DNA from: Terrirhizobium terrae
GTDB lineage: Bacteria; Pseudomonadota; Alphaproteobacteria; Rhizobiales; Rhizobiaceae
Direction: 5' to 3'
DNA: 64,000 nt
Assembly (NCBI RefSeq): GCF_030323265.1
Contig: NZ_CP104992.1
Span: 3,075,501 to 3,139,500 of the forward strand
The position numbers and the translations under genes were made by a program. How positions within the stretch are numbered: the first letter of the stretch is position 1; each line of letters opens with the position of its first letter. The notes below the pieces were generated by a model. That model made no database searches. It was given only the letters and a program-made list of their open reading frames with translations, and was not told the origin of the DNA. Shown here piece after piece: positions 1 through 64,000 of this stretch.

Positions 1-2
1 TT

Positions 3-374
3 CTAAGCGGTGAGAGCGCCTTTGGTGACGCCATCCACCCGGATCGGCTTTCGGACGCTCACATCATCCCGCAAGGCGTCTCGGATCCGGTAAAGGCGAT
101 GCGCGGCGTCGATCGCCTCACGATGATCGTCGATGCTTTGTCGGATGCCTATGATCTCGTTCTGATCGAATGCGGTCCGGCCGAGACCGGCGGGCTGTCG
201 CGTCTCGTGCGCAATGATCGGACGGAGGTCATCCTGTCTGTGCCGGGCTTCAGCGAGAACGACATAACACGACTGGTCCTTGACTATGCGGAGGCTGGCT
301 TTCGCAATCTTCTCGTTATGGCGGAGCAGGACGACCGGCGTCACCCGCCGTCGCGCAGTCGCACGGCCGCCTGA
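3..374 (+). CDS. Wzc/ExoP-like exopolysaccharide transport protein, C-terminal fragment
   Basis: Only the last 123 codons are in the window; the gene begins upstream of base 1 and stops at TGA 372-374. The visible part reads as the end of a CpsD/BY-kinase-like P-loop ATPase domain: a hydrophobic strand followed by acid (YDLVLIECGPAETGG) resembles the Walker B region of polysaccharide co-polymerases, followed by a VILSVPG strand. Unlike the full-length Wzc at 54336-56603, the tail has no tyrosine cluster and ends in a basic Arg/Ser/Pro stretch, so tyrosine autophosphorylation is unlikely for this copy. The next gene is a convergent acyltransferase of a type often found with exopolysaccharide genes. 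The family assignment is an inference from a short segment; the N-terminal Wzz domain cannot be checked here. Confidence 0.7.
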   Translation, partial: LSGESAFGDAIHPDRLSDAHIIPQGVSDPVKAMRGVDRLTMIVDALSDAYDLVLIECGPAETGGLSRLVRNDRTEVILSVPGFSENDITRLVLDYAEAGFRNLLVMAEQDDRRHPPSRSRTAA

Positions 375-398
375 CGACGCGCAACCACCGGAAAGGCT

Positions 399-1610
399 CT
401 AGTGGCGTGCTCGCCATCGCTGGAGAAGCGCGTAAAGCTGCGGATGTTTCTTGATGGCCGCCTTCAGGCGCGTTCCGGCGACGAGTAGAGGCGCCAGCAA
501 TCGCCCTCTCACCGTCAAAGGCAGCACGATATCATGCTGTACCGTTTCCTGGCTGCACCAGTTGCGTTTGTAGAGCTGGTCGCCTATGCCGAAGTCGAAG
601 AGCGTCGCGCCTTCCGTGATGCTCCGCTCGACTGCCAGCCAGAATAGAAGCTCTCCCGGACTTGCCTCGGCGGCGACGCTCTCGTCGATGGAGCTGAACT
701 GGCAGAGGACATGGTCTCCCTTGCGCGACAGGCCGACGATGGCAGCGATATGCCCCTCATGCTCGCCCTTCAGGCGAATTGCCTGCATCGTAAGTGGAAC
801 GTCGGTACTGTCTCTTGGCGCATCAAGCAGGAGATGAAGAAAGCGTCGCGTCTCCGCTGGCTGGAAGACATCGGGGAGCCCGAATGCCTGAAGGCGGGAG
901 CCCTTCTGGACAAAGAAGCGGTCCAGGAGTTCGTGCTGTTCGGCGTTGCTGGCCGGCACGAGATGCTCGAAACCACCAAGCGCGTCTAGCTTGCGCAGCT
1001 GGCTGCGAAATTTCTTGCGTCGTGTTTTCGCGTTGAGCTGGCCGATCGTGGCTTCCATCGTCTCAAGCAAGGGCAGCTGGAAGGAGCGGTTCTGGTTCTC
1101 GACGGAGGCAAGGGCGCTCAATGGATGTGCGATGCCCTTCCATATCAGCGGCACCTGGTCCAATACGAGGAGGTCTGCCTTGCCGCGCAGAGCCTTCGCA
1201 ATGGCGCTCTTGAATTGCTGGAGTTCCTTTGGGCTCGGAGCGGCCAGCTCTCCGGCGAAGATCCCGGTGTTGATATTGTTGAAACGGCCACCCGGCAGTC
1301 GCGCCGTCTTGCCTATTTTTTCCGAGACGATTTCGAGCGGCAGCAAGAATACGGTCTGCTCTCCGATTGACCCGGTAACGATCAAAAGCGCGTGTTCATG
1401 TGCCTGCATCCAGGCACGGCACCAATCCAGTCCCTGATTGAGGGAATTCCATTCGCGCTTTTCCAGACGCCGCCAAGAGGCTTCGACTGAGGGATTGTCA
1501 TGTGCCAGAGCGATTTCGAGATCGGCAAATCTCACGGTCGGACCTTGCGTTGCGAGGCTGCCGCGCGCGTCCGACATCTTCGTCTCGTTCTGATCTGCCA
1601 GAGCGGCCAT
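399..1610 (-). CDS. CelD/BcsL-like GNAT-fold acyltransferase
   Basis: This is a 403-residue protein of the CelD/BcsL (Acetyltransf_6, FemAB-like) family, which is often encoded beside exopolysaccharide or cellulose genes and is thought to acylate sugars or lipid-linked intermediates. The middle has a very basic segment (about residues 190-215, TRRKKFRSQLRKL) typical of the family, and the C-terminal third carries the conserved region around LFDFGIGDQLYKRNW. No signal peptide or membrane segment is evident. The ATG at 1610 is used; an internal ATG at 1577 is an alternative. It converges on the Wzc-like fragment with only 24 bases between the stops. The substrate is unknown. Confidence 0.75.
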   Translation of the reverse strand: MAALADQNETKMSDARGSLATQGPTVRFADLEIALAHDNPSVEASWRRLEKREWNSLNQGLDWCRAWMQAHEHALLIVTGSIGEQTVFLLPLEIVSEKIGKTARLPGGRFNNINTGIFAGELAAPSPKELQQFKSAIAKALRGKADLLVLDQVPLIWKGIAHPLSALASVENQNRSFQLPLLETMEATIGQLNAKTRRKKFRSQLRKLDALGGFEHLVPASNAEQHELLDRFFVQKGSRLQAFGLPDVFQPAETRRFLHLLLDAPRDSTDVPLTMQAIRLKGEHEGHIAAIVGLSRKGDHVLCQFSSIDESVAAEASPGELLFWLAVERSITEGATLFDFGIGDQLYKRNWCSQETVQHDIVLPLTVRGRLLAPLLVAGTRLKAAIKKHPQLYALLQRWRARH

Positions 1611-1720
1611 GCATCACCCATATCATTAATGCTCCATGTTAGATGGCGAGCACGAAGAATGCGTTTATGGCATGGAAAACATGTTTGAAGCGCGGCCTCT
1701 GGTTAATGGCCGATGAAAGT

Positions 1721-1932
1721 CTATCGTTTCGCCCGAGGGCCGGCCATCCACTTGATGATAAGCATGGCTGGCAGGATCCATAGGAGCCCGGACAGTGCGA
1801 AATAGAGTAGATGCACCCACCAGGGGAGGTGGCGAGCGTCAGCGTGGCAATCGTCGTTGCGGCAAGCGCATAGGTGATGACGAGGACGATGATCAGGATC
1901 GTGCCGACAAAGCTTCTTAAACGCGGAACCAA
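1721..1932 (-). CDS. DUF2842 family small membrane protein (frameshifted)
   Basis: A small alphaproteobacterial membrane protein of about 70 residues with two hydrophobic helices. The N-terminal half (SFVGTILIIVLVITYALAAT) and the C-terminal half (PWWVHLLYFALSGLLWILPA) lie in different frames. They join cleanly if one base is added to the GGGG run at 1823-1826, a C run on the coding strand. The best start is TTG at 1932: it sits 7 nt after a GGAGG ribosome-binding site and leaves exactly the length expected for DUF2842. The function of the family is unknown. It is divergent from ctaA. The break is probably a sequence error rather than decay, because both halves are fully conserved in character. 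Confidence 0.6.
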
Positions 1933-2124
1933 GACACGCCTCCAATATCCCCACTTGTCTGAGCACATGCAGCCGCGACCGCATGCCGCAAAGTGCTGGG
2001 GCTTGTTTTGCACGGGGGCTTGAGGCAAAGCAACGCGGAAAAGGAAGATGTCGCGCGACTGCGTCGCGTTGTCCCATGATGGCGGCCTCCATCAAGCTGG
2101 CCGCAAACGACAGGAATGCGAGCC

Positions 2125-3225
2125 ATGTCGGCAACAGACACAGTCATCATCGATGCAGTCCGTGACACAAAGCGCGAGCGCCGCGACCGCAAGGCCGTGC
2201 GCATCTGGCTCGGCCTCGTCATCTTCACGCTGTTCTGTCTCGTGCTGGTCGGCGGTGCCACGCGGCTGACCGATTCCGGCCTTTCGATCACCGAATGGAA
2301 GCCGATCCACGGTGTCATCCCGCCGCTCAATGCCGCCGAATGGCAGGAAGAGTTCGAACTCTACCAGCGCATCCCGCAGTACCAGCTGCTGAACAAGGGC
2401 ATGACGGTCGACGAGTTCAAGCAAATCTTCTGGTGGGAATGGGCGCATCGTTTCCTCGCCCGCTCGATCGGCATCGTCTTCGCCCTGCCGCTCGCTTTCT
2501 TCTGGCTGACCGGCCGCATCGAAAAGCGCCTACGCTGGCCGCTGGTCGGAACGCTGGCGCTCGGTGGCTTCCAGGGCTTCATCGGCTGGTGGATGGTGTC
2601 TTCGGGTCTCACCAAGCTCGTCAGCGTGTCGCAATACCGCCTTGCCACTCACCTTACCATTGCCTGTCTGATCTTCGCCGCCTGTGTGTGGATCATGCGC
2701 GGCCTGTCACCACATGCCAGCGACCGTCCGCCGACCGCGAAATCCCATTGGGCGGCAGGCGCGATTGCCTTCCTCGTGCTCTTCCAGATTTATCTCGGCG
2801 CTCTGGTCGCCGGTCTCGATGCAGGTCTGAGCTACACGACATGGCCGATGATGGATGGCGCACTCATCCCCGGTGACCTGTTCGTTCAGAACCCGTGGTG
2901 GATCAACCTGTTCGAAAACCCGAAGACGGTGCAGTTCGTCCATCGCTGCGGTGCCTATCTGCTGTGGACCGCAACCTTCCTGCACATGATCGTCTCGCTC
3001 TCCAGGGCGCCGGATACGACCCATGCCCGCCGCGCCGTGCTGCTTTTCATCCTTGTCAGCGTGCAGGCCGTGATCGGCATTTCGACGCTCATCATGCAGG
3101 TGCCGCTGGATATGGCGCTCGCCCACCAGGGCATGGCACTCATCGTGCTCGGCTTCGCCATTGCCCATTTCCGCGCATTCTACGGTGAGTATCCGCGCGA
3201 GACGAAGATCGAAGTCAGGAACTAG
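2125..3225 (+). CDS. ctaA: Heme A synthase (COX15/CtaA)
   Basis: A 366-residue polytopic membrane protein of the COX15/CtaA family. It oxidises the C8 methyl of heme O to a formyl group, giving heme A for aa3-type cytochrome oxidase. The conserved histidines are visible in [24 protein letters not shown] and LAHQGMA, each in or next to a hydrophobic helix. About eight transmembrane segments can be counted. ATG 2125 is preferred over ATG 2116, because the AGGA at 2112-2115 is correctly spaced only for 2125. The stop overlaps the convergent kinase gene by 4 nt. The assignment is secure. Confidence 0.95.
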
Positions 3226-4094
3226 ACCAGCCGCTCGTTCAAGAGCGAGAGAGCGGCCTTGGCGAAGGCCAGCCGCTCCATGGCATTGCCGTTACCGGAC
3301 ATGCCGTCGCCATCTTCCAGCGACCAGCAGATCGACAGGCCCGCATGGGCGATGGCATAGCGCAGGATCTTTTCCTCGCTGCATCCGATCACGGGAGCAA
3401 AGAGGGTCAGAAGCCGGTTGATCCTTCGCGGATCGATAATGTCGGGGAATGCACCTTCGGGATTTCCAAACACATTGGCGCAGTCATAAGCCGGGTCGCC
3501 GATCAGTCCTTGAGGATCGATGGCGAGCCACCCGCGCGCTGTGCCGCTGATGATGTTCTCGTGATGGAGATCGCCGTGGAGAGGTCGGATGTCGACCTGG
3601 GACGTCAACAGGCTATCGGCGATTCTGGCGCATCGACGTAGCGTGTCGAAAAGCTCCGTCTCGTCAGCCTGTTCGACGCGATCAAACAGCGCTTTGAAAT
3701 GCTGCCGCAGCGAAACAAGCGTGGCTGGAGGGGATCGCATCGAGGCGCTGTGCAACGCGCCGAGCACATCCGCGATGATGTCGCTTGCGGCTTCTTCATC
3801 ATGCTCAAGACGATAGTTTCTGAGCGTCAACGCGCCTGCATCCTCCAGCAGGCACGCCATTTCCGACTGATCCAGCAGCCGCACTGCGCCCTGTCCCTGC
3901 CGCCAGGCGAGGAAGTCGATGCCATGTAGTTCGTGCAGTCCGGAGGGCTTGAGCTGTTTGCAAATGGCGCTCGACCCATCGTGAAGCAGCACGCGATGAA
4001 TGACGCTGGTGCGCGTGTCGGCAATCGGTGTGGCGGTTTGAACACCCCATCGCTTCGCAAGTTCGGTCGGAAGCGATGGGGCAGGGGTTGTCAC
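3222..4094 (-). CDS. Aminoglycoside phosphotransferase (APH(6)/hydroxyurea kinase type) family protein
   Basis: A 290-residue protein with the kinase-like fold of the APH(6)/HUR family (streptomycin 6-phosphotransferase and relatives). The catalytic loop [10 protein letters not shown] (about residues 183-192) and the metal-binding segment [16 protein letters not shown] are both intact. The N-terminal half has a plausible ATP-binding lobe. Chromosomal rhizobial members of this family are common and need not confer resistance; the physiological substrate is unknown. It lies just downstream of argC on the same strand (13 nt gap), so co-transcription with argC is likely. Confidence 0.8.
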
Positions 4095-4107
4095 GGCCGG
4101 ATCTTGA

Positions 4108-5039
4108 TCAGGCGGACAACATCAGGTCCATGTTCTGCACGGCGGCGCCCGAGGCGCCCTTGCCGAGATTATCGAGGAGCGCGACGAGATTGACATGCGC
4201 GCCACCCGGCGTACCGAACACGAAGAGCTTCATGTTGTCGGTATTGGCCAGTTCCTCGGCATCAATGCGGCCAAGCTTTGCACTCTCCTCCAAGGGAACG
4301 ACCGTGACGATGTCCTGTCCGGCATAGTGGGCGACGAGCGCGGCATGAATGGTCTCGACAGTCGCGCCATCCTTAAGGTCTTCAAGGAAGAGCGGCACTT
4401 GGACGATCATGCCCTGGGCGAAGCGGCCAACGGAAGGTGAAAAGAGCGGTGCGCGGTCGAGCAGGCCGTGTTCCTTCATCTCGGGCACATGCTTGTGCTT
4501 CAAGCTCAGGCCGTAGAGGAAGTTGTTGGCGGAAATGGCGTCTTCCCGCGAAGCGTCTTCCATTTGCGCGATCATCTGCTTGCCGCCGCCCGTATAGCCG
4601 GAGACCGCGTTGACCGAAACCGGATAGCCGTCCGGCAGGATGCCCGCGGCGCGCAGCGGACGGATGAGGCCGATTGCGCCGGTCGGGTAGCAGCCCGGAT
4701 TGGCGACATGGCGGGCGGACTTGATCTTGCCTGCCTGCGCCTTGTCCATCTCGGCAAAGCCGTAAGCCCAATCTGGCGCGATCCGATAGGCGGTCGACGT
4801 GTCGATGACGCGCACCTTGTTGTTGCCCGACAGCATCGAGACCGCTTCCTGGAAGCGTCGTCCGGCAGGCAGAGGATGGCGATGTCGGCGCTGTTGAGCA
4901 GGTCTTCGCGCATCGCGGCATTGCGGCGCTCGGCTTCCGGGATCGACAGCAGCTCGACGTCGCGGCGGCCGGCCATGCGGGTGCGGATCTGCAGTCCCGT
5001 GGTTCCGTGTTCGCCGTCGATGAAGATCTTTGCCGTCAT
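4108..5039 (-). CDS. argC: N-acetyl-gamma-glutamyl-phosphate reductase (frameshifted)
   Basis: ArgC reduces N-acetyl-glutamyl phosphate to the semialdehyde, the third step of arginine synthesis. The N-terminal NADP-binding start ([18 protein letters not shown], with a GxxGxxG-like turn) is read from ATG 5039. The catalytic segment with the active-site cysteine ([14 protein letters not shown]) and the rest of the protein lie in another frame from about 4845 onward. One extra base in the CC at 4848-4849 restores a continuous protein of about 310 residues, the normal size of the type-2 enzyme. Both halves are otherwise fully conserved, so a missed base in the sequence is the likeliest cause. It is followed on the same strand by the APH-type kinase and preceded by speB. 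Confidence 0.9.
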
Positions 5040-5112
5040 TGCTTTTATCCCATGTTTTCAGCGCGTTGGATTGAGCGCCTGAATCATTCTAGCAGCGTGT
5101 TGAATCAGATTT

Positions 5113-6075
5113 TTAACGAGCGCTTTTCTTACGAGCCAGCCGCTCCGCTTTCAGTCCGAGCATATACATTGCAACAGTCGCACCGGCAATGGCGGTGATA
5201 TCGGCATGGTCATAGGCCGGCGCTACCTCAACGACGTCGCCGCCTCGGATATCGAGCGTGCCGAGCTTGCGCAGCACCGACAGGATTTTCGCACTCGACG
5301 GCCCGCCGGCGACCGGCGTGCCGGTGCCGGGCGCGTAGGCAGGGTCGAGGCAATCGATGTCGAAGGTGAGATAGACGGGTCGGTCGCCGACATGGGCAAG
5401 GATCGCATCAGCGATCGCTTGAGCGCCCATGTCCTCGACCTCATGCCCGTAAAGGATCCTGATGCCGAAGTCCTCCGGAGCGTGGGTGCGGATGCCGATC
5501 TGGATCGAATGTGCGGCATCGATGACACCCTCGCGCACGGCACGGGCGACGAACGACCCGTGGTCGATCCGCTCGCCGTCATCGTCCCAAGTGTCCTGAT
5601 GGGCGTCGAAATGGACAAGCGCCAACGGACCATGCTTGGCGGCATGCGCCTTCAGTAGCGGCCAGGTAACGAAATGATCGCCACCGAGGGAAAGCAGGAA
5701 GGCGCCCGATGCAATGACCTTCGCGGCTTCCGCCTCGATCAGTCCCGGCGTCTTCTGGTGATTGCCGTAATCGAGCAGCACATCGCCATAGTCGATGACC
5801 GCCATCTCTTCGAACAGATCGCGCGAAAACGGATATTGCGGATCGTTGTCGAAGATCGCCGAGGCGCGCCGGATTGCTTGCGGCCCGAAACGGGCGCCGG
5901 GCCGGTTGGAGACGGCGGCATCGAAGGGAATACCCAGCACGACGGCATCGGCGCCCTCCACATCCTTGCTGTAGCGCCGCCGCATGAAGGACAGCGCGCC
6001 CGCATAGGTCGGGTCGGTCGCCGCGCCACGCGCGGCCTTGGCGGTAAAGGCGTTGTCGATCGATTTGCTGGCCAT
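5113..6075 (-). CDS. speB: Agmatinase / ureohydrolase family enzyme
   Basis: A 320-residue member of the arginase/agmatinase superfamily, predicted to hydrolyse agmatine to putrescine and urea using a binuclear Mn centre. The metal ligands are visible in order: SLGGDHFVTW, VHFDAHQDTWDD and TFDIDCLDPAYAPG. Length and motif spacing match agmatinases. Substrate choice (agmatine versus guanidinobutyrate or another guanidino compound) cannot be decided from sequence alone. The start codon lies 8 nt downstream of the monooxygenase stop, so the two are probably co-transcribed. Confidence 0.88.
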   Translation of the reverse strand: MASKSIDNAFTAKAARGAATDPTYAGALSFMRRRYSKDVEGADAVVLGIPFDAAVSNRPGARFGPQAIRRASAIFDNDPQYPFSRDLFEEMAVIDYGDVLLDYGNHQKTPGLIEAEAAKVIASGAFLLSLGGDHFVTWPLLKAHAAKHGPLALVHFDAHQDTWDDDGERIDHGSFVARAVREGVIDAAHSIQIGIRTHAPEDFGIRILYGHEVEDMGAQAIADAILAHVGDRPVYLTFDIDCLDPAYAPGTGTPVAGGPSSAKILSVLRKLGTLDIRGGDVVEVAPAYDHADITAIAGATVAMYMLGLKAERLARKKSAR

Positions 6076-6083
6076 TCCATTCC

Positions 6084-6428
6084 CTATCTGTCGAACCCGT
6101 AAGCGCGTTCCACTTTGGCGATCCGCACCTGGTAATCCTCGTACCAGCGTTCTCGCCCCAGCCGCTGCGCCGCCGAATGAGAGACGACGGCCTTCCAGGC
6201 GCGAATACTATCCTCATCGGTCCAATAGGAATTGGTTATGCCAAACCCGTCAATCCCGCGCGCGCTTTCCACGCCGAGAAAGCCCGGCTGCTGGCTCGCG
6301 AGTTCGACCATCGCGTCGGCCATGTTGCCATAGCCATTCTCGCCCTCGGTTCGACAGGAGGAGAAGGCGACGATGTAATAAGGCGGCTCCGGCAGGGTCG
6401 CGAAGGATGAGGCTGTGGGCAGTGACAT
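6084..6428 (-). CDS. Antibiotic biosynthesis monooxygenase (ABM) domain protein
   Basis: A protein of about 114 residues with a dimeric alpha+beta-barrel ABM fold. The central segment (MVELASQQPGFLGVES) and the C-terminal block (DSIRAWKAVVSHSAAQRLGRE, split around residues 70-90) are typical. The ATG at 6428 is chosen because an AGAGAG ribosome-binding site precedes it; the frame stays open upstream to 6497 but the extra residues look unstructured. Such proteins act as small heme- or cofactor-independent oxygenases or as structural relatives; the substrate is unknown. It lies immediately upstream of speB. Confidence 0.8.
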   Translation of the reverse strand: MSLPTASSFATLPEPPYYIVAFSSCRTEGENGYGNMADAMVELASQQPGFLGVESARGIDGFGITNSYWTDEDSIRAWKAVVSHSAAQRLGRERWYEDYQVRIAKVERAYGFDR

Positions 6429-6522
6429 GGCAGCTCTCTGGGGCTGGACGGCAATCCTGACCATGTTCTGTAATGCCGTTTGATGCGCAAGCTTCAAATC
6501 TTGATGGATAAAGCCCGAAACG

Positions 6523-6552
6523 AAAAAAGGCGGAGCAAAAGCCCCGCCTTTC
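6523..6552 (-). terminator. Rho-independent terminator of rplM-rpsI
   Basis: On the minus strand, a GC-rich stem (AAGGCGG pairing with CCGCCTT, with a small inner GGC/GCT extension and a TTTT loop) is followed by a run of T. It lies 26 nt after the rpsI stop and separates the ribosomal operon from the monooxygenase gene. Confidence 0.85.
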
Positions 6553-6577
6553 CAAAAGTCCGTAAATCCTGAAACGA

Positions 6578-7042
6578 TTAACGCTTCGAGAACTGGAACG
6601 AGCGGCGGGCCTTGGCCTTGCCGTACTTCTTACGCTCGACGACGCGGCTGTCGCGGGTCAGGAAGCCACCCTTCTTCAGGACCGGACGCAGGCCCGGTTC
6701 GAAGTAGGTGAGGGCCTTGGAGACGCCGTGACGAACGGCGCCGGCCTGACCGGAGAGGCCACCACCGGTGACGGTGGCGATGATGTCGAACTGACCGGTG
6801 CGGGCAGCCGAAACCAGCGGCTGCTGCAGGATCATCTGCAGGACCGGACGGGCGAAGTATGCCGAGAAGTCCTTGCCGTTGACGATGATCTTGCCCGAGC
6901 CAGCCTTGACCCATACGCGGGCGACTGCGTTCTTGCGCTTGCCGGTCGCGTAGGAGCGGCCCTGTGCATCGACCTTGCGGACGTGAACCGGTGCCTGGCC
7001 TTCAGCCGGCGCGAGGTCCTTCAAAGAGGAGAGATCGGCCAT
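6578..7042 (-). CDS. rpsI: 30S ribosomal protein S9
   Basis: A 154-residue S9 protein. It carries the family signature [19 protein letters not shown] and the conserved basic C-terminus ending in [11 protein letters not shown], whose last residues reach the P-site tRNA. It has the alphaproteobacterial N-terminal extension before the [12 protein letters not shown] block. It starts 2 nt after the rplM stop, so the two are translated from one transcript, as in most bacteria. Confidence 0.98.
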
Positions 7043-7044
7043 TA

Positions 7045-7509
7045 TCAGGCGCTCCTTACGTTCTTGCTGTTCAGCGAAGCCACGTCGAGGACGACCGGCT
7101 GCTGTGCTTCATGAGGATGGTTCGAGCCGGCGTAGACGCGCAGGTTTTTCATCTGGCGACGGCCGAGCGGGCCGCGCGGAACCATGCGTTCGATGGCCTT
7201 CTCGAGAACGCGCTCCGGGAAGCGGCCTTCGATGATGGCGCGTGCGGTGCGTTCCTTGATGCCGCCCGGGTAACCGGTGTGCCAGTAGTACTTCTTGTCG
7301 GTGTACTTCTTGCCGGTCAGGACGCACTTTTCAGCGTTGATGATGATGACGTTGTCGCCGTCGTCAACGTGCGGGGTGTAGGTAGCCTTGTGCTTGCCGC
7401 GCAGGCGGTTGGCAACGAGGGTGGCGAGGCGGCCGACAACGAGCCCTTCGGCGTCGATGATCACCCACTTCTTCTCCACCTCTGCAGGCTTCTGAACGAA
7501 GGTAGACAT
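7045..7509 (-). CDS. rplM: 50S ribosomal protein L13
   Basis: A 154-residue L13 protein, an early assembly protein of the large subunit. The typical start ([16 protein letters not shown]), the [15 protein letters not shown] block and the [21 protein letters not shown] signature are all present. It is the first gene of the rplM-rpsI operon, with a good sigma-70 promoter about 135 nt upstream (7642-7670) and an AAAGAGA ribosome-binding site before the ATG. Confidence 0.98.
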
Positions 7510-8323
7510 GATTTTCTCTTTCGTTTGGATCCATTACCGGAAGCGTAAGGCCTTCAGAATGGACGTTTCTTGTTGCTTGAATTGAGCGGCCTTGGCCGTC
7601 CAAAAAGAAAGCGGGCCATGGAAGGTCCGCAATCTGGCGGGCTTATATCGTGAGCATGGTTGAGGGTCAATAATCACGTGAAAGCCGACGGAAAAATAAT
7701 GTTAGCAAAAACAATTAGTTATATATGTGGTATTAATTTACCTCAACTATTCATGCGTTTTTTTGCCTCGGATGGCGCTCTCATAGCATGACAGGCACCC
7801 ATCCTGCCTGCGCACGAAGGCTTATTTTCAATCAATGTGGCATTCGCCGGACTCAGTGAGTGATAACCGGCGGGTGTGTCAATGCGATACAACTCAGGAT
7901 TTTGCCATTGCTGTGAGCGAATGTTCGAATATTAACGCTCTGAAGAATAAATATTCTCGCCCGGCCAAATCGGGACTGCGCGGGAAGATATCTATAAACA
8001 AATGAAAATAATGCCATATTGTTGGAATTCTACAATTGTGACTGCATGTCATTTAATGCAAGATATCACTATAAATTCCTAATATTAGGATCTTGTAATT
8101 AAATTATGAGCTGTAGCTAATATGCGCGGGAACAAAAATGGAATGTTCCAGAAACAAATACTTTAGCTCAACAACGGGGCATTTGACCGGGCGGTAACGC
8201 GGTGCCGCATCTGGTCTCCACCGGCCTATGGTCCTTCGGCCGCTCTGAATGTGGGCGAGCGCTGGCCCTGCCGCCGCGCGCTCCCTATGTACAGGCAAGC
8301 TAAGGTTTCGAAGGGAGACGTCC
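7510..8323. other. 814-nt gene-free region, AT-rich in its centre
   Basis: No convincing reading frame is seen on either strand. The left 170 nt hold the rplM promoter and leader. From about 7690 to 8150 the sequence is markedly AT-rich compared with its surroundings. It contains several dyads: CGCCGG/CCGGCG arms at 7845-7850 and 7867-7872 enclosing the palindrome ACTCAGTGAGT, an imperfect 19-bp dyad around GAATTC at 8018-8036, and a perfect 14-bp palindrome at 8077-8090. The right end leads into the CoA-binding protein gene. No known RNA family was recognised. Confidence 0.6.
7642..7670 (-). promoter_or_regulatory. Sigma-70 promoter of rplM-rpsI
   Basis: On the minus strand a TTGACC -35 box (7665-7670) and a TATAAG -10 box (7642-7647) are separated by exactly 17 nt. 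This is a near-consensus housekeeping promoter, about 135 nt upstream of the rplM start. Confidence 0.7.
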
Positions 8324-8752
8324 GTGAACCACGACCGCTACGACGACGATTATCTGGCTTCCACGCTGAGGACCACGCGTACGATCGCTCTTCTCGGTGC
8401 TTCACCCAAGCCGGAAAGGCCGAGTTATGGTGTAATGCGCTTTTTGCTGGCCAGGGGGTACACGGTCTATCCCGTCAACCCCGGTCAGGCGGGCAAGGAA
8501 ATCCTCGGCCAGCGAACTTATGCGACGCTCGCCGATGTCCCGCAGCCGGTCGATATGGTCGACGTCTTCCGCGCGCCGGAATTTCTTGATGGCGTGGTGG
8601 ATGAGGCGCTCGCGCTCGAAATCCGGCCGAAGGTAATCTGGTCACAGCTCGGCGTGCGCGACGACCACGCCGCCGAAAAGGCCGAGGCGGGTGGGATCGC
8701 AATGGTCATGAACCGGTGCCCCGCAATCGAATATCCTCGGCTGATCGCCTGA
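8324..8752 (+). CDS. YccU-like CoA-binding domain protein
   Basis: A 142-residue protein of the CoA_binding_2 (YccU) family, a single Rossmann domain. The nucleotide-binding start (TIALLGASPKPERPSYGVM), the strand ending in YPVNP, and the block MVMNRCPAIEYPRL match the family. GTG 8324 is used because AAGGGAG at 8311-8317 is well placed and the residues upstream look non-coding. The family's biochemical role is not established; acyl-CoA or CoA binding is inferred. It precedes metY with a 135-nt gap and may be co-transcribed. Confidence 0.85.
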   Translation: MNHDRYDDDYLASTLRTTRTIALLGASPKPERPSYGVMRFLLARGYTVYPVNPGQAGKEILGQRTYATLADVPQPVDMVDVFRAPEFLDGVVDEALALEIRPKVIWSQLGVRDDHAAEKAEAGGIAMVMNRCPAIEYPRLIA

Positions 8753-8887
8753 TTTTTTACGTTTGGATTTGCCGCTGCTTTTCGACGCAACGGGATTAGA
8801 AGGAACGATATTCCTTGATCCCGGCTGGCGCTCGCGCTTTTCTGTTGCCGTCAATAAAAAAGACCAGTTGGACCGAGGGGAAACACC

Positions 8888-10186
8888 ATGCCGCCATTCA
8901 ATCCAGGCTTTTCCACGCTTGCCGTTCATGCAGGGGCGCAGCCTGACCCGACCACGGGGGCGCGTGCGACGCCGATCTACCAGACGACATCCTTCGTCTT
9001 CAACGATACGGATCACGCGGCGGCGCTCTTCGGCCTGCAGGAATTCGGCAATATCTACACCCGCATCATGAACCCCACCCAGGCGGTTCTTGAAGAGAGG
9101 GTAGCGGCACTGGAAGGCGGTACAGCGGCACTAGCTGTAGCGTCGGGTCACGCGGCGCAGATGCTGATCTTCCATACGATCATGCAGCCGGGCGCCAATT
9201 TCGTCTCGGCCAGAAAACTCTATGGCGGCTCGATCAACCAGTTCGGCCATGCGTTCAGGAATTTCGATTGGCAGGTCCGCTGGGCCGATACCGACGATCC
9301 GGCAAGCTTCGAAGCTGCGATCGACGACCAGACGCGTGCGATCTTCATCGAAAGCCTTGCCAATCCCGCTGGCACCTTCGTCGATATTTCGGCAGTCGCC
9401 GACGTCGCTCACCGGCACGGACTGCCGCTGATCGTCGACAACACGATGGCAAGTCCCTATCTGCTGCGGCCGCTGGAGCATGGCGCCGACATCGTTGTCC
9501 ACTCGCTGACGAAGTTTCTTGGTGGTCACGGCAATTCCATGGGCGGCATTCTGGTCGATGGCGGCACATTCGACTGGGCGAAATCCGGCAAGTACCCGAT
9601 GCTCTCGGAGCCCCGCCCGGAATATGCGGGCGTCGTGCTGCATGAAAACTTCGGCAATATCGCCTTTGCGATCGCGGCGCGCACGCTCGGTCTGCGCGAC
9701 CTCGGTCCGGCCATTTCGCCCTTCAACGCCTTCATGATCCTGACAGGCATCGAGACACTGCCGCTCCGGATGCAGAAGCATTGCGACAATGCGCTTGCCG
9801 TCGCCAGATGGCTGAAGCAGCACTCGAAGGTCGCCTGGGTCAGTTATTCGGGGCTTGAGGACGACCCCAACCATCTTCTGCAACAGCATTATTCGCCGAA
9901 AGGCGCCGGTGCGGTCTTCACCTTCGGCATCAAGGGCGGTGCAGGCAACAGCTATGACGCCGGCAAGACCTTCGTCGAGAGCCTGCAGCTGTTTTCACAT
10001 CTCGCCAATATCGGCGACACCCGCTCATTGGTCATCCATCCGGCTTCGACCACCCATCGCCAATTAACGGAGGAACAGCAGGTCGCTGCCGGTGCCGGGC
10101 CGGATGTCGTACGCCTATCGGTCGGCATCGAGGATGTCGCGGATATCATTGCCGACCTCGATCAGGCACTGGCGAAAGTTAGCTGA
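8888..10186 (+). CDS. metY: O-acetylhomoserine sulfhydrylase / aminocarboxypropyltransferase
   Basis: A 432-residue PLP-dependent Cys/Met metabolism enzyme. It is predicted to make homocysteine from O-acetylhomoserine and sulfide (direct sulfhydrylation route of methionine synthesis). The PLP lysine lies in VHSLTKFLGGHGNSMGG; other family marks are the N-terminal TLAVHAGAQPDPTTGAR, YTRIMNPTQ, and the C-terminal SLVIHPASTTHRQL. A GAGGGGAAA ribosome-binding site precedes the ATG. The length is typical of MetY/MetZ. I looked for a SAM-II riboswitch in the 135-nt leader and did not recognise one. Confidence 0.92.
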   Translation: MPPFNPGFSTLAVHAGAQPDPTTGARATPIYQTTSFVFNDTDHAAALFGLQEFGNIYTRIMNPTQAVLEERVAALEGGTAALAVASGHAAQMLIFHTIMQPGANFVSARKLYGGSINQFGHAFRNFDWQVRWADTDDPASFEAAIDDQTRAIFIESLANPAGTFVDISAVADVAHRHGLPLIVDNTMASPYLLRPLEHGADIVVHSLTKFLGGHGNSMGGILVDGGTFDWAKSGKYPMLSEPRPEYAGVVLHENFGNIAFAIAARTLGLRDLGPAISPFNAFMILTGIETLPLRMQKHCDNALAVARWLKQHSKVAWVSYSGLEDDPNHLLQQHYSPKGAGAVFTFGIKGGAGNSYDAGKTFVESLQLFSHLANIGDTRSLVIHPASTTHRQLTEEQQVAAGAGPDVVRLSVGIEDVADIIADLDQALAKVS

Positions 10187-10340
10187 CGCTTCTATAGAGC
10201 CGCCTCAAGCAACCTTTCCTCGCCGTCGGTCGCTATCCGATCGGTGGTCGCGACATGCGATGCGCAGTCTCGAGGGGGATTGATCGAGTAAAATCAGAGA
10301 AAGGGCGGGGTGCAGTCCCTGTTCCGATGGAGAATACCCC

Positions 10341-11261
10341 GTGAGCGAGCAGTCACTCCTTCGGCTGTCCATCGCCGTCACGGCCGCAGTGGCGGCATTC
10401 GGCATTATCGTCGGCATCGTGTCCGGCTCCTTCGCCATCATTTTCGATGGCTTCTATTCCCTCACCGATGCGTTCATGACGATGCTGGCCTTGCTGGTGT
10501 CGCGGCTGATTGCGACGTCCGCCGAGCCCACGGCCAAGGGCAAGCTCATCGATCGCTTCAGCGTCGGCTTCTGGCATCTCGAGCCGATGGTGCTCGGGCT
10601 TAACGGTACGCTTCTGATGGGCGCTGCGATCTACGCTTTCATCAATGCCGTCGGCAGTCTCCTGGCGGGCGGAAGGCCGATCGATTTCGGGCCGGCGATT
10701 ATCTTCACCGTCGTGACGCTCGCCGTATCACTCGCCATGGGCATATTCTGCTCACGAGCGAACCGCGACCTGAAATCCGGCTTTGTCGCGCTGGATGCGC
10801 AGGCGTGGCTGATGACGGCCGCGCTGACCTCGGCGCTGCTCGTTGCCTTCGTCTGCGGCTACGCCATCCACGGAACGACTTTTGAATGGCTCACGCCCTA
10901 TATCGATCCCGCCGTGCTCGCTGTCATCTGCCTTGTCACCATTCCGGTACCGCTGGCAAATGTCCGCCAGGCAGTGGCCGATGTTCTGCTTGTGACACCG
11001 GCCGAGCTGAAGCAGCATGTCGATGCGGTGGCGCAGGACATCGTCGAGCGCCACGGCTTCCTCTCCTACCGCGCCTATGTCGCCAAGGTCGGCCGGGGCC
11101 GCCAGATCGAGTTGTTCTTCATCGCGCCTTCGGATTGGCCTGCCCGCCATCTTTCGGAATGGGATGCGATCCGTGACGAGATCGGTGAGGCGATCGGCGG
11201 CGAGGGACCGGACCGCTGGCTGACGATCGTTTTCACCAGCGATCCCGAATGGGCCGACTGA
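10341..11261 (+). CDS. Cation diffusion facilitator family transporter
   Basis: A 306-residue inner-membrane CDF protein with about six transmembrane helices in the first 210 residues, followed by a cytoplasmic ferredoxin-like C-terminal domain. Helix 2 carries the metal-site region FDGFYSLTDA and helix 5 carries ALDAQAWLMTA, in place of the classical HxxxD and DxxHD sites. Such proteins usually export divalent cations (Zn, Co, Fe, Mn) in exchange for protons; the metal cannot be assigned with confidence. The start is GTG 10341, with GGAG at 10329-10332. It is followed by a response-regulator gene after a 131-nt gap with a strong dyad. Confidence 0.82.
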   Translation: MSEQSLLRLSIAVTAAVAAFGIIVGIVSGSFAIIFDGFYSLTDAFMTMLALLVSRLIATSAEPTAKGKLIDRFSVGFWHLEPMVLGLNGTLLMGAAIYAFINAVGSLLAGGRPIDFGPAIIFTVVTLAVSLAMGIFCSRANRDLKSGFVALDAQAWLMTAALTSALLVAFVCGYAIHGTTFEWLTPYIDPAVLAVICLVTIPVPLANVRQAVADVLLVTPAELKQHVDAVAQDIVERHGFLSYRAYVAKVGRGRQIELFFIAPSDWPARHLSEWDAIRDEIGEAIGGEGPDRWLTIVFTSDPEWAD

Positions 11262-11340
11262 AGGCTTACAAAGGCCGCTCCAAGTTTATTCGTATTTTAT
11301 TAAACATGTTTCGAATTGGTACGGCCTCTGCCGCAATCCC

Positions 11341-11385
11341 TCCTCGTGTTCGTGCGTTGATAGGCTCGACACACGAACACGAGGA
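11341..11385 (+). promoter_or_regulatory. 14-bp perfect inverted repeat overlapping the response-regulator ribosome-binding site
   Basis: TCCTCGTGTTCGTG (11341-11354) and its exact complement CACGAACACGAGGA (11372-11385) are separated by 17 nt. The right arm contains the GAGGA Shine-Dalgarno sequence of the gene starting at 11393. In RNA this would be a strong hairpin hiding the ribosome-binding site; in DNA it could be an operator. There is no U-run, so it is not a terminator. Confidence 0.6.
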
Positions 11386-11392
11386 ATTCGGC

Positions 11393-11800
11393 ATGACCAC
11401 TTTCCGGCAGAAGACAGTCCTGGTCGTTGAAGATGAGGCGCTGATCCGCTTTGCAGTCATGGATGCACTGGAGGATGCCGGTTACGCGGTCATCGAGGCA
11501 ACGACCGTGCTTGAGGCGGTCGGCCAGCTCGGCCAGCACGAGGAGATCGATCTCCTGATCACCGATGTCGATATGCCGGGCGTTCTGGACGGTCTGGATC
11601 TGGCGCGGATGGTCGCCGAATGCGCCCCGAGGATAGGCATCATCGTGTCGTCGGCTCGTCGTCTCGGGGAAAAGGACAATCTCCCGGCCACTGCACGTTT
11701 CATACCGAAGCCGTGCTCGGCCGCGACCCTGCTCGGGACCGTCGGCGCCATGCTGAAGGGGCGGGAATGGACCGGCGGCGAACGCCGCCGGCATGCTTGA
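11393..11800 (+). CDS. Single-domain response regulator (CheY-like receiver)
   Basis: A 135-residue stand-alone receiver domain. It has the acidic pair E13/D14 (VLVVEDEALIRF), the phosphoacceptor D58 in LLITDVDMPG, a Ser in the switch position (IIVSSARR) and the conserved lysine in FIPKPCS. No output domain is present, so it probably signals by protein contact; single-domain receivers of this kind are frequent in rhizobia. The ATG at 11393 is preceded by GAGGA and opens the conserved domain directly; the longer upstream frame is rejected. No histidine kinase is encoded nearby. The ribosome-binding site lies inside a long inverted repeat (11341-11385). Confidence 0.88.
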   Translation: MTTFRQKTVLVVEDEALIRFAVMDALEDAGYAVIEATTVLEAVGQLGQHEEIDLLITDVDMPGVLDGLDLARMVAECAPRIGIIVSSARRLGEKDNLPATARFIPKPCSAATLLGTVGAMLKGREWTGGERRRHA

Positions 11801-11819
11801 TTTTTAAGACCTGAAATCG

Positions 11820-13403
11820 TCAGGCGCGCATTTCGGCCGGCTCTGCCTTCGTGCGGTCGGCCGTGCTGATGCGCACCTTGTCGATATTGCGACCATCGAG
11901 TGCGACGACTTCATAGGTGAGGTCACCAAAGGTCACCGTTTCTCCCTGCTGCGGCAGGTGGCCGAGACGCCAGAGAATGAGGCCGGCCAGCGTGGAATAG
12001 CGGTCGGCATCATCCACGAGATCGCTATCCAGAAGTTTGGAGACATGGCGGATGTCGATCCAGCCATCGACGAGAAGTGAGCCGTCCTCGCCACGCTCGA
12101 CGGTCAGCTGCTCGTCGTCATCATCGGCAAAATCGCCGGCAATGGCTTCCAGCAGGTCGGTTGCCGTGACCATGCCTTCCACCGAGCCGTATTCGTCGAG
12201 AATGATCGCCACCTGTAGCGGCGACTGGCGCAGCTGTTCGAGCAGGCGCAGAGCATTGACGCTTTCATGCACGACGAGCGGCTGGCGCAGCGAACGCTCG
12301 AAATCGATCTTGCCGGTCTCGATGAAGTCGCGCAGAAGGTCCTTCGCCAACGCCACGCCGAGGAACTCGTCCAGGCTGCCGCGTGCGATCGGGAAGCGGG
12401 AATGGCCCGATTCCAGCACCTTGCGGCGAAGCTCCTCGTCGCTGTCCTCGATGTCCAGCCAGTCGATATCGAGGCGATGGGTCATCACTGACTTGGCGGG
12501 GCGGTCGGCAAGCGTCAGCACGCTTTCGATCATCTCGTGTTCGACCGGCGTGAACAGCTCGTTTTCCGAAGCGCGTTCGGCCATCACGTCGGCTGTCTCG
12601 CCGAGCGAGGCTTCGCCTCGGCGGCTGCCGAGCAGGGACAGGACGGCGCTTGCCGTGCGTTCGCGAAGATCACCCGTGGTCAGAACCCGCTCGCGATTGC
12701 GCCGCGCGATCTGGTTGAATGCCTCGATCAGAACCGAGAAGCCGATCGCGGCATAGAGATATGCCTTCGGAATGTGGAAGCCGAGGCCTTCGACGATCAG
12801 CGAGAAGCCGATCATCATCAGGAAACCGAGGCAGAGAATGACAACGGTCGGGTGCTTCGAAACGAAGGCCATGAGCGGCTTGGAAGCGAGCAGCATCACG
12901 CCGACGGCGACGACGACGGCAATCATCATGACGGAAAGATGCTGGACCATGCCGACGGCGGTGATGACGCTGTCGAGCGAGAACACCGCATCGAGCACGA
13001 CGATCTGAACGAGTACCTGCCAGAATACGGCATGCTCGACCTTGCCATCCTTGGGACCGGAATGGCCTTCAAGGCGTTCGTGCAGTTCCATCGTGCCCTT
13101 GAAAAGAAGGAACACGCCGCCAAACAGAAGAATAAGGTCTCGGCCGGAGATTTCGATGCCGAGCACGGTGAACAACGGTGCTGTTAGCGTGACGATCCAG
13201 GCGACCGAGGCAAGCAGGATGAGGCGCATGCCGAGCGCCAGGCTGAGGCCGATCAGGCGGGCTTTTTCCCGCTGATGCTCGGGCAGTTTGTCGGCAAGGA
13301 TCGCGATGAACACGAGATTGTCGATGCCGAGAACGATTTCAAGAACAATGAGGGTGGCGAGACCCGCCCATGCAGCGGGGTCGGACATCCATTCGAATAT
13401 CAT
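11820..13403 (-). CDS. TerC family membrane protein with CBS pair and CorC/HlyC domain
   Basis: A protein of about 527 residues. The N-terminal TerC domain (residues 1-200) has seven hydrophobic helices and the acidic, metal-site-like motifs [14 protein letters not shown] and [17 protein letters not shown] domain pair follows (about 290-410, including TVERGED downstream), then a CorC/HlyC domain (about 430-515). TerC proteins are linked to Mn or other metal export and membrane-associated metal loading; CBS-CorC parts probably sense nucleotides or ions. ATG 13403 (IFEWMSDP) is chosen: the in-frame TTG at 13463 would sit in the U-tract of a terminator-like hairpin. The 250-nt leader is strongly structured, suggesting control in the 5' untranslated region. 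Confidence 0.85.
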
Positions 13404-13762
13404 GATGACAAGCGGCCTGCCGATTCCAGCGGCCATTCCTTCTGTGGTTGAAAGGGAAAACAAAAAATGCCGCCCCAGGACGGGGACGGCAGCAGATTAA
13501 GCTGAAGTGTGATGGCGTGAACAAGCGTCCCCGGCTTATCGCGGGGCGCGGTCATCTCTCGACCATGAAGGAAGAACGTCCGGTTCGACATCGACGTCGA
13601 AGGCAACCGACGCGTCGAGCCGGACACACGCAATCGGGTGTCCATGGGCGCAGACTATAGCGATTGCGTTATGAAATGCATCCTCTCCAGGTAAAATTTT
13701 CGGGAGGAAGCACCTAGGCTGCCCGAAGGCAGCCAGCGGCTGTTGTCGGCATTCAGCACCCT
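13404..13762. other. Structured leader/intergenic region upstream of the TerC gene
   Basis: This 359-nt region has no convincing gene. On the minus strand, from the bdcA end towards TerC, it holds a perfect 7-bp hairpin GGCTGCC-TTCG-GGCAGCC near 13717-13734 (likely the end of bdcA transcription). Next come a long hairpin with outer arms GTCCGG/CCGGAC at 13578-13625, a GC hairpin near 13527-13551, and a terminator-like hairpin at 13461-13490. The last three would lie in the TerC leader RNA. Confidence 0.5.
13461..13490 (-). terminator. Terminator-like hairpin in the TerC leader (possible attenuator)
   Basis: On the minus strand GCCG-T-CCCC pairs with GGGGCGGC (one bulged T, loop GTCCT) and is followed directly by ATTTTTT. 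It is a good intrinsic terminator placed 57 nt before the TerC start codon, inside the leader rather than after a gene. Confidence 0.6.
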
Positions 13763-14476
13763 TCAGGCGCCGAAGCCGCCATCGATCGTGTGCATCGCGC
13801 CGGTGATGAAGCCTGCTTCCGGGCCCGCGAGATAGGCGGCGAGGCCGGCGATTTCCTCCGGTTTCCCGTGGCGTTTCAGAGCCATGAAACCATGCATCGT
13901 GTCCTTCATCGGACCATCCTTCGGGTTCATGTCCGTATCGGTCGGGCCGGGCTGGATGACGTTGACGGTTATGTTGCGGTCACCGAAGTCGCGGGCGAGG
14001 CCGCGCGCCATGCCCTGGACGGCAGATTTCGTCAGCGCATAGGCGGCACCGCCGGCAAAGGGCATGCGGTCGCCATTGACCGAACCGACGATGATGATCC
14101 GCCCGCCTTCCGGCATGTTGCGGGCCGCTTCGATCGAGGCGTGATAAGGGGCGCGCACGTTAATGTCGATCATCCGGTCGATGGCGTCAGGCTCAATCTC
14201 CAGCGGATTGCCAAGCGCCAGCGTGCCGGCATTCGCGACAAGCACGTCGAGCGGTCCGGCTGCCTTGACGGTGGCGATCGTCTCCGTCCGGTCCCCGGCG
14301 TCGGACTTGACTGCCTTGGCACCGGTCTCGGCGGCAAGTGCTTCTGCCGCATCCTTCGATCCGGCATAGGTAAAAGTCACCGTTGCGCCGTCGCCGGCAA
14401 AGCGGCGGACCAGAGAAGCGCCGATGCCGCGACTGCCACCCAGAATCAACACGTTCTTTCCATGAAAGTCTGTCAT
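13763..14476 (-). CDS. bdcA: SDR family oxidoreductase, BdcA-like
   Basis: A 237-residue short-chain dehydrogenase closely resembling Escherichia coli BdcA, reported as a cyclic-di-GMP-binding biofilm dispersal protein. Visible motifs are the cofactor loop LILGGSRGIGASLVRRF, NAG in VLVANAGTLA, the catalytic Ser in IIIVGSVNGDRMPF, and Tyr/Lys in AAYALTKSAVQGMARG. The near-identical order of GSVNGDRMP and TGAMHTIDGGFGA with BdcA and the divergent TetR gene support the name. Whether it binds c-di-GMP or acts as a reductase here is not shown. Regulation by the divergent TetR protein through the twin operators at 14511-14577 is likely. Confidence 0.82.
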   Translation of the reverse strand: MTDFHGKNVLILGGSRGIGASLVRRFAGDGATVTFTYAGSKDAAEALAAETGAKAVKSDAGDRTETIATVKAAGPLDVLVANAGTLALGNPLEIEPDAIDRMIDINVRAPYHASIEAARNMPEGGRIIIVGSVNGDRMPFAGGAAYALTKSAVQGMARGLARDFGDRNITVNVIQPGPTDTDMNPKDGPMKDTMHGFMALKRHGKPEEIAGLAAYLAGPEAGFITGAMHTIDGGFGA

Positions 14477-14510
14477 TGTCTTGTTTCCCGTATCTCTGTG
14501 TTGAGATTTA

Positions 14511-14528
14511 ATGTAGTGACGATTACAT
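14511..14528. promoter_or_regulatory. bdcAR operator 1 (TetR-type dyad)
   Basis: ATGTA-GTGACGAT-TACAT at 14511-14528 has 5-bp symmetric arms. The core TGTAGTGA-N4-TACA is repeated in the same orientation 47 bp further on (see 14556-14577). It lies in the bdcA-bdcR intergenic region, 35 bp from the bdcA start. Confidence 0.6.
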
Positions 14529-14555
14529 AAATAGGCGGATTGATTGCGTCAAGGA

Positions 14556-14577
14556 TTTTGTAGTGAGTGATACAAAA
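14556..14577. promoter_or_regulatory. bdcAR operator 2 overlapping the bdcR start codon
   Basis: The arms TTTTGTA (14556-14562) and TACAAAA (14571-14577) are perfect complements around GTGAGTGA. The shared core TGTAGTGA-N4-TACA matches operator 1. The GTG start codon of the TetR gene (14563) lies within the site, which fits autorepression. Confidence 0.65.
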
Positions 14578-15161
14578 ATAATTGGAAAGCGTGGACGGCC
14601 GCGCGCATTCGATCGCGACGAGGCGCTGGCGAAGGCCCAGGCATTGTTCCATGCAAAGGGGTATGATGCGCTGAGCGTCGCCGACCTGACTGAAGCGATC
14701 GGCATTAATCCCCCGAGTTTCTACTCCGCCTTCGGCAGCAAGGTTCAGCTCTATGACGAAGCGCTCGGTCGCTATGTCGAGAATGACGGATTGGATCTCG
14801 TCTCGATCTTCGCACCGGGAACTCCCTTGCCGTCGGTATGACGAACATGCTGCGCTATGCGGCTGAGGCTTATACGAGCGGCGAAGCCTGCGGCTGTATG
14901 GTGATCGATGGGGCGAGGGGGACCGCAGATCCCGAAGCCGGCAGCAGGGCGCGCGCCCGGCTCGATCAAAGCCGCGCCTCGATGCATCAGATGATCGCGT
15001 TGCTGGATGCTAAACATGCCGATCTCGCGACCGATTACGCGATGACGGCCATGGCCGGTCTTTCGGCAAGTGCTCGCAATGGCATGCCGGCTGCCCGGCT
15101 GCAGATCATGGCCTCAATCGCGGCCGAAGGTTTTTCTGCCCGTCTCGACCGCGAAGCCTGA
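14563..15161 (+). CDS. bdcR: TetR/AcrR family regulator, BdcR-like (frameshifted)
   Basis: A TetR regulator of about 200 residues resembling E. coli BdcR. The N-terminal helix-turn-helix region (ALFHAKGYDALSVADLTEAI, then GINPPSFYSAFGSK) lies in the first frame. The ligand-binding domain (AYTSGEACGCMVIDGAR onward) lies in the next frame. Adding one C to the CCC at 14824-14826 joins them as GTPLAVGMTNML, which fits BdcR spacing. The start is GTG 14563, with AAGGA at 14551-14555. It is divergent from bdcA and presumably represses both genes through the two dyads at 14511-14577. The break is likely a sequence error. Confidence 0.8.
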
Positions 15162-15197
15162 CGCACCCGAAGCGACCGAAACTCATGAAATAAGGAA

Positions 15198-15556
15198 ATG
15201 GGAATGCAGACATGGACCACATTCGATCTCTCCGCCATCGAACCGGAGGAGGGGCTCCTACGGCGGATAGGCTGGTTTCGGGCAATCCCACTTTTCGCAG
15301 CTGGAATGTCGAGGAAGCGGAAGGCGGAATCTATGCTGGTGTATGGGAAGCGACGCCCGGAAAATGGCGGATCGTCTATGACGAATGGGAGTATTTCCAC
15401 GTCCTCAGCGGCCGCTCGATCGTCACCGAAGACGGCGGTGAGGCGAGGGAGCTTGGTCCTGGTGACCGCATGATCCTGCGGCCCGGTTTTAAGGGTACAT
15501 GGGAAGTGCTGGAGACGACGACAAAGGACTATGTCATCCGGCTGCCCGTAGGCTGA
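15198..15556 (+). CDS. Cupin domain protein (Cupin_3/DUF861 type, frameshifted)
   Basis: A small single-cupin protein of about 119 residues, of the DUF861 type (similar to the ureidoglycine aminohydrolase cupin). The start (MQTWTTFDLSAIEPEEG) and the remainder (APTADRLVSGNPTFRSW onward, with VYDEWEYFHVLSG and PGDRMILRPGFKGTWEV) lie in different frames. They join if one G is added to the GGGG at 15251-15254. The function is unknown; members often bind a metal and a small acid. It follows the TetR gene by 36 nt and may be in its operon. Confidence 0.75.
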
Positions 15557-15582
15557 GGTAGGCCAACCGGCGACAAATGTCT

Positions 15583-16050
15583 CTAATCGGGGATATCACG
15601 AAACGCGTTGGCAAATTCCGGCGATGAGATCAGCTCGAGCGTGCGACGAAGTTCCGCCGCCTGCTCCTTGCCGAAAGTCTCGTCGAACCGGGCCTGAGCC
15701 CGCCGCCAGCGAGCGGTAATCTCGGCCTGCTTGGCGATCCCCTTGTCCGTGAGTCTGACCCGCTTCACCCGCCGATCGTTCTCGTCCGGCACGATCTCGA
15801 TCCAGCCGTCGCGCTGCAGCGGCTTCAGCGTGTGTCCGAGCGCTGAGAGGTCCATGACCATCGCCTCGGCGAGGTTCTTCAGCGTTGGCTCGCCCGAAAA
15901 CCGGATCTGCGACAGGAGCGAGAACTGCGTGCCTTTGAGCCCCGTATCGCCCATCGCATCATCATAGAGCTGGCCGAGCTGGCGCGCGGCGCGGCGCATG
16001 GCGCTGCTGTTGCAATAGGCCCAGATGCTGGTCTTGTCGTCACTCTTCAT
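15583..16050 (-). CDS. MarR family transcriptional regulator
   Basis: A 155-residue MarR-type winged-helix repressor. The DNA-binding part (TLKNLAEAMVMDLSALGHTL) is followed by the wing (IVPDENDRRVKRVRLTDKG) and a C-terminal dimerisation helix. ATG 16050 with AGGGA upstream is chosen; the open frame extends much further but without family similarity. It is divergent from the SDR gene at 16222, and the 22-bp dyad at 16136-16157 between them is the probable operator. The ligand is unknown. Confidence 0.88.
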   Translation of the reverse strand: MKSDDKTSIWAYCNSSAMRRAARQLGQLYDDAMGDTGLKGTQFSLLSQIRFSGEPTLKNLAEAMVMDLSALGHTLKPLQRDGWIEIVPDENDRRVKRVRLTDKGIAKQAEITARWRRAQARFDETFGKEQAAELRRTLELISSPEFANAFRDIPD

Positions 16051-16135
16051 CGTTTCAATCCCTGAGCCGCGGCATAGCCGGCGCAACAAATAATCCTGGT
16101 GGAGGCTCTTGTATCGGAAAATCGTGTCTCGCATA

Positions 16136-16157
16136 TTTAGTGGCATATGCCAGTAAA
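16136..16157. promoter_or_regulatory. Probable MarR operator (22-bp palindrome)
   Basis: A perfect 12-bp palindrome TGGCATATGCCA (16141-16152) is extended by TTTA/TAAA outer arms with a single mismatched pair, giving 22 bp of dyad symmetry. It lies between the divergent MarR and SDR genes. Confidence 0.65.
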
Positions 16158-16221
16158 TTCCAGCCAGCAGTGAGGCGGCGCCTGGTATGTGACACGTCGA
16201 TCCAATGCAAGGAGAGCTACG

Positions 16222-17022
16222 ATGACGACGAATGAAGAACTCGGTACGGCCCTGGTAACAGGCGCATCCTCTGGTATCGGAGCAACCTATGCCGAGCGCC
16301 TGGCCGCCCGCGGCTATGATCTTGTTCTGGTGGCGCGCGATGCCGCCCGCCTGACAGCCTTGGCTGAAAAGCTGACCGCGGCACATGGGGTCAAGGCAAG
16401 TGTTCTGACTGCCGACCTCTCGCTTAAGGAAGATACCGGCAAGGTCGAGGATCGGCTCCGTCAGGATGCGTCCATCACGCTTTTCGTCAACAATGCCGGC
16501 ATCGGTCCTGCCGGGCCTCTGCTGACGGCCGATACGGACTATCTTGAGAGGATGGTCGAGATCAACGTCAACGCCGCAAACCGCCTGGCTGTCGCCGCGG
16601 CGCAGACATTTGCGGCGAGAGGGCGGGGAGCGATCGTCAACATCGCCTCGGCGGTCGCAATGGCCGCGCCGCATTTCCACGGCACCTATGCGGGCAGCAA
16701 GGCCTTCGTGCTGGCGCTGACGGAATCGCTGGCAACGGAACTGAAAGGCACTGGCGTGACGATGCAGGCCGTGCTTCCCGGCTATACCCGCACCGAAATC
16801 TTCGATCGCGTCGGCGGCTCGATGGACAAGCTCGATCCAAACTCAGTGATGGAAGTCGGTGACCTTGTCGATGCGGCGCTTGTGGGGCTCGATCGCGGAG
16901 AGCTTGTGACGATGCCGTCACTGGCCGACGTCTCGCTCTATCAGAATTTTGACACGGCCCGAAATGCGCTGCGTCCGAACCTGTCGCTCAGCAAGCCCGC
17001 TCCCCGCTACGGGATCCAATAA
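16222..17022 (+). CDS. SDR family NAD(P)-dependent oxidoreductase
   Basis: A 266-residue classical short-chain dehydrogenase. The cofactor loop TGASSGIGATYAERLA, NNAG in LFVNNAGIGPAG, the catalytic Ser in IVNIASAVAMAAP, and the Tyr/Lys pair in GTYAGSKAFVLALTESLA are visible. ATG 16222 follows AAGGAGAG; the longer frame lacks a site. The substrate is unknown. Its divergent partner is a MarR repressor with a palindromic site between them, so it is probably induced by the MarR ligand. Confidence 0.88.
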   Translation: MTTNEELGTALVTGASSGIGATYAERLAARGYDLVLVARDAARLTALAEKLTAAHGVKASVLTADLSLKEDTGKVEDRLRQDASITLFVNNAGIGPAGPLLTADTDYLERMVEINVNAANRLAVAAAQTFAARGRGAIVNIASAVAMAAPHFHGTYAGSKAFVLALTESLATELKGTGVTMQAVLPGYTRTEIFDRVGGSMDKLDPNSVMEVGDLVDAALVGLDRGELVTMPSLADVSLYQNFDTARNALRPNLSLSKPAPRYGIQ

Positions 17023-17053
17023 TACGCCTTGTCGCCGAGTGGTGACTCGGCGT

Positions 17054-17751
17054 CTATCGTAGCGCTGCGGCCAGCAGCGGTGCTGCAAGCACGTTGACGA
17101 GGCCGACGAGAACCATCACCAGGCCGGCGACCGAACCTTCTTCGGCGCCGATCTGGTTGGCCTTGGCAACGCCCGCGCCATGCGCGCCCATGCCGAACAG
17201 CGCGCCGCGGGCAAGCGACGATTTGAGCGGCAGGATGCGCAGCAGGTTTTCACCCATGACCGCGCCGAGCACGCCCGTGACGACGACGAACAGGGCCGTC
17301 AGATCCGGCACGCCGCCGATGTTTTCCGAGATCGCCATTGCGAAGGGGAACTGACCGAGCGGGGCAGGAGGCTGAGGCGAAGTGTGCCGTCGATGGAGAG
17401 CAGACTTGCCAATGCCCAGGCGGTGATGATCGCGGTGCCGCTGCCGACGACCATTCCAAACGCCAGCACCGGCCAGTAGCGCATGATCATCGCCCGCTGC
17501 TCGTAGATCGGGATGGCGAAGGCGACGGTGACGGGACCGAGCACGGCCATCAGCCAGCGGGTGGCGCCGATATATTCGCTATAGGTCGTATGTAGCGAAA
17601 GCGCGATCACGGCCAGCAATACCGGCGTCAGTACCAGCGGCGACGTCCATAGCGATGGCCAGCGCTTGTAGAGGCGCTTGGAAAGAAAGTAGATGGCGAT
17701 CGTCGCGGCCGACCAGAAGACGGTGATCAGAACCGTCTCAAGCGATGGCAC
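17054..17751 (-). CDS. lrgB: LrgB/CidB family membrane protein (frameshifted)
   Basis: A polytopic membrane protein of about 232 residues, of the LrgB family, which with LrgA modulates murein hydrolase activity and programmed lysis in some bacteria and carries glycolate/pyruvate-type substrates in others. The N-terminal part (GPVTVAFAIPIYEQR) and the C-terminal part (MAISENIGGVPDLTALFVV and GMGAHGAGVAKANQIG) lie in different frames. One base added to the GGGG at 17345-17348 joins them as SSPFAMAISE, the conserved family core. The start GTG 17751 lies inside the lrgA 3' end (14-nt overlap), so translation is coupled. The break is likely a sequence error. Confidence 0.82.
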
Positions 17752-18172
17752 GACGGGTCTCCAGCCGGAGCATCAGCCGATATCCGAAATCGACGGCCAG
17801 CGCCGTCATGCACATAACCATGAAGGTACCGGCGAGAATGACGGCGAGGACCTTGAGCCCGGTCAGGCCAAGAAATTCACCATGGTCGAGAACGGCAAGC
17901 ACGGCTGGAACGAAGAAGAGAAGCATGTCGGCAAGAAGCACATAGGCGCCGCGACGCATGGTCTGCAGGCGGATCGTACCGGTTATCAGCAGGCAAAGCA
18001 GACCGAAGAGACCAAGGACGCTGCCGGGGATCGGCAGGCCGGTGCTGCGGGAAACGGCCTCGCCGGCGAGCCATAGCAGCACGATCAGCGCGACCTGGGC
18101 GAGGCGGCTGCGGTGCAGGCTCTTGTGCAGCAGAATGGAGGCCTTGCGCTTGGTCAACGGGTGGATCCCCAA
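17738..18172 (-). CDS. lrgA: LrgA/CidA family holin-like protein
   Basis: A protein of about 144 residues with four predicted membrane helices, of the CidA/LrgA family. The conserved GLPIPGSVLGLFGLL and ADMLLFFVPA motifs are present. The start is uncertain: TTG 18172 or TTG 18157, the latter with GGGGA upstream. It overlaps lrgB, giving the usual lrgA-lrgB order. No LytTR-type regulator is nearby. Confidence 0.85.
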   Translation of the reverse strand: MGIHPLTKRKASILLHKSLHRSRLAQVALIVLLWLAGEAVSRSTGLPIPGSVLGLFGLLCLLITGTIRLQTMRRGAYVLLADMLLFFVPAVLAVLDHGEFLGLTGLKVLAVILAGTFMVMCMTALAVDFGYRLMLRLETRRAIA

Positions 18173-18305
18173 AGTTCAACGATCCTCCCTATGCAGAACT
18201 ATACGGTACTGTTTTTCCCAAGCAATTGATCTTGCTGCATGAGAGCCATGTGTTTTCAATGGAACACAGCGGCGCACGAGCCCGTCGACGAGGTGCCTGA
18301 GGACC

Positions 18306-19553
18306 TCACCAGGTAAGGTCCAGCCGCTCCAGCCCGTGGAAGTGGTACACGTCCTTTACCCGCGGCGTCTCCGCCACCCGAAGGCCGGCCAAGCGACGGA
18401 AGAGGATGGGCAGCACGATATTCAGTTCAAGCCGCGCGAGCGGCGCACCGATGCAGAAATGTATGCCGGCGCCGAAGGAGAGGTTTGCTCCTTCCTGACG
18501 ATCTGGCCTGAATGCCAGCGGATCGGAGAATTTGTGCGGGTCTAGATTGGCGGCGGCGAGAATGAGGCTCACCTTGTCGCCTCGCTTCAGTGAGACGCCG
18601 TCGATCTCCACGTCTTCGAGTGCCCAGCGCTGGAAGATGTGGACCGGCGCGCAAATGCGCAGCGTCTCTTCCACCGTGCGTTCAGTCGCCGCCTCGTCGT
18701 GGAACAGATCGGCCGGATCGAGACCGCTTTCGAGGATCACCCGCACCGAATTGCCGATCTGGTGCACGGTCGCCTCGTGGCCGGCATTGAGCAGCACGAT
18801 CGTGGTGGAAACCAGCTCGTCGTCGGTCAGATACTGCCCCTTGTGCTCCGTATGGATCATGTGGGTCAGAAGATCTTCGGTCGGGTTCTTCCGGCGTTCG
18901 GCGATCAGCGTCTTCACATAGTCGGCGAATTCCTTCGCGGCACGATCGGCGGCGTATTCGTCTTCCTTCGAGCGCTTGAACATGTACATGCCGACATAGG
19001 CATGGGACCATTTCAGCAGCTGCGGCCCCATCTCGTCGGGAATACCGATCATCCGCGCGATCATCGTCACCGGGATGATGTCGGCGAAGGCGGATAGTAG
19101 CTCCGCCTTGCCGTCCTTCTTGAAACCGTCGATCAACCGCTCGGCCAGATCCGCAATCTCCGGCCGCAGCCGTTCGATATGGCGGGACACGAAGGCGCGA
19201 TTGACGAGTGTTCTCAGCCGCGTGTGTTCCGGTGGCTCGATCTCCAGGAGCGAGTGGCGCTCGGCGAGATCGAAATTCGCCAGATGCGCTTCCGGCTCCG
19301 GCAGGCCGAGTTCCTCGCGGCTTGCCACATGCAGGATCTGCCGCCCGAATCGCCGGTCGCGCAGCAGAGCATTCACATGGTCATAGCCGGTGAAGAACCA
19401 TTGCCGCTGCTCCTCCCAGTAGAAAGTCGGACAGTGCTGATGCAGCGCCGCATAGACGCGGTTCGGGTCGCCATAGAAGGCCGGATTGCGCCCGTCGAGC
19501 GAGACGCGACGGGTTTCGGGATCGATGCTGAGGAAATTCGGAAGCGCTGTCAT
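18306..19553 (-). CDS. Cytochrome P450
   Basis: A soluble bacterial P450 of 415 residues. The I-helix LLNAGHEATVHQIGN (oxygen-activation motif, with Glu in place of the usual acidic Asp/Glu pair), the K-helix ExxR as EETLR, and the heme-thiolate loop FGAGIHFCIGAPLARLE with the ligand Cys are all intact. ATG 19553 starts the conserved region; the ORF upstream runs into ggt. It lies 55 nt downstream of ggt on the same strand, so co-transcription is likely. The substrate is unknown, and no ferredoxin partner is adjacent. Confidence 0.92.
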   Translation of the reverse strand: MTALPNFLSIDPETRRVSLDGRNPAFYGDPNRVYAALHQHCPTFYWEEQRQWFFTGYDHVNALLRDRRFGRQILHVASREELGLPEPEAHLANFDLAERHSLLEIEPPEHTRLRTLVNRAFVSRHIERLRPEIADLAERLIDGFKKDGKAELLSAFADIIPVTMIARMIGIPDEMGPQLLKWSHAYVGMYMFKRSKEDEYAADRAAKEFADYVKTLIAERRKNPTEDLLTHMIHTEHKGQYLTDDELVSTTIVLLNAGHEATVHQIGNSVRVILESGLDPADLFHDEAATERTVEETLRICAPVHIFQRWALEDVEIDGVSLKRGDKVSLILAAANLDPHKFSDPLAFRPDRQEGANLSFGAGIHFCIGAPLARLELNIVLPILFRRLAGLRVAETPRVKDVYHFHGLERLDLTW

Positions 19554-19608
19554 GAACCGATGCGTAGCGCAATTTCTCGGCGCTGCGCAATCGGCTTCGA
19601 CAACTCTC

Positions 19609-21399
19609 TCACTCCCCGACGGCGATGCCTTCGCGGCGCGGATCGGCACCGCCGATGAGACCGTTTTCGGTGATCTCGATCGCATGCAGGCCGGAATTCA
19701 TTTCGCCCGGCTTCACCTCGTAGCCGAGTGCCTTCAGCGGCTCGGCAAATTTCTCCGCCGTCGTGCCCTTCTCGATGTCATAGGTGCCGAAGCGGTTGAT
19801 CAGATGCGGCTGGGCGACGACCTGTTCCACCGGCATACCCCAGTCGATATAGGCGATCAGAGCCTGCGCCACGTAGCCGATGATCTGGCTGCCGCCCGGC
19901 GAGCCGATGGCGAGAAGTGGCTTACCATCCTTCATCACGATCGTCGGCGACATCGACGAGCGCGGCCGTTTGCCGGGCTCAACGCGGTTGGCGATCGGCA
20001 GACCCTTGTCATGGGTCTTGAAGGAAAAGTCGGTCAGCTCGTTGTTGAGCAGAAAGCCGTTCGCCATCAGCTGCGAGCCAAAACCGTTCTCGATCGTCGT
20101 CGTCATCGAGACGACATTACCTTCCCTATCGACGATGACGAAATGGCTGGTGGAAGGCAGTTCGATCGCCGCGTCGCGGCCGAGCAGCATGGCATGATCC
20201 CATTCAGGCTCTCCCGCTTTCACCGCATCCTTGGCAAGCGCCTTGGGACTGGTAGGGTCGCCGTCGAGCAGCTTGGCACGCTCGCCGAGATAGGATTTGT
20301 CGAGCAGTCCCTTGATCGGCAGCGGCAGGAAGTCCGTGTCGGCGACATAGCGTTCGCGATCGGCAAAGGCGAGGCGTTGCGCATCGCCGATGATCCGCCA
20401 GCTCTCCACATTGTCTGGGCCGAGGCCCTTGAGGTCGAAATTCTCCGTCACGCCGAGCATCTGGCTTATCGCCACGCCACCGGAGGAGGGCGGTCCCATG
20501 CCGCAGACATCGAGCGCCCGGTATGAGAAACAGACGGGTTCGCGCTCCTCGATATTGTAGGTCGCGAGATCGACCATCGACAGCACGCCGGGATTGTCGC
20601 GCGCACCGCGTACAGTCCGGACGATGCTTTCTGCGATCGGCCCGCGGTAGAAGGCGTCCGAGCCGCCGGTGGCGATCGCGGTCAACGTTTCGGCATAGTC
20701 TGGGTTCTTCAGCACGGTTCCAGCCTTAAGCGGTGCACCGGACTGGTCGTAGAAGTAGGACCGCGGCCCTTCATGCTTCTTCAGGCTGTCACCTGCGGCC
20801 ACGATTAGGGAGGCAAGGCGCGGCGAAACCTCGAATCCGTCGGTCGCCAGCTTCTTGGCCGGGTGGAAGAGGCTGGCCCAGTCAGCCTTGCCGTAGCGCC
20901 TGTGGACTTCCTCCATCAGGCGCACGGTGCCGGGCGTGCCGACTGAACGACCGCCGACCACGGCATCCATGAATTTCAGCGACTGCCCCTGTTCATCGAG
21001 AAACAGCTTCGGTGTTGCCGCCATGGGCGCCTTTTCGCGGCCATCGAAGGTGGTCAGTCTCTTGGAGGCTGCGTCGTAATAGACGAGGAACGCCCCACCG
21101 CCGAGACCGGAGCTCTGCGGTTCGACAAGGCCGAGTACGGTCTGAACAGCGACCATGGCGTCTATCGCATTGCCACCCTTGGCAATCACCTCACGCCCGG
21201 CTTCGGCCGCCAGCGGATTGGCGGCGGCGACCATGAAATCCTTCGCCTCGACCCGCTTCGCGGTCGTGGTGCCGGTCGCCCGTTCGGGCGCGTTCATGTC
21301 GGAAGCCTGCTGCGACCAAGCTCCGGACGCGGCACCCGCCGCTATGCCGGTGCCGACGATCGCCGAAACTATCATTCTGCCGAGTGTCGTGGTCCGCAT
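19609..21399 (-). CDS. ggt: Gamma-glutamyltransferase (periplasmic)
   Basis: A 596-residue Ntn-hydrolase that cleaves gamma-glutamyl bonds such as those in glutathione. It has an N-terminal signal peptide (residues 1-32, ending near GAWSQQA). The heavy chain includes EPQSSGLGGGAFLVYYD, and the autoprocessing site is at the Thr in ELPSTSHFVIVDREG (about residue 415), where the small subunit begins. GSPGGSQIIGYV is also conserved. ATG 21399 has a GGAGGGAA ribosome-binding site. All catalytic elements are present. Confidence 0.93.
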   Translation of the reverse strand: MRTTTLGRMIVSAIVGTGIAAGAASGAWSQQASDMNAPERATGTTTAKRVEAKDFMVAAANPLAAEAGREVIAKGGNAIDAMVAVQTVLGLVEPQSSGLGGGAFLVYYDAASKRLTTFDGREKAPMAATPKLFLDEQGQSLKFMDAVVGGRSVGTPGTVRLMEEVHRRYGKADWASLFHPAKKLATDGFEVSPRLASLIVAAGDSLKKHEGPRSYFYDQSGAPLKAGTVLKNPDYAETLTAIATGGSDAFYRGPIAESIVRTVRGARDNPGVLSMVDLATYNIEEREPVCFSYRALDVCGMGPPSSGGVAISQMLGVTENFDLKGLGPDNVESWRIIGDAQRLAFADRERYVADTDFLPLPIKGLLDKSYLGERAKLLDGDPTSPKALAKDAVKAGEPEWDHAMLLGRDAAIELPSTSHFVIVDREGNVVSMTTTIENGFGSQLMANGFLLNNELTDFSFKTHDKGLPIANRVEPGKRPRSSMSPTIVMKDGKPLLAIGSPGGSQIIGYVAQALIAYIDWGMPVEQVVAQPHLINRFGTYDIEKGTTAEKFAEPLKALGYEVKPGEMNSGLHAIEITENGLIGGADPRREGIAVGE

Positions 21400-21481
21400 G
21401 GTCTTCCCTCCAATTTCATGGAGGGAATTTGGGCCGCCGACGCCGACAGGCAATGGTAATGCTACAAATTGAACCGTGCTA

Positions 21482-22735
21482 TCAGCGCTGGCCGATCGCC
21501 ACGATGCGCCGCAGCGCTGCCACCTGCTGGGTCATGCCGACGTCATAGGCGGGCTCGCCGGGATAGGCGTTGTCGACCGCCGGGATGATAGAGACATCTC
21601 GTTCGGTGCCGATTGCCGTCCGGTCGCGGCCGCTCGTCTTGGCGCTGTAGAGCGCGCGATCGGCGGAGCTCAGCAGCGCGTCGAGATCAGCGGTCTTCGC
21701 ATCCGTGACGGCGATGCCGATGCTGACCGTCACCGGAATACGATGTTCTCCGACCAGGATAGGTTGGCGCTTCAGCGTTGTACGCACAGCCTCGGCAACG
21801 CTTGCCGCTTCGATCGTGTCGCTGACATGCATGATCGAGGCGAATTCTTCGCCGCCCATGCGGCCGAAGGATCCGCGTCCCCGCTGGGCCGCGGTGCCGA
21901 TCCGGCCGAAGGCGACCAGCACCTCATCGCCGGCCTGGTGGCCGTAGATATCGTTGATCTGCTTGAATCCGTCGAGATCGAGATGGATCAGGGCCAGCAT
22001 GCCGCCCGCATGCGAGGTGGAACGCTTCAGCCGGTGGAATTCCTCGATCATGCCACGGCGGTTCAGGATGCCGGTCAGTGGATCGGTGACAGCGAGCAGC
22101 TTGAGCTTGGCCTCGGAACGCTCGTTGATCAGCTTGGCGCCGCTCATGACGGCCGCAACGAAGCAGAGCGCAGCGGTCAGCAGAAGCCAGATCGATTTGG
22201 TATCGGTCGCAAACGAACTCGGTTCGCTAATCAGCACAAGCGTGGCGACGAGCGCGCTCGAAAGCACCTGGACGCCGATGCAGGCGGCAAAGAGGCGACG
22301 TGTCGCCGAGCGGCTGTTTTTGCCCCAGAGAATGGCGCCGATCAGGATCATGTAGCCCACGGAAGCGGCACCATGGTAGAGCGCCACACGATAGGCGAAG
22401 GTTTCGCGGACCGGATCGAGGAACATGCCCGCCACCCATATCAGTGCGGGGATTGCCGCGAATGGGTCGAGGCGGCGATTGTCGAACTGCATCATCCCGA
22501 CGATCCACAGCCCGATACCGGCCAGCGCGACTGTGTTGGCGATCTCGACCGAGAGAAATTCCGGCAGGCTGCCGCGCAACGCCACCATCCCGACGCCGAG
22601 GCCGTGGAAGACGAAGCCAAATCCCCAGCTCAGATAAAATGGCTGACGCTCATAGAACCAACGGGACCATAAGAGCACGCCAAGCGTCGTCGCTTCTGCG
22701 GCCCAGATCATGAAACCGGTTACAATATCCAACAC
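21482..22735 (-). CDS. Diguanylate cyclase (membrane-anchored GGDEF protein)
   Basis: About 417 residues: seven or so N-terminal transmembrane helices (residues 1-215) followed by a GGDEF domain (about 235-395). The active-site loop is GRMGGEEFAS, and the substrate-binding DPLTGILNRRGM and LDLDGFKQINDIYGH segments are intact, so cyclase activity is expected. The RxxD inhibitory site is absent (GRGSF lies in that position), so product inhibition through the I-site is not expected. GTG 22735 with GGGGG upstream is chosen over TTG 22780. The ligand of the membrane part is unknown. Confidence 0.88.
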   Translation of the reverse strand: MLDIVTGFMIWAAEATTLGVLLWSRWFYERQPFYLSWGFGFVFHGLGVGMVALRGSLPEFLSVEIANTVALAGIGLWIVGMMQFDNRRLDPFAAIPALIWVAGMFLDPVRETFAYRVALYHGAASVGYMILIGAILWGKNSRSATRRLFAACIGVQVLSSALVATLVLISEPSSFATDTKSIWLLLTAALCFVAAVMSGAKLINERSEAKLKLLAVTDPLTGILNRRGMIEEFHRLKRSTSHAGGMLALIHLDLDGFKQINDIYGHQAGDEVLVAFGRIGTAAQRGRGSFGRMGGEEFASIMHVSDTIEAASVAEAVRTTLKRQPILVGEHRIPVTVSIGIAVTDAKTADLDALLSSADRALYSAKTSGRDRTAIGTERDVSIIPAVDNAYPGEPAYDVGMTQQVAALRRIVAIGQR

Positions 22736-23119
22736 AAAACCCCCAGCCGACCCCCGGCTTGGCTCTGGTATATCGTCCAAAGCTTAAAGTGCCGTTTTCA
22801 ATGCCGGTGGGTCCGGATCAGCGGAGATCCCGAGGTGTCACGGCAAGATAAGGGATTTTGTCGATAGCCCCCGTCGGGTCTTTACCGCTGCTTTACCCTA
22901 AGCCGGAAATTGGTCGTGGGAATTGCGCATGCGAGATTGAGCCCGAGCTATTTATTCGCGAAGCCGCAGGCAAGGTCATTGTGAAGAGCCTACGAGTTAA
23001 GGATATCGGGTGCTGCGTCTTGAAGTACCGGGCATTGACACTCTATGTAGGGACTGACCCATTCCAATGATTCCGGAGCGCCATGCTGCCTTCGGCAAGG
23101 CATTTGACAAAGGACGGAC
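22736..23119. other. Intergenic region upstream of clpP
   Basis: 384 nt without a convincing gene. It separates the minus-strand diguanylate cyclase from clpP and carries the clpP control region in its right third. Confidence 0.5.
23019..23048 (+). promoter_or_regulatory. Candidate heat-shock-type promoter of clpP
   Basis: CTTGAA (23019-23024) and CTATGT (23043-23048) are 18 nt apart, resembling the alphaproteobacterial RpoH pattern. They lie about 70 nt upstream of the clpP start. Confidence 0.35.
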
Positions 23120-23752
23120 ATGACAAATCCAGTTGATACCGCAATGGCCCTGGTGCCGATGGTCGTCGAACAGACCAACCGCGGTGAGCGTTCCTACGAC
23201 ATCTACTCGCGTCTTCTGAAGGAACGCATCATCTTCCTGACCGGTCCGGTGGAAGATCATATGGCGTCGCTCGTCTGCGCCCAGCTTCTGTTCCTCGAAG
23301 CCGAAAACCCGAAAAAGGAAATCGCCCTCTACATCAATTCGCCGGGTGGTGTCGTCACCGCCGGCATGGCGATCTACGACACGATGCAGTTCATCAAGCC
23401 GGCAGTTTCGACGCTCTGCGTCGGTCAGGCTGCGTCCATGGGCTCGCTGCTTCTGGCTGCCGGCGAGAAGGGCATGCGGTTTGCGACGCCGAATGCCCGT
23501 ATCATGGTTCACCAGCCGTCGGGCGGTTTCCAGGGCCAGGCTTCCGACATCGAGCGTCATGCGCGCGACATCATCAAGATGAAGCGCCGCCTTAATGAGG
23601 TCTATGTAAAGCATACCGGCCGGACCCTGGACGAAGTCGAGAAGACGCTCGATCGTGACCATTTCATGACGTCTGACGAAGCCCAGGAATGGGGTGTCAT
23701 CGACAAGATCCTGACGTCGCGTCAGGAAATGGAAGGCGGTTCGGAAGGTTAA
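23120..23752 (+). CDS. clpP: ATP-dependent Clp protease proteolytic subunit
   Basis: A 210-residue serine protease subunit that forms the tetradecameric ClpP barrel with ClpX or ClpA. The catalytic Ser is in [11 protein letters not shown] (about residue 106), the His in [12 protein letters not shown] (about 131), and the Asp in the RDHFMT segment (about 180). The N-terminal [20 protein letters not shown] is typical of the major alphaproteobacterial ClpP. It precedes clpX and lon in the order conserved in rhizobia. A start with AAAGGA upstream is used. Confidence 0.97.
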
Positions 23753-23894
23753 GCCTGCCAAGGGCTTTCGGCGACTGTAAACCCTATGTGAGTGAAAAGG
23801 GGTTTCAAGTCGGCAGGAAAGCGCTATTAGTAACGATTAATGCTGTGTTGAACTTTTGTGACATAGCATTCGTCTCTGAGGGGTTTCGTTGCCG

Positions 23895-23913
23895 CCGGTC
23901 CTTTATGGACCGG
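23895..23913 (+). other. Hairpin in the clpP-clpX intergenic region
   Basis: CCGGTCC-TTTAT-GGACCGG is a perfect 7-bp stem with a 5-nt loop. No U-run follows, so it may slow decay or processing rather than terminate transcription. Confidence 0.4.
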
Positions 23914-24033
23914 TAGAGTACCCCGGAAGCAGGGCAGGCACGTGAGGCCCGTCGGTCTCTCGTGCCGGCAGCGGTAAAGTGGACTGCGCCCGTTTCTTTG
24001 AACGTGAGCGCAGAGTGCTGGAAGGAAAATGAT

Positions 24034-25311
24034 ATGAGCAAAGTCAGCAGCGGCAACGGCGGCGACTCCAAGAATACGTTGTACTGCTCGTTCTGCGGAA
24101 AGAGCCAGCACGAGGTCCGCAAGCTTATCGCGGGCCCGACCGTGTTCATCTGCGATGAATGCGTCGAATTGTGCATGGACATCATTCGCGAAGAGAACAA
24201 GACCTCGATGGTCAAGTCCCGCGACGGCGTTCCCACGCCCCAGGACATCATCAAGGTCCTCGACGAATATGTCATCGGCCAGAAACAGGCCAAGCGCATT
24301 CTCTCGGTCGCCGTACACAACCATTACAAGCGTCTCGCACACGCCTCCAAGGGTGGTGAAGTCGAGCTTGCGAAGTCGAACATCATGCTGGTCGGTCCGA
24401 CCGGCTGCGGCAAGACCTATCTTGCCCAGACGCTCGCTCGCATCATCGACGTTCCCTTCACCATGGCCGATGCGACGACGCTGACCGAAGCCGGCTATGT
24501 CGGTGAGGATGTCGAGAACATTATCCTGAAGCTCCTGCAGGCCGCCGACTACAACGTCGAACGCGCCCAGCGCGGCATCGTCTATATCGACGAAGTCGAC
24601 AAGATCTCGCGCAAGTCCGACAATCCGTCGATCACGCGTGACGTCTCGGGCGAGGGCGTGCAGCAGGCTCTGCTGAAGATCATGGAAGGCACGGTTGCCT
24701 CGGTACCGCCGCAGGGCGGCCGCAAGCATCCGCAGCAGGAATTCCTGCAGGTCGACACGACGAACATCCTGTTCATCTGCGGCGGTGCCTTCGCCGGTCT
24801 CGACAAGATCATCTCCGCTCGCGGCGAGAAGACCTCGATCGGTTTCGGCGCAAGCGTTGCCGCTCCGGACGACCGTCGCGTCGGCGAAGTGCTGCGTGAA
24901 CTGGAGCCGGAAGACTTGGTCAAGTTCGGCCTCATCCCGGAATTCATCGGTCGTCTGCCGGTTCTGGCGACGCTCGAAGATCTGGATGAGGACGCTCTGA
25001 TCCAGATCCTGTCGGAGCCTAAGAACGCGCTCGTCAAGCAGTATCAGCGCCTGTTCGAGATGGAAGACGTGGAGTTGACCTTCCACGAGGACGCGCTGCG
25101 CGAAATCGCCCGCAAGGCGATCGTCCGCAAGACCGGCGCCCGCGGCCTTCGCTCGATCATGGAGAAGATCCTGCTCGACACGATGTTTGAGCTTCCCGAG
25201 ATGGAAGGCGTTCGCGAGGTTGTGATCTCGGATGATGTGGTCAAGGGCAATGCCCGTCCGCTCTACATCTATGCCGATCGTCAGGATGAGAAGGCCAACG
25301 TTTCGGCCTGA
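24034..25311 (+). CDS. clpX: ATP-dependent Clp protease ATP-binding subunit ClpX
   Basis: A 425-residue AAA+ unfoldase that feeds substrates to ClpP. The N-terminal zinc-binding domain has four cysteines ([13 protein letters not shown] and ICDECVELC). The Walker A is [12 protein letters not shown] (about residue 120), Walker B is VYIDEVDKI, and the pore loop and IGF-type ClpP-contact loop (SIGFGASV) are present. ATG 24034 follows GGAAGGAAA. In alphaproteobacteria ClpXP degrades cell-cycle and stress regulators. Its own terminator follows at 25342. Confidence 0.98.
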
Positions 25312-25341
25312 TCCAAATCGCGTCAGTCGAAGTCAAGTTCA

Positions 25342-25372
25342 AGAGGTCCCACATTGGGGCCTCTTTTTGTTG
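25342..25372 (+). terminator. Terminator of clpX
   Basis: AGAGG-T-CCC pairs with GGGGCCTCT around ACATT, followed by TTTTTG. It is 30 nt after the clpX stop. Confidence 0.85.
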
Positions 25373-25607
25373 GTAACTCTGTCTGCAAGTATCGTTTGAG
25401 CGAAATTTCCATCGCAGGCAGTTGCGCGATATTTGGCTTGCTTTAGACAGGAACGACGAGGATCATCGATCTTCTCGCTGCTTCGCGTTGGGTGCTCTCT
25501 TCGGGCAAGCAACCTGCTGTAGGCGTTCCCGGAGTAGGCGTGTTGTATTTGCGTGGGCGCTTTGTAATATCTCTGTCATGCTGTCGGTGGCAGGGCCTCG
25601 TGCAAGG

Positions 25608-25636
25608 CTTGAAAACGATAAGTGAAAACTCCACCT
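25608..25636 (+). promoter_or_regulatory. Candidate RpoH promoter of lon
   Basis: CTTGAA (25608-25613) and CCACCT (25631-25636) lie 17 nt apart. The -35 matches the rhizobial RpoH pattern and the -10 matches it partly. It lies about 70 nt upstream of the lon start. Confidence 0.35.
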
Positions 25637-25706
25637 TGGGCGGGAGTGAAGTGCCTGGGTATTTGCTCAGGCCATCCCGGAAACGGGACGATGGAAAGGA
25701 AACAAG

Positions 25707-28127
25707 ATGACAAATTCAACGTCTGCTGCATCCGGCGCTGAGACCTATCCGGTCCTGCCATTGCGCGACATTGTGGTCTTCCCGCATATGATCGTTCCCC
25801 TGTTCGTCGGACGTGAGAAATCCATCCGCGCGCTCGAGGAAGTCATGGGATCCGACAAGCAGATTATGCTCGTCACCCAGATCAACGCGAGCGACGACGA
25901 TCCGGAGCCCGATGCGATCTACAAGGTCGGCACCGTCGCCAACGTCCTGCAGCTTCTCAAGCTGCCCGACGGCACCGTGAAGGTGCTGGTCGAAGGCCGC
26001 GCCCGTGCCAAGATCGACACCTATACCGATCGCGAGGAATTCTACGAGGCGAAGGCCGAAGTTCTCGAGGAGCCGGAAGAAGACGCGGTCGAGGTCGAGG
26101 CCTTGTCGCGTTCCGTCGTTTCCGAGTTCGAGAACTACGTGAAGCTCAACAAGAAGATCTCGCCGGAAGTCGTCGGTGCCGCCAGCCAGATCGAGGATTA
26201 CTCGAAGCTCGCTGATACGGTTGCCTCGCATCTGTCGATCAAGATCACCGAAAAGCAGGAAATGCTGGAGACGGTTTCCGTCAAGCTGCGTCTGGAAAAG
26301 GCGCTCGGCTTCATGGAAGGCGAAATCTCCGTTCTGCAGGTCGAAAAGCGCATCCGTTCGCGCGTCAAGCGCCAGATGGAGAAGACCCAGCGCGAATACT
26401 ACCTGAATGAGCAGATGAAGGCGATCCAGAAGGAACTCGGCGACGGCGAGGAAGGCCGCGACGAGATGGCCGAACTGGAAGAGCGCATCTCCAAGACCAA
26501 GCTCTCCAAGGAAGCCCGCGAAAAGGCGGATGCCGAACTGAAGAAGCTCAAGCAGATGAGCCCGATGTCGGCGGAAGCCACTGTCGTGCGCAACTATCTC
26601 GACTGGCTGCTCGGCATTCCGTGGGGCAAGAAATCGAAGATCAAGGCTGACCTCAACAACGCCGAGAAGATCCTGGAACAGGATCACTTCGGTCTAGACA
26701 AGGTAAAGGAACGTATCGTCGAGTATCTGGCGGTCCAGGCGCGTGCGACCAAGATCAAGGGGCCAATCCTGTGCCTCGTCGGCCCTCCGGGCGTCGGCAA
26801 GACCTCGCTCGCCCAGTCGATCGCCAAGGCGACCGGCCGCGAATACGTGCGCATGGCTCTGGGTGGCGTCCGTGACGAAGCCGAGATCCGCGGTCACCGC
26901 CGCACCTATATCGGTTCGATGCCCGGCAAGATCATCCAGTCGATGAAGAAGGCGAAGAAGTCCAACCCGCTCTTCCTGCTCGACGAGATCGACAAGATGG
27001 GCTCGGACTTCCGCGGCGATCCGTCTTCGGCCCTGCTCGAAGTGCTCGACCCGGCACAGAACTCGACCTTCATGGATCACTACCTGGAAGTCGAATACGA
27101 CCTGTCCGACGTGATGTTCATCACCACGGCGAACACGCTGAACATTCCGGGTCCGCTGATGGACCGCATGGAGATCATCCGCATCGCCGGTTACACGGAA
27201 GATGAGAAGCGCGAGATCGCCAAGCGTCACCTTCTGCCGAAGGCCATCAAGGAACATGCCCTGCAGCCGAGTGAGTTCTCGGTTACGGACGATGCCCTGA
27301 TGGCGATCAGCCAGCAGTATACCCGTGAAGCAGGTGTTCGCTCCTTCGAACGCGAGCTGATGAAGCTCGCCCGCAAGGCAGTGACCGAAATCATCAAGGG
27401 CAAAACGAAGTCGGTTGCCGTCACGGCCGCCAACATTTCGGACTACCTCGGTGTTCCGCGCTTCCGTCACGGTGAGGCCGAGGGCGAGGATCAGGTCGGT
27501 GTCGTGACCGGTCTGGCATGGACCGAAGTCGGCGGCGAACTGCTGACCATCGAAGGCGTCATGATGCCGGGCAAGGGTCGTATGACCGTGACCGGTAACC
27601 TGAAAGACGTGATGAAGGAATCGATCTCGGCGGCGGCATCCTATGTCCGTTCGCGTGCTGTCGATTTCGGCATCGAGCCGCCGCGCTTCGACAAGTCGGA
27701 CATCCACGTCCACGTGCCGGAGGGTGCGACCCCGAAGGATGGTCCGTCCGCCGGTGTCGCCATGGCAACTGCGATCGTCTCGATCATGACCGGCATCCCG
27801 GTTTCCAAGGATGTCGCCATGACCGGTGAAATCACGCTGCGTGGCCGCGTGCTCCCGATCGGTGGCCTGAAGGAAAAGCTGCTCGCGGCCCTGCGCGGCG
27901 GCATCAAGAAGGTGCTGATCCCGGAAGAAAACGCCAAGGATCTGGCGGAGATTCCGGACAACGTGAAGAACAACATGGAGATCATTCCCGTGTCCCGCAT
28001 GGGCGAGGTGATCAAGCATGCGCTCGTGCGTCGTCCGGAGCCGATCGAATGGGACGGAACCGTTGAAACGCCGGTCATTGCGACTGTTGAAGGCTCCGAA
28101 GACGGAACGACGACCATCGCTCACTGA
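25707..28127 (+). CDS. lon: ATP-dependent Lon protease
   Basis: An 806-residue LonA protease. The N-terminal substrate-binding domain opens with [20 protein letters not shown]; a coiled-coil region lies around residues 200-290; the AAA+ module has Walker [13 protein letters not shown] (about 358) and Walker [11 protein letters not shown]; and the C-terminal Ser-Lys protease has the catalytic Ser in [13 protein letters not shown] (about 680). It degrades misfolded and regulatory proteins; in rhizobia Lon is known to affect exopolysaccharide levels. The start is preceded by GGAAAGGAAAC. The reading frame is intact throughout. Confidence 0.98.
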
Positions 28128-28164
28128 GCGTCACGGCTTCGTCAAAATGAAACGAAATGTGGAG

Positions 28165-28191
28165 AAAGCCGGCTCAAAGCCGGCTTTTTTG
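28165..28191 (+). terminator. Terminator of lon
   Basis: A 9-bp perfect stem AAGCCGGCT-CAA-AGCCGGCTT runs into a T-run (TTTTTT), 38 nt after the lon stop. Confidence 0.9.
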
Positions 28192-28318
28192 TGAAAATTG
28201 CACGAAGGCCCTTGTTTTTCAGGCTTTTCCAGAGCTTTTGGGTTGCCAAGGTCCGACGCAAAACTATTGTCGGCACCGACCAATTGAGTCGTTCCAAAAC
28301 CGTTGAAAGGGTGGAAAC

Positions 28319-28597
28319 ATGAACAAGACCGAACTGGTATCCGCAGTGGCCGAAAACGCCGGCCTCTCCAAGGCTGATGCCGCCTCTGCAGTCGATGCCG
28401 TTTTCGAGACTGTCCAGGCTGAGCTGAAGAAGGGTGGCGACATCCGTCTCGCTGGCTTCGGCAGCTTCTCGGTTTCGCGTCGCGAAGCTTCCAAGGGTCG
28501 TAACCCGTCCACCGGCGCAGAAGTCGATATCCCGGCTCGCAACGTGCCGAAGTTCTCGGCCGGCAAGGGCCTGAAGGACGCCGTTAACGGCAAGTAA
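28319..28597 (+). CDS. hupB: HU family DNA-binding protein
   Basis: A 92-residue HU-type nucleoid protein. The dimerisation helices (MNKTELVSAVAENAGLSKAD) are followed by the conserved GFGSFSVSRREASKGRNPSTG arm region (positions about 46-66), where the DNA-intercalating proline lies, and the C-terminal PKFSAGKGLKDAV. It lies downstream of lon, as in many proteobacteria, with its own terminator. Confidence 0.97.
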   Translation: MNKTELVSAVAENAGLSKADAASAVDAVFETVQAELKKGGDIRLAGFGSFSVSRREASKGRNPSTGAEVDIPARNVPKFSAGKGLKDAVNGK

Positions 28598-28632
28598 GAT
28601 TTAGCCGGGCGGCTCTCGTCCGCTCTGGTCTT

Positions 28633-28661
28633 GAAGGCCCGGCTCATGTCGGGCCTTTTTG
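28633..28661 (+). terminator. Terminator of hupB
   Basis: AAGGCCCG pairs with CGGGCCTT around GCTCATGT, followed by TTTT, about 36 nt after the hupB stop. Confidence 0.88.
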
Positions 28662-28768
28662 CGTTTTGCTTGATGTTGTGGAATGCAACCAAGGATCATC
28701 GGAAGTGTCATGCGGCTGTCATGACACTGGACCAAAAGCCCACCTGTGGTTTCACGGAGGGCTTTCCA

Positions 28769-30959
28769 ATGACATTCTCTATACGCATCGCGCTGACCGC
28801 GACGCTTCTGGCTTCGGTAGCCGTTCCGGCTGGTGCCGAACAGGTTTTCAATCGCATCGCTTCCTTCCCCGTCGCGACGAACCTCCCCAAGGGTGAGGAC
28901 AAGGCGACGTCGTCGGAAATCATTACGGCGACAGCTGACGGCAACACCCTGATCTATTCCGACGCGCCGGGCGGTACGATCGGCTTTATCGACATCACCG
29001 ACGCCAAGGCTCCGAAGGCCGGCGGTTCGATCGCCATCGATGGCGAGCCGAATTCGGTTGCCGCGGCAGGTGCCAAGGCTCTCATCACCATCGACAACAC
29101 GGAAGACTTGACGAAGCCTGCGGGCAAGCTTGGTGTCATCGATATCGCCTCGAAGAAGCTGGAAATGACCTGCGACCTCGGTGGCCAACCGGACAGCGTC
29201 GTCGTGGCGCCGGATGGCTCGTTCGCTGCCATTGCCATCGAAAACCAGCGAGATGAGGATCTGAACGACGGCGCCCTGCCGCAGCTTCCGGCGGGCGAAC
29301 TGCTGATCGTCACGCTGAACAACGGCGTTCCGGCCTGCGAGAGCATCAAGCATGTCGATGTCACCGGTCTCGCCACCGTTGCTCCGGAAGATCCGGAACC
29401 GGAATTCGTCAACATCAACGCCAATGGCGAAATCGCTCTGACGCTGCAGGAAAACAACCACGTCATCATCATCGACTCGAAGACCGCCAAGGTCACCGGC
29501 CACTTCACGGCCGGCACGGTCGACCTGGAAGGCGTTGATGCCAAGACTGACGGTTCTCTGAATTTCTCCGGCAAGTTGACTGCCGTTCCGCGCGAGCCCG
29601 ACGCTGTTAAGTGGCTGGGCACTGACCGCCTCGTCATCGCCAACGAAGGTGACTACAAGGGCGGCTCGCGCGGCTTCACCATCTTCGATCGCTCCGGCAA
29701 GGTCCTCTACGATGCCGGCATGACGCTCGAACACGAGATCGCACGTCACGGCCACTTCCCGGAAAAGCGTGCCAAGAACAAGGGCATCGAGCCGGAAGGC
29801 ATGGAAGCTGCCGTCTTTGGTGGCCAGCAGTATTTCTTCGTGCTGTCCGAGCGCGGTTCGATGATCGCCGTCTACAAGGATACCGGCGCCGAGCCTGAGC
29901 TCGTACAGCTTCTGCCGTCGGGCGTGTCGCCGGAGGGTGCTGTCGCAATTCCTGGTCGTAATTTGCTCGCATCCGCCAACGAAGCCGATCTAGGCGAAGA
30001 TGGCGGTCCGCGCTCGCACGTGATGCTCTATGAGCTGGCCGAAGGTGAAAAGGCCTATCCGACGCTCGTCTCCAAGGATCTGGATGGCAAGGTCGTCGGC
30101 TGGGGCGCTCTTTCCGGTCTCGTCGGCGACGCGGAAAAGGACGGCACGTTCTACGCCGTGTCCGATCTCGGTCTATGCCATGCAGCCGTCGATCTTCACC
30201 ATCGACGCGACGAAGAAGCCTGCCGAGATCACCAATGTCCTCCTTGTGACGCGCAACGGCCAGCCGGCCCAAAAGCTCGACATCGAGGGCATCGCGCTCG
30301 ACGGCAAGGGCGGTTTCTGGCTGGCTTCGGAAGGCGACAGCGCCAAGCTCGTCGGCCACGGCCTCTACAACGTCAACGCCAAGGGCGAGATCAAGGCCGA
30401 GATCGGCCTCCCCGCCGAACTTCTGGCTGGTGAGAGCCGCTACGGTCTTGAGGGTGTTACCGCCGTCGGCTCCGGCGACGATCTGACGCTCTGGATGGCG
30501 ATCCAGCGCGAATGGAAGGACGACCCGAAGGGCCAGGTGAAGCTTCTGTCCTACAAGCCGAAGTCGAAGGAGTGGGCGGCTGTCCGCTATCCGCTCGAAA
30601 AGGCTGACAAGGGCTGGGTCGGCCTGTCGGAAATCACCGCCAACGGCGACTACCTCTACATCGTCGAGCGCGACAACCTCATCGGTGACGAAGCCAAGCT
30701 GAAGAAGCTTTATCGCGTCGCGCTCAAGGACCTGAAGCCTGCCGAACTCGGCGGCGAACTGCCGGTCGTTACCAAGGAAGAGGTCCACGACTTCCTTCCC
30801 GACCTGAAGAGCGCCACCAACGGCTACGTCCTCGACAAGCTGGAAGGGTTCGCCTTCGACAAGTCCGGCAAGGCCTTCATGGTCACCGATAACGACGGCG
30901 TGGACGACAGCTCCGGGGAGACGCTGTTCCTGCCGGTCGAGATCAAGGCGACCAACTGA
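28769..30959 (+). CDS. Secreted esterase-like/phytase-domain beta-propeller protein (frameshifted)
   Basis: A periplasmic or secreted protein of about 729 residues. It has a clear signal peptide (residues 1-24, ending VAVPAGAEQ) and beta-propeller repeats in the N-terminal half (GTIGFIDITDAKAPK, GQPDSVVVAPDGSFAA). The C-terminal half has the esterase-like phytase region (LDIEGIALDGKGGFWLASEG; LEGFAFDKSGKAFMVTDNDG). The two parts are in different frames; removing one base near 30165-30168 joins them as YAVSDSVYAMQPSIF. A GGAGGG site precedes ATG 28769. Enzymatic activity is unproven; phosphate-ester or lactone hydrolysis is suggested by the family name only. Its own strong terminator follows. 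Confidence 0.8.
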
Positions 30960-30990
30960 TCACGATGTTTTAGCACTCACATCAACAGGA

Positions 30991-31025
30991 AAAGGCCGGG
31001 CATTTATATGCCCGGCCTTTTTTAT
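30991..31025 (+). terminator. Terminator after the phytase-domain protein
   Basis: A long perfect stem (AAGGCCGGGCAT with TATGCCCGGCCTT, loop of a few A/T) is followed by TTTTTTATT, about 32 nt after the stop. Confidence 0.92.
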
Positions 31026-31081
31026 TGCGCGGTCCTGTCCTAAATCTGGCGTTCCCGATGTGTTCGCATGAGCCGATTCTG

Positions 31082-32317
31082 ATGACCGCTTTCCGCTTCA
31101 TCCACGCCGCAGACCTACATCTCGGCAGTCCCTTCCAGGGGCTGGCGCTCAAGGATGCCAGCCTCGCCGAGCTGTTTGTCGAAGCAAGCCGCAGCTCCTT
31201 TTCGCTGTTGGTGGATGAGGCTGTCGCGAGAAAGGTCGATTTCGTCATCGTCGCCGGCGACGTCTATGACGGCGATTGGAAGGACAATAAGATCGGCCTG
31301 TTCTTCAACCGCGAGATCGCGCGGCTGGAACGCGCCGGTATTCCGGTCTTCCTGCTGAAGGGCAACCACGACGCCGAAAGCGTGATCACCAAGACGATCA
31401 CGCTGCCGAAGAATGTCAGCGAGTTCCCGACAAACAGGCCCGGCACGTTCAAGCTGGATCACTTGAAGGTGGCGCTGCATGGTCAGGGCTTCGCCGAGCG
31501 GTCGGCGACCGAAAACCTGGCGCTCGCCTATCCGAAGCCGGAGGCCGGCTGGTTCAATATCGGCGTTCTGCACACCTCGATGACCGGCCGCGAGCCCCAC
31601 GCTACCTATGCGCCGTGTTCGCTGGAAGATCTGCGCTCGCGCGGCTACGACTACTGGGCGCTCGGCCATGTCCACGATTTCGAGATCGTCTCGCAGGATC
31701 CGCTCGTCGTCTTCCCAGGCAATATCCAGGGCCGCTCGATCCGAGAGCAGGGTGCCAAGGGTGCCGTGGTGGTTACGGTGGAAGACGGCCGCGTCAGCCA
31801 TGAACGTTTGATCACCGACAGCGCCCGTTTCGCCGAAATCTCGATCGATCTTGCTGCCGATGACGATGTGCCGGCCATCCTCCGTCGCGTGGAGAACGCG
31901 CTCGACGGTCTCGTCGAAACGATGGAGGAACGACCCTTGGCGTTGCGCGTCAGGCTGGGTGGGAGAAGCCGGTTCCGGCGCGAAATCCTTGCACGGGGAG
32001 GGGATTTTCGTGATGAGGTGCAGGCCGCATGCCATCGCTCCCATGCCGATATTTGGCTGGAAAAACTTGAGCTGCGCATGGAGCCGGACCAGGAGATTGT
32101 CGATGACGATAATGCTGTACTCGGCCTTGAGGGCCTGATCTCGACGGGTGGTTTCTCTCCTGAACTCGTCGATGAGGCAAGCGCACGGGTGGCCGAAATT
32201 GCCGCACGCCTGCCGGGTGGGCTCGGTGCGGACGCCCTTCCGCTCGGCGCCGATCTCGATACGCTTCTGGCCGAGGCCCGCGATCTTCTTCTTGCCCGTG
32301 CCGCGAGGGCCGGCTGA
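31082..32317 (+). CDS. DNA repair exonuclease, YhaO/SbcD-like metallophosphoesterase
   Basis: A 411-residue calcineurin-like phosphoesterase of the SbcD/Mre11 type. The metal motifs appear in order: FIHAADLHLGSPF, VIVAGDVYDGDW, LLKGNHDAES, and GVLHTSMTGR with WALGHVHDFEI. The family's C-terminal cap follows. It pairs with the YhaN-like ATPase that begins 2 nt after its stop, the usual arrangement for an SbcCD-type complex in which the ATPase gates a nuclease for DNA ends or hairpins. ATG 31082 begins the conserved MTAFRFIHAADLH. Confidence 0.9.
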   Translation: MTAFRFIHAADLHLGSPFQGLALKDASLAELFVEASRSSFSLLVDEAVARKVDFVIVAGDVYDGDWKDNKIGLFFNREIARLERAGIPVFLLKGNHDAESVITKTITLPKNVSEFPTNRPGTFKLDHLKVALHGQGFAERSATENLALAYPKPEAGWFNIGVLHTSMTGREPHATYAPCSLEDLRSRGYDYWALGHVHDFEIVSQDPLVVFPGNIQGRSIREQGAKGAVVVTVEDGRVSHERLITDSARFAEISIDLAADDDVPAILRRVENALDGLVETMEERPLALRVRLGGRSRFRREILARGGDFRDEVQAACHRSHADIWLEKLELRMEPDQEIVDDDNAVLGLEGLISTGGFSPELVDEASARVAEIAARLPGGLGADALPLGADLDTLLAEARDLLLARAARAG

Positions 32318-32319
32318 GC

Positions 32320-35300
32320 ATGCGTTTCGAACGACTGGATATTCTTCGCTACGGTGCCCTGACCGATCGCCGCCTGACCTTCCGACCGGATGCCAGACTG
32401 CATATCGTCTACGGTCCGAACGAGGCCGGTAAATCCTCGGCGCTGTCGGCAATCTCGGATCTATTGTTCGGTTTTCCGGATCGCTCCGAATATGGTTTTC
32501 TGCACGACAGCGCATCGCTTCGTGTCGGTGCGCGTCTCGTCACCCGCGATGGACGCGAACTCGAATTTCGCCGCCGCAAGGGACGCAAGAACACGTTGCT
32601 GTCCGACAGTGATACGGAGGGCGCTCTTCCGGACGATGCGCTGGTGCCGTTCCTCGGCACGCTCTCGCGCGATGTCTTTGAGCGCGCCTTCGGCCTGAAC
32701 TCCGGTACGCTGCGCCATGGCGGCGATACGATGCTGAAAAGCGGCGGCGAGATCGGTAGCCTTCTTTTCTCCGCGGCATCCGGTCTTACGGGCCTTTCCG
32801 GTCTGCGTAAATCATTGGAGGCAGAGGCAGACGGAATTTACGCCCAGCGCAAGTCCAAGGACCGGCTCTTCTATCAGGCGCTCGATATCCATGACGAAGC
32901 GCGTCGAGCAGAGCGCGAGAGCGAGCTGAAGGCGAGTGACTGGAAAGGATTGCTGAAAGAGCAGGCAGAGGCCGAGGAGGCCGTGACGGCGGTCCGCAAC
33001 GAACGCGAGGCGACAAGACGAGAGCTGGAAAGCCTGCGGAAGTTGCTCCAGCTCGAGCCCGTTCTGGCGGAGCTCGATCGCGAGCGGCAGCGGTTGGCGA
33101 GCTATGATCATCTTGGCGAGCTTCCGACGGGCTTTGCAGCTGAACTTGCGGAGGCTCTGGAAAGTTCACGGCTGAATTCTGAGGCCCGACGCGTGGCGGA
33201 AGCCGAGACCGGGCGACTGAAAGACGATCTGGCGGCACTGCATGTTGATGCCGCACTGCTCGCCGCTGCCCCGCGCATCATCGCTGCCCATACAGGTCTG
33301 GGGGTATATCTCAATGCGCGGGAAGACATTTCTCGCGTGCGCCAAGAGGTGGACGGCTTTGACCAGCGGCTCGTCCAAGCCGCAAAACGGCTTGGCTTCT
33401 CCAAGCTTGCCGAACTTGAGCGCGCCCAACCGACAGATGCTGACCTCGTCCGGTTGCGCGATATCGTGGACCAGGGCGCTGCACTCGATCGCAGTCTCAA
33501 GCAACAGCGTCTGCGGATTGAGGAGGAGCGCGAGGCACTACGCCGTCTCGATGTTGATGCGGGGCGCGTGAGGCTTATCGATCCCAAGTCATGGGCCGAC
33601 CAGTTCGCAGCGCTGCGGCCGGATATTTCGGCCCTTGCTGAAAAGGAGGCACTGAAAGTCCGTGCGGCGCGCGCCGAGAGTGACCTTGCGGCCGCAGCAA
33701 GCCGCCTTGATCCGCCCGTTACGGATATTGCGCGCCTGCTTGCGACCCCGCTGCCGGACATTGTCACGCTCAATACGCATAAGGGGCTGATCGATGCTGC
33801 AAGGGCAGAAAGCCGGCAGCGACATCAGGAATTGTCTGCTCGTCTCGATGATGCGCAAAAAGTGGTCTGCCAGCTTGAGGCCCTTGAGGCCGAGAGAGGG
33901 TTTGTATCGCGTGTAGACGTGGAGGCAGCGAGGGTGGGCCGCGACGCCCTGTTCGATCTGATCGCCGAGGAACCGACATCCGAAAGGATCACGGTGTTTC
34001 GTCACGCCAGCATGGAAGCGGACAGATTGTCGGACGCTGCGCTCGCAGATGCGGAGCGAGTATCACGCCACGCGGAACTGACGCTGCGTCGGCGCGACCT
34101 CGATCAGGCGATTGCCAAGCTCGAAAGCGAGGCGAAGGAAGCGGAAATCGCTGCTGCCGACGCTCTGACCGAGTTTGAGGATCTTTTCCACGCTGCGCCA
34201 GTCGTCCCGTCCGCTGCCGACAAGATGATCGAATGGCGCCGCGCTGTCGATGATCTCGCGGCACGCCAGGCCGTTCTCAACGATGCCGTCGATGCGGTCG
34301 AAGCGCTGAGGCTGAAGGAAGACGTGTTGGTACCGGCGCTCGCAGATCTGGCAGAGGCCATCGGCGTTACTATCGGAAGCATGCCGACGGGAGCTCTTGC
34401 TCGGGACATCGAGCGCCGTCTCGAAGAGGCTAGTCGGATCTGGACCGAGGGTCGATCGCTCCAGCGTCTGCGGTCTGCAGCTGAGGAGGCACTGGCGCGG
34501 CTGGAGGAAAAAGAAGCTGATATTGTAGGCGACATCCAGCGCTGGCGTGGAAGTTTCGCCTCGGCGGCCGCCCTTGTCGGTTTGCCGGAGGACGTCACGA
34601 CGGAGATGGCGCTCGCTAGTCTCGATGTCTGGCGCGTTGTTCCAGACCTCTTGGCAGAGCGGGAGAACCGTGATCGCCGTGTGCGCGGTATGACGCGAGA
34701 CATGGACGAGTTCGAGTCGGCTGTGCACGCGCTTTGCCGCGAGGTCGCACCCGATTTGGCCAAGCTGCCTGCCGACGTGGCCGCTGGCATGCTGAACGAA
34801 AAGGCTGCCCACGCGAAGACTGCCGACAGCCAGCGGAAGGTCGTCGCTGCAGCCTTTGAGCGGGCGCGATTGTCTTATACCCGTACCGTCGCCGAGACGG
34901 CTGCTATCGATGAGCAGCTTGCCGCGATTGCCGGTGCTGTTGGGCGCGACACGTCGGGTCTGTCGACGATGTTGGAGGAACTGAGAACGCGAGCCGAGGC
35001 GGAAGCTGGTCTTCGCCAGTCCCGGATCCGCTTTGCCGATCAGGCGGCAGGCTCGCAGGAAGAGGATATTCGCCTTGCTTTGGAAGGGTTCGATCGTGTC
35101 GCAACAAGCGTCAGGCTTGAAGAACTTGCCGCTGCCGACGAGCGTCAGGTCGAGAAACTGCGCACATTGGGTGCGGTCCAGGCAAATATAGAGCGGCGTC
35201 GCACGGAGCTTGAAACGGGTATCGGCGCTGAAAAGGCCGTCTTCCAGAAACGCGCGGCCGAAGAGGAGGCACGTGAACTGGGCCGGCGCTGGGTCGTCCT

Positions 35301-35774
35301 CAAGCTTGCCAGCGCGTTGCTCGCCGGTTCGATGGAAAGTTACCGTGAACGCCAGGCCGATCCGGTGATGAAGCGGGCAGGGGTATCTTCTCGAAATTGA
35401 CCGGCGGCCGTTTCGCGAGGTTGCTTCAGATCTATGACGACAGTGACGAGTTGCAACTGGCCGTGGAACGTCGCACCGGCGAGCAGGTTCCGCTGGCTGG
35501 CTTGAGCGAGGGCACCGGCGATCAGCTCTACCTGGCTCTGCGCCTTGCCTTCCTGGAAGACTATTGCGCTCGTAACGAGCCCGCGCCGCTGATTCTGGAT
35601 GATATCTTCCAGACGTTTGACGACGAGCGTACGGCGGCTGGCCTACGTACTCTTGCCGCCGGTGAGGCTGTATCGCAGACGATCCTTTTCACCCACCAGA
35701 TGAGCCTTGTCGAAACGGCAAAGCAAGAGCTCGGCGGCAATTTGGATCTAGTCAGACTGGGCGGACTGACCTGA
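32320..35774 (+). CDS. YhaN-like SMC/Rad50-type AAA ATPase (frameshifted)
   Basis: An ATPase of about 1150 residues, partner of the upstream nuclease. The N-terminal ATP-binding half has Walker A YGPNEAGKSSALSA (about residue 35). A long coiled-coil body rich in Ala/Glu/Arg fills roughly 180-1000. The C-terminal half has the signature LSEGTGDQLYLALRLAF and Walker B PLILDDIFQTFDDER. The last 125 residues are in another frame; adding one G to the GGGG at 35380-35383 restores AGGIFSKLTGGRF. Without repair the protein would lose its C-terminal ATP-binding lobe and be inactive. The gene converges on the membrane-protein gene at 35748 with a 27-nt overlap. Confidence 0.87.
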
Positions 35775-36607
35775 TGCGGGTGGTTTGCGGCTGAGCGAAA
35801 GGCATCCAAGTTCCATCTGTATGATCGAGGAGCGCATCGTGCGGCCATCGCTTTCCTGCCGTGGCAGGGCACAGCCGACTGAGGTCGAAAGCGGGACGAT
35901 CAGCAGGTTGAAACGATTCTCGTCACCGCGCTCCCGTTCAAAGGTGATCCGGTAGTTTTCCAGCAAAGAAGAGAAGTTTCTTCGCGCGGTGATCCGACCC
36001 TCGATATAGCCGCGACTTTCGACTGAAAGCGCCAGTCCGAATCGGTCGATCGAGATCGAGCGCGAGGCGAATGAGTGCCGCGTCCTCAACCGGATCGAGC
36101 AAGCTGAGCTTTGCCCGGAATGTTCGGAATGAATCAGGCGAGGTTCCCTTTGCCTGGATGAAAAGAACCGACGGTTCCGATGTTGATCCAAGTTCCTGGG
36201 AAAAAACGCATTCCCAGTCATTGCCCGATGCCTGGAAGGCTGCCGCAGCCCCATCGACGCCCAATTGCCGGCACCGATCATAGGCTGCCTGGCTTGGGAA
36301 ATGCCTGAACGCAGTTGTTGTGTCCATCTCGCGCGACATCAGTTTGGGGGAAGGCTGCAACGCGGCTGAGCCTTCGAAAATGTTTGGGGGCTCCACCCGT
36401 AGTTGGTTCGATGATTCTCAGGTAATCCTGAAGTCCAAGCCAGTCGGCAAGGCGATGGAAATTCCGCGCCTGATTGACTGCGAGCACCGTACCGACAAGC
36501 AAAAGCATCGCTAGAATCAAAAGTGTTCCGAAAATCCTGAATGCCTTTCGCCTGCGCCGAAGGCGCATCAGGGGCGTTAAGACATCAGGTTTGTCCGCTG
36601 GGGACAT
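35748..36607 (-). CDS. Single-pass membrane protein, DUF6030-like paralogue A (two frameshifts)
   Basis: A protein of unknown function of about 285 residues, read in three frames. Residues 1-70 (MSPADKPDV start, basic RLRRRRKAFR, then one transmembrane helix ILAMLLLVGTVLAV) are in the first frame. The central domain (CRQLGVDG, SGNDWECVF, PSVLFIQAKG) is in the second. The C-terminal part (ENYRITFERERGDENRFNLL) is in the third. The shifts lie at the GGGGG 36386-36390 (one base too many) and near 36041-36060. It is clearly homologous to the protein at 48889-49745, with the same order of motifs. I believe this is the rhizobial DUF6030 group, but the number is from memory. The position next to export genes suggests a role in polysaccharide assembly. 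Confidence 0.6.
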
Positions 36608-36945
36608 ATGCTCGGTTCCAACTCCAGATTTATTCTCAGAGCATTGCCATAGGAAAAGGGTGCCTGTCCAAGCATGATTCTGTTGATTGGTAAGGAGTTT
36701 TCCACGCGCCGATTGTGCCGTTAACCACGTTGGTTAGTAGGCATTTAAGTCAACTTTTCTAGGTTCGCCTCTTGAGATCGGTTTGCTAGAGACTATGGCC
36801 ATAAAACCGCACCCTCGTTTATTTTGGGTATGGCCAAAGTCATGGTGCTTGTTGTTCGTCGTCCGGTGTGCTTTCAAGGGCGTCGAATTTAGGTTGATGA
36901 AGCGGTCAAAACTGCTTTCTCGGCAATGCCTTGGAGTATCGAGAT
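36608..36945. other. Divergent control region upstream of the OPX-A gene
   Basis: 338 nt with lower GC than the flanks, between the divergent paralogue A gene and OPX-A. No gene is seen. A short perfect dyad TAACCA-CGT-TGGTTA lies at 36722-36736, a candidate operator. Confidence 0.45.
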
Positions 36946-38136
36946 TTGGTTCGAGTAACTGCGATCGTAATCTGTGCGGCCCTGGCCGGTTGCCAGGCAG
37001 TGCCCGGAGAAGGCCCTCTTACGTCGGCGATCAATGCGGACGGGGGCGTTCGGCATCGGAAGTAGGGCGGCCGAATGCTGCGGTCTTCGAAATCGTGGAT
37101 GTCGACAGCCGCTCGGCGAGACTGGTTTCCGACTATACCTCGACCGCGATGAAGCGGCGTTTCGGATTCGGCGGCGGTGGTGCAGGTCGTGCCGTCATCG
37201 GTGTGGGCGATCAGCTGAAGATCACCATTTTCGAGGCCGGATCGGACGGGCTTTTCTCCACGAGCGAGATCGAAGCAGACCGGACTTGATATCGTCGTCC
37301 AGCCGGACGGCACTGCGGCTGTTCCCTATGTTGGAACCGTTCGGTTCGCTGGCAAGACTTTGGAAGAAGCGCGGCAGTCCATCTTGACCGCACTGCGCAG
37401 CAAGGCAGTCGAACCCGATGTCATCGTTGCCAGCATGGATACGCCATCGAGGTCGGTCACGGTCTCCGGCGCTGTGGGCAAGTCCGCACAGATCCCGCTG
37501 AATTTGAGTGGCGAGCAGATCACCGATGTCATCGCCAAGGCCGGTGGTCCGGTTGCTCAGCCGTATGAAAGCTACATCACGCTGGTACGCGGGCGGCGCA
37601 CCGGTACTGCGCTTCTCAAGTCGGTCATCGAAAACCCGAGCGAGAACATCTATGTTCAGCCGGGCGACCAGATTTTCGTCAGCCGTGATCCCCGCACCTT
37701 CACGCTGCTTGGCGCCGTCAAGGGCAATGCCCGCGTGGAATTTGGTGCCAATGATCTGAACCTGCTGGAAGCCGTTGCACTCGGTGGCGGTGGAAACGAT
37801 CAGGCGGTCGATGCGACGGGCTATTTCCTGTTCCGTTATGAAGAGCCGGAAGTTGTTCAGGGGCTGGTCGGTCAGGCTCGCTTCGATGAGTTGCTGCGAA
37901 AAGGAATTCGCTCGGATAAGGAAGGTCGCTATCCGATCGTCTATCGCTTCGACATGAGCAAGCCGGACAGCCTTGTCGTCGGGCAGACATTCCCTGTAAA
38001 GAGCCGGGACGTCATCTATGCGTCGCGTCACCGGAACGTTGATTTCGCCAAGTTCCTCTCGCTTATCGGTTCGCCTTTGGGCATCGCGGCGCAGGGTGCT
38101 GGCGTAGCAGCGGTCGCCAACAGCGTCAGCGACTGA
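36946..38136 (+). CDS. Polysaccharide export (OPX/Wza-like) lipoprotein A (two frameshifts)
   Basis: An outer-membrane export lipoprotein of about 396 residues. The best start is TTG 36946 with GGAG at 36932-36935, giving a lipoprotein signal ending LAGC. The frame then shifts at the GGGGG 37042-37046 (one base missing) into the poly-export domain (GVGDQLKITIFEAGSDGLF), and again near 37273-37281 (one base too many) into DIVVQPDGTAAVPYVG and the SLBB-like repeats (SENIYVQPGDQIFVSRDPRT). It is a paralogue of OPX-B at 52196, sharing a Gly-rich segment before the export domain. Gene position directly before rkpA recalls rkpU of Sinorhizobium, but I cannot confirm that name. Confidence 0.78.
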
Positions 38137-38158
38137 CGCTGAAACCTGACTGCATGAC

Positions 38159-38200
38159 GCGGCCCTGCAGCATTTTTGGGCCGCTTGAGAATATATTTTC
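38159..38200 (+). terminator. Possible terminator between OPX-A and rkpA
   Basis: GCGGCCC (38159-38165) pairs with GGGCCGC (38178-38184) around a 12-nt loop, followed by an AT-rich stretch with TTTT. The tail is weak, so read-through to rkpA is possible. Confidence 0.45.
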
Positions 38201-38341
38201 GCGTCAGGGTTGCGCCTGTTGAAAACTGTTGACAGGCGCCTCACGGCGCTTTTCTCGTGACAACTGTTGCCAACTATGTTGTTAAAGTTGATTAAGTGCG
38301 GCCTAATCCGCTTACGCCATTAATGCTGTAAACAGCACCGA

Positions 38342-41300
38342 GTGACGATGACGATAGAAGTAATTGGCAGAGCCTGTGTAGCCCCAGGCGCAAACTCTAT
38401 TCAGGAACTTCAGCAAGTCCTTAGAAAAGGGCGTTGTACTGTCACGCAAATCCCTTCCGACCGATGGGATCTGGCGCGGTTCTGGCACCCTGTACAGGGC
38501 ACACCCGGCAAGACCTATACTTATGCCGCGGGCGTGATTGACTCCGTTTATGATTTCGATCCGGGCGTTTTCGGCCTGTCGCAGCGCGAAGCCATGCAGA
38601 TGGATCCGCAGCAGCGCGTGCTCTTGCGGCTGGTCTGGCGGGCGCTGGAAGATGCAAATCTTCCGGCAAGCACGCTCGCCAACGAGAAGGTCGGCGTTTA
38701 TATCGGCGCTTCCAGTCTTGAGGCTGGCAACCTTTCCGCCGAAGATCCTGCGTCCGGCAGCCCGTATTTCATGACGGGCAATACGCTCTCGATCGTCTCC
38801 AACCGCGTCTCGCATGTCTTCGGCCTTAACGGACCGAGCATGACGATCGATACGGCCTGTTCGTCCTCGCTGGTCGCTCTGGATCAGGCCGCCCGCGCGC
38901 TTGAGCGCGGCGATATCGACACGGCAATCGTCGGCGGCGTGAACATTCTTATCTATCCGCTCTCCTTCGTCGGTTTCGCCCAGGCGCGCATGCTGTCGCC
39001 GGAAGGCCTCTGCCGCGCCTATGACACCAATGGCCATGGTTACGTCCGCGCCGAAGGTGGCGCCGCAATCGTGCTTCGTCGCAGCGATAGGGCAAGGCAG
39101 CAGAAGGACCGCAGTTACGCGCGCATCCACGCGACGGGCGTGAACTCCTCCGGCCGCACCAACGGCATCAGCCTGCCGTCGCGCGAGGCTCAGGCCGACC
39201 TGCTGCGCTCGATCTACCAAGGTAACAATATCGACGTGAACCGCGTCGCCTTCATCGAAGGCCACGGCACCGGCACGCGCGTCGGCGATCCGGCCGAAGT
39301 CTGGGCAATCGGCAGCGTCATCGCCCAGAACCGTCGCGCGCCTTTGCCGATCGGTTCGATCAAGTCGAATATCGGCCATACCGAGCCGGTATCGGGCCTC
39401 TTCGGCCTGCTCAAGGCCATGATATCGCTCGAGAACGACTATCTCCCGGCGACGCTGCATATTGAAAAGACCAATGAAGATATCGATTTCGACGCACTCA
39501 ATGTGCGCGTCAACACGTCCGCACTGAAGCTGCTTCCAGCCAAGGAGGCACGACTTGCCGGCGTCAACTCCTTCGGCTTCGGCGGCACCAATGCACACGT
39601 CGTCATTGGCGATCCCGAGCCTGCGAGCGAGGCCGATGCGCCGGCCAAGGGCGACAACGTGCTCTTCCTCGCCAGTGCCCACAGCGCGACTGCGTTGCAG
39701 ACCTTGCTTGAAGATTATCGCAAGCGTCTTTCCACGGCTGAGCCTGCGGCTGCGCGCCGGATCGTGGCTGCGACGACGACCAACAGGGATGCCCTGAAGC
39801 ACCGGTTCGCCGTCGACGCACGCAGCGAAGACACTGTCCTGCAGGCAATTGAAGCACATCTGGCAGGCGAAGCCTGCGATGGCGAGCGCGGCGAAGCGCC
39901 TTCGCATGTCGGCAAGATCGCCTTCGTATTCTCCGGTAACGGCGCGCAATGGGCCGGCATGGGCGTTGACGCCTATCGCGAAAACCGTCATTTCCGTCAG
40001 TATTTCCAGTCGTTCAGCGCGCTGTTCGAATATCATCTCGGCGAGAAGCTGACCGATCTCATCGTCGCCGATGACATCAATGCGCGGCTTGCCGATGCAA
40101 CCATCGCCCAGCCGCTGCTCTTCGCGGTACAGGCAGCACTCTCCGATTGCCTTGCTGCGCACGGCATCCGTCCCGATGTGGTCTTCGGCCACTCTGTCGG
40201 CGAAATCGCGGCTGCCTATGCGTCAAAGGCGCTGACCGCGGCTGAATCGGTTGCGATCGTGGCCAAGCGTTCGCGCTCACAGCATTTGTTTGCCGGCCAG
40301 GGCAAGATGGCTGCTGTGGTCATGAGCGAAGAGGCCGCAGCGGCCTTCGCCAAGACCCACGGTCTCGACGGCATCTGCGTCGCCGCAGTCAATGCTCCGA
40401 ACTCGGTCACCATTTCCGGACCGGTCGAGGAAATTCAGGCATTCCGCGATGCGGCCCGCAAGGTCCAGGTCGTCGCCCATATCCTCGATATCAACTACCC
40501 GTTCCACCATCCGATCATCGACAGTGCGCGCGCCGGCTTCCTTGCCGACCTGCCGGCCATCGAGCCGCAGAGCGCTGCCTGTACCTTCGTCTCTACCGTC
40601 ACCGGCGGCATCTACGATGGCCGTGGCCTCGATGCCGATTACTGGTGGCGCAATGTCCGCGAGCCGGTGCTCTTCCGCTCGGCCGCCGAGACGGCGCTCG
40701 ATCTCGGATGCAACCTCTTCATCGAGATCTCGCCGCGTACGATCCTGTCCAATTACGTGTCCGAAATCGCCAAGAACATAGCGCAGCCGGCGACCGTGAT
40801 CGGTACGCTGCAGCGTGAGGCTTCCGTCGAAGGCCGCGATCCTGTCGCCCGTTCGTTTGCCCGCGCCATTGCCCATGGCGCAGTGCCGGCTCCGTCGCGC
40901 CACAGCGGCAAACGCAATGCATTGGCCGACCTGCCGTCGCTGCCTTTCGAGCCGATGTCGCTCAAGATGCCGGGAACGACGGACGAGATCGACGTCTTCG
41001 GTCGCGACCTGAAGAGCCGCTACACGCTGCTTGGCTGGCGTAACGACCCGAATGGTTCTCACTGGAAAAACCACATCGACGCACTGCTTTTCCCCGATCT
41101 TGCGGAACACGTGGTCGATGGCCGCGCCATCCTGCCAGGCAGTGGCTTCCTCGATATCGCCGTGACGGCGGCGCAGGCGCATTTCGGCACGGACGAGATC
41201 GAGATTTCCAACATGGAGATCGTGCGGCCGCTGGAACTGCGCCCCGATCGCATGCTCGAAATGTCGACAATCCTGTCGCCCGAGACCGGCAATATCGAGA

Positions 41301-44300
41301 TCTCGTTCGCGTGAGCGCCTGAGCAGCGACGACTGGACGATCCACGCCGTCGGCCGTTGTCGGCGCCCGGTGGACGGTGAAGGTTATCGGTTCGAGGGCG
41401 CAAAGACCGCCGACGATCGATCCAGCCTCTCGTCCACGGAAGTCTATGAGACCGCCGAGCGCTTCGGTCTGCAATATGGACCACGTTTCCAGCTGCTCTC
41501 CGAGGCCGTTGCATTTGGCAACAATGTCGTCGAGGTCGAGCTGAAGAACGCTGCGGATCCTGCGCATCCTTACGTCAGCTACAATCTCAACCCGTTCTCG
41601 GTAGACGCCGTCTTCCACGGCCTCGTGGCTCTGTTCGACAAGCTGTCCGGCAGCGAAGCTGGTTCGCCCTATATCCCGGTTCGCTTCGGCTCTGTCCGCG
41701 TAACTGGCACGGGTGAGACGATCGCCCAGGCGGTGATCGAAATCGAACGCTTCAGCAGCTTCTCGATCAAGGTCAACTTCCGCCTCTTCAACGCCGCCGG
41801 CGAACAGGTCGCGATGCTTGCCGATTGCCGCTTCCGCCGCACATCGCTGCGCCGTCACCACACGCTGGATTCCGTCGCCTTTCATTTCGAAGCCGTTCCG
41901 AGCGCGCTCCTAGCTGCTGCGGCAGGTCGGACATTCGCACTGCCGGCGCTGTCCGAAGGCACATCGGTGTCGTCCAAGGACAATGCTTCGCTGATGATCG
42001 ATGCTGCGATCTACCGTGCCTGCCACGAGATCGCCCTGTCTCTGGCGGACCGCGAAGGCGTCATCCTGTCTTCAGCCCTGCCGGGCGACAAGGATCTGCG
42101 CGCGTTCCTGACCTCCTGCCTTTTCACGCTGGAAGATGCCGGGATCGCCTCGCCGACGGATGCCGGCTGGCAGGTGCCGCAGGAATTTGCCTTCCCGCCG
42201 GTCGCCGATCTGATCCAGGAAATCTACCGCGAGAACTCCGCCCGGGTCGCCGAGGCGGTTCTCGTCAACGACGTTTATCGCGACATGATGGAACGTCTGT
42301 CGCTCGTCACCCTTCGCGGTGATGCCGAGGCAGCATTGCAGCGCAATGTCAGCGAAGCGACGCTGGACCACGTCCTCATCCATTCGCCACTTGGCCGCAG
42401 CCGCGCGGAAAGCGCAGTCGAACTGGCCAAGCGCTTCTGCAAGGCCAACCCCGGCAAGACGCGTTTCATCGTCGAGCTCGGCAGCACCAGTGAATCGGTC
42501 AGCACGCGGTTCGCGGATCTAGCCGCTTCGATTGGCGCGACGCTTGTGATCGCTGAACCGCGCGAAAATGCACGGCGCATGCTGGAACTGGCCTTCGAGC
42601 AGAAGGTCCATGTTTCGGTCGTCGAACCCAAGGCGCTTTCCGCCCTGCCGCAGGTCGATCTGATCATCGCAGGCGGGCTGAACAGCCAGGCTTTGCTCGC
42701 AGCCGATGACGACGTTCGCCAGGCCGTTCGCACGCTCGCATCCAAGGGCACAGCAATCGTCTTTGCCGATCGTGCGCCGTCCGCATTCAACGACTTCACC
42801 TTCGGTCTGTCGGACGACTGGTTTGCCGCGAGCCAGTCCGCAGATTTCCCGGTTGGCCAACTCGGCACACCGACGCAGATCGAGAGCCTGCTTTCGGATT
42901 TCGGCTTCGCTGCGCCCTCGATAGAGGAAGTTCAGACCGAGCAGGGGTCTCTCATCCTGGCATCGGCTCAGTCCATCGCTTCGACCGAAAGGCTTGCTGC
43001 CGAGGCACGTGGCCATCTGATCGTTGTCGCTGAACCGTCCGCAGAGACGTCGGTCTCCGCATCCTTCACTGATGCGACGATCGTGTCTGCAGGATCGGTG
43101 CTCGAACAGCCATTCGAGGCAGATGAGCAGGGCACCATCTGCGTCGCCTACCTTGCCGATCGCGGTGCTCATGAGAACGTCTCTGGCCTTCAGGTCGAGC
43201 GCCTGTCACGCTTCAAGCATCTGGCGGAAACGCTGACGCGTCAGTCCCTCGGGCTTGCAGGCCGTCCGCGGATCGTCATCGTCGCGGCCGGCGGTTCTCC
43301 GCTTGCCGGCGCGAAGAGCGATGAGGGCAATGCAGGTCTCTGGACCTTTGCCCGCGTTCTTCAGAATGAATATGACGCCGTCGATATTCATCTCGTCGAC
43401 GCGGAAAGCGACGCGTCCGTCGCACTCGTCGATCGCATCGCCACTGTCCGCGGCGCCAACCGCGAATGGTTGGTCGCGGGCGAGGGCCTTGTCGAAATCC
43501 GCGCGGCATCCGGCCCGTTTGCTGGCTCCGACACGACGACGACCAATTTCGAAGCCGCTACCATCCGTCAGCTGGTGAGTGGTCGCGTCGACAGCATCAT
43601 CTGGGAAACCTGTGACCCGGCCGAGCCTGCAGACGACGAGGTCATTATCGCGGTCGAGGCTGCGGGCCTCAACTTCCGCGACGTTATGTGGTCCATGGGC
43701 CTCCTGCCGGAAGAAGCGCTGGAAGACGGTTTTGCAGGCGCCACGATCGGCATGGAAATGTCCGGCCGTGTCGAGCGCGTCGGTTCGGCCGTGATCGATC
43801 TCGTCCCGGGTGACCGGGTCATGGGCATCGGCCCGGCCGCGTTCTCGACCCATGTCCGCGTTCGCCGTGACGGTGTAACGAAATTCCCCGACAGGCTGGA
43901 TTTCGCCGCGGCGGCAACCGTGCCGGTTGCCTTCCTCACGGCCTATTATGCCATGGTCCAACTCGGCCATATCGAGCCGGGCGAGACGATCCTCATTCAC
44001 GGTGCTGCCGGCGGCGTTGGCCTTGCCGCGCTGCAGATCGCCAAGCTGAAGGGCGCGACCGTTATCGCGACGGCTGGCACCATCGAGAAGCGCCGCTTCC
44101 TCGAAACGGTTGGCGCCGACCACATCTTCGATTCCCGCTCGCTCGATTTCGTCTCCCGCGTTCGCGCGGTGACGAACGGCGAGGGCGTCGATCTGGTTCT
44201 CAACTCGCTCTTCTCCGAAGCGATGGAGCGAAGCCTCGAACTTGTGAAACCCTTCGGTCGCTTCCTCGAACTCGGCAAGCGCGACTACTATTCCGACCGC

Positions 44301-45767
44301 AAGATCGGACTGCGTCCGTTCCGCCGCAACATCAGCTATTTCGGCATCGACGCCGACCAGTTGCTGGTCAACCTGCCGGCGGTGACGAAGAAGATCTTCA
44401 CGCAGATCGGCGAGCTGTTCCAGAACGGCGAGCTTTCGCCTCTGCCTTATCGCGCCTTCGGCTTCGACGAGATCGGCAGCGCCTTCCGCCTGATGCAGAA
44501 TGCCGGCCAGATCGGCAAGATCGTCATCGAGCCGCCGGTGCGCGGCAAGGATCGCGTCGTCGTGGCGACCGACCGCGCTGTTCGCTTCGACGGCGAGGGC
44601 ACCTTCCTCGTTGCCGGTGGTATCGGCGGCTTCGGCCTTGTAGCCGCCGACTGGCTGGTTGCTAGGGGCGCACGACGGATCGCGCTCTGCTCGCGTCGCG
44701 GCATTGCCGACGAGGCGACGATCCGGGCTCTCGAAAAGTGGGCGCGCCTCGGTGTGGCCGCTACATTGCACGCCTGCGATATCACCAACGATCAGTCGCT
44801 CTCGGGGCTTCTGACCGAGCTGCGCGGTGCTGCTCCCATCAAGGGTGTCATCCACGCCGCCATGGTGCTGGACGACGCGCTGCTGACCAACCTCACCGAC
44901 GAGCGCAACCGTCCGGTCGTCGACGTGAAGGTTCGCGGTGCTGAATTGCTCGACAAGCTGACCCGTGGCGATGATCTCGAGCTCTTCCTGCTCTTCTCTT
45001 CGGCCACGACGATGCTCGGAAACCCTGGCCAGGCGAATTACGTCATCGCCAACGGCTATCTCGAAGGCCTTGCCCGCGCCCGCCGCGCAGCCGGTCTCTC
45101 GGCGCTTGCCGTCGGTTTCGGTGCGATTGCCGATACTGGCTTCCTGGCGCGCAATGCCGAAGTCAACGAGCTTCTGTCGAAGCGTATCGGCAAGACGGCG
45201 CTCAAGGCGCGCGATGCGCTGGAGCAGGTCGAGAACTACATGGCGGCCGACACCGGCTCCATCGATGCTGCGGCGGTCATGATCGCCGAAGTCGACTGGA
45301 GCGCTGTCCGCATGCTGCCGATCGCGACGTCCTCCCTGTTCGAGACGGCCATGCGCGCGGCCGGCAGCCAGCAGGCTGCGGCAGACGGCGACCGGATCGA
45401 TCTGGAAGAGCTCATCCGCGGCAAGTCGATCGACGAAGCCCAGGTGCTGCTGCATCAGGTCGTTGCCGCCGAAATCGCCACGATCCTGCGTGTGACCGAA
45501 GACAGCATCACGCCGGAAAAGATCCTCAAGGATGTCGGCCTCGACAGTCTGATGGCGATGGAACTCGGCATGAGCTTCCAGCAGAAGACCGGGTTTGATA
45601 TTCCTCTGAGCGGCGTCGGTGAAGACACGACCGTCAGCGATGTCGTCACCCGTCTGCGCGAGAGGGTCTCGAAGCGCAACGACGAGGACGAATCTGGTCC
45701 GCAGGACGAGGTCCTGGATCGCCTGGTGAAGAGCCACTCGACACAGCAGAAAGCAGCCGCACAGTGA
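38342..45767 (+). CDS. rkpA: Modular polyketide/fatty-acid synthase RkpA (frameshifted)
   Basis: A multidomain synthase of about 2475 residues, start GTG 38342 or ATG 38348. The ketosynthase (1-430) has Cys in DTACSSSLVALD and His in EGHGTGTRVG and SNIGHTEPVSG. The acyltransferase (520-830) has Ser in FGHSVGEIAAAY. The dehydratase (about 900-1180) has HVVDGRAILPGSGF. A degenerate methyltransferase-like region (about 1340-1530) follows, then enoylreductase (1745-2075, HGAAGGVGLAALQI), ketoreductase (2090-2275, GGIGGFGLVAADW; Tyr in GQANYVIAN) and ACP (Ser in DVGLDSLMAMEL). It is fully reducing in layout. One extra base near 41309 splits it within the dehydratase region; ISFRERLSSDDW restores it. 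In Sinorhizobium RkpA is needed for K-antigen, probably making a lipid carrier or anchor. Confidence 0.92.
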
Positions 45768-47190
45768 CTGACAAAGACAAGCGGGGAACCACGGCGTCTT
45801 CCGGCGGAGACGCCAAGAAGGGGTTCCTCGAACAGATGCGGCAGACGAACGAGGCATCCGGGCGCAATCGCGAAGCGCGGTTGAACCGCCAGCCGCAGGC
45901 TGCTGCCCGCCAGGCATTGAAGTTCGACCAGCTGCCGGAATATCAGCGCGTGCAGACGCAGCGGAAGATCGGCGAGATGATCGGAGTGGGCAACCCCTTC
46001 TATCGCTCGCATGATGCCGCAGCCGGTGCGACCACCGTCATGGGTGGCGAACTCTTCGCCAATTTCGCCTCCTACGACTATCTCGGCACCAACACCGATC
46101 CGCTAGTGATGAGCCGCGCGAAGGAAGCGATCGACCGTTACGGCATCTCTGCCTCTGCCAGCCGCCTTGTGGCAGGCGAACGTCCGGTTCACACGGAGCT
46201 GGAAGCGGCCCTGGCCGAGGTTTATGGCGTCGAGGCAGCCGTCTGCTTCGTCAGCGGTTACCTCACCAATGTCGCAGCGATCAGCTGTCTGGTTGGCCCG
46301 CAGGACCTCGTCATCCACGACGAGTTCATCCACAACAGCGCGCTTGCCGGCATAAAACAGTCCGGCGCCACCCGCAGGCTTTTCCGTCACAACGACGTCG
46401 ACAATCTTGAAACCGTTTTGAAGACCCTGTCTTCCGATTTCCGCCGCGTGCTGGTCATCGTTGAAGGCGTCTATTCGATGGACGGCGATATCGCCGATCT
46501 GCCAAAGCTTCTCGAACTGCGCAGCCGCTACGGTTTCTGGCTGATGGTCGACGAGGCCCATGCGCTGGGTGTGCTCGGCAAGACGGGCAGGGGCACATTC
46601 GAGCATTTCGGTCTCGATCCAAAGGATGTCGATCTTTGGATGGGCACGCTCTCCAAGACGACCTCGAGCTGCGGCGGCTATATTGCCGGTTCGCAGGCGC
46701 TGGCGGATATCCTGAAGGCGGAAGCCGGCGGCTTCGTCTACAGCGTCGGTCTCGCCCCCGTGCTAGCAACGGCTGCAAAGGCTGGACTTGAGATCCTACG
46801 CAATGAGCCTGAGCGGACCGAGCGCCTGCACAGCAACGGCGCGCTCTTCCTGGAGTATGCCCAGAAAGCCGGTCTCGACACGGGCTTGAGCGTCGGCTTT
46901 TCGGTGGTGCCGGTTCTCGTCGGCGATTCCTTCGCGCTGTACAGCTCTCCAACGAATTGCTGGAAGACGGCGTCAATGCGCTGCCGATCATCCATCCTGC
47001 AGTTCCTGAAGGCATGGCGCGCCTGCGCTTCTTCATCACCTGCAATCACACCGAAGAGCAGATCCGCCATGCTGTCGACGCGACCGCTCGCAGGTTGAAA
47101 GCCCTGAAGGACCGCAATTTCGGCCTCGCCTCGCTTGACATGGAAAAGATGATGCAGCTTTCGCCGCTGCTCCAGACGCCCAATAGTTGA
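45764..47190 (+). CDS. rkpG: AONS-type acyl transferase RkpG (frameshifted)
   Basis: A PLP-dependent alpha-oxoamine synthase of about 475 residues, related to 8-amino-7-oxononanoate synthase and serine palmitoyltransferase. The PLP site is visible in LMVDEAHALGVLG and the lysine in GTLSKTTSSCGGYIAGS. Its N-terminal 70 residues are a basic extension outside the fold. The last 75 residues are in another frame; one base added near 46931-46934 joins them as VGDSFRAVQLSNELLEDG. The GTG start overlaps the rkpA stop by 4 nt (translational coupling), so RkpG probably condenses the RkpA acyl product, still on its ACP, with an amino acid. This is an inference. Confidence 0.88.
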
Positions 47191-47206
47191 GGTGAGGAGC
47201 GGCGCC

Positions 47207-47992
47207 ATGCATGTCGTCGTAACGGGGGGATCGAGCGGCATCGGACTTGAGGTTGCAAAGATCTACGCGGCGAAGGGCGTGTCTGTTTCGATCGTCGCCC
47301 GCAATCCCGAAAGGCTGCAATCCGCGCATGAGCGGATCGAAAGCGTTGCGGCCGTCGGCGCCAAAATCTTCTCGGCGGCCGCCGACGTGGCCGACCCTGT
47401 AGCTCTTTCCGCGGCGATCGCCGCTTGCGAAGCCGTTCAGGGGCCGTGCGACACTCTCGTCGTGTCGGCAGGCATCGTCGATCCTGCATGGTTCTACGAA
47501 CAGAGCGATGAAGCCTTCCGCGCCATGTGGGAGACGAATTTTCACGGTGCGGTCAACGCCGTCAGGGCGGTCTATCAGGGCATGCGCAAGCGCCGGGAAG
47601 GGCGCATCATGATCGTGTCCTCCGCCGCCGCTCTCATCGGCATTCCCGCCTATGCGGGCTATTGCGGGTCGAAGGCCGCGCTCGTCGGGTTTGTAGACTC
47701 GTTGCGGTTGGAGGCGATACCGGACGGGATATCCGTCGGGATATGCTTCCCGCCCGATACCGACACGCCGCAGCTTGCCTGGGAAGTCCAGTGCCGCCCG
47801 CGCGAAGCGCAGATGCTGATGGGCAAGGTAAAGCCGCGACGCGCGGAAAACATTGCAGCAGACATCGTCGACGGGATCGCCAAGGGCAGGGCGCGGGTCT
47901 ATTTCACCCTGTCGATTGCGGCGCTGTCCATCTTCGGCCCGGCGATCAAGCCGTTTGTCGAGCTGTGGTACCGGCTTCGTGTCGGTCGTTAG
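47207..47992 (+). CDS. rkpH: SDR oxidoreductase RkpH
   Basis: A 261-residue short-chain dehydrogenase with cofactor loop VVVTGGSSGIGLEVAK, Ser in IMIVSSAAALIG, and Tyr/Lys in YAGYCGSKAALVGF. The C-terminal hydrophobic segment (YFTLSIAALSIFGPAIKPF) resembles that of 3-ketodihydrosphingosine reductases, which fits reduction of a keto product released by the AONS-type RkpG. ATG 47207 follows GAGGAG and lies 16 nt after the rkpG stop. The rkpA-rkpG-rkpH order is that of the Sinorhizobium rkp-1 region. Confidence 0.88.
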   Translation: MHVVVTGGSSGIGLEVAKIYAAKGVSVSIVARNPERLQSAHERIESVAAVGAKIFSAAADVADPVALSAAIAACEAVQGPCDTLVVSAGIVDPAWFYEQSDEAFRAMWETNFHGAVNAVRAVYQGMRKRREGRIMIVSSAAALIGIPAYAGYCGSKAALVGFVDSLRLEAIPDGISVGICFPPDTDTPQLAWEVQCRPREAQMLMGKVKPRRAENIAADIVDGIAKGRARVYFTLSIAALSIFGPAIKPFVELWYRLRVGR

Positions 47993-48000
47993 AGCCAGCG

Positions 48001-48786
48001 CTAGATAAACGCCTTCTCCTCACCATCGATCTTCAGAACCGTAAGATTGCCCGTGTAATAGGCGCCGGTGTCGATCCCGATGCGGCCGGGGCCGAGACTT
48101 GGCTCCGGCTGCGGTGTATGTCCATGGACGACGATGATCGGCAATCCGGAACCTTCGGTCAGGAACGGATCACGGATCCACATCAGGTCTTCGTCATGCT
48201 GATCCGCCAATGGCAATCGCGGCCGCAGACCGGCGTGAACGAAGACGATGTTGCCGATCTTGAGGCATATCGGCAGGTGGGACAGAAACTCCCTGTGGCT
48301 GGCCGGGATGGCTTCGGCAAGAAGCTCCTTCAGGTCGCCACTGCGGCTCTTCCGCTTTACGGTGAGATGGCGCAGGTCGATGCCGTAGGACATCAGCGTC
48401 TGCTCTCCGCCGAGGCCCAGCCAATCCATATAAAGGTCGGGCTCCTCGATGAACTTGCTGAAGACGTCGTCGTGATTGCCGCAAAGCGCGAGACGCCTCA
48501 GGCCGAGCTCGCTCGGTGTCAGAAGATGTTCGACCACCTGACACGAACTCGGGCCGCGATCGACATAATCGCCGAGCATCACGACGAGGCCGGGCCGTCC
48601 GGTGCGGCGCACATCATGGGCGATGCGGGCCTCTGCATCCTGCAGCTCGCGAAGACAGCCATGCACGTCCCCGATCGCATAGATCGGATAGGTCGCCGGC
48701 TCGTCGCCGAGATCAATTCGGCGTCTGGAAGGGGCGGCAGCCTGCACTGTCTGGCTCCGTTTCATCCAGCCGATTATTTTACGCAT
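48001..48786 (-). CDS. PPP-type metallophosphoesterase (serine/threonine phosphatase-like)
   Basis: A 261-residue calcineurin-like phosphatase. The three PPP motifs are intact: IYAIGDVHGCLREL, VMLGDYVDRGPSS and LALCGNHDDVF, with downstream histidines in FVHAGLRP and IVVHGHTPQPEP. Relatives include the bacterial PrpA/PphA-like phosphatases and Ap4A hydrolase-like enzymes; the substrate is unknown. It converges on rkpH (8-nt gap) and is not part of that operon. A tyrosine-type Wzc is encoded nearby, but this class is not a tyrosine phosphatase of the Wzb type. Confidence 0.85.
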   Translation of the reverse strand: MRKIIGWMKRSQTVQAAAPSRRRIDLGDEPATYPIYAIGDVHGCLRELQDAEARIAHDVRRTGRPGLVVMLGDYVDRGPSSCQVVEHLLTPSELGLRRLALCGNHDDVFSKFIEEPDLYMDWLGLGGEQTLMSYGIDLRHLTVKRKSRSGDLKELLAEAIPASHREFLSHLPICLKIGNIVFVHAGLRPRLPLADQHDEDLMWIRDPFLTEGSGLPIIVVHGHTPQPEPSLGPGRIGIDTGAYYTGNLTVLKIDGEEKAFI

Positions 48787-48826
48787 CGATGTCGCCAGTT
48801 AGAAGAAAAATGTATTTTTAGACAAT

Positions 48827-48852
48827 GAAAACTCCCTCCTAAGGGAGGGTTA
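48827..48852 (-). terminator. Possible terminator downstream of paralogue B
   Basis: On the minus strand CCCTCC-CTTA-GGAGGG is followed by AGTTTTCATT. It lies 40 nt after the paralogue B stop and before the phosphatase gene. Confidence 0.5.
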
Positions 48853-48888
48853 AAAACAGGCCCCCGATACTAGCTATCACGCGATTGT

Positions 48889-49745
48889 TCAAGGACTTCC
48901 GCCTGATTGGGCAGAAAGTCGCGGACCTTTCGGCACGCGCGTGGGCGTGCTCTCGGCGACAGTGCTGGCCATTGGCCAAGAGGCGAAGGGCTCCGTGCCT
49001 GCGATCCTGCGATTGAATCCGATCAGATTATATCTGCTCGGATCGTCGACTTCGCGGCGAAAGGTGAGGGCGTGATAGCCTGCAACAAAATGAAAATCCT
49101 GTTGGCTCGCAAGTTTGGCTGCAAGCTCCTCGTCGAGGTTTTCAGATGGCGGCATCCTCATTGCCGCATGCAGAAAGGCGAGCGAACGGCGCGACAGGTC
49201 AGCCGCTAACCGGCCATCCGCCAGATTGAATTTCACCCGCACGATGGTGAACTGGCCATCCTCACCACCTCGCACCTGAAGAAACAGCGAGGGCGCCGAT
49301 GGGTCGCTCGATGTGGCAAGGAGCATGGAGCATTCCCAGCCATCCGCACCGGATTTGAGGAAGGACGGTGCCTCTTGCCCGTCGACGGCAAGAGACTGGC
49401 ACATCTCCTCCGGTGCAAGCATGGAAATCAAAGGCGCGGGGTGGTGCGAAATTCCTTTCAGCCACGGCCAGTATCTTGTCGCAGGAGGCGCGAGGTCGAT
49501 TGCCGGTGGTGCAGGTGCGACGGATGCCATGAACTGGGGAGGGGGAGATTGAACGTCTTGAGCAGGGCGGCCAGGTTGCGCCCGCCGTTCGCAGACAGCA
49601 CGATACCGAGCACGAACACAAGGACGAGCACCACCAGCGCCATGGGAAAAAGCGCGTTGCGTGGCCTGGGCAAAGCCGCCCTGCCATCGTTCGCCTTGGT
49701 CCGTGCCGGTTTAGCCGGCGACTTTGTTGAAGTGGAGCTGACCAA
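48889..49745 (-). CDS. Single-pass membrane protein, DUF6030-like paralogue B (frameshifted)
   Basis: A protein of about 285 residues: a basic N-terminus, one transmembrane helix (ALVVLVLVFVLGIVLSA, about 36-52), a Pro/Ala linker, then a domain (CQSLAVDG, SGADGWECSML, PSLFLQVRGG, YHALTFRREV). The first 80 residues and the rest are in different frames, joined if one G is added to the GGGG at 49536-49539 (NLPLPQFMASVAPAPP). Homologous along its length to the protein at 35748-36607, with almost the same size. The function is unknown; with the export, protease and ligase genes nearby, a periplasmic role in polysaccharide assembly is a reasonable guess. Confidence 0.62.
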
Positions 49746-49843
49746 CTCAGGTAAGATCCGGAATCTATCGAAATTTATCCAAAGTATTCGTGCCGCAACG
49801 GCCTGAAACAGTTGGATTATACGTCGATAAATCTAGACCGCAA

Positions 49844-50425
49844 TCAGATCTCGTTCCACTTGAGTGGATTGTCCGGGGATTGAATCTTGACCCAGCGCAG
49901 GTCCGTGTCTCGCCAGTCGAGAACCGCATTGTGTCGATTGTCCAGCACGAGATCGCCCTTCGTGGTGCTGACGACCAGAACCGCGTGGCCGGTATTGTCT
50001 GCCGTGTAGGTGACGGCAATGCGCAGGGCGTTCGGCGACCAGCCGAGTTCGATCAGCCGCTTGCGCTTCGTCAGTACGTAGTCTTCGCAATCGCCGCTGG
50101 CCACGTCCGCGTCCCAGCTGTCCTGACCCGGAACATCGTTGACCGGCTCGATGGTGCGGTTGATCTGGAAGTTGACTTGGCGCAATTCCCGCCGCAGCTT
50201 GGGCGTCAGGTCAACGCGGGCTTCCCCGCTGCCCTTTTCGCAATCGTCCTTGTGGCTCACGCAAAACTTGACATATGCCAGCGGTGCGAGGGTTGCCTTC
50301 TGCACTGTGATGTTAAGCTGAGAAGGCGCGGGACGCGCCAAGCCGGCGGGACCTATTGCCAAGGCGGATGTCGCAATGGCGGACATCGAAATGCCTGCGA
50401 CTGCAGCCAGAAGATACTTGCCCAT
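49844..50425 (-). CDS. Transglutaminase-like cysteine peptidase (BTLCP family)
   Basis: A 193-residue secreted protein of the bacterial transglutaminase-like cysteine proteinase family, to which LapG belongs. It has a signal peptide (residues 1-23, ending TSALA). The catalytic triad is visible: Cys in ASGDCEDYVLTKRKRL, His in GHAVLVVST and Asp in LVLDNRHNAV. In Pseudomonas LapG cleaves a surface adhesin under c-di-GMP control via LapD; rhizobial members are numerous and mostly uncharacterised. No LapD or large adhesin is encoded here. It is upstream of paralogue B on the same strand (98-nt gap). Confidence 0.87.
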   Translation of the reverse strand: MGKYLLAAVAGISMSAIATSALAIGPAGLARPAPSQLNITVQKATLAPLAYVKFCVSHKDDCEKGSGEARVDLTPKLRRELRQVNFQINRTIEPVNDVPGQDSWDADVASGDCEDYVLTKRKRLIELGWSPNALRIAVTYTADNTGHAVLVVSTTKGDLVLDNRHNAVLDWRDTDLRWVKIQSPDNPLKWNEI

Positions 50426-50684
50426 TGCCCAACGCCCCGTTCAAACGTTCTTTTGTGCCGGATATCGGCCTCGGGTGCGGTTGTAGCAGCAGTGTCATTC
50501 TCTACGTTTAAGTTGATCTCTTCAATTTTAGCGATCTTGATTTTTATTGGCCCAGGATGGGGCAAGCACTGATTAATACAGAAAGTAAGCAATAAGCTCC
50601 GGTCTTCTCCAGTATTGACCGTGACAGGCTGACCGTTTCGGTACAACATTCGAGTCATACTGCCTCGATATTTTCCGGTTCCAC

Positions 50685-52057
50685 ATGATCATTAGAATTG
50701 CCACGGTCATTCCGTTTGTCGCCTCGTTCGTTATCGTCATGCTGACCGACGGCGGCGTCTATCCGGGCTCGCTCTCGCTCGCAGCCGCGCTTATGGCGCT
50801 GTCTCTAGCGCTCGCGGCGGCAACTGCCGAATTGCAGAAGGAGGCCGTGCCGCTGTTTGCCTCGGCGCTGGCAATCTGGTTGCTACTCGTCGTGTGGACG
50901 CTTGTTCAGATATCGCCGTTGCCGGAAGGGATTATTGCCAACGATGCCTGGGGCTATTTGTCGGCTGCGGAGATCGAGGCATCATCAAGCATATCTTTAA
51001 CTCCAGGCGATAGTCTTTACTCACTTCTGCCTCTCAGCCTGGCATTCATGACGTTTCTGACGGGGCTGCTCCTGTTTCGCAGCGACCGACAGGCCGAGGT
51101 TGCCCTCCGGGTGTTTGCCATCGCGGGATCCGCCCTGGCTCTCTTTGCCATCATCCAGTTCAAGCTGTTTCCCGGAACGCTGATGTTTTCCGCCAAGCTG
51201 GATTATCTCTCCAGTCTCACCGCGCCTTTCGTCAACCGCAACACCGCCGCGACGTTTTACGGCCTTGTATTGATTGCGCTTTTGGTGTGCCTGGCTCTTG
51301 AGGTTTCCAGGGTGCGATCTTCCAGGCAGGCGACTGCCGATCCGATCGATTTGCGCTGGCTATTCGGAGCGATGACTTTGGTGGTGCTCTTGGCGCTGGC
51401 CCTGACCACGTCGAGGGGCGGTATTGGTGCCTCGATAATCGCTGTCGGGGGCTGTCAGCGGTGCTTTTTGTTTGGTTTCGTAAGGGCGCTGCCGGCAACC
51501 GGCTTGCCATGGGAGTGGCCGAGAGGCGGAAAAAGCGTTTTCTTACCGCGGGACTTGTCGCAGCCGTAGCCTTGCTTGCGACCGTCTTCCTTTTCGGCCG
51601 CACGCTGTTTCGTGCCAGCATGCTCGGCGGCGAGGACGGTCGCTTCTGCGTCTATCCCGGGATCGTGAAATCGATCGGGCAGAACTGGATCACCGGAACT
51701 GGTGCCGGATCTTTCGAATATGTCTTTCCCGCCCATGCTGATCCGGCTTGCGGGATGACCAGCGCCTGGATACGCGCCCACAACGGCTATTTCGACATGG
51801 CCCTTGCCTACGGCGTGCCGATCACCGTCGTCGTCCTAGTGTTCGCACTTCGAGCCGCGCTGCACATATTTGCAGGGGGCATCAAACGTAGAAAGAGCAA
51901 AAGGCCACTTGTATGGGGCGGAGTGGCTTCGGTCATATTAGTAGTAGCTCATTCTATTGTCGATTTCTCAATTCAAATCCCAGGATTCGCTATGGCATTT
52001 ATGCTTTTCCTGGCGATTTCTATGAAGATAAGCGTTAATAAGACAGGTATAATATAG
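50685..52057 (+). CDS. O-antigen ligase/Wzy-like polymerase (frameshifted)
   Basis: A polytopic membrane protein of about 457 residues with ten or more helices, of the O-antigen ligase (Wzy_C) family. The family region is recognised by NRNTAATFYGLVLIALLV, the TSRGG turn, and the large periplasmic loop with GTGAGSFEYVFPAH and IRAHNGYFDMALAYG. The two halves are in different frames; adding one G to the GGGGG at 51447-51451 joins them as VGGLSAVLFVWF. It is predicted to polymerise or transfer undecaprenyl-linked glycans. Which of the two roles it plays cannot be decided from sequence. It is followed by OPX-B and Wzc. Confidence 0.82.
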
Positions 52058-52195
52058 AATAGTTCATCCTATGCTGCGTCTATGTTGTCTATTTGCTACA
52101 TAAAAACTCAACTTTTTAGCGATACTTGAATTTCTAGGAAAAAATGCTGGTATGCGCCGAAGGGTGTATCTATACGATTCACCCGCGGGACAATA

Positions 52196-53392
52196 ATGGC
52201 GGGGCAAATGGCTAGTTCTTCCACGCATGTATTACTTATTGCTACTTTAGCTTTTCTTTCAGGTTGTACGACGCTTCCGCGGTCCGGTCCGGACCTGCAT
52301 CGAGTCGAGAACGAAGCCAAGGTCAAGGTCGCATCGGCCAACAAGAAGGTTGGCATCGACTACGCCTTGGTCGACATCAATAAGGCAGTGCTGGCGAATG
52401 TTTCGCAGACCACAAAGGCAAGCATGCGGGGTGGGTTTGGCGGCGGTCGTGGCGGCCCGCCGAACATCGTGCTTGGTGTCGGCGATGTTGTTCAGGTTTC
52501 GGTCTTCGAGGCGCAGGCCGGCGGTCTGTTCATTCCTGCTGACGCAGGCTCGCGCCCTGGCAACTTCATTACCCTGCCCAATCAGACGATCGGTCGTGAT
52601 GGCACGCTGAGCATCCCTTATGCCGGCAAGGTCGTTGCAGCAGGCCGCCCGATCGAGGCGATCCAGATCGATCTCGCGCAGCGGCTTGCAAACCGCGCGA
52701 TTGAGCCTCAGGTGGTCATTTCTACGGTCACCAATCGATCCATGGAGGCTTCGGTCCTCGGCGACGTGAAGTCGCCTGCCAAGGTTGAGTTGAGCCCTGC
52801 TGGCGAGCGTGTCATTGACGTCATTTCCGAAGCCGGTGGCCTCAGTGCACCTGCTGATGAGGTAACGGTCACGCTTCAGCGCGGTGGCCGCAGCGTGACA
52901 GTCGGTTACAACACGCTGAGCGAAAACCCGAATGAAAACATCTATGTGCAGCCGGGAGACACGATCTTCGTCAACCGCGATCGTCGCACCTTTGTTGCCT
53001 TCGGCGTGACGGGCGAGAGCGGTCGCTATGATTTCGATGACTCCAACCTGTCGTTTGGCGAAGCGCTGGCGAAGGCTGGTGGCCTGCTCGACGACAAGGC
53101 TGAACCGCGTGCCGTTCTGCTCTACCGTGTCGTCAGCCGTGACTTCCTGCGCAGTCTTGGGGTCGACACGAGCAAGTTCGTAGGCGACGAAGTGCCTGTG
53201 ATCTTCCGCGCGAACCTTCGTGATCCGGCGGCATTCTTTGCGGTTCAGAAGTTCCCGATGCAGAACAAGGACGTAATTTACGTCTCGACATCGGATGCCG
53301 TCGAACTGGTGAAGTTCCTGACCATCATGAATTCGGTCACATCTTCTGTACGAGACGTCGTGGATACTCACGACTCTTGGAATAATAACTAA
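52196..53392 (+). CDS. Polysaccharide export (OPX/Wza-like) lipoprotein B
   Basis: A 398-residue outer-membrane lipoprotein with a lipobox LSGC after a short hydrophobic signal. The poly-export domain starts at GVGDVVQVSVFEAQAGGLF, preceded by a Gly-rich segment (GGFGGGRGGPPN). It is followed by SLBB-type repeats containing NENIYVQPGDTIFVNRDRRT. The frame is intact. The start at ATG 52196 or 52208 is not settled. It is a paralogue of OPX-A (36946). It lies two genes upstream of Wzc, the expected partner. Confidence 0.88.
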   Translation: MAGQMASSSTHVLLIATLAFLSGCTTLPRSGPDLHRVENEAKVKVASANKKVGIDYALVDINKAVLANVSQTTKASMRGGFGGGRGGPPNIVLGVGDVVQVSVFEAQAGGLFIPADAGSRPGNFITLPNQTIGRDGTLSIPYAGKVVAAGRPIEAIQIDLAQRLANRAIEPQVVISTVTNRSMEASVLGDVKSPAKVELSPAGERVIDVISEAGGLSAPADEVTVTLQRGGRSVTVGYNTLSENPNENIYVQPGDTIFVNRDRRTFVAFGVTGESGRYDFDDSNLSFGEALAKAGGLLDDKAEPRAVLLYRVVSRDFLRSLGVDTSKFVGDEVPVIFRANLRDPAAFFAVQKFPMQNKDVIYVSTSDAVELVKFLTIMNSVTSSVRDVVDTHDSWNNN

Positions 53393-53400
53393 GGCACTGC

Positions 53401-53422
53401 AGAGGCGACTGCGGTCGCCTCT
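53401..53422 (+). terminator. Hairpin after OPX-B
   Basis: A perfect 9-bp stem AGAGGCGAC-TGCG-GTCGCCTCT begins 9 nt after the OPX-B stop. The following sequence has no strong U-run, so it may terminate weakly or set differential expression. Confidence 0.5.
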
Positions 53423-53541
53423 TAACGTTACTGAAGGAAATATTGAAGAATCGCTTGGTTGTTCGAAATCGGGAGTTGATTTTGTTGCGATGATTGGTGT
53501 TTCTTAAAGAAGTATTTACTCTTTCACTTGGGGGTGTCGAA

Positions 53542-54282
53542 ATGACTTTCCGTTCTGTTTTGTTGGGATCGGCCGCCGCAACAGTATTGATTTTCAGCGC
53601 TGGCATGGCGTCGGCTCAAGCTCAGACGCCGGCTCCGGCTGTTCAGGCTGCGACCGACGTCCAGGCATTCATGACCACGCCGAACGCGGTGCTTTCCCAA
53701 TTCCCGCAAGGCGGACCGGCATTGCAGGCGCGGATTGCCGCTCTCGTTCAGGCCGCCGCACAGGCCGGCCAGCTCGACCAAATGATGGAAACGTTGCAGA
53801 CGCTGGCGGCAAATGGGCAGATGAGCCCCGGCCAGGTCAGTGCAGTCGCGCAGGGTGCGACCCAGGCTGCGGGTGCTCTCGCGGCAGCGGGCAATACCGA
53901 CGCTCAGGCGGCGATCCAGACTGCCGTCGCATCGAGTGAGACGCTCGGCACGGCAGCCCAGCAAGCGGCTGTTCAGCAACAGACGGAAACAGAGACGGCT
54001 GCGACCACGCCGGTTGCTCCCGCCACGCCGACTGCGCCCGCTGCTTCTGCTCCGGGCTCCGCAATCGGCGGTGCTGGCGCGGGCGCGGGGACCGGTGGTG
54101 CAGGCACGGGCACGGGTACCGGCACTGGAACGGGTGCCGGTGCGGGCGCCAGTGGCGGCGGTACCGCCAGCGGCAGCGGTAGCGTTGCCGGCGCGAGCGG
54201 TGGCGGCGGCGGAAGCAACAATGACGACAACGATGATGGCGGCACCACTGTTGTCGATCCAAGCCCTGTAACCCGTGGCTGA
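53542..54282 (+). CDS. Secreted Ala/Gln- and Gly-rich protein of unknown function
   Basis: A 246-residue protein with a clear signal peptide (residues 1-27, ending GMASAQA). The mature N-terminal half is Ala/Gln-rich and probably helical (ALQARIAALVQAAAQAGQLD). The second half is low complexity: a TPVAPATPTAPA stretch, then Gly/Ala/Thr/Ser repeats of the GTGTGTGTGAGAGAS type, ending in an acidic NNDDNDDGG patch. ATG 53542 after GGGGG is used. No family was recognised. It lies between OPX-B and Wzc in the same direction, so a surface or periplasmic role linked to that exporter is inferred. Confidence 0.8.
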   Translation: MTFRSVLLGSAAATVLIFSAGMASAQAQTPAPAVQAATDVQAFMTTPNAVLSQFPQGGPALQARIAALVQAAAQAGQLDQMMETLQTLAANGQMSPGQVSAVAQGATQAAGALAAAGNTDAQAAIQTAVASSETLGTAAQQAAVQQQTETETAATTPVAPATPTAPAASAPGSAIGGAGAGAGTGGAGTGTGTGTGTGAGAGASGGGTASGSGSVAGASGGGGGSNNDDNDDGGTTVVDPSPVTRG

Positions 54283-54335
54283 CAGGCGGATGCCTCTCTG
54301 AGCGTCTGGATCGTGGAAGCAAGTGGATCGTATGG

Positions 54336-56603
54336 ATGAACCAGAGGCCGGTCTTTTTTCGGGGCAAGGAAGAGCAAGTGCAGGAAGAAGAGATCAGAGG
54401 GATTGATCTCGATGCCTTGATCTCGATTGCCCGTCGCCAATGGCGTGCGGTTGCTGTCTGTGTGGCTGTGTCTGTTGTGTTCGGCCTCTGCTACGTGATG
54501 ACGGCTGTTCCGAAATACACGGCGTCCACGAGTGTTCTCATCGACCGTAGCAATAGTCAGGTCGTACAGCAGCTTTCGGCTATCGGTAGCCCACTGGACG
54601 ATGAGGCGTCTGTCCTCAGTCAGGTGGAGCTGCTGAAGTCCGAAACGATCGGCTTGGCTGCGGTCGACAAATTGAAGCTGCAGGACAATCCCGAGTTCAT
54701 GGCTGGTGGTGGCAACATCTTCTCCGTGGGCATGTCTCTTATTCATTCGGGAATCGGCCTTTTGACCGGTGGAGAGGTCGAAAACCTCCAGGACCCTGCC
54801 GAAGCCAAGCGGCAGGCAGCGCTTCAGTCACTGCTCGCATCGATGCAGGTCTCTCGGGTCGGGCGTTCCTATGTGCTGCAGATCGACATCACCGCGACCT
54901 CACCGGATCTCGCCGCAAAGATTGCCGGCGCCGTTGCTGACGCCTATCTTACCGATAAGCTTGACGCCAAATATGACGCGACGCGCCGTGCCGGTACCTG
55001 GTTGCAGGAGCGGATCGAGGAACTGCGTCAACGCTCGCTGGAATCCGATCTGGCGATCCAGAAATTCCGCGCCGCCAATGGTCTCGTTGTCGCCGACAAC
55101 AAACTGGTCTCCGACCAGCAACTCACAGAGTTGAACAGCGCGCTCATCGTAGCAAGGGCCGATACTGCCCGCGCGCAGGCGAGGTATGACCGCCTCCAGT
55201 CCATCATCCAGAGCGGACAGACGGATGCGATCGTAACCGATGCCCTGGAGAGCTCGGTCATCAATACGCTGCGTGAAAAATATCTCGATGCCTCCAAACG
55301 GGAATCCGAGATCAGCAAGCGCCTAGGCCCCGACCACATCCAGGCAGCGCGTCTGCGGCAGGAAATGGGCGAATACAATCGCCTGATGTTCGACGAACTG
55401 CGTCGTATCTCGGAAAGCTACCAAAGCGAACTTGAGGTAGCGCAGTCGCGTGAGAGGCAGATCACCGAAGGCGTTGCAAGCGCCACCACGATCAGTGTCG
55501 CTGCCAGCGAGACGCAGGTTCAGCTGCGCGAACTTGAGCGCAGCGCCGAGACCTACAAGAACCTCTACCAGACATTCCTCCAGCGTTATCAGGAGGCTGT
55601 CCAGCAGGAATCATTCCCTGTCACCGAGGCTCGCATCATATCCTATGCCACGCCGCCGGCCGGGCCGAGTGAACCGAGGAAGTTCCTGGTGCTCGCAGCC
55701 GGTATCCTGCTCGGCGGTATCGTTGGCGTTGGCGTCGCGGGATTCCGCGAGTTCCGCGACCGCTTCTTCCGCACGGGAGAGCAGGTTCGCGATGTGCTCT
55801 CGCTTGAATATCTCGGTTCGATCCCATTGGTCGAGCCGTCAAAGAACAAGGCAAGTCCCGGCCAGCCGGTAAAGGGCCAGGTGTTCAAGCGCAACCAGGT
55901 TTCCAGTTACGCAATCGACCATCCTCTGTCCTCATTCGCCGAGACGCTGCGCAGCGCAAAGATCGCCGCCGATCTGAGCATCAACAAGCAGAACAAGATT
56001 ATCGGTATTGTGTCTGCGCTGCCGGGCGAGGGCAAGTCGACCATAGCCGTCAATCTCGCCCAGATATTGTCGAAGAGCGCCAAGACCCTCTTGATCGATG
56101 CAGACCTTCGCAACCCTGGCGCCACGCGGGCGCTCGGCCAACACGCCGACGAGGGGCTGCTCGAAGTCCTGCTCGAGAACAAGTCTCCGGCATCCTTGCT
56201 GCTGAGTGATTCAGATTCCGGTTTGAAGTTTCTTCCAGCCGTCGTCAAACGCCGCGTCCCTCATTCGTCGGAACTTCTGGCATCGCAGCAGATGATGAAG
56301 CTCCTGAGCCAGGCGGCAACCGAGTTCGATTACGTGGTTCTCGACTTGCCCCCACTTGGTCCAGTTGTCGATGCCCGTGCCATATCTCCGCGTGTCGACG
56401 GTTTCGTCATGGTGGTGGAGTGGGGTGGAGCTTCCCGCAAAGTCGTCAGCGACACGCTCGACGCCGATCCGCAGATCGTAAACCGTTGCCTTGGCGTGGT
56501 GCTGAACAAAGTCGATAGCAGCAAGATGAAGCTTTATCGCGAGTACGGGTCGTCGGAATATTATGCCTCGCGCTACACGTCGTACTATCAGGACAATGGC
56601 TAA
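54336..56603 (+). CDS. Wzc-type polysaccharide co-polymerase with tyrosine kinase domain
   Basis: A 755-residue inner-membrane protein: Wzz domain between two transmembrane helices (about 38-57 and 447-468), a long periplasmic coiled coil (about 210-400), and a cytoplasmic BY-kinase domain (about 500-730). The kinase motifs are Walker A SALPGEGKSTIAV, Walker A' LLIDADLRNPG and Walker B YVVLDLPPLG. The tail carries seven tyrosines (YREYGSSEYYASRYTSYY), the usual autophosphorylation cluster. It should control chain length and export with OPX-B. The 3' end overlaps the next gene. Confidence 0.94.
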   Translation: MNQRPVFFRGKEEQVQEEEIRGIDLDALISIARRQWRAVAVCVAVSVVFGLCYVMTAVPKYTASTSVLIDRSNSQVVQQLSAIGSPLDDEASVLSQVELLKSETIGLAAVDKLKLQDNPEFMAGGGNIFSVGMSLIHSGIGLLTGGEVENLQDPAEAKRQAALQSLLASMQVSRVGRSYVLQIDITATSPDLAAKIAGAVADAYLTDKLDAKYDATRRAGTWLQERIEELRQRSLESDLAIQKFRAANGLVVADNKLVSDQQLTELNSALIVARADTARAQARYDRLQSIIQSGQTDAIVTDALESSVINTLREKYLDASKRESEISKRLGPDHIQAARLRQEMGEYNRLMFDELRRISESYQSELEVAQSRERQITEGVASATTISVAASETQVQLRELERSAETYKNLYQTFLQRYQEAVQQESFPVTEARIISYATPPAGPSEPRKFLVLAAGILLGGIVGVGVAGFREFRDRFFRTGEQVRDVLSLEYLGSIPLVEPSKNKASPGQPVKGQVFKRNQVSSYAIDHPLSSFAETLRSAKIAADLSINKQNKIIGIVSALPGEGKSTIAVNLAQILSKSAKTLLIDADLRNPGATRALGQHADEGLLEVLLENKSPASLLLSDSDSGLKFLPAVVKRRVPHSSELLASQQMMKLLSQAATEFDYVVLDLPPLGPVVDARAISPRVDGFVMVVEWGGASRKVVSDTLDADPQIVNRCLGVVLNKVDSSKMKLYREYGSSEYYASRYTSYYQDNG

Positions 56604-57306
56604 TGGTATCCGGCCGGCGGCGGCGTTGCGCGCAGTCGCCTTTTTGGCCGCAGTCCTGATCGGAGCAGTCGCGATCAGCGAGTTCGCATCGACACGCGAA
56701 TATCATCCCTACCTGACGTTGAACTCCATGTTTCGCAGACAGGAGATTGTATCCGATCGGGGCGTAGCGCACTATGCAAAGGCGTTAGGATCGCCGCTCG
56801 ACACCTGCAGGACTGATATCTTGAATGCTGTGGTCGCTGTCGCCAAGCGTGAGGCGGATCTGCAGTTTGTGGCGAACAGGGACGGATGGCCTGAGGCGCT
56901 TGCCCGTATGGAGCGGGTCCTCCGCAATGCGCTCGCGTGCAACCCCACGAATGGCGACTTGTGGGTACAGTTGGCGCAGACGCGCTGGTTTGCCGGTGGC
57001 AGCGCCGATGAGCAGATTAATCTGATGACACTTTCGCAGGCATATTCGCCGACAAACCTGGATACAGTCAGGAAAAGATTGCGCCATTGGGGCGAGGTCA
57101 CGCGGCCCATGGCAGCACTTGGGGAAGAGCTGATCCGCCGCGATCTCCGCACGATGCTGCTTTACGCGCCAGTGACGGATGCAGTCACCGCACTGAGCAA
57201 TCTACCCGCCCAACTGCATCCGTTTGTTCGATCAGAAGCGAAGATCGTGCCTAATGCGCGCCTCCATTCGCTGAACCTGCCCGGCTTGATGACCGAAGGA
57301 TTATAG
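56596..57306 (+). CDS. Membrane-anchored protein of unknown function downstream of Wzc (probable C-terminal frameshift)
   Basis: A 236-residue protein with one N-terminal membrane helix (AAALRAVAFLAAVLIGAVAIS) and a helical, TPR-like body (ERVLRNALACNPTNGDLWVQLAQ). ATG 56596 overlaps the wzc stop by 8 nt, so it is coupled to Wzc. The frame stops at 57306, but another frame continues with protein-like sequence to 57560. One extra C in the CCC at 57280-57282 would join them as LNLPRLDDRRIIGHAS, giving about 321 residues. Whether this is the true protein is uncertain. Hypothetical; the location implies an assembly or scaffold role in polysaccharide synthesis. Confidence 0.7.
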   Translation: MANGIRPAAALRAVAFLAAVLIGAVAISEFASTREYHPYLTLNSMFRRQEIVSDRGVAHYAKALGSPLDTCRTDILNAVVAVAKREADLQFVANRDGWPEALARMERVLRNALACNPTNGDLWVQLAQTRWFAGGSADEQINLMTLSQAYSPTNLDTVRKRLRHWGEVTRPMAALGEELIRRDLRTMLLYAPVTDAVTALSNLPAQLHPFVRSEAKIVPNARLHSLNLPGLMTEGL

Positions 57307-57560
57307 GTCACGCGAGCGCGCTGGTATCAAAGCACTTCGCTGATGGGCGGCTTCAGATATGGGGCCGGCTTGGTGTTCCTGATCTACAGCATATCCGCAG
57401 GTGTCAAGAAGAGCAGGGGACGCCGTGCAAATGGACCGAGCTCGACACCGGTGGAAGCCGCATCCCGTCAAAACGAGATGCGGCTGATTTGCGTCTATAC
57501 GACGAATGGCCGGTGTTGAGAACGCCGTGGCGGGGCCGCTCGTGGTCTTCAGCGAACTGA
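57303..57560 (+). other. Possible C-terminal coding remnant of the preceding gene
   Basis: The frame starting at 57303 is open from 57255 to TGA 57558-57560 and reads as a plausible folded segment (RLQIWGRLGVPDLQHIRR, then LRLYDEWPVLRTPW). It has no start codon of its own with a ribosome-binding site. It is best explained as the end of the 56596 gene after a one-base deletion. Confidence 0.4.
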
Positions 57561-57606
57561 CTGCGCAAAAGCCGGCCAACGTCGTCAGCTCACTACCTCT
57601 GATCCG

Positions 57607-58916
57607 TCAGGGTTGGGTTGCCATTCCAACGCCGTGATAGGTGAAGCCCTGGGCCTCGACTTCCTGGGCGCGGTAGACATTGCGTAAGTCGACGAGAACC
57701 GGCGCCTTCATGGTCGACTTCAGGCGGTTGAGATCGAGTGCTCGGAACTGGTTCCACTCCGTCACCAGCACGGCGATATCGGCGCCCTCGGCGGCCTGAT
57801 AGGGCCTTCGGCAAACTCGATATCCATCATCTGGCGCGCATTCTCCATGCCTTCCGGATCGTAGCCGGAGACAATAGCGCCGGCATCCTGCAGAGCCTGA
57901 ACGATGGCAACCGCCGGGCTGTCGCGCATGTCGTCGGTGTTCGGCTTGAAGGTCAGGCCGAAGATGGCAACCTTCTTGCCGCGCAGATCGCCACCAGCCG
58001 CGGCAATAACCTTGCGGCCCATGGCGCGCTTGCGGTTGTCGTTGATCGCGACCGTCGTCTCGATCAGACGGACGGGGCTCTCGTAGTCCTGGGCGGTCTT
58101 GACCAGGGCCAGCGTGTCTTTGGGGAAGCAGGAGCCGCCATAGCCGGGGCCCGCATGCAGGAATTTCGAGCCGATGCGACCGTCGAGGCCGATACCGCGT
58201 GATACATCCTGCACATCGGCGCCAACCTTTTCGCAAAGATCCGCCATCTCGTTGATGAAGGTGATCTTCATCGCCAGAAAAGCGTTGGCGGCATATTTGA
58301 TCAGTTCGGAGGTGCGACGGCTGGTGAACAGGAGCGGCGCCTGGTTGAGATAAAGTGGCCGATAGACCTCGGTCATCACCTCGCGGGCACGCTCGTCGGA
58401 CAGGCCGACGACGATGCGGTCCGGTCGCTTGAAGTCCTCGATCGCGGCACCCTCGCGCAGGAATTCCGGGTTCGAAACGACGGCGAAATCGGCCTTCGGG
58501 TTGGTTTCGCGGATGATCCGCTCAACTTCGTCGCCGGTACCGACCGGAACGGTGGATTTGGTGACGACGACGGTGAAGCCCTTGATCGCCTGAGCAATCT
58601 CGCGGGCGGCGCCATGGACATAGCCGAGATCGGCATGGCCGTCACCGCGGCGCGACGGCGTACCGACGGCAATGAAGACGACATCCGCATCGGCGACCGC
58701 CGGTGCAAGCTCGGTGGTGAAGGACAGGCGACCGGCCTTGGCGTTGCGCGCTACCAGTTCGTCGAGGCCGGGCTCGAAGATTGGGATACGGCCCTCTTTG
58801 AGGGCTGTAATCTTTTCTTCGGCCTTGTCGACGCACACGACGTCATGGCCGAAATCTGCAAAGCAGGCTCCGGACACAAGCCCGACGTAACCCGAACCAA
58901 CCATCACAATACGCAT
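57607..58916 (-). CDS. rkpK: UDP-glucose 6-dehydrogenase RkpK (frameshifted)
   Basis: An enzyme of about 436 residues making UDP-glucuronate from UDP-glucose. The N-terminal NAD fold is VGSGYVGLVSGACFADFG. The active-site Cys is in GPGYGGSCFPKDTLAL (about residue 262), and the C-terminal substrate domain has FGLTFKPNTDDMRDSPA. The last 65 residues are in another frame. One C added to the run at 57802-57804 joins them as AEGPYQAAEGADIAVLVTEW. RkpK is required for K-antigen and LPS in Sinorhizobium. It is the last gene of the minus-strand sugar-nucleotide block. Confidence 0.92.
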
Positions 58917-58984
58917 CTTAAACTCTTTCTCGATCGGATCTGCGGCTGATGCCTATAGGCCGCTCTCGCAAGCGAACCTCGAAC

Positions 58985-60410
58985 TCATCCCCGGCCGAAT
59001 TCATCCACGATACGGATGATGTCGTCTTCGCCCAGATAGGAGCCCGTCTGCACCTCGATCATTTCCAGCATGATCTTGCCGGGATTTGCAAGCCGGTGAA
59101 TTTCTCCCTGCGGGATGTAGACGGACTCGTTCTCCCGGACAACCTTGATCTCGTCGCCGATCGTCACTTCGGCTGTCCCCTTGACGCAGATCCAGTGTTC
59201 CGAACGGTGGTGATGCTTTTGTAGCGAGAGCTTCTTGCCGGGTGTGACGAAAAGCCGCTTCACCTGGAACCGATCGCCATTGAGTATGGACGTATATCCA
59301 CCCCAGGGGCGATAGGAGGTCGGGTGGGTTTGCGTCAGCGCCTCGGTCGCCTTATACGAGGCGAGATGTTTGACGAGAGAGCCGACATTCTGGCTTTCAT
59401 CGAGTTTGCCGACATAGACGGCGTCTTCGCTGGCGATGACCGCGACGCCTTCAAGACCCTGCACGGCAAGATGGCTGGTTCTGGACATGACCAGGGAGCC
59501 GCGGGTGTTCACCACCGTGGCATTGCCGAGCGTGACATTGCCGTCATCATCTCTCTCCTAGCTTCCAGACGGCATCCCAGCTTCCCATGTCGGACCAGGT
59601 GAAGGAAGAGGGGACAACAGCAGCGTTCGCTGTCTTCTCCATGACCGCATAGTCGATTGAGATATCCGGAGCCTTGCTGAATGCGGCGGCGTCGAGCCGC
59701 ATGAAGTCCAGATCGCGGCTTGCACTCGCCACTGCATCGCTGGCAGCGTCTGAGACCGCCGGGGCATGCTCGCGAATCTCGCCGAGAATTTTGCGGGCCG
59801 AGAACATGAATATGCCGGAGTTCCAGAAGAAACCGCCGGCATCGAGCATCGCCTGAGCTGTCTCTCGGTTCGGCTTTTCCGCAAAGCGCTTCACGCTGCG
59901 GGCACCGTCCGCCAGTGGCTCGCCGGCCTCGATATAGCCATAGCCGGTCGCGGGCTCGATCGGTGTTATTCCGAATGTCACGAGTTTCCCGGCACGTGCA
60001 GTCTTCAAGGCAATCTGGATCGCCTCGGCATAGTTCTCGTCGGCCACGATCTCATGATCCGAGGCCAAAACCTGAAGGATTGCCCTGTCACCGAACAGTT
60101 TTATTGCATAGGCCGCAGCAGCGGCGATCGCCGGGGCCGTATTGCGGGCAACGGGCTCAAGAAGCACGCCGGCAAGCGGAATGCCGAGCTCTCTCGCCTG
60201 TTCTGCCGCGAGGAAGCGAAAGTCCTCGTTGGTGATGACGATCGGCGCCTCATAGAGGCTCTGGTCCGAGACGCGGTCGAGCGTTGCCTGGAAAAGCGTC
60301 CGGTCGCCCGTGAACTGGATAAACTGTTTCGGCGCACCAGCGCGAGAAAGAGGCCAGAGGCGTGTGCCCTTGCCGCCGGCCATGATGACCGGAACGATCT
60401 TGTCAGTCAT
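58985..60410 (-). CDS. manC: Mannose-1-phosphate guanylyltransferase / mannose-6-phosphate isomerase (frameshifted)
   Basis: A bifunctional enzyme of about 475 residues. The N-terminal nucleotidyltransferase has IMAGGKGTRLWPLSRAGAPK, the middle part EKPNRETA and FFWNSGIFMF, and the C-terminal cupin isomerase QKHHHRSEHWICVKGTAEV. It makes GDP-mannose. The two domains are in different frames; one base added to the CC at 59557-59558 joins them as KLGERDDDGNVTLGNA, the standard interdomain sequence. The ATG overlaps the manB stop (ATGA), so translation is coupled. NoeJ is the name of the homologue in nodulation clusters. Confidence 0.92.
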
Positions 60411-61867
60411 GAAATGTCTCCGGCCCGCACGCGTTGGTCGGGCTTCTTCGTTACGCTGTCCGCCAACTCGCGGATAAGGTCCAGGCTGTCGTGTAGAAGT
60501 TGCGCCGCTGCCTCGTCAGTCTCTGCCTCAACATAGCAGCGCATTTCCGGCGCATTGCCTGATGGGCGAAGGTGAACGACGCGGCCATCGTCGAATGTGA
60601 TACGCAAACCATCTATGTCGCTGGTGTCCTGGATTTTGCCAAGCGGCCTCACGAACGTCTCGAGATTGCCTCGCTCGTTCCTGAGATGGTTCATCAACGC
60701 AATTCCCGTTTCAACCGGGAAATTCTCCAGCCGGTCGGCCATCGCGCAGGCAAGATTGAAGTCCGAGGAAAGCGCCGAGAGTGGCTTGTTATCCCTTGCT
60801 GCCGTCCAGAGGGCCGCCAGGATGGGCATAAAACTGTCGCGGGTCGGAAGAGGGGCGAGTTCGCCGGCTGCGGTTCCGAAGGGCGATCCGGTGAGGAGGC
60901 CTCCGTTCGCCTCAAATCCGATCACCTTTGACCGGCCCTGAGAAAGGGCCTCAAGCATTCCGGCGATGACAAAGGGTGAGCCGACTCGTGTTCTTATGAC
61001 ATCGAAAGAACCGCTCTTTTCCAGTCCCGAATTGGATGTCACTGGGGTCACGACCACTCTGGCACCGAGGAAGCGGGCCGTGAGCAGCCCAAGAAGATCG
61101 CCACGCAAAGGAGCTCCTGCCTCGTCAGCCAACAGTGGACGATCTCCGTCGCCATCGGCGGAAACGATGGCATCGAGTTCATGATCTCGAGCCCATATCC
61201 TCAGCTGAGCGACGGTCTCCTGCGACACGGCCTCTGTGTCGACAGGGATGAACTGGTCGGAGAAACCGAGCTTGACGATGTCTGCGCCGTAGCCTTCAAT
61301 CGCTCGTGACAGCAGTTCGCGGGCCACCGTCGAATGCTCGTAGACACCGATCTTCAGACCTTTCAGAGCATCTGGCGGAAGGATCGATGTCACGCGGGAC
61401 ATGAAAAGTTCGGTTACGGCCTGTTGCGCATTTGCGGCTTCGGCGGGAGTGTCGTCGATCCGTTTGCTCGCCAGTTCCGAGGCAATGGCAGCAATTCGAA
61501 GCTCGTCGTTCTTGTCTATCTCACCATCGGCCCGATAGAATTTTATCCCGTTGCGGTCGGCCGGAATGTGCGATCCGGTGATCATCAGCGAGGCGGCACC
61601 TGTCCGAAAGCCGTAAAGCGCGAGAGCCGGTGTCGGCACCGTACCGCAATCGACCGGAACAAGGCCGGCCCGTAAGAGCGCGCCGATGCAGGTTGCCGAA
61701 ATCGAAGGGCTGGATGGACGGAAATCCCGCCCGACCAGAATTGTGTCGCCGCTGGCGGCGTGGCCCATCTGCATCAGGTGCTGTGCGAAAGCCTGTGCAT
61801 AAAGCGCGGACGCTTCGCCCTCCAGATCCGTAACCAGGCCCCTCAGGCCACTTGTGCCGAACTTCAT
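60407..61867 (-). CDS. manB: Phosphomannomutase
   Basis: A 486-residue alpha-D-phosphohexomutase converting mannose-6-phosphate to mannose-1-phosphate. The phosphoserine loop is MITGSHIPADRNGIK (Ser at about residue 100). The metal loop is VSADGDGDRPLL, the sugar loop FEANGGLLTG, and the phosphate-binding loop RPSGNAPEMRCY. The frame is intact. It is the phosphomannomutase half of the manB-manC pair (NoeK in nodulation loci). Confidence 0.92.
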   Translation of the reverse strand: MKFGTSGLRGLVTDLEGEASALYAQAFAQHLMQMGHAASGDTILVGRDFRPSSPSISATCIGALLRAGLVPVDCGTVPTPALALYGFRTGAASLMITGSHIPADRNGIKFYRADGEIDKNDELRIAAIASELASKRIDDTPAEAANAQQAVTELFMSRVTSILPPDALKGLKIGVYEHSTVARELLSRAIEGYGADIVKLGFSDQFIPVDTEAVSQETVAQLRIWARDHELDAIVSADGDGDRPLLADEAGAPLRGDLLGLLTARFLGARVVVTPVTSNSGLEKSGSFDVIRTRVGSPFVIAGMLEALSQGRSKVIGFEANGGLLTGSPFGTAAGELAPLPTRDSFMPILAALWTAARDNKPLSALSSDFNLACAMADRLENFPVETGIALMNHLRNERGNLETFVRPLGKIQDTSDIDGLRITFDDGRVVHLRPSGNAPEMRCYVEAETDEAAAQLLHDSLDLIRELADSVTKKPDQRVRAGDIS

Positions 61868-62112
61868 CGCATATCCGTCGTTTTCTGCCTGTTATTCACT
61901 TGGGATATGCCCCGAAGCCGAAGGTTCAGGCTGAGATTGCATTCTACAATAAGGCGAATGTCGGCGCCTTGCGACAGTCGCTTCCGCTCGGCTTTGACAT
62001 CTTAAGGAGGGTAGGGGCGACCAAAAAGTGGATAACCATCTTTCATGACACGGCGATTTACAATGGCGAGTACAGACATTGCTCTCGTTGCCATGCGGTC
62101 ACGGCTGGTCGA

Positions 62113-62877
62113 TCAAAATCCTTTGCCTCCACGCAGCTCGGAATAGACCGTGCCGATGATGATCGTGAAATCGAGCCAAAGGGAGAAGTTGCCCACATAG
62201 TGCAGATCGCAGGCGATGCGCGCGCGCGCTTTGGACGCCTTGTCCGTCGGCCCTCGCAACCCCCTCATCTGTGCAAGCCCCGTCATGCCTGGCCGCATTG
62301 CATGCCGTTGATGATATTCGGGGACCAGTTCCTCGTACGGCACGCTGGCTGCCAACATGCCGACTGCGTGACAACGTGGCCCGACCAGCGACATGTCGCC
62401 TCTGAGAACGTTTAACAGCTGGGGCAATTCGTCAATGTTCGACCGACGGATGGCCCGGCCGACCCGCGTGACTCTCGGATCGTTGCGCACCGTTTGCGTA
62501 ACGCCGGAAACGTCACACCTGTCGACATACATCGAGCGGAACTTGAAGACCCGTATCTTCTTGCCGTCCTTGCCCCAGCGCAACTGCGTGAAAAGCACCG
62601 GCCCCCGGCTTTCCAAACGTATCATCGCCGCAATCGCCAGCAGGAGAGGCAGAAGAACTATCAGCGCAATGGTTGATACGCCGACGTCCATAACGCGCTT
62701 GGCAATCAACTGAGCGAGCCGTGAAAAAGAATTATATTTTTTAGTGTAGACTAATTCATTGCCGACTGATGCAGGAGTAATTTTCGGCCCATCCGTAAAA
62801 GATGAATACGCTGTATTTTCATTTAAGCCCAGCACACTCAATGGAACCATCCCACTTATACTGGAAAACAAGAACAT
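62113..62877 (-). CDS. ExoY-like undecaprenyl-phosphate sugar transferase
   Basis: A 254-residue initiating glycosyl-1-phosphate transferase (bacterial sugar transferase family). One hydrophobic helix (VGVSTIALIVLLPLLLAIAA) is followed by the catalytic region: FTQLRWGKDGKKIRVFKFRSM, RRSNIDELPQLLNVLRGDMS and RPGMTGLAQMRG. The DELPQ and G-rich segments are conserved. It transfers the first sugar phosphate to undecaprenyl phosphate. The start is unsure (ATG 62877 or 62850); neither has a strong ribosome-binding site. The direction is the same as manB. Confidence 0.9.
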   Translation of the reverse strand: MFLFSSISGMVPLSVLGLNENTAYSSFTDGPKITPASVGNELVYTKKYNSFSRLAQLIAKRVMDVGVSTIALIVLLPLLLAIAAMIRLESRGPVLFTQLRWGKDGKKIRVFKFRSMYVDRCDVSGVTQTVRNDPRVTRVGRAIRRSNIDELPQLLNVLRGDMSLVGPRCHAVGMLAASVPYEELVPEYHQRHAMRPGMTGLAQMRGLRGPTDKASKARARIACDLHYVGNFSLWLDFTIIIGTVYSELRGGKGF

Positions 62878-63488
62878 TGATTACTATCAAAACGTATTAA
62901 ACGAGACTTTTCGGCTTGTCAGCAGTGAAATTAACAAATGGTTAAATATAATGACCATGGAGATTTCAGGTCACAGGGCGCTTGCCCGGACGTCGAATTG
63001 ATGCTTTGAAAGAGCTGTAATTGCTGCTCCGCCATCTGATCCCATTCTTCTTGGTATGGAGGGATCGCCTTAAGCGTCGTGTATGTTTCGTATTATTATT
63101 ATAAAGTAACGTTTGATTTTCTGAGGTTGGATCACGGGCGCTGATGAGCGTACCGCAATGGTGTTGGCCGGCGGTGCAGCGCAGTCCGAGATGGTGGCTT
63201 AACATTTATTCCAGGTTCTGTTTTGATCCATATCAGGTTCATCAGGACATCATGATGTACGGCTTGAATGCGTACCGGTCCGATCTGCTGTTGTGACGTA
63301 AATACTTTCTTGTCGGCAATGAAAATTTGCCGATAGACAGCGTAAAATGCCGGATTAACTAATTATTTGCCAAAATGTTGCTCCGCAGCATAGTTTAGAA
63401 TAATGATTTAAAGGCATCCATATTTTTGTTTATTCAGTGATCGTGAATATTCCTTCGGATGTCTGTGTTTTGCCGATGTATAGGGGGC
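62878..63488. other. AT-rich divergent control region before gmd
   Basis: 611 nt with no credible gene and clearly lower GC than the flanks. It contains a perfect 12-bp palindrome ACATCATGATGT at 63247-63258 and a hairpin TCGGCAA-TGAAAAT-TTGCCGA at 63313-63333. No nod-box-like element was recognised. It must carry the promoters for the minus-strand sugar block and for gmd. Confidence 0.5.
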
Positions 63489-64000
63489 ATGATGAGTTCG
63501 AATGCGAAGAGCAATGGGAAAGTTGCTCTAATCACCGGCGTAACGGGGCAGGATGGAGCCTATCTTGCCGAGCTTTTGCTAGAAAAAGGCTATGTCGTCC
63601 ACGGCATCAAGCGCCGCTCTTCTAGCTTCAATACCAACCGTATCGAGCATCTCTACGAAGATCCTCATGTAGAGAGCCCCCGTTTCAGGCTCCATTTCGG
63701 TGACATGACGGATTCCACCAATCTGATCCGCGTGGTTCAGGAAACGCAGCCGGATGAAATCTATAATCTCGCAGCACAGAGTCACGTTCAGGTATCCTTC
63801 GAGACGCCGGAATATACTTCCAACGCAGACGGCACCGGGACGCTGCGCCTCCTGGAGGCTATCCGCCTGCTGGGGCTGACGAAGAAGACCCGCTTCTATC
63901 AGGCTTCGACGTCGGAACTTTACGGCAAGGTTCAGGAAGTTCCGCAGAGCGAAACGACGCCATTTTATCCTCGCTCGCCCTATGCCGCTGCCAAGCTCTA
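63489..64000 (+). CDS. gmd: GDP-mannose 4,6-dehydratase, N-terminal part
   Basis: The gene runs off the window end. About 170 residues are visible, with no frameshift. The NADP motif [16 protein letters not shown], the STSELYG loop and the catalytic [12 protein letters not shown] region are present. The product GDP-4-keto-6-deoxymannose leads to GDP-fucose, GDP-rhamnose or GDP-perosamine, so the cluster probably continues with the matching reductase or aminotransferase to the right. ATG 63489 (or 63492) follows TAGGGGGC. Confidence 0.93.

Follow-up and report, generated by a model that had tools for sequence, protein, structure and literature searches.

The yybP-ykoY manganese riboswitch is known upstream of TerC-type genes, and the trpL attenuator of S. 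meliloti works through alternative hairpins and regulatory codons. Another arrangement is found in the YoaL-YoaE/MgpA system of E. coli and Salmonella, where a leader ORF overlaps the start of the gene that follows it. The Salmonella counterpart of YoaE, renamed MgpA, contributes to protection against excess Mg2+, and mgpA is upregulated at 10 mM Mg2+ and neutral or alkaline pH, according to the available text of PMC12421838. The same text describes the leader ORF yoaL, which overlaps mgpA, cites an earlier study in which a stop replacing the YoaL start lowered MgpA, and calls the mechanism of YoaL unclear. One open-access paper that treats YoaL and YoaE together was found. A further precedent is MgtL-mgtA (intrinsic ribosome destabilisation, IRD), in which failure of MgtL at low Mg2+ switches an importer on. 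Ribosome-destabilising sequences carry acidic residues, sometimes accompanied by proline, within the first 30 residues, as in the EPDP of MgtL (available part of PMC11282234). A leader ORF that is itself leaderless lies in the trpL attenuator of S. meliloti, a relative of the species considered here (available part of PMC10117765).

The locus compared with these systems lies on the minus strand of a 64,000-nucleotide stretch of the Terrirhizobium terrae contig NZ_CP104992.1 (the window), to whose positions all coordinates refer. It shares with YoaL-YoaE/MgpA a related downstream gene and a leader ORF that overlaps the gene start, as ATGA here and by 13 nt in E. coli. An intrinsic terminator inside the ORF distinguishes the window leader from that system, and the likeness of the two peptides was judged by eye only. 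Points in common with MgtL-mgtA are a magnesium-transport gene downstream and, in most alphaproteobacterial counterparts, acidic and often proline-bearing N-terminal leader peptides. The window peptide differs in having no acidic run, and the expected sign is the opposite, as the exporter would be on when translation succeeds. The ORF of S. meliloti trpL has 14 codons in the available part of PMC10117765, whereas the window ORF passes through its terminator and an antiterminator is unsupported. Among the open-access titles and abstracts listed, nothing was found on the window leader or on leader ORFs of the acidic type preceding TerC-CorC genes, which is weak evidence of absence since subscription papers fell mostly outside the search.

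We consider it rather probable that this leader acts by translation-dependent attenuation and coupling, as a translated counterpart of YoaL, and not as a metal-binding RNA. Its sequence contains an open frame, lengths in multiples of three, a conserved peptide start, a terminator and an overlap with the gene, and it has acidic counterparts. We infer in addition that the leader is translated, that translation would control read-through, and that Mg2+ is the likely signal.

The gene, its promoter region and the leader hairpins

The gene downstream of the leader (11820..13403, minus strand) encodes Pfam TerC, CBS and CorC_HlyC domains, as the first-pass annotation of the locus had proposed in calling it TerC/CorC. 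Its product shares 51% identity with E. coli YoaE/MgpA over 521 aa, and domains and identity mark it as the MgpA/YoaE relative that a YoaL-type system has downstream. Proteins of the MgpA type are probably Mg2+ exporters. The gene was found in 13 of the 57 genomes of the genus and in 35 of 247 genomes of the family (E ≤ 1e-100).

Five TerC-family genes exceed the cut-off in the window genome. Two copies of the Rfam terC RNA RF03067 (C1:1186156 and C1:3392800) lie in the same genome outside the window, and at least one is present in 57/57 genomes of the genus. Each copy stands 5' of another TerC-family gene (L026 1657-1715 and L027 1801-1858), and these two genes have shorter open frames of 341 and 240 aa. 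RF03067 gave no covariance-model match at the gene studied here at the thresholds used and was rejected as the identity of its leader, and no other Rfam family reached threshold in the window. The first-pass annotation had found no yybP-ykoY core, and this holds, with no covariance-model match to that class; it is absent among the four sub-threshold matches (E ≤ 10) in 13350-13780, all of which are unrelated.

A -10-like box, TATAGT (13654..13659, minus strand), lies 8 nt 5' of the leader ORF start. TATA is present at this place in 13/13 leaders, comprising 12/12 from the genus and one from another genus (L040). Further upstream, at -37 to -30, is a GATGCA-T block (13675..13682, minus strand) in which GATGCA and the second following T are invariant in 9/9 aligned leaders, and which is presumed to belong to the promoter. 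A consensus scan for sigma-70 promoters found none at the leader and did not pick up TATAGT. The short distance between the box and the ORF suggests that the transcript is leaderless or nearly so. A 26-nt pattern of the leader start has three exact matches in 394 family genomes and none for the reversed-pattern control, and all three are leaders of the gene described here (L001, L003, L040). Six matches with 3 mismatches lie elsewhere and were rejected, being by eye within other genes or an unrelated hairpin, and the same judgement was reached for a 35-nt match in another family (L010).

Three hairpins on the minus strand ahead of terC, the last an intrinsic terminator, had been annotated at the first pass, and hairpins and terminator are real features of the sequence that are conserved. 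The terminator (13462..13491, with its stem at 13491-13468 and T-run at 13467-13462) lies before the gene and inside the leader ORF, and in 12 leaders it shows both-sided changes at two pairs. Its distance from the ATG at 13403 is 58 nt, not 57 as first given. The region is not poor in terminator-like sites, with 5 found against 3.2 ± 2.1 in shuffles. Hairpin P2 (13578..13625, arms 13625-13616 and 13587-13578, minus strand), possibly a pause hairpin, has 92.5% of cells paired and a both-sided change at one pair, and also forms in L040. Hairpin P3 (13525..13549, arms 13549-13542 and 13533-13525, minus strand) has 95.8% of cells paired, and a small GGTC/GACC hairpin 87.5% in the 12 aligned leaders; neither shows a both-sided change.

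The leader was recovered by DNA search in 12/57 genomes of the genus, and thus 12 of the 13 copies of the gene found there carry it; it is also present in L040. Taken together, P2, the small hairpin, P3 and the terminator have 93.3% of cells paired in the 12 aligned leaders, a value that 0/500 shuffles reached. Both-sided changes occur at three pairs (28-61 of P2, 173-208 and 176-205 of the terminator), a count matched by 48/500 shuffles; the 11 both-sided cells were reached by 0/500. The first-pass annotation had made its proposal depend on conserved structure among homologous leaders, which these 12 leaders possess. The 201-nt leader stretch folds better than 200/200 shuffles (z -2.56), and in its single best fold the 5' end pairs with the terminator 3' arm and the terminator is not formed.

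The leader reading frame

An open frame that the first-pass annotation missed runs through the whole leader into terC. This ORF of 81 codons (13400..13645, minus strand; MDTRLRVSG...GRLSS) begins with the ATG at 13645, passes through P2, P3 and the terminator, and closes with a TGA that ends at 13400 and forms an ATGA overlap with the start of terC. In 13/13 related leaders no stop interrupts this frame between the P2 3' arm and the terC ATG. P2 3' arm and U-run lie 117, 114, 135, 132, 120, 129 or 108 nt apart, seven different values, and in 13/13 leaders the spacing is divisible by 3. From the first ATG to P2 there are 59-61 nt, with no constraint on phase. A second frame is also open in 4/13 leaders (L007, L034, L008, L035), which makes the length phase a stronger sign than the open frame.

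A single ORF of 80-81 codons is present in 8/13 leaders. In the five others (L008, L009, L035, L036, L040) the first ORF ends after 12-15 codons, and a second ATG 1-8 nt further on reopens the conserved downstream frame. The frame ends at +4 (ATGA) in 12/13 leaders and at +11 in L040, which has a 2-nt difference after the U-run. The position of this stop says little, as terC begins ATGA...TGAA, so that both of the other frames meet a stop no more than 11 nt from the gene start.

Conservation of the peptide is concentrated in codons 1-9, MD[TS]R[LM]R[VL]SG (13619..13645, minus strand), where the six codons that vary in 13 leaders do so synonymously in three cases and conservatively in three. 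The CGA at codon 4 is invariant and the peptide start is arginine-rich. Beyond codon 9 no amino-acid selection was found in 12 leaders, with changes of 45:43:44 by codon position and a synonymous fraction of 0.26 in the ORF frame versus 0.22 and 0.18 in the other frames. With codons 1-9 and the length phase kept and the remainder free of such selection, it seems to be the path of the ribosome and the peptide start that are conserved. If true, this would suggest that evolution keeps the path of the ribosome rather than the peptide. The start MDTRLRVSG and that of E. coli YoaL, MDRHRRHFS, both begin with MD and contain basic residues, in a comparison that was made by eye and is very short. The window peptide, MDTRLRVSGSTRR, contains one acidic residue, and its first codons lack the acidic or proline content of an MgtL-like IRD sequence. 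As the peptide is non-acidic, the destabilisation model does not transfer directly to the window clade.

Between the terminator and terC lies a putative ribosome-binding region (13414..13443, minus strand), which consists of an AGAAGGA box (13443-13437) and a further hairpin (13434-13414) that ends 10 nt 5' of the terC start and is absent from the first-pass annotation. The sequence of the hairpin varies while 83.3% of cells remain paired, which 0/500 shuffles equalled; both-sided changes occur at 2 pairs, as many as 355/500 shuffles reach. Its fold has a mean z of -1.85 in 17 leaders, with a range of -0.26 to -3.64. Box and hairpin possibly form a split ribosome-binding site, in which the hairpin may bring AGAAGGA near the terC start codon, or ribosomes reading the leader may open the hairpin. 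With the box brought near by the hairpin, terC may initiate on its own, which weakens the claim of obligatory coupling. A similar arrangement of AGAAGGA and hairpin is seen in the acidic-type leaders L158, L039, L072 and L127, described below. An in-frame ATG further upstream, at AGAAGGAATGG, was rejected as the terC start, as the codon is not ATG, GTG or TTG in 4/12 leaders.

Candidate modes of control

Under translation-dependent attenuation, the transcript would begin a few nt 5' of 13645 and carry the leader ORF with its conserved N-terminal peptide. Ribosomes trailing RNA polymerase through the leader would keep the terminator from forming, and would then be handed to the terC start via ATGA. 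Poor initiation, stalling or early drop-off would allow the terminator to form, leaving terC off. The signal would be ribosome performance dependent on free Mg2+, with terC on at high Mg2+, which is a sensible signal for a probable Mg2+ exporter of the MgpA type. In the window clade the leaderless start may matter, as in S. meliloti trpL, while in leaders with an acidic peptide low Mg2+ would abort leader translation and the exporter would stay off. A leader ORF running through a terminator into the gene would provide a concrete mechanism for the Mg2+ response of mgpA, which was called unclear in 2025 (available text of PMC12421838). A leader-peptide attenuator had been one option of the first-pass annotation; the P2-to-U-run phase in 13/13 leaders and the counterpart leaders favour it, but its usual companion, a mutually exclusive antiterminator, was not found.

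A simpler arrangement is constitutive translational coupling, in which the leader ORF does no more than supply terC with ribosomes, the terminator holds expression at a fixed low level, and nothing is sensed. The stop on the terC start in 12/13 leaders would suit this arrangement, as would leader ORFs that end near the gene start, which are common also where a terminator was not found. A purely constitutive leader would, however, have no need of a conserved terminator or a conserved peptide start, and Salmonella mgpA does respond to Mg2+ in the available text of PMC12421838. Coupling of this kind is considered unlikely.

The other proposal of the first-pass annotation was a divergent or new metal-sensing RNA, whose hairpins would, on binding a metal or metabolite, decide between terminator and antiterminator with no part played by translation. 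The conserved hairpins with some covariation are consistent with such a switch, and Rfam terC RNAs accompany two other TerC genes of the genome. In the window the 3' arm of P3 complements the 5' arm of the terminator, a candidate antiterminator that fits by eye. Across the aligned leaders it fares poorly: pairing reaches 85.4% versus 86.1% in shuffles, with no covariation. Truncating the transcript revealed no consistent switch either, since the terminator probability fell below 0.5 at only 7/341 truncations, in 4/13 leaders and at scattered positions, and the pairing was rejected. Folding does displace the terminator when the transcript carries at least 8 extra 5' nt in 3/13 leaders, the window's included, and the same displacement is seen in the best fold of the 201-nt stretch. 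A switch between P1 (GGACAC/GTGTCC) and P2 was set aside; five of the six P1 pairs are invariant, which leaves no possible covariation test.

The structure is moreover confined to one clade. When 247 family genomes were searched with the covariance model under stricter filters, only the window's own leader and L040 matched convincingly. A match in G161 (30.9 bits) was discarded, as by eye it adjoins a sequence resembling an insertion-element end and no TerC gene was seen there, and eight weaker matches (E about 0.002-0.01 per genome) were attributed to chance. A structure restricted to one clade and the want of a conserved antiterminator leave the metal-sensing RNA unsupported, and the reading phase kept by the P2-to-U-run lengths also speaks against it. 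We regard an RNA switch of this type as improbable.

To our knowledge, no link between a metal exporter and arginine has been described. Classical amino-acid attenuation, with stalling at given codons such as the CGA arginine codon switching the hairpins, is highly improbable, for while the invariant CGA at codon 4, the arginine-rich start and a near-leaderless ORF comparable to that of S. meliloti trpL (available part of PMC10117765) would fit, the peptide has no single-residue run, no antiterminator is supported, and the counterpart leaders of other genera have quite different residues.

Counterpart leaders in other bacteria

In other Alphaproteobacteria the matching leader ORF mostly starts acidic, for example MPDDSSDDSS, MPDEGDSTDSS and MPDDQSEEPPSP. 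Many of these starts also bear proline, and residues of this kind are reported to cause ribosome drop-off at low Mg2+. Leaders were placed in the acidic class by a filter (at least 2 acidic residues in codons 2-8) or by start patterns and then by eye, and the filter also returned unrelated ORFs at other loci. Acidity itself is thus not independent of the classification, unlike ORF length, changes at third codon positions and the location of the stop. MPGQSLEDPSS and MPKKNSEEPS are weak members. Among 30 upstream regions of the family, 23 are acidic, 2 are of the window type (the window and L040) and 5 are neither; two further family gene matches (G317 and G086) lie outside these 30. Eight further upstream stretches comprise two acidic leaders (L158, L162), one YoaL-like leader (L165) and five in which the filter found nothing. 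The named loci are the best 80 of at least 581 relatives, and among these 80 the 40 loci of alphaproteobacterial type, one of which bears a Bacillus label but resembles Pseudochrobactrum, divide into 32 acidic, with the class assigned by filter and by eye, 3 of the window type and 5 neither.

The acidic leaders bear signs of coding. In their first 8-10 codons, changes are distributed 5:11:22 over codon positions 1:2:3 in five groups (binomial p 0.0016, assuming independent changes), and the codon variants of these groups are 9 synonymous, 13 conservative and 11 neither. The ORFs of 43 acidic leaders exceed those of shuffles in length, with a Fisher p of about 1e-5 when the worst value is taken for each of 24 lineages; taken singly, most tests gave unremarkable p values of up to 0.53. 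This set held 11/23 of the acidic family leaders, the remainder coming mostly from groups already represented. In 31/43 acidic leaders the ORF stops between -40 and +17 relative to the start of terC, and a loose terminator finder placed a terminator inside the ORF in 21/43, outside it in 4 and found none in 18.

The thirteenth bearer of the gene in the genus of the window, G010, has an acidic leader, MPDGSETDESSESC. Its frame runs into CVFPF, which corresponds to FCFPF beside the U-run in the window. By sequence, the acidic and window types resemble a single ORF whose beginning has been swapped, and the window leader ORF apparently corresponds to the leader peptides that show signs of coding elsewhere in the Alphaproteobacteria.

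Similar ORFs extend beyond the Alphaproteobacteria. An out-of-frame ATG ORF of at least 25 codons that ends at -45..+20 is present at 54/80 loci (the best 80 of at least 581), against an expectation of 19.0 from shuffles in which the start of the gene itself was preserved; Acinetobacter supplies 19 of the 54, and so the loci are not independent. By eye, the Paracoccus and Pararhizobium ORFs among the 54 are like ordinary upstream genes. In Acinetobacter (L094-L123, again among the best 80 of at least 581) the ORF ends at +4 (ATGA) of a yoaE-type gene in 19/19 loci, and in 16/19 it starts M[SG]SGC, about 128-140 nt 5' of the gene. All 7/7 Pseudomonas loci among the same best 80 of at least 581 relatives have an overlapping ORF of at least 29 codons. 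EPPS or EPHS is found in the leader peptide of five Pseudomonas loci and one Paucimonas (L136, L137, L142-L145), likewise among the best 80 of at least 581.

A broader proposal, which we put forward tentatively and consider doubtful as a whole, is that MgpA-type exporters of Alphaproteobacteria and Pseudomonas are under the control of fast-changing leader ORFs that stop at the start of the gene, most of which would encode an acidic or proline-bearing peptide that causes drop-off at low Mg2+. The ribosome would then be the Mg2+ sensor and would switch the exporter on when Mg2+ is plentiful, in a mirror image of MgtL, and the window clade would be derived, with another peptide and a terminator in the ORF. 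If true, ribosome destabilisation, described for an importer, would through the acidic leaders apply to exporters as well.

Some loci deserve separate mention. In an alphaproteobacterial genome, L165 (G236 contig 293) has a YoaL-like leader, MDRHRRLF, before an enterobacterial-looking yoaE-type gene, and its contig is possibly contamination. L093 (JAHREI010000004.1), labelled Bacillus subtilis SK6B4, has a gene and leader much like those of Pseudochrobactrum L115, and its assembly is possibly mislabelled or contaminated. The Pseudomonas and Paucimonas leader starts MTSFSEPPS..., MSTFAEPPS... and MNTFLEPHS... recall the acidic and proline-bearing leaders of Alphaproteobacteria.
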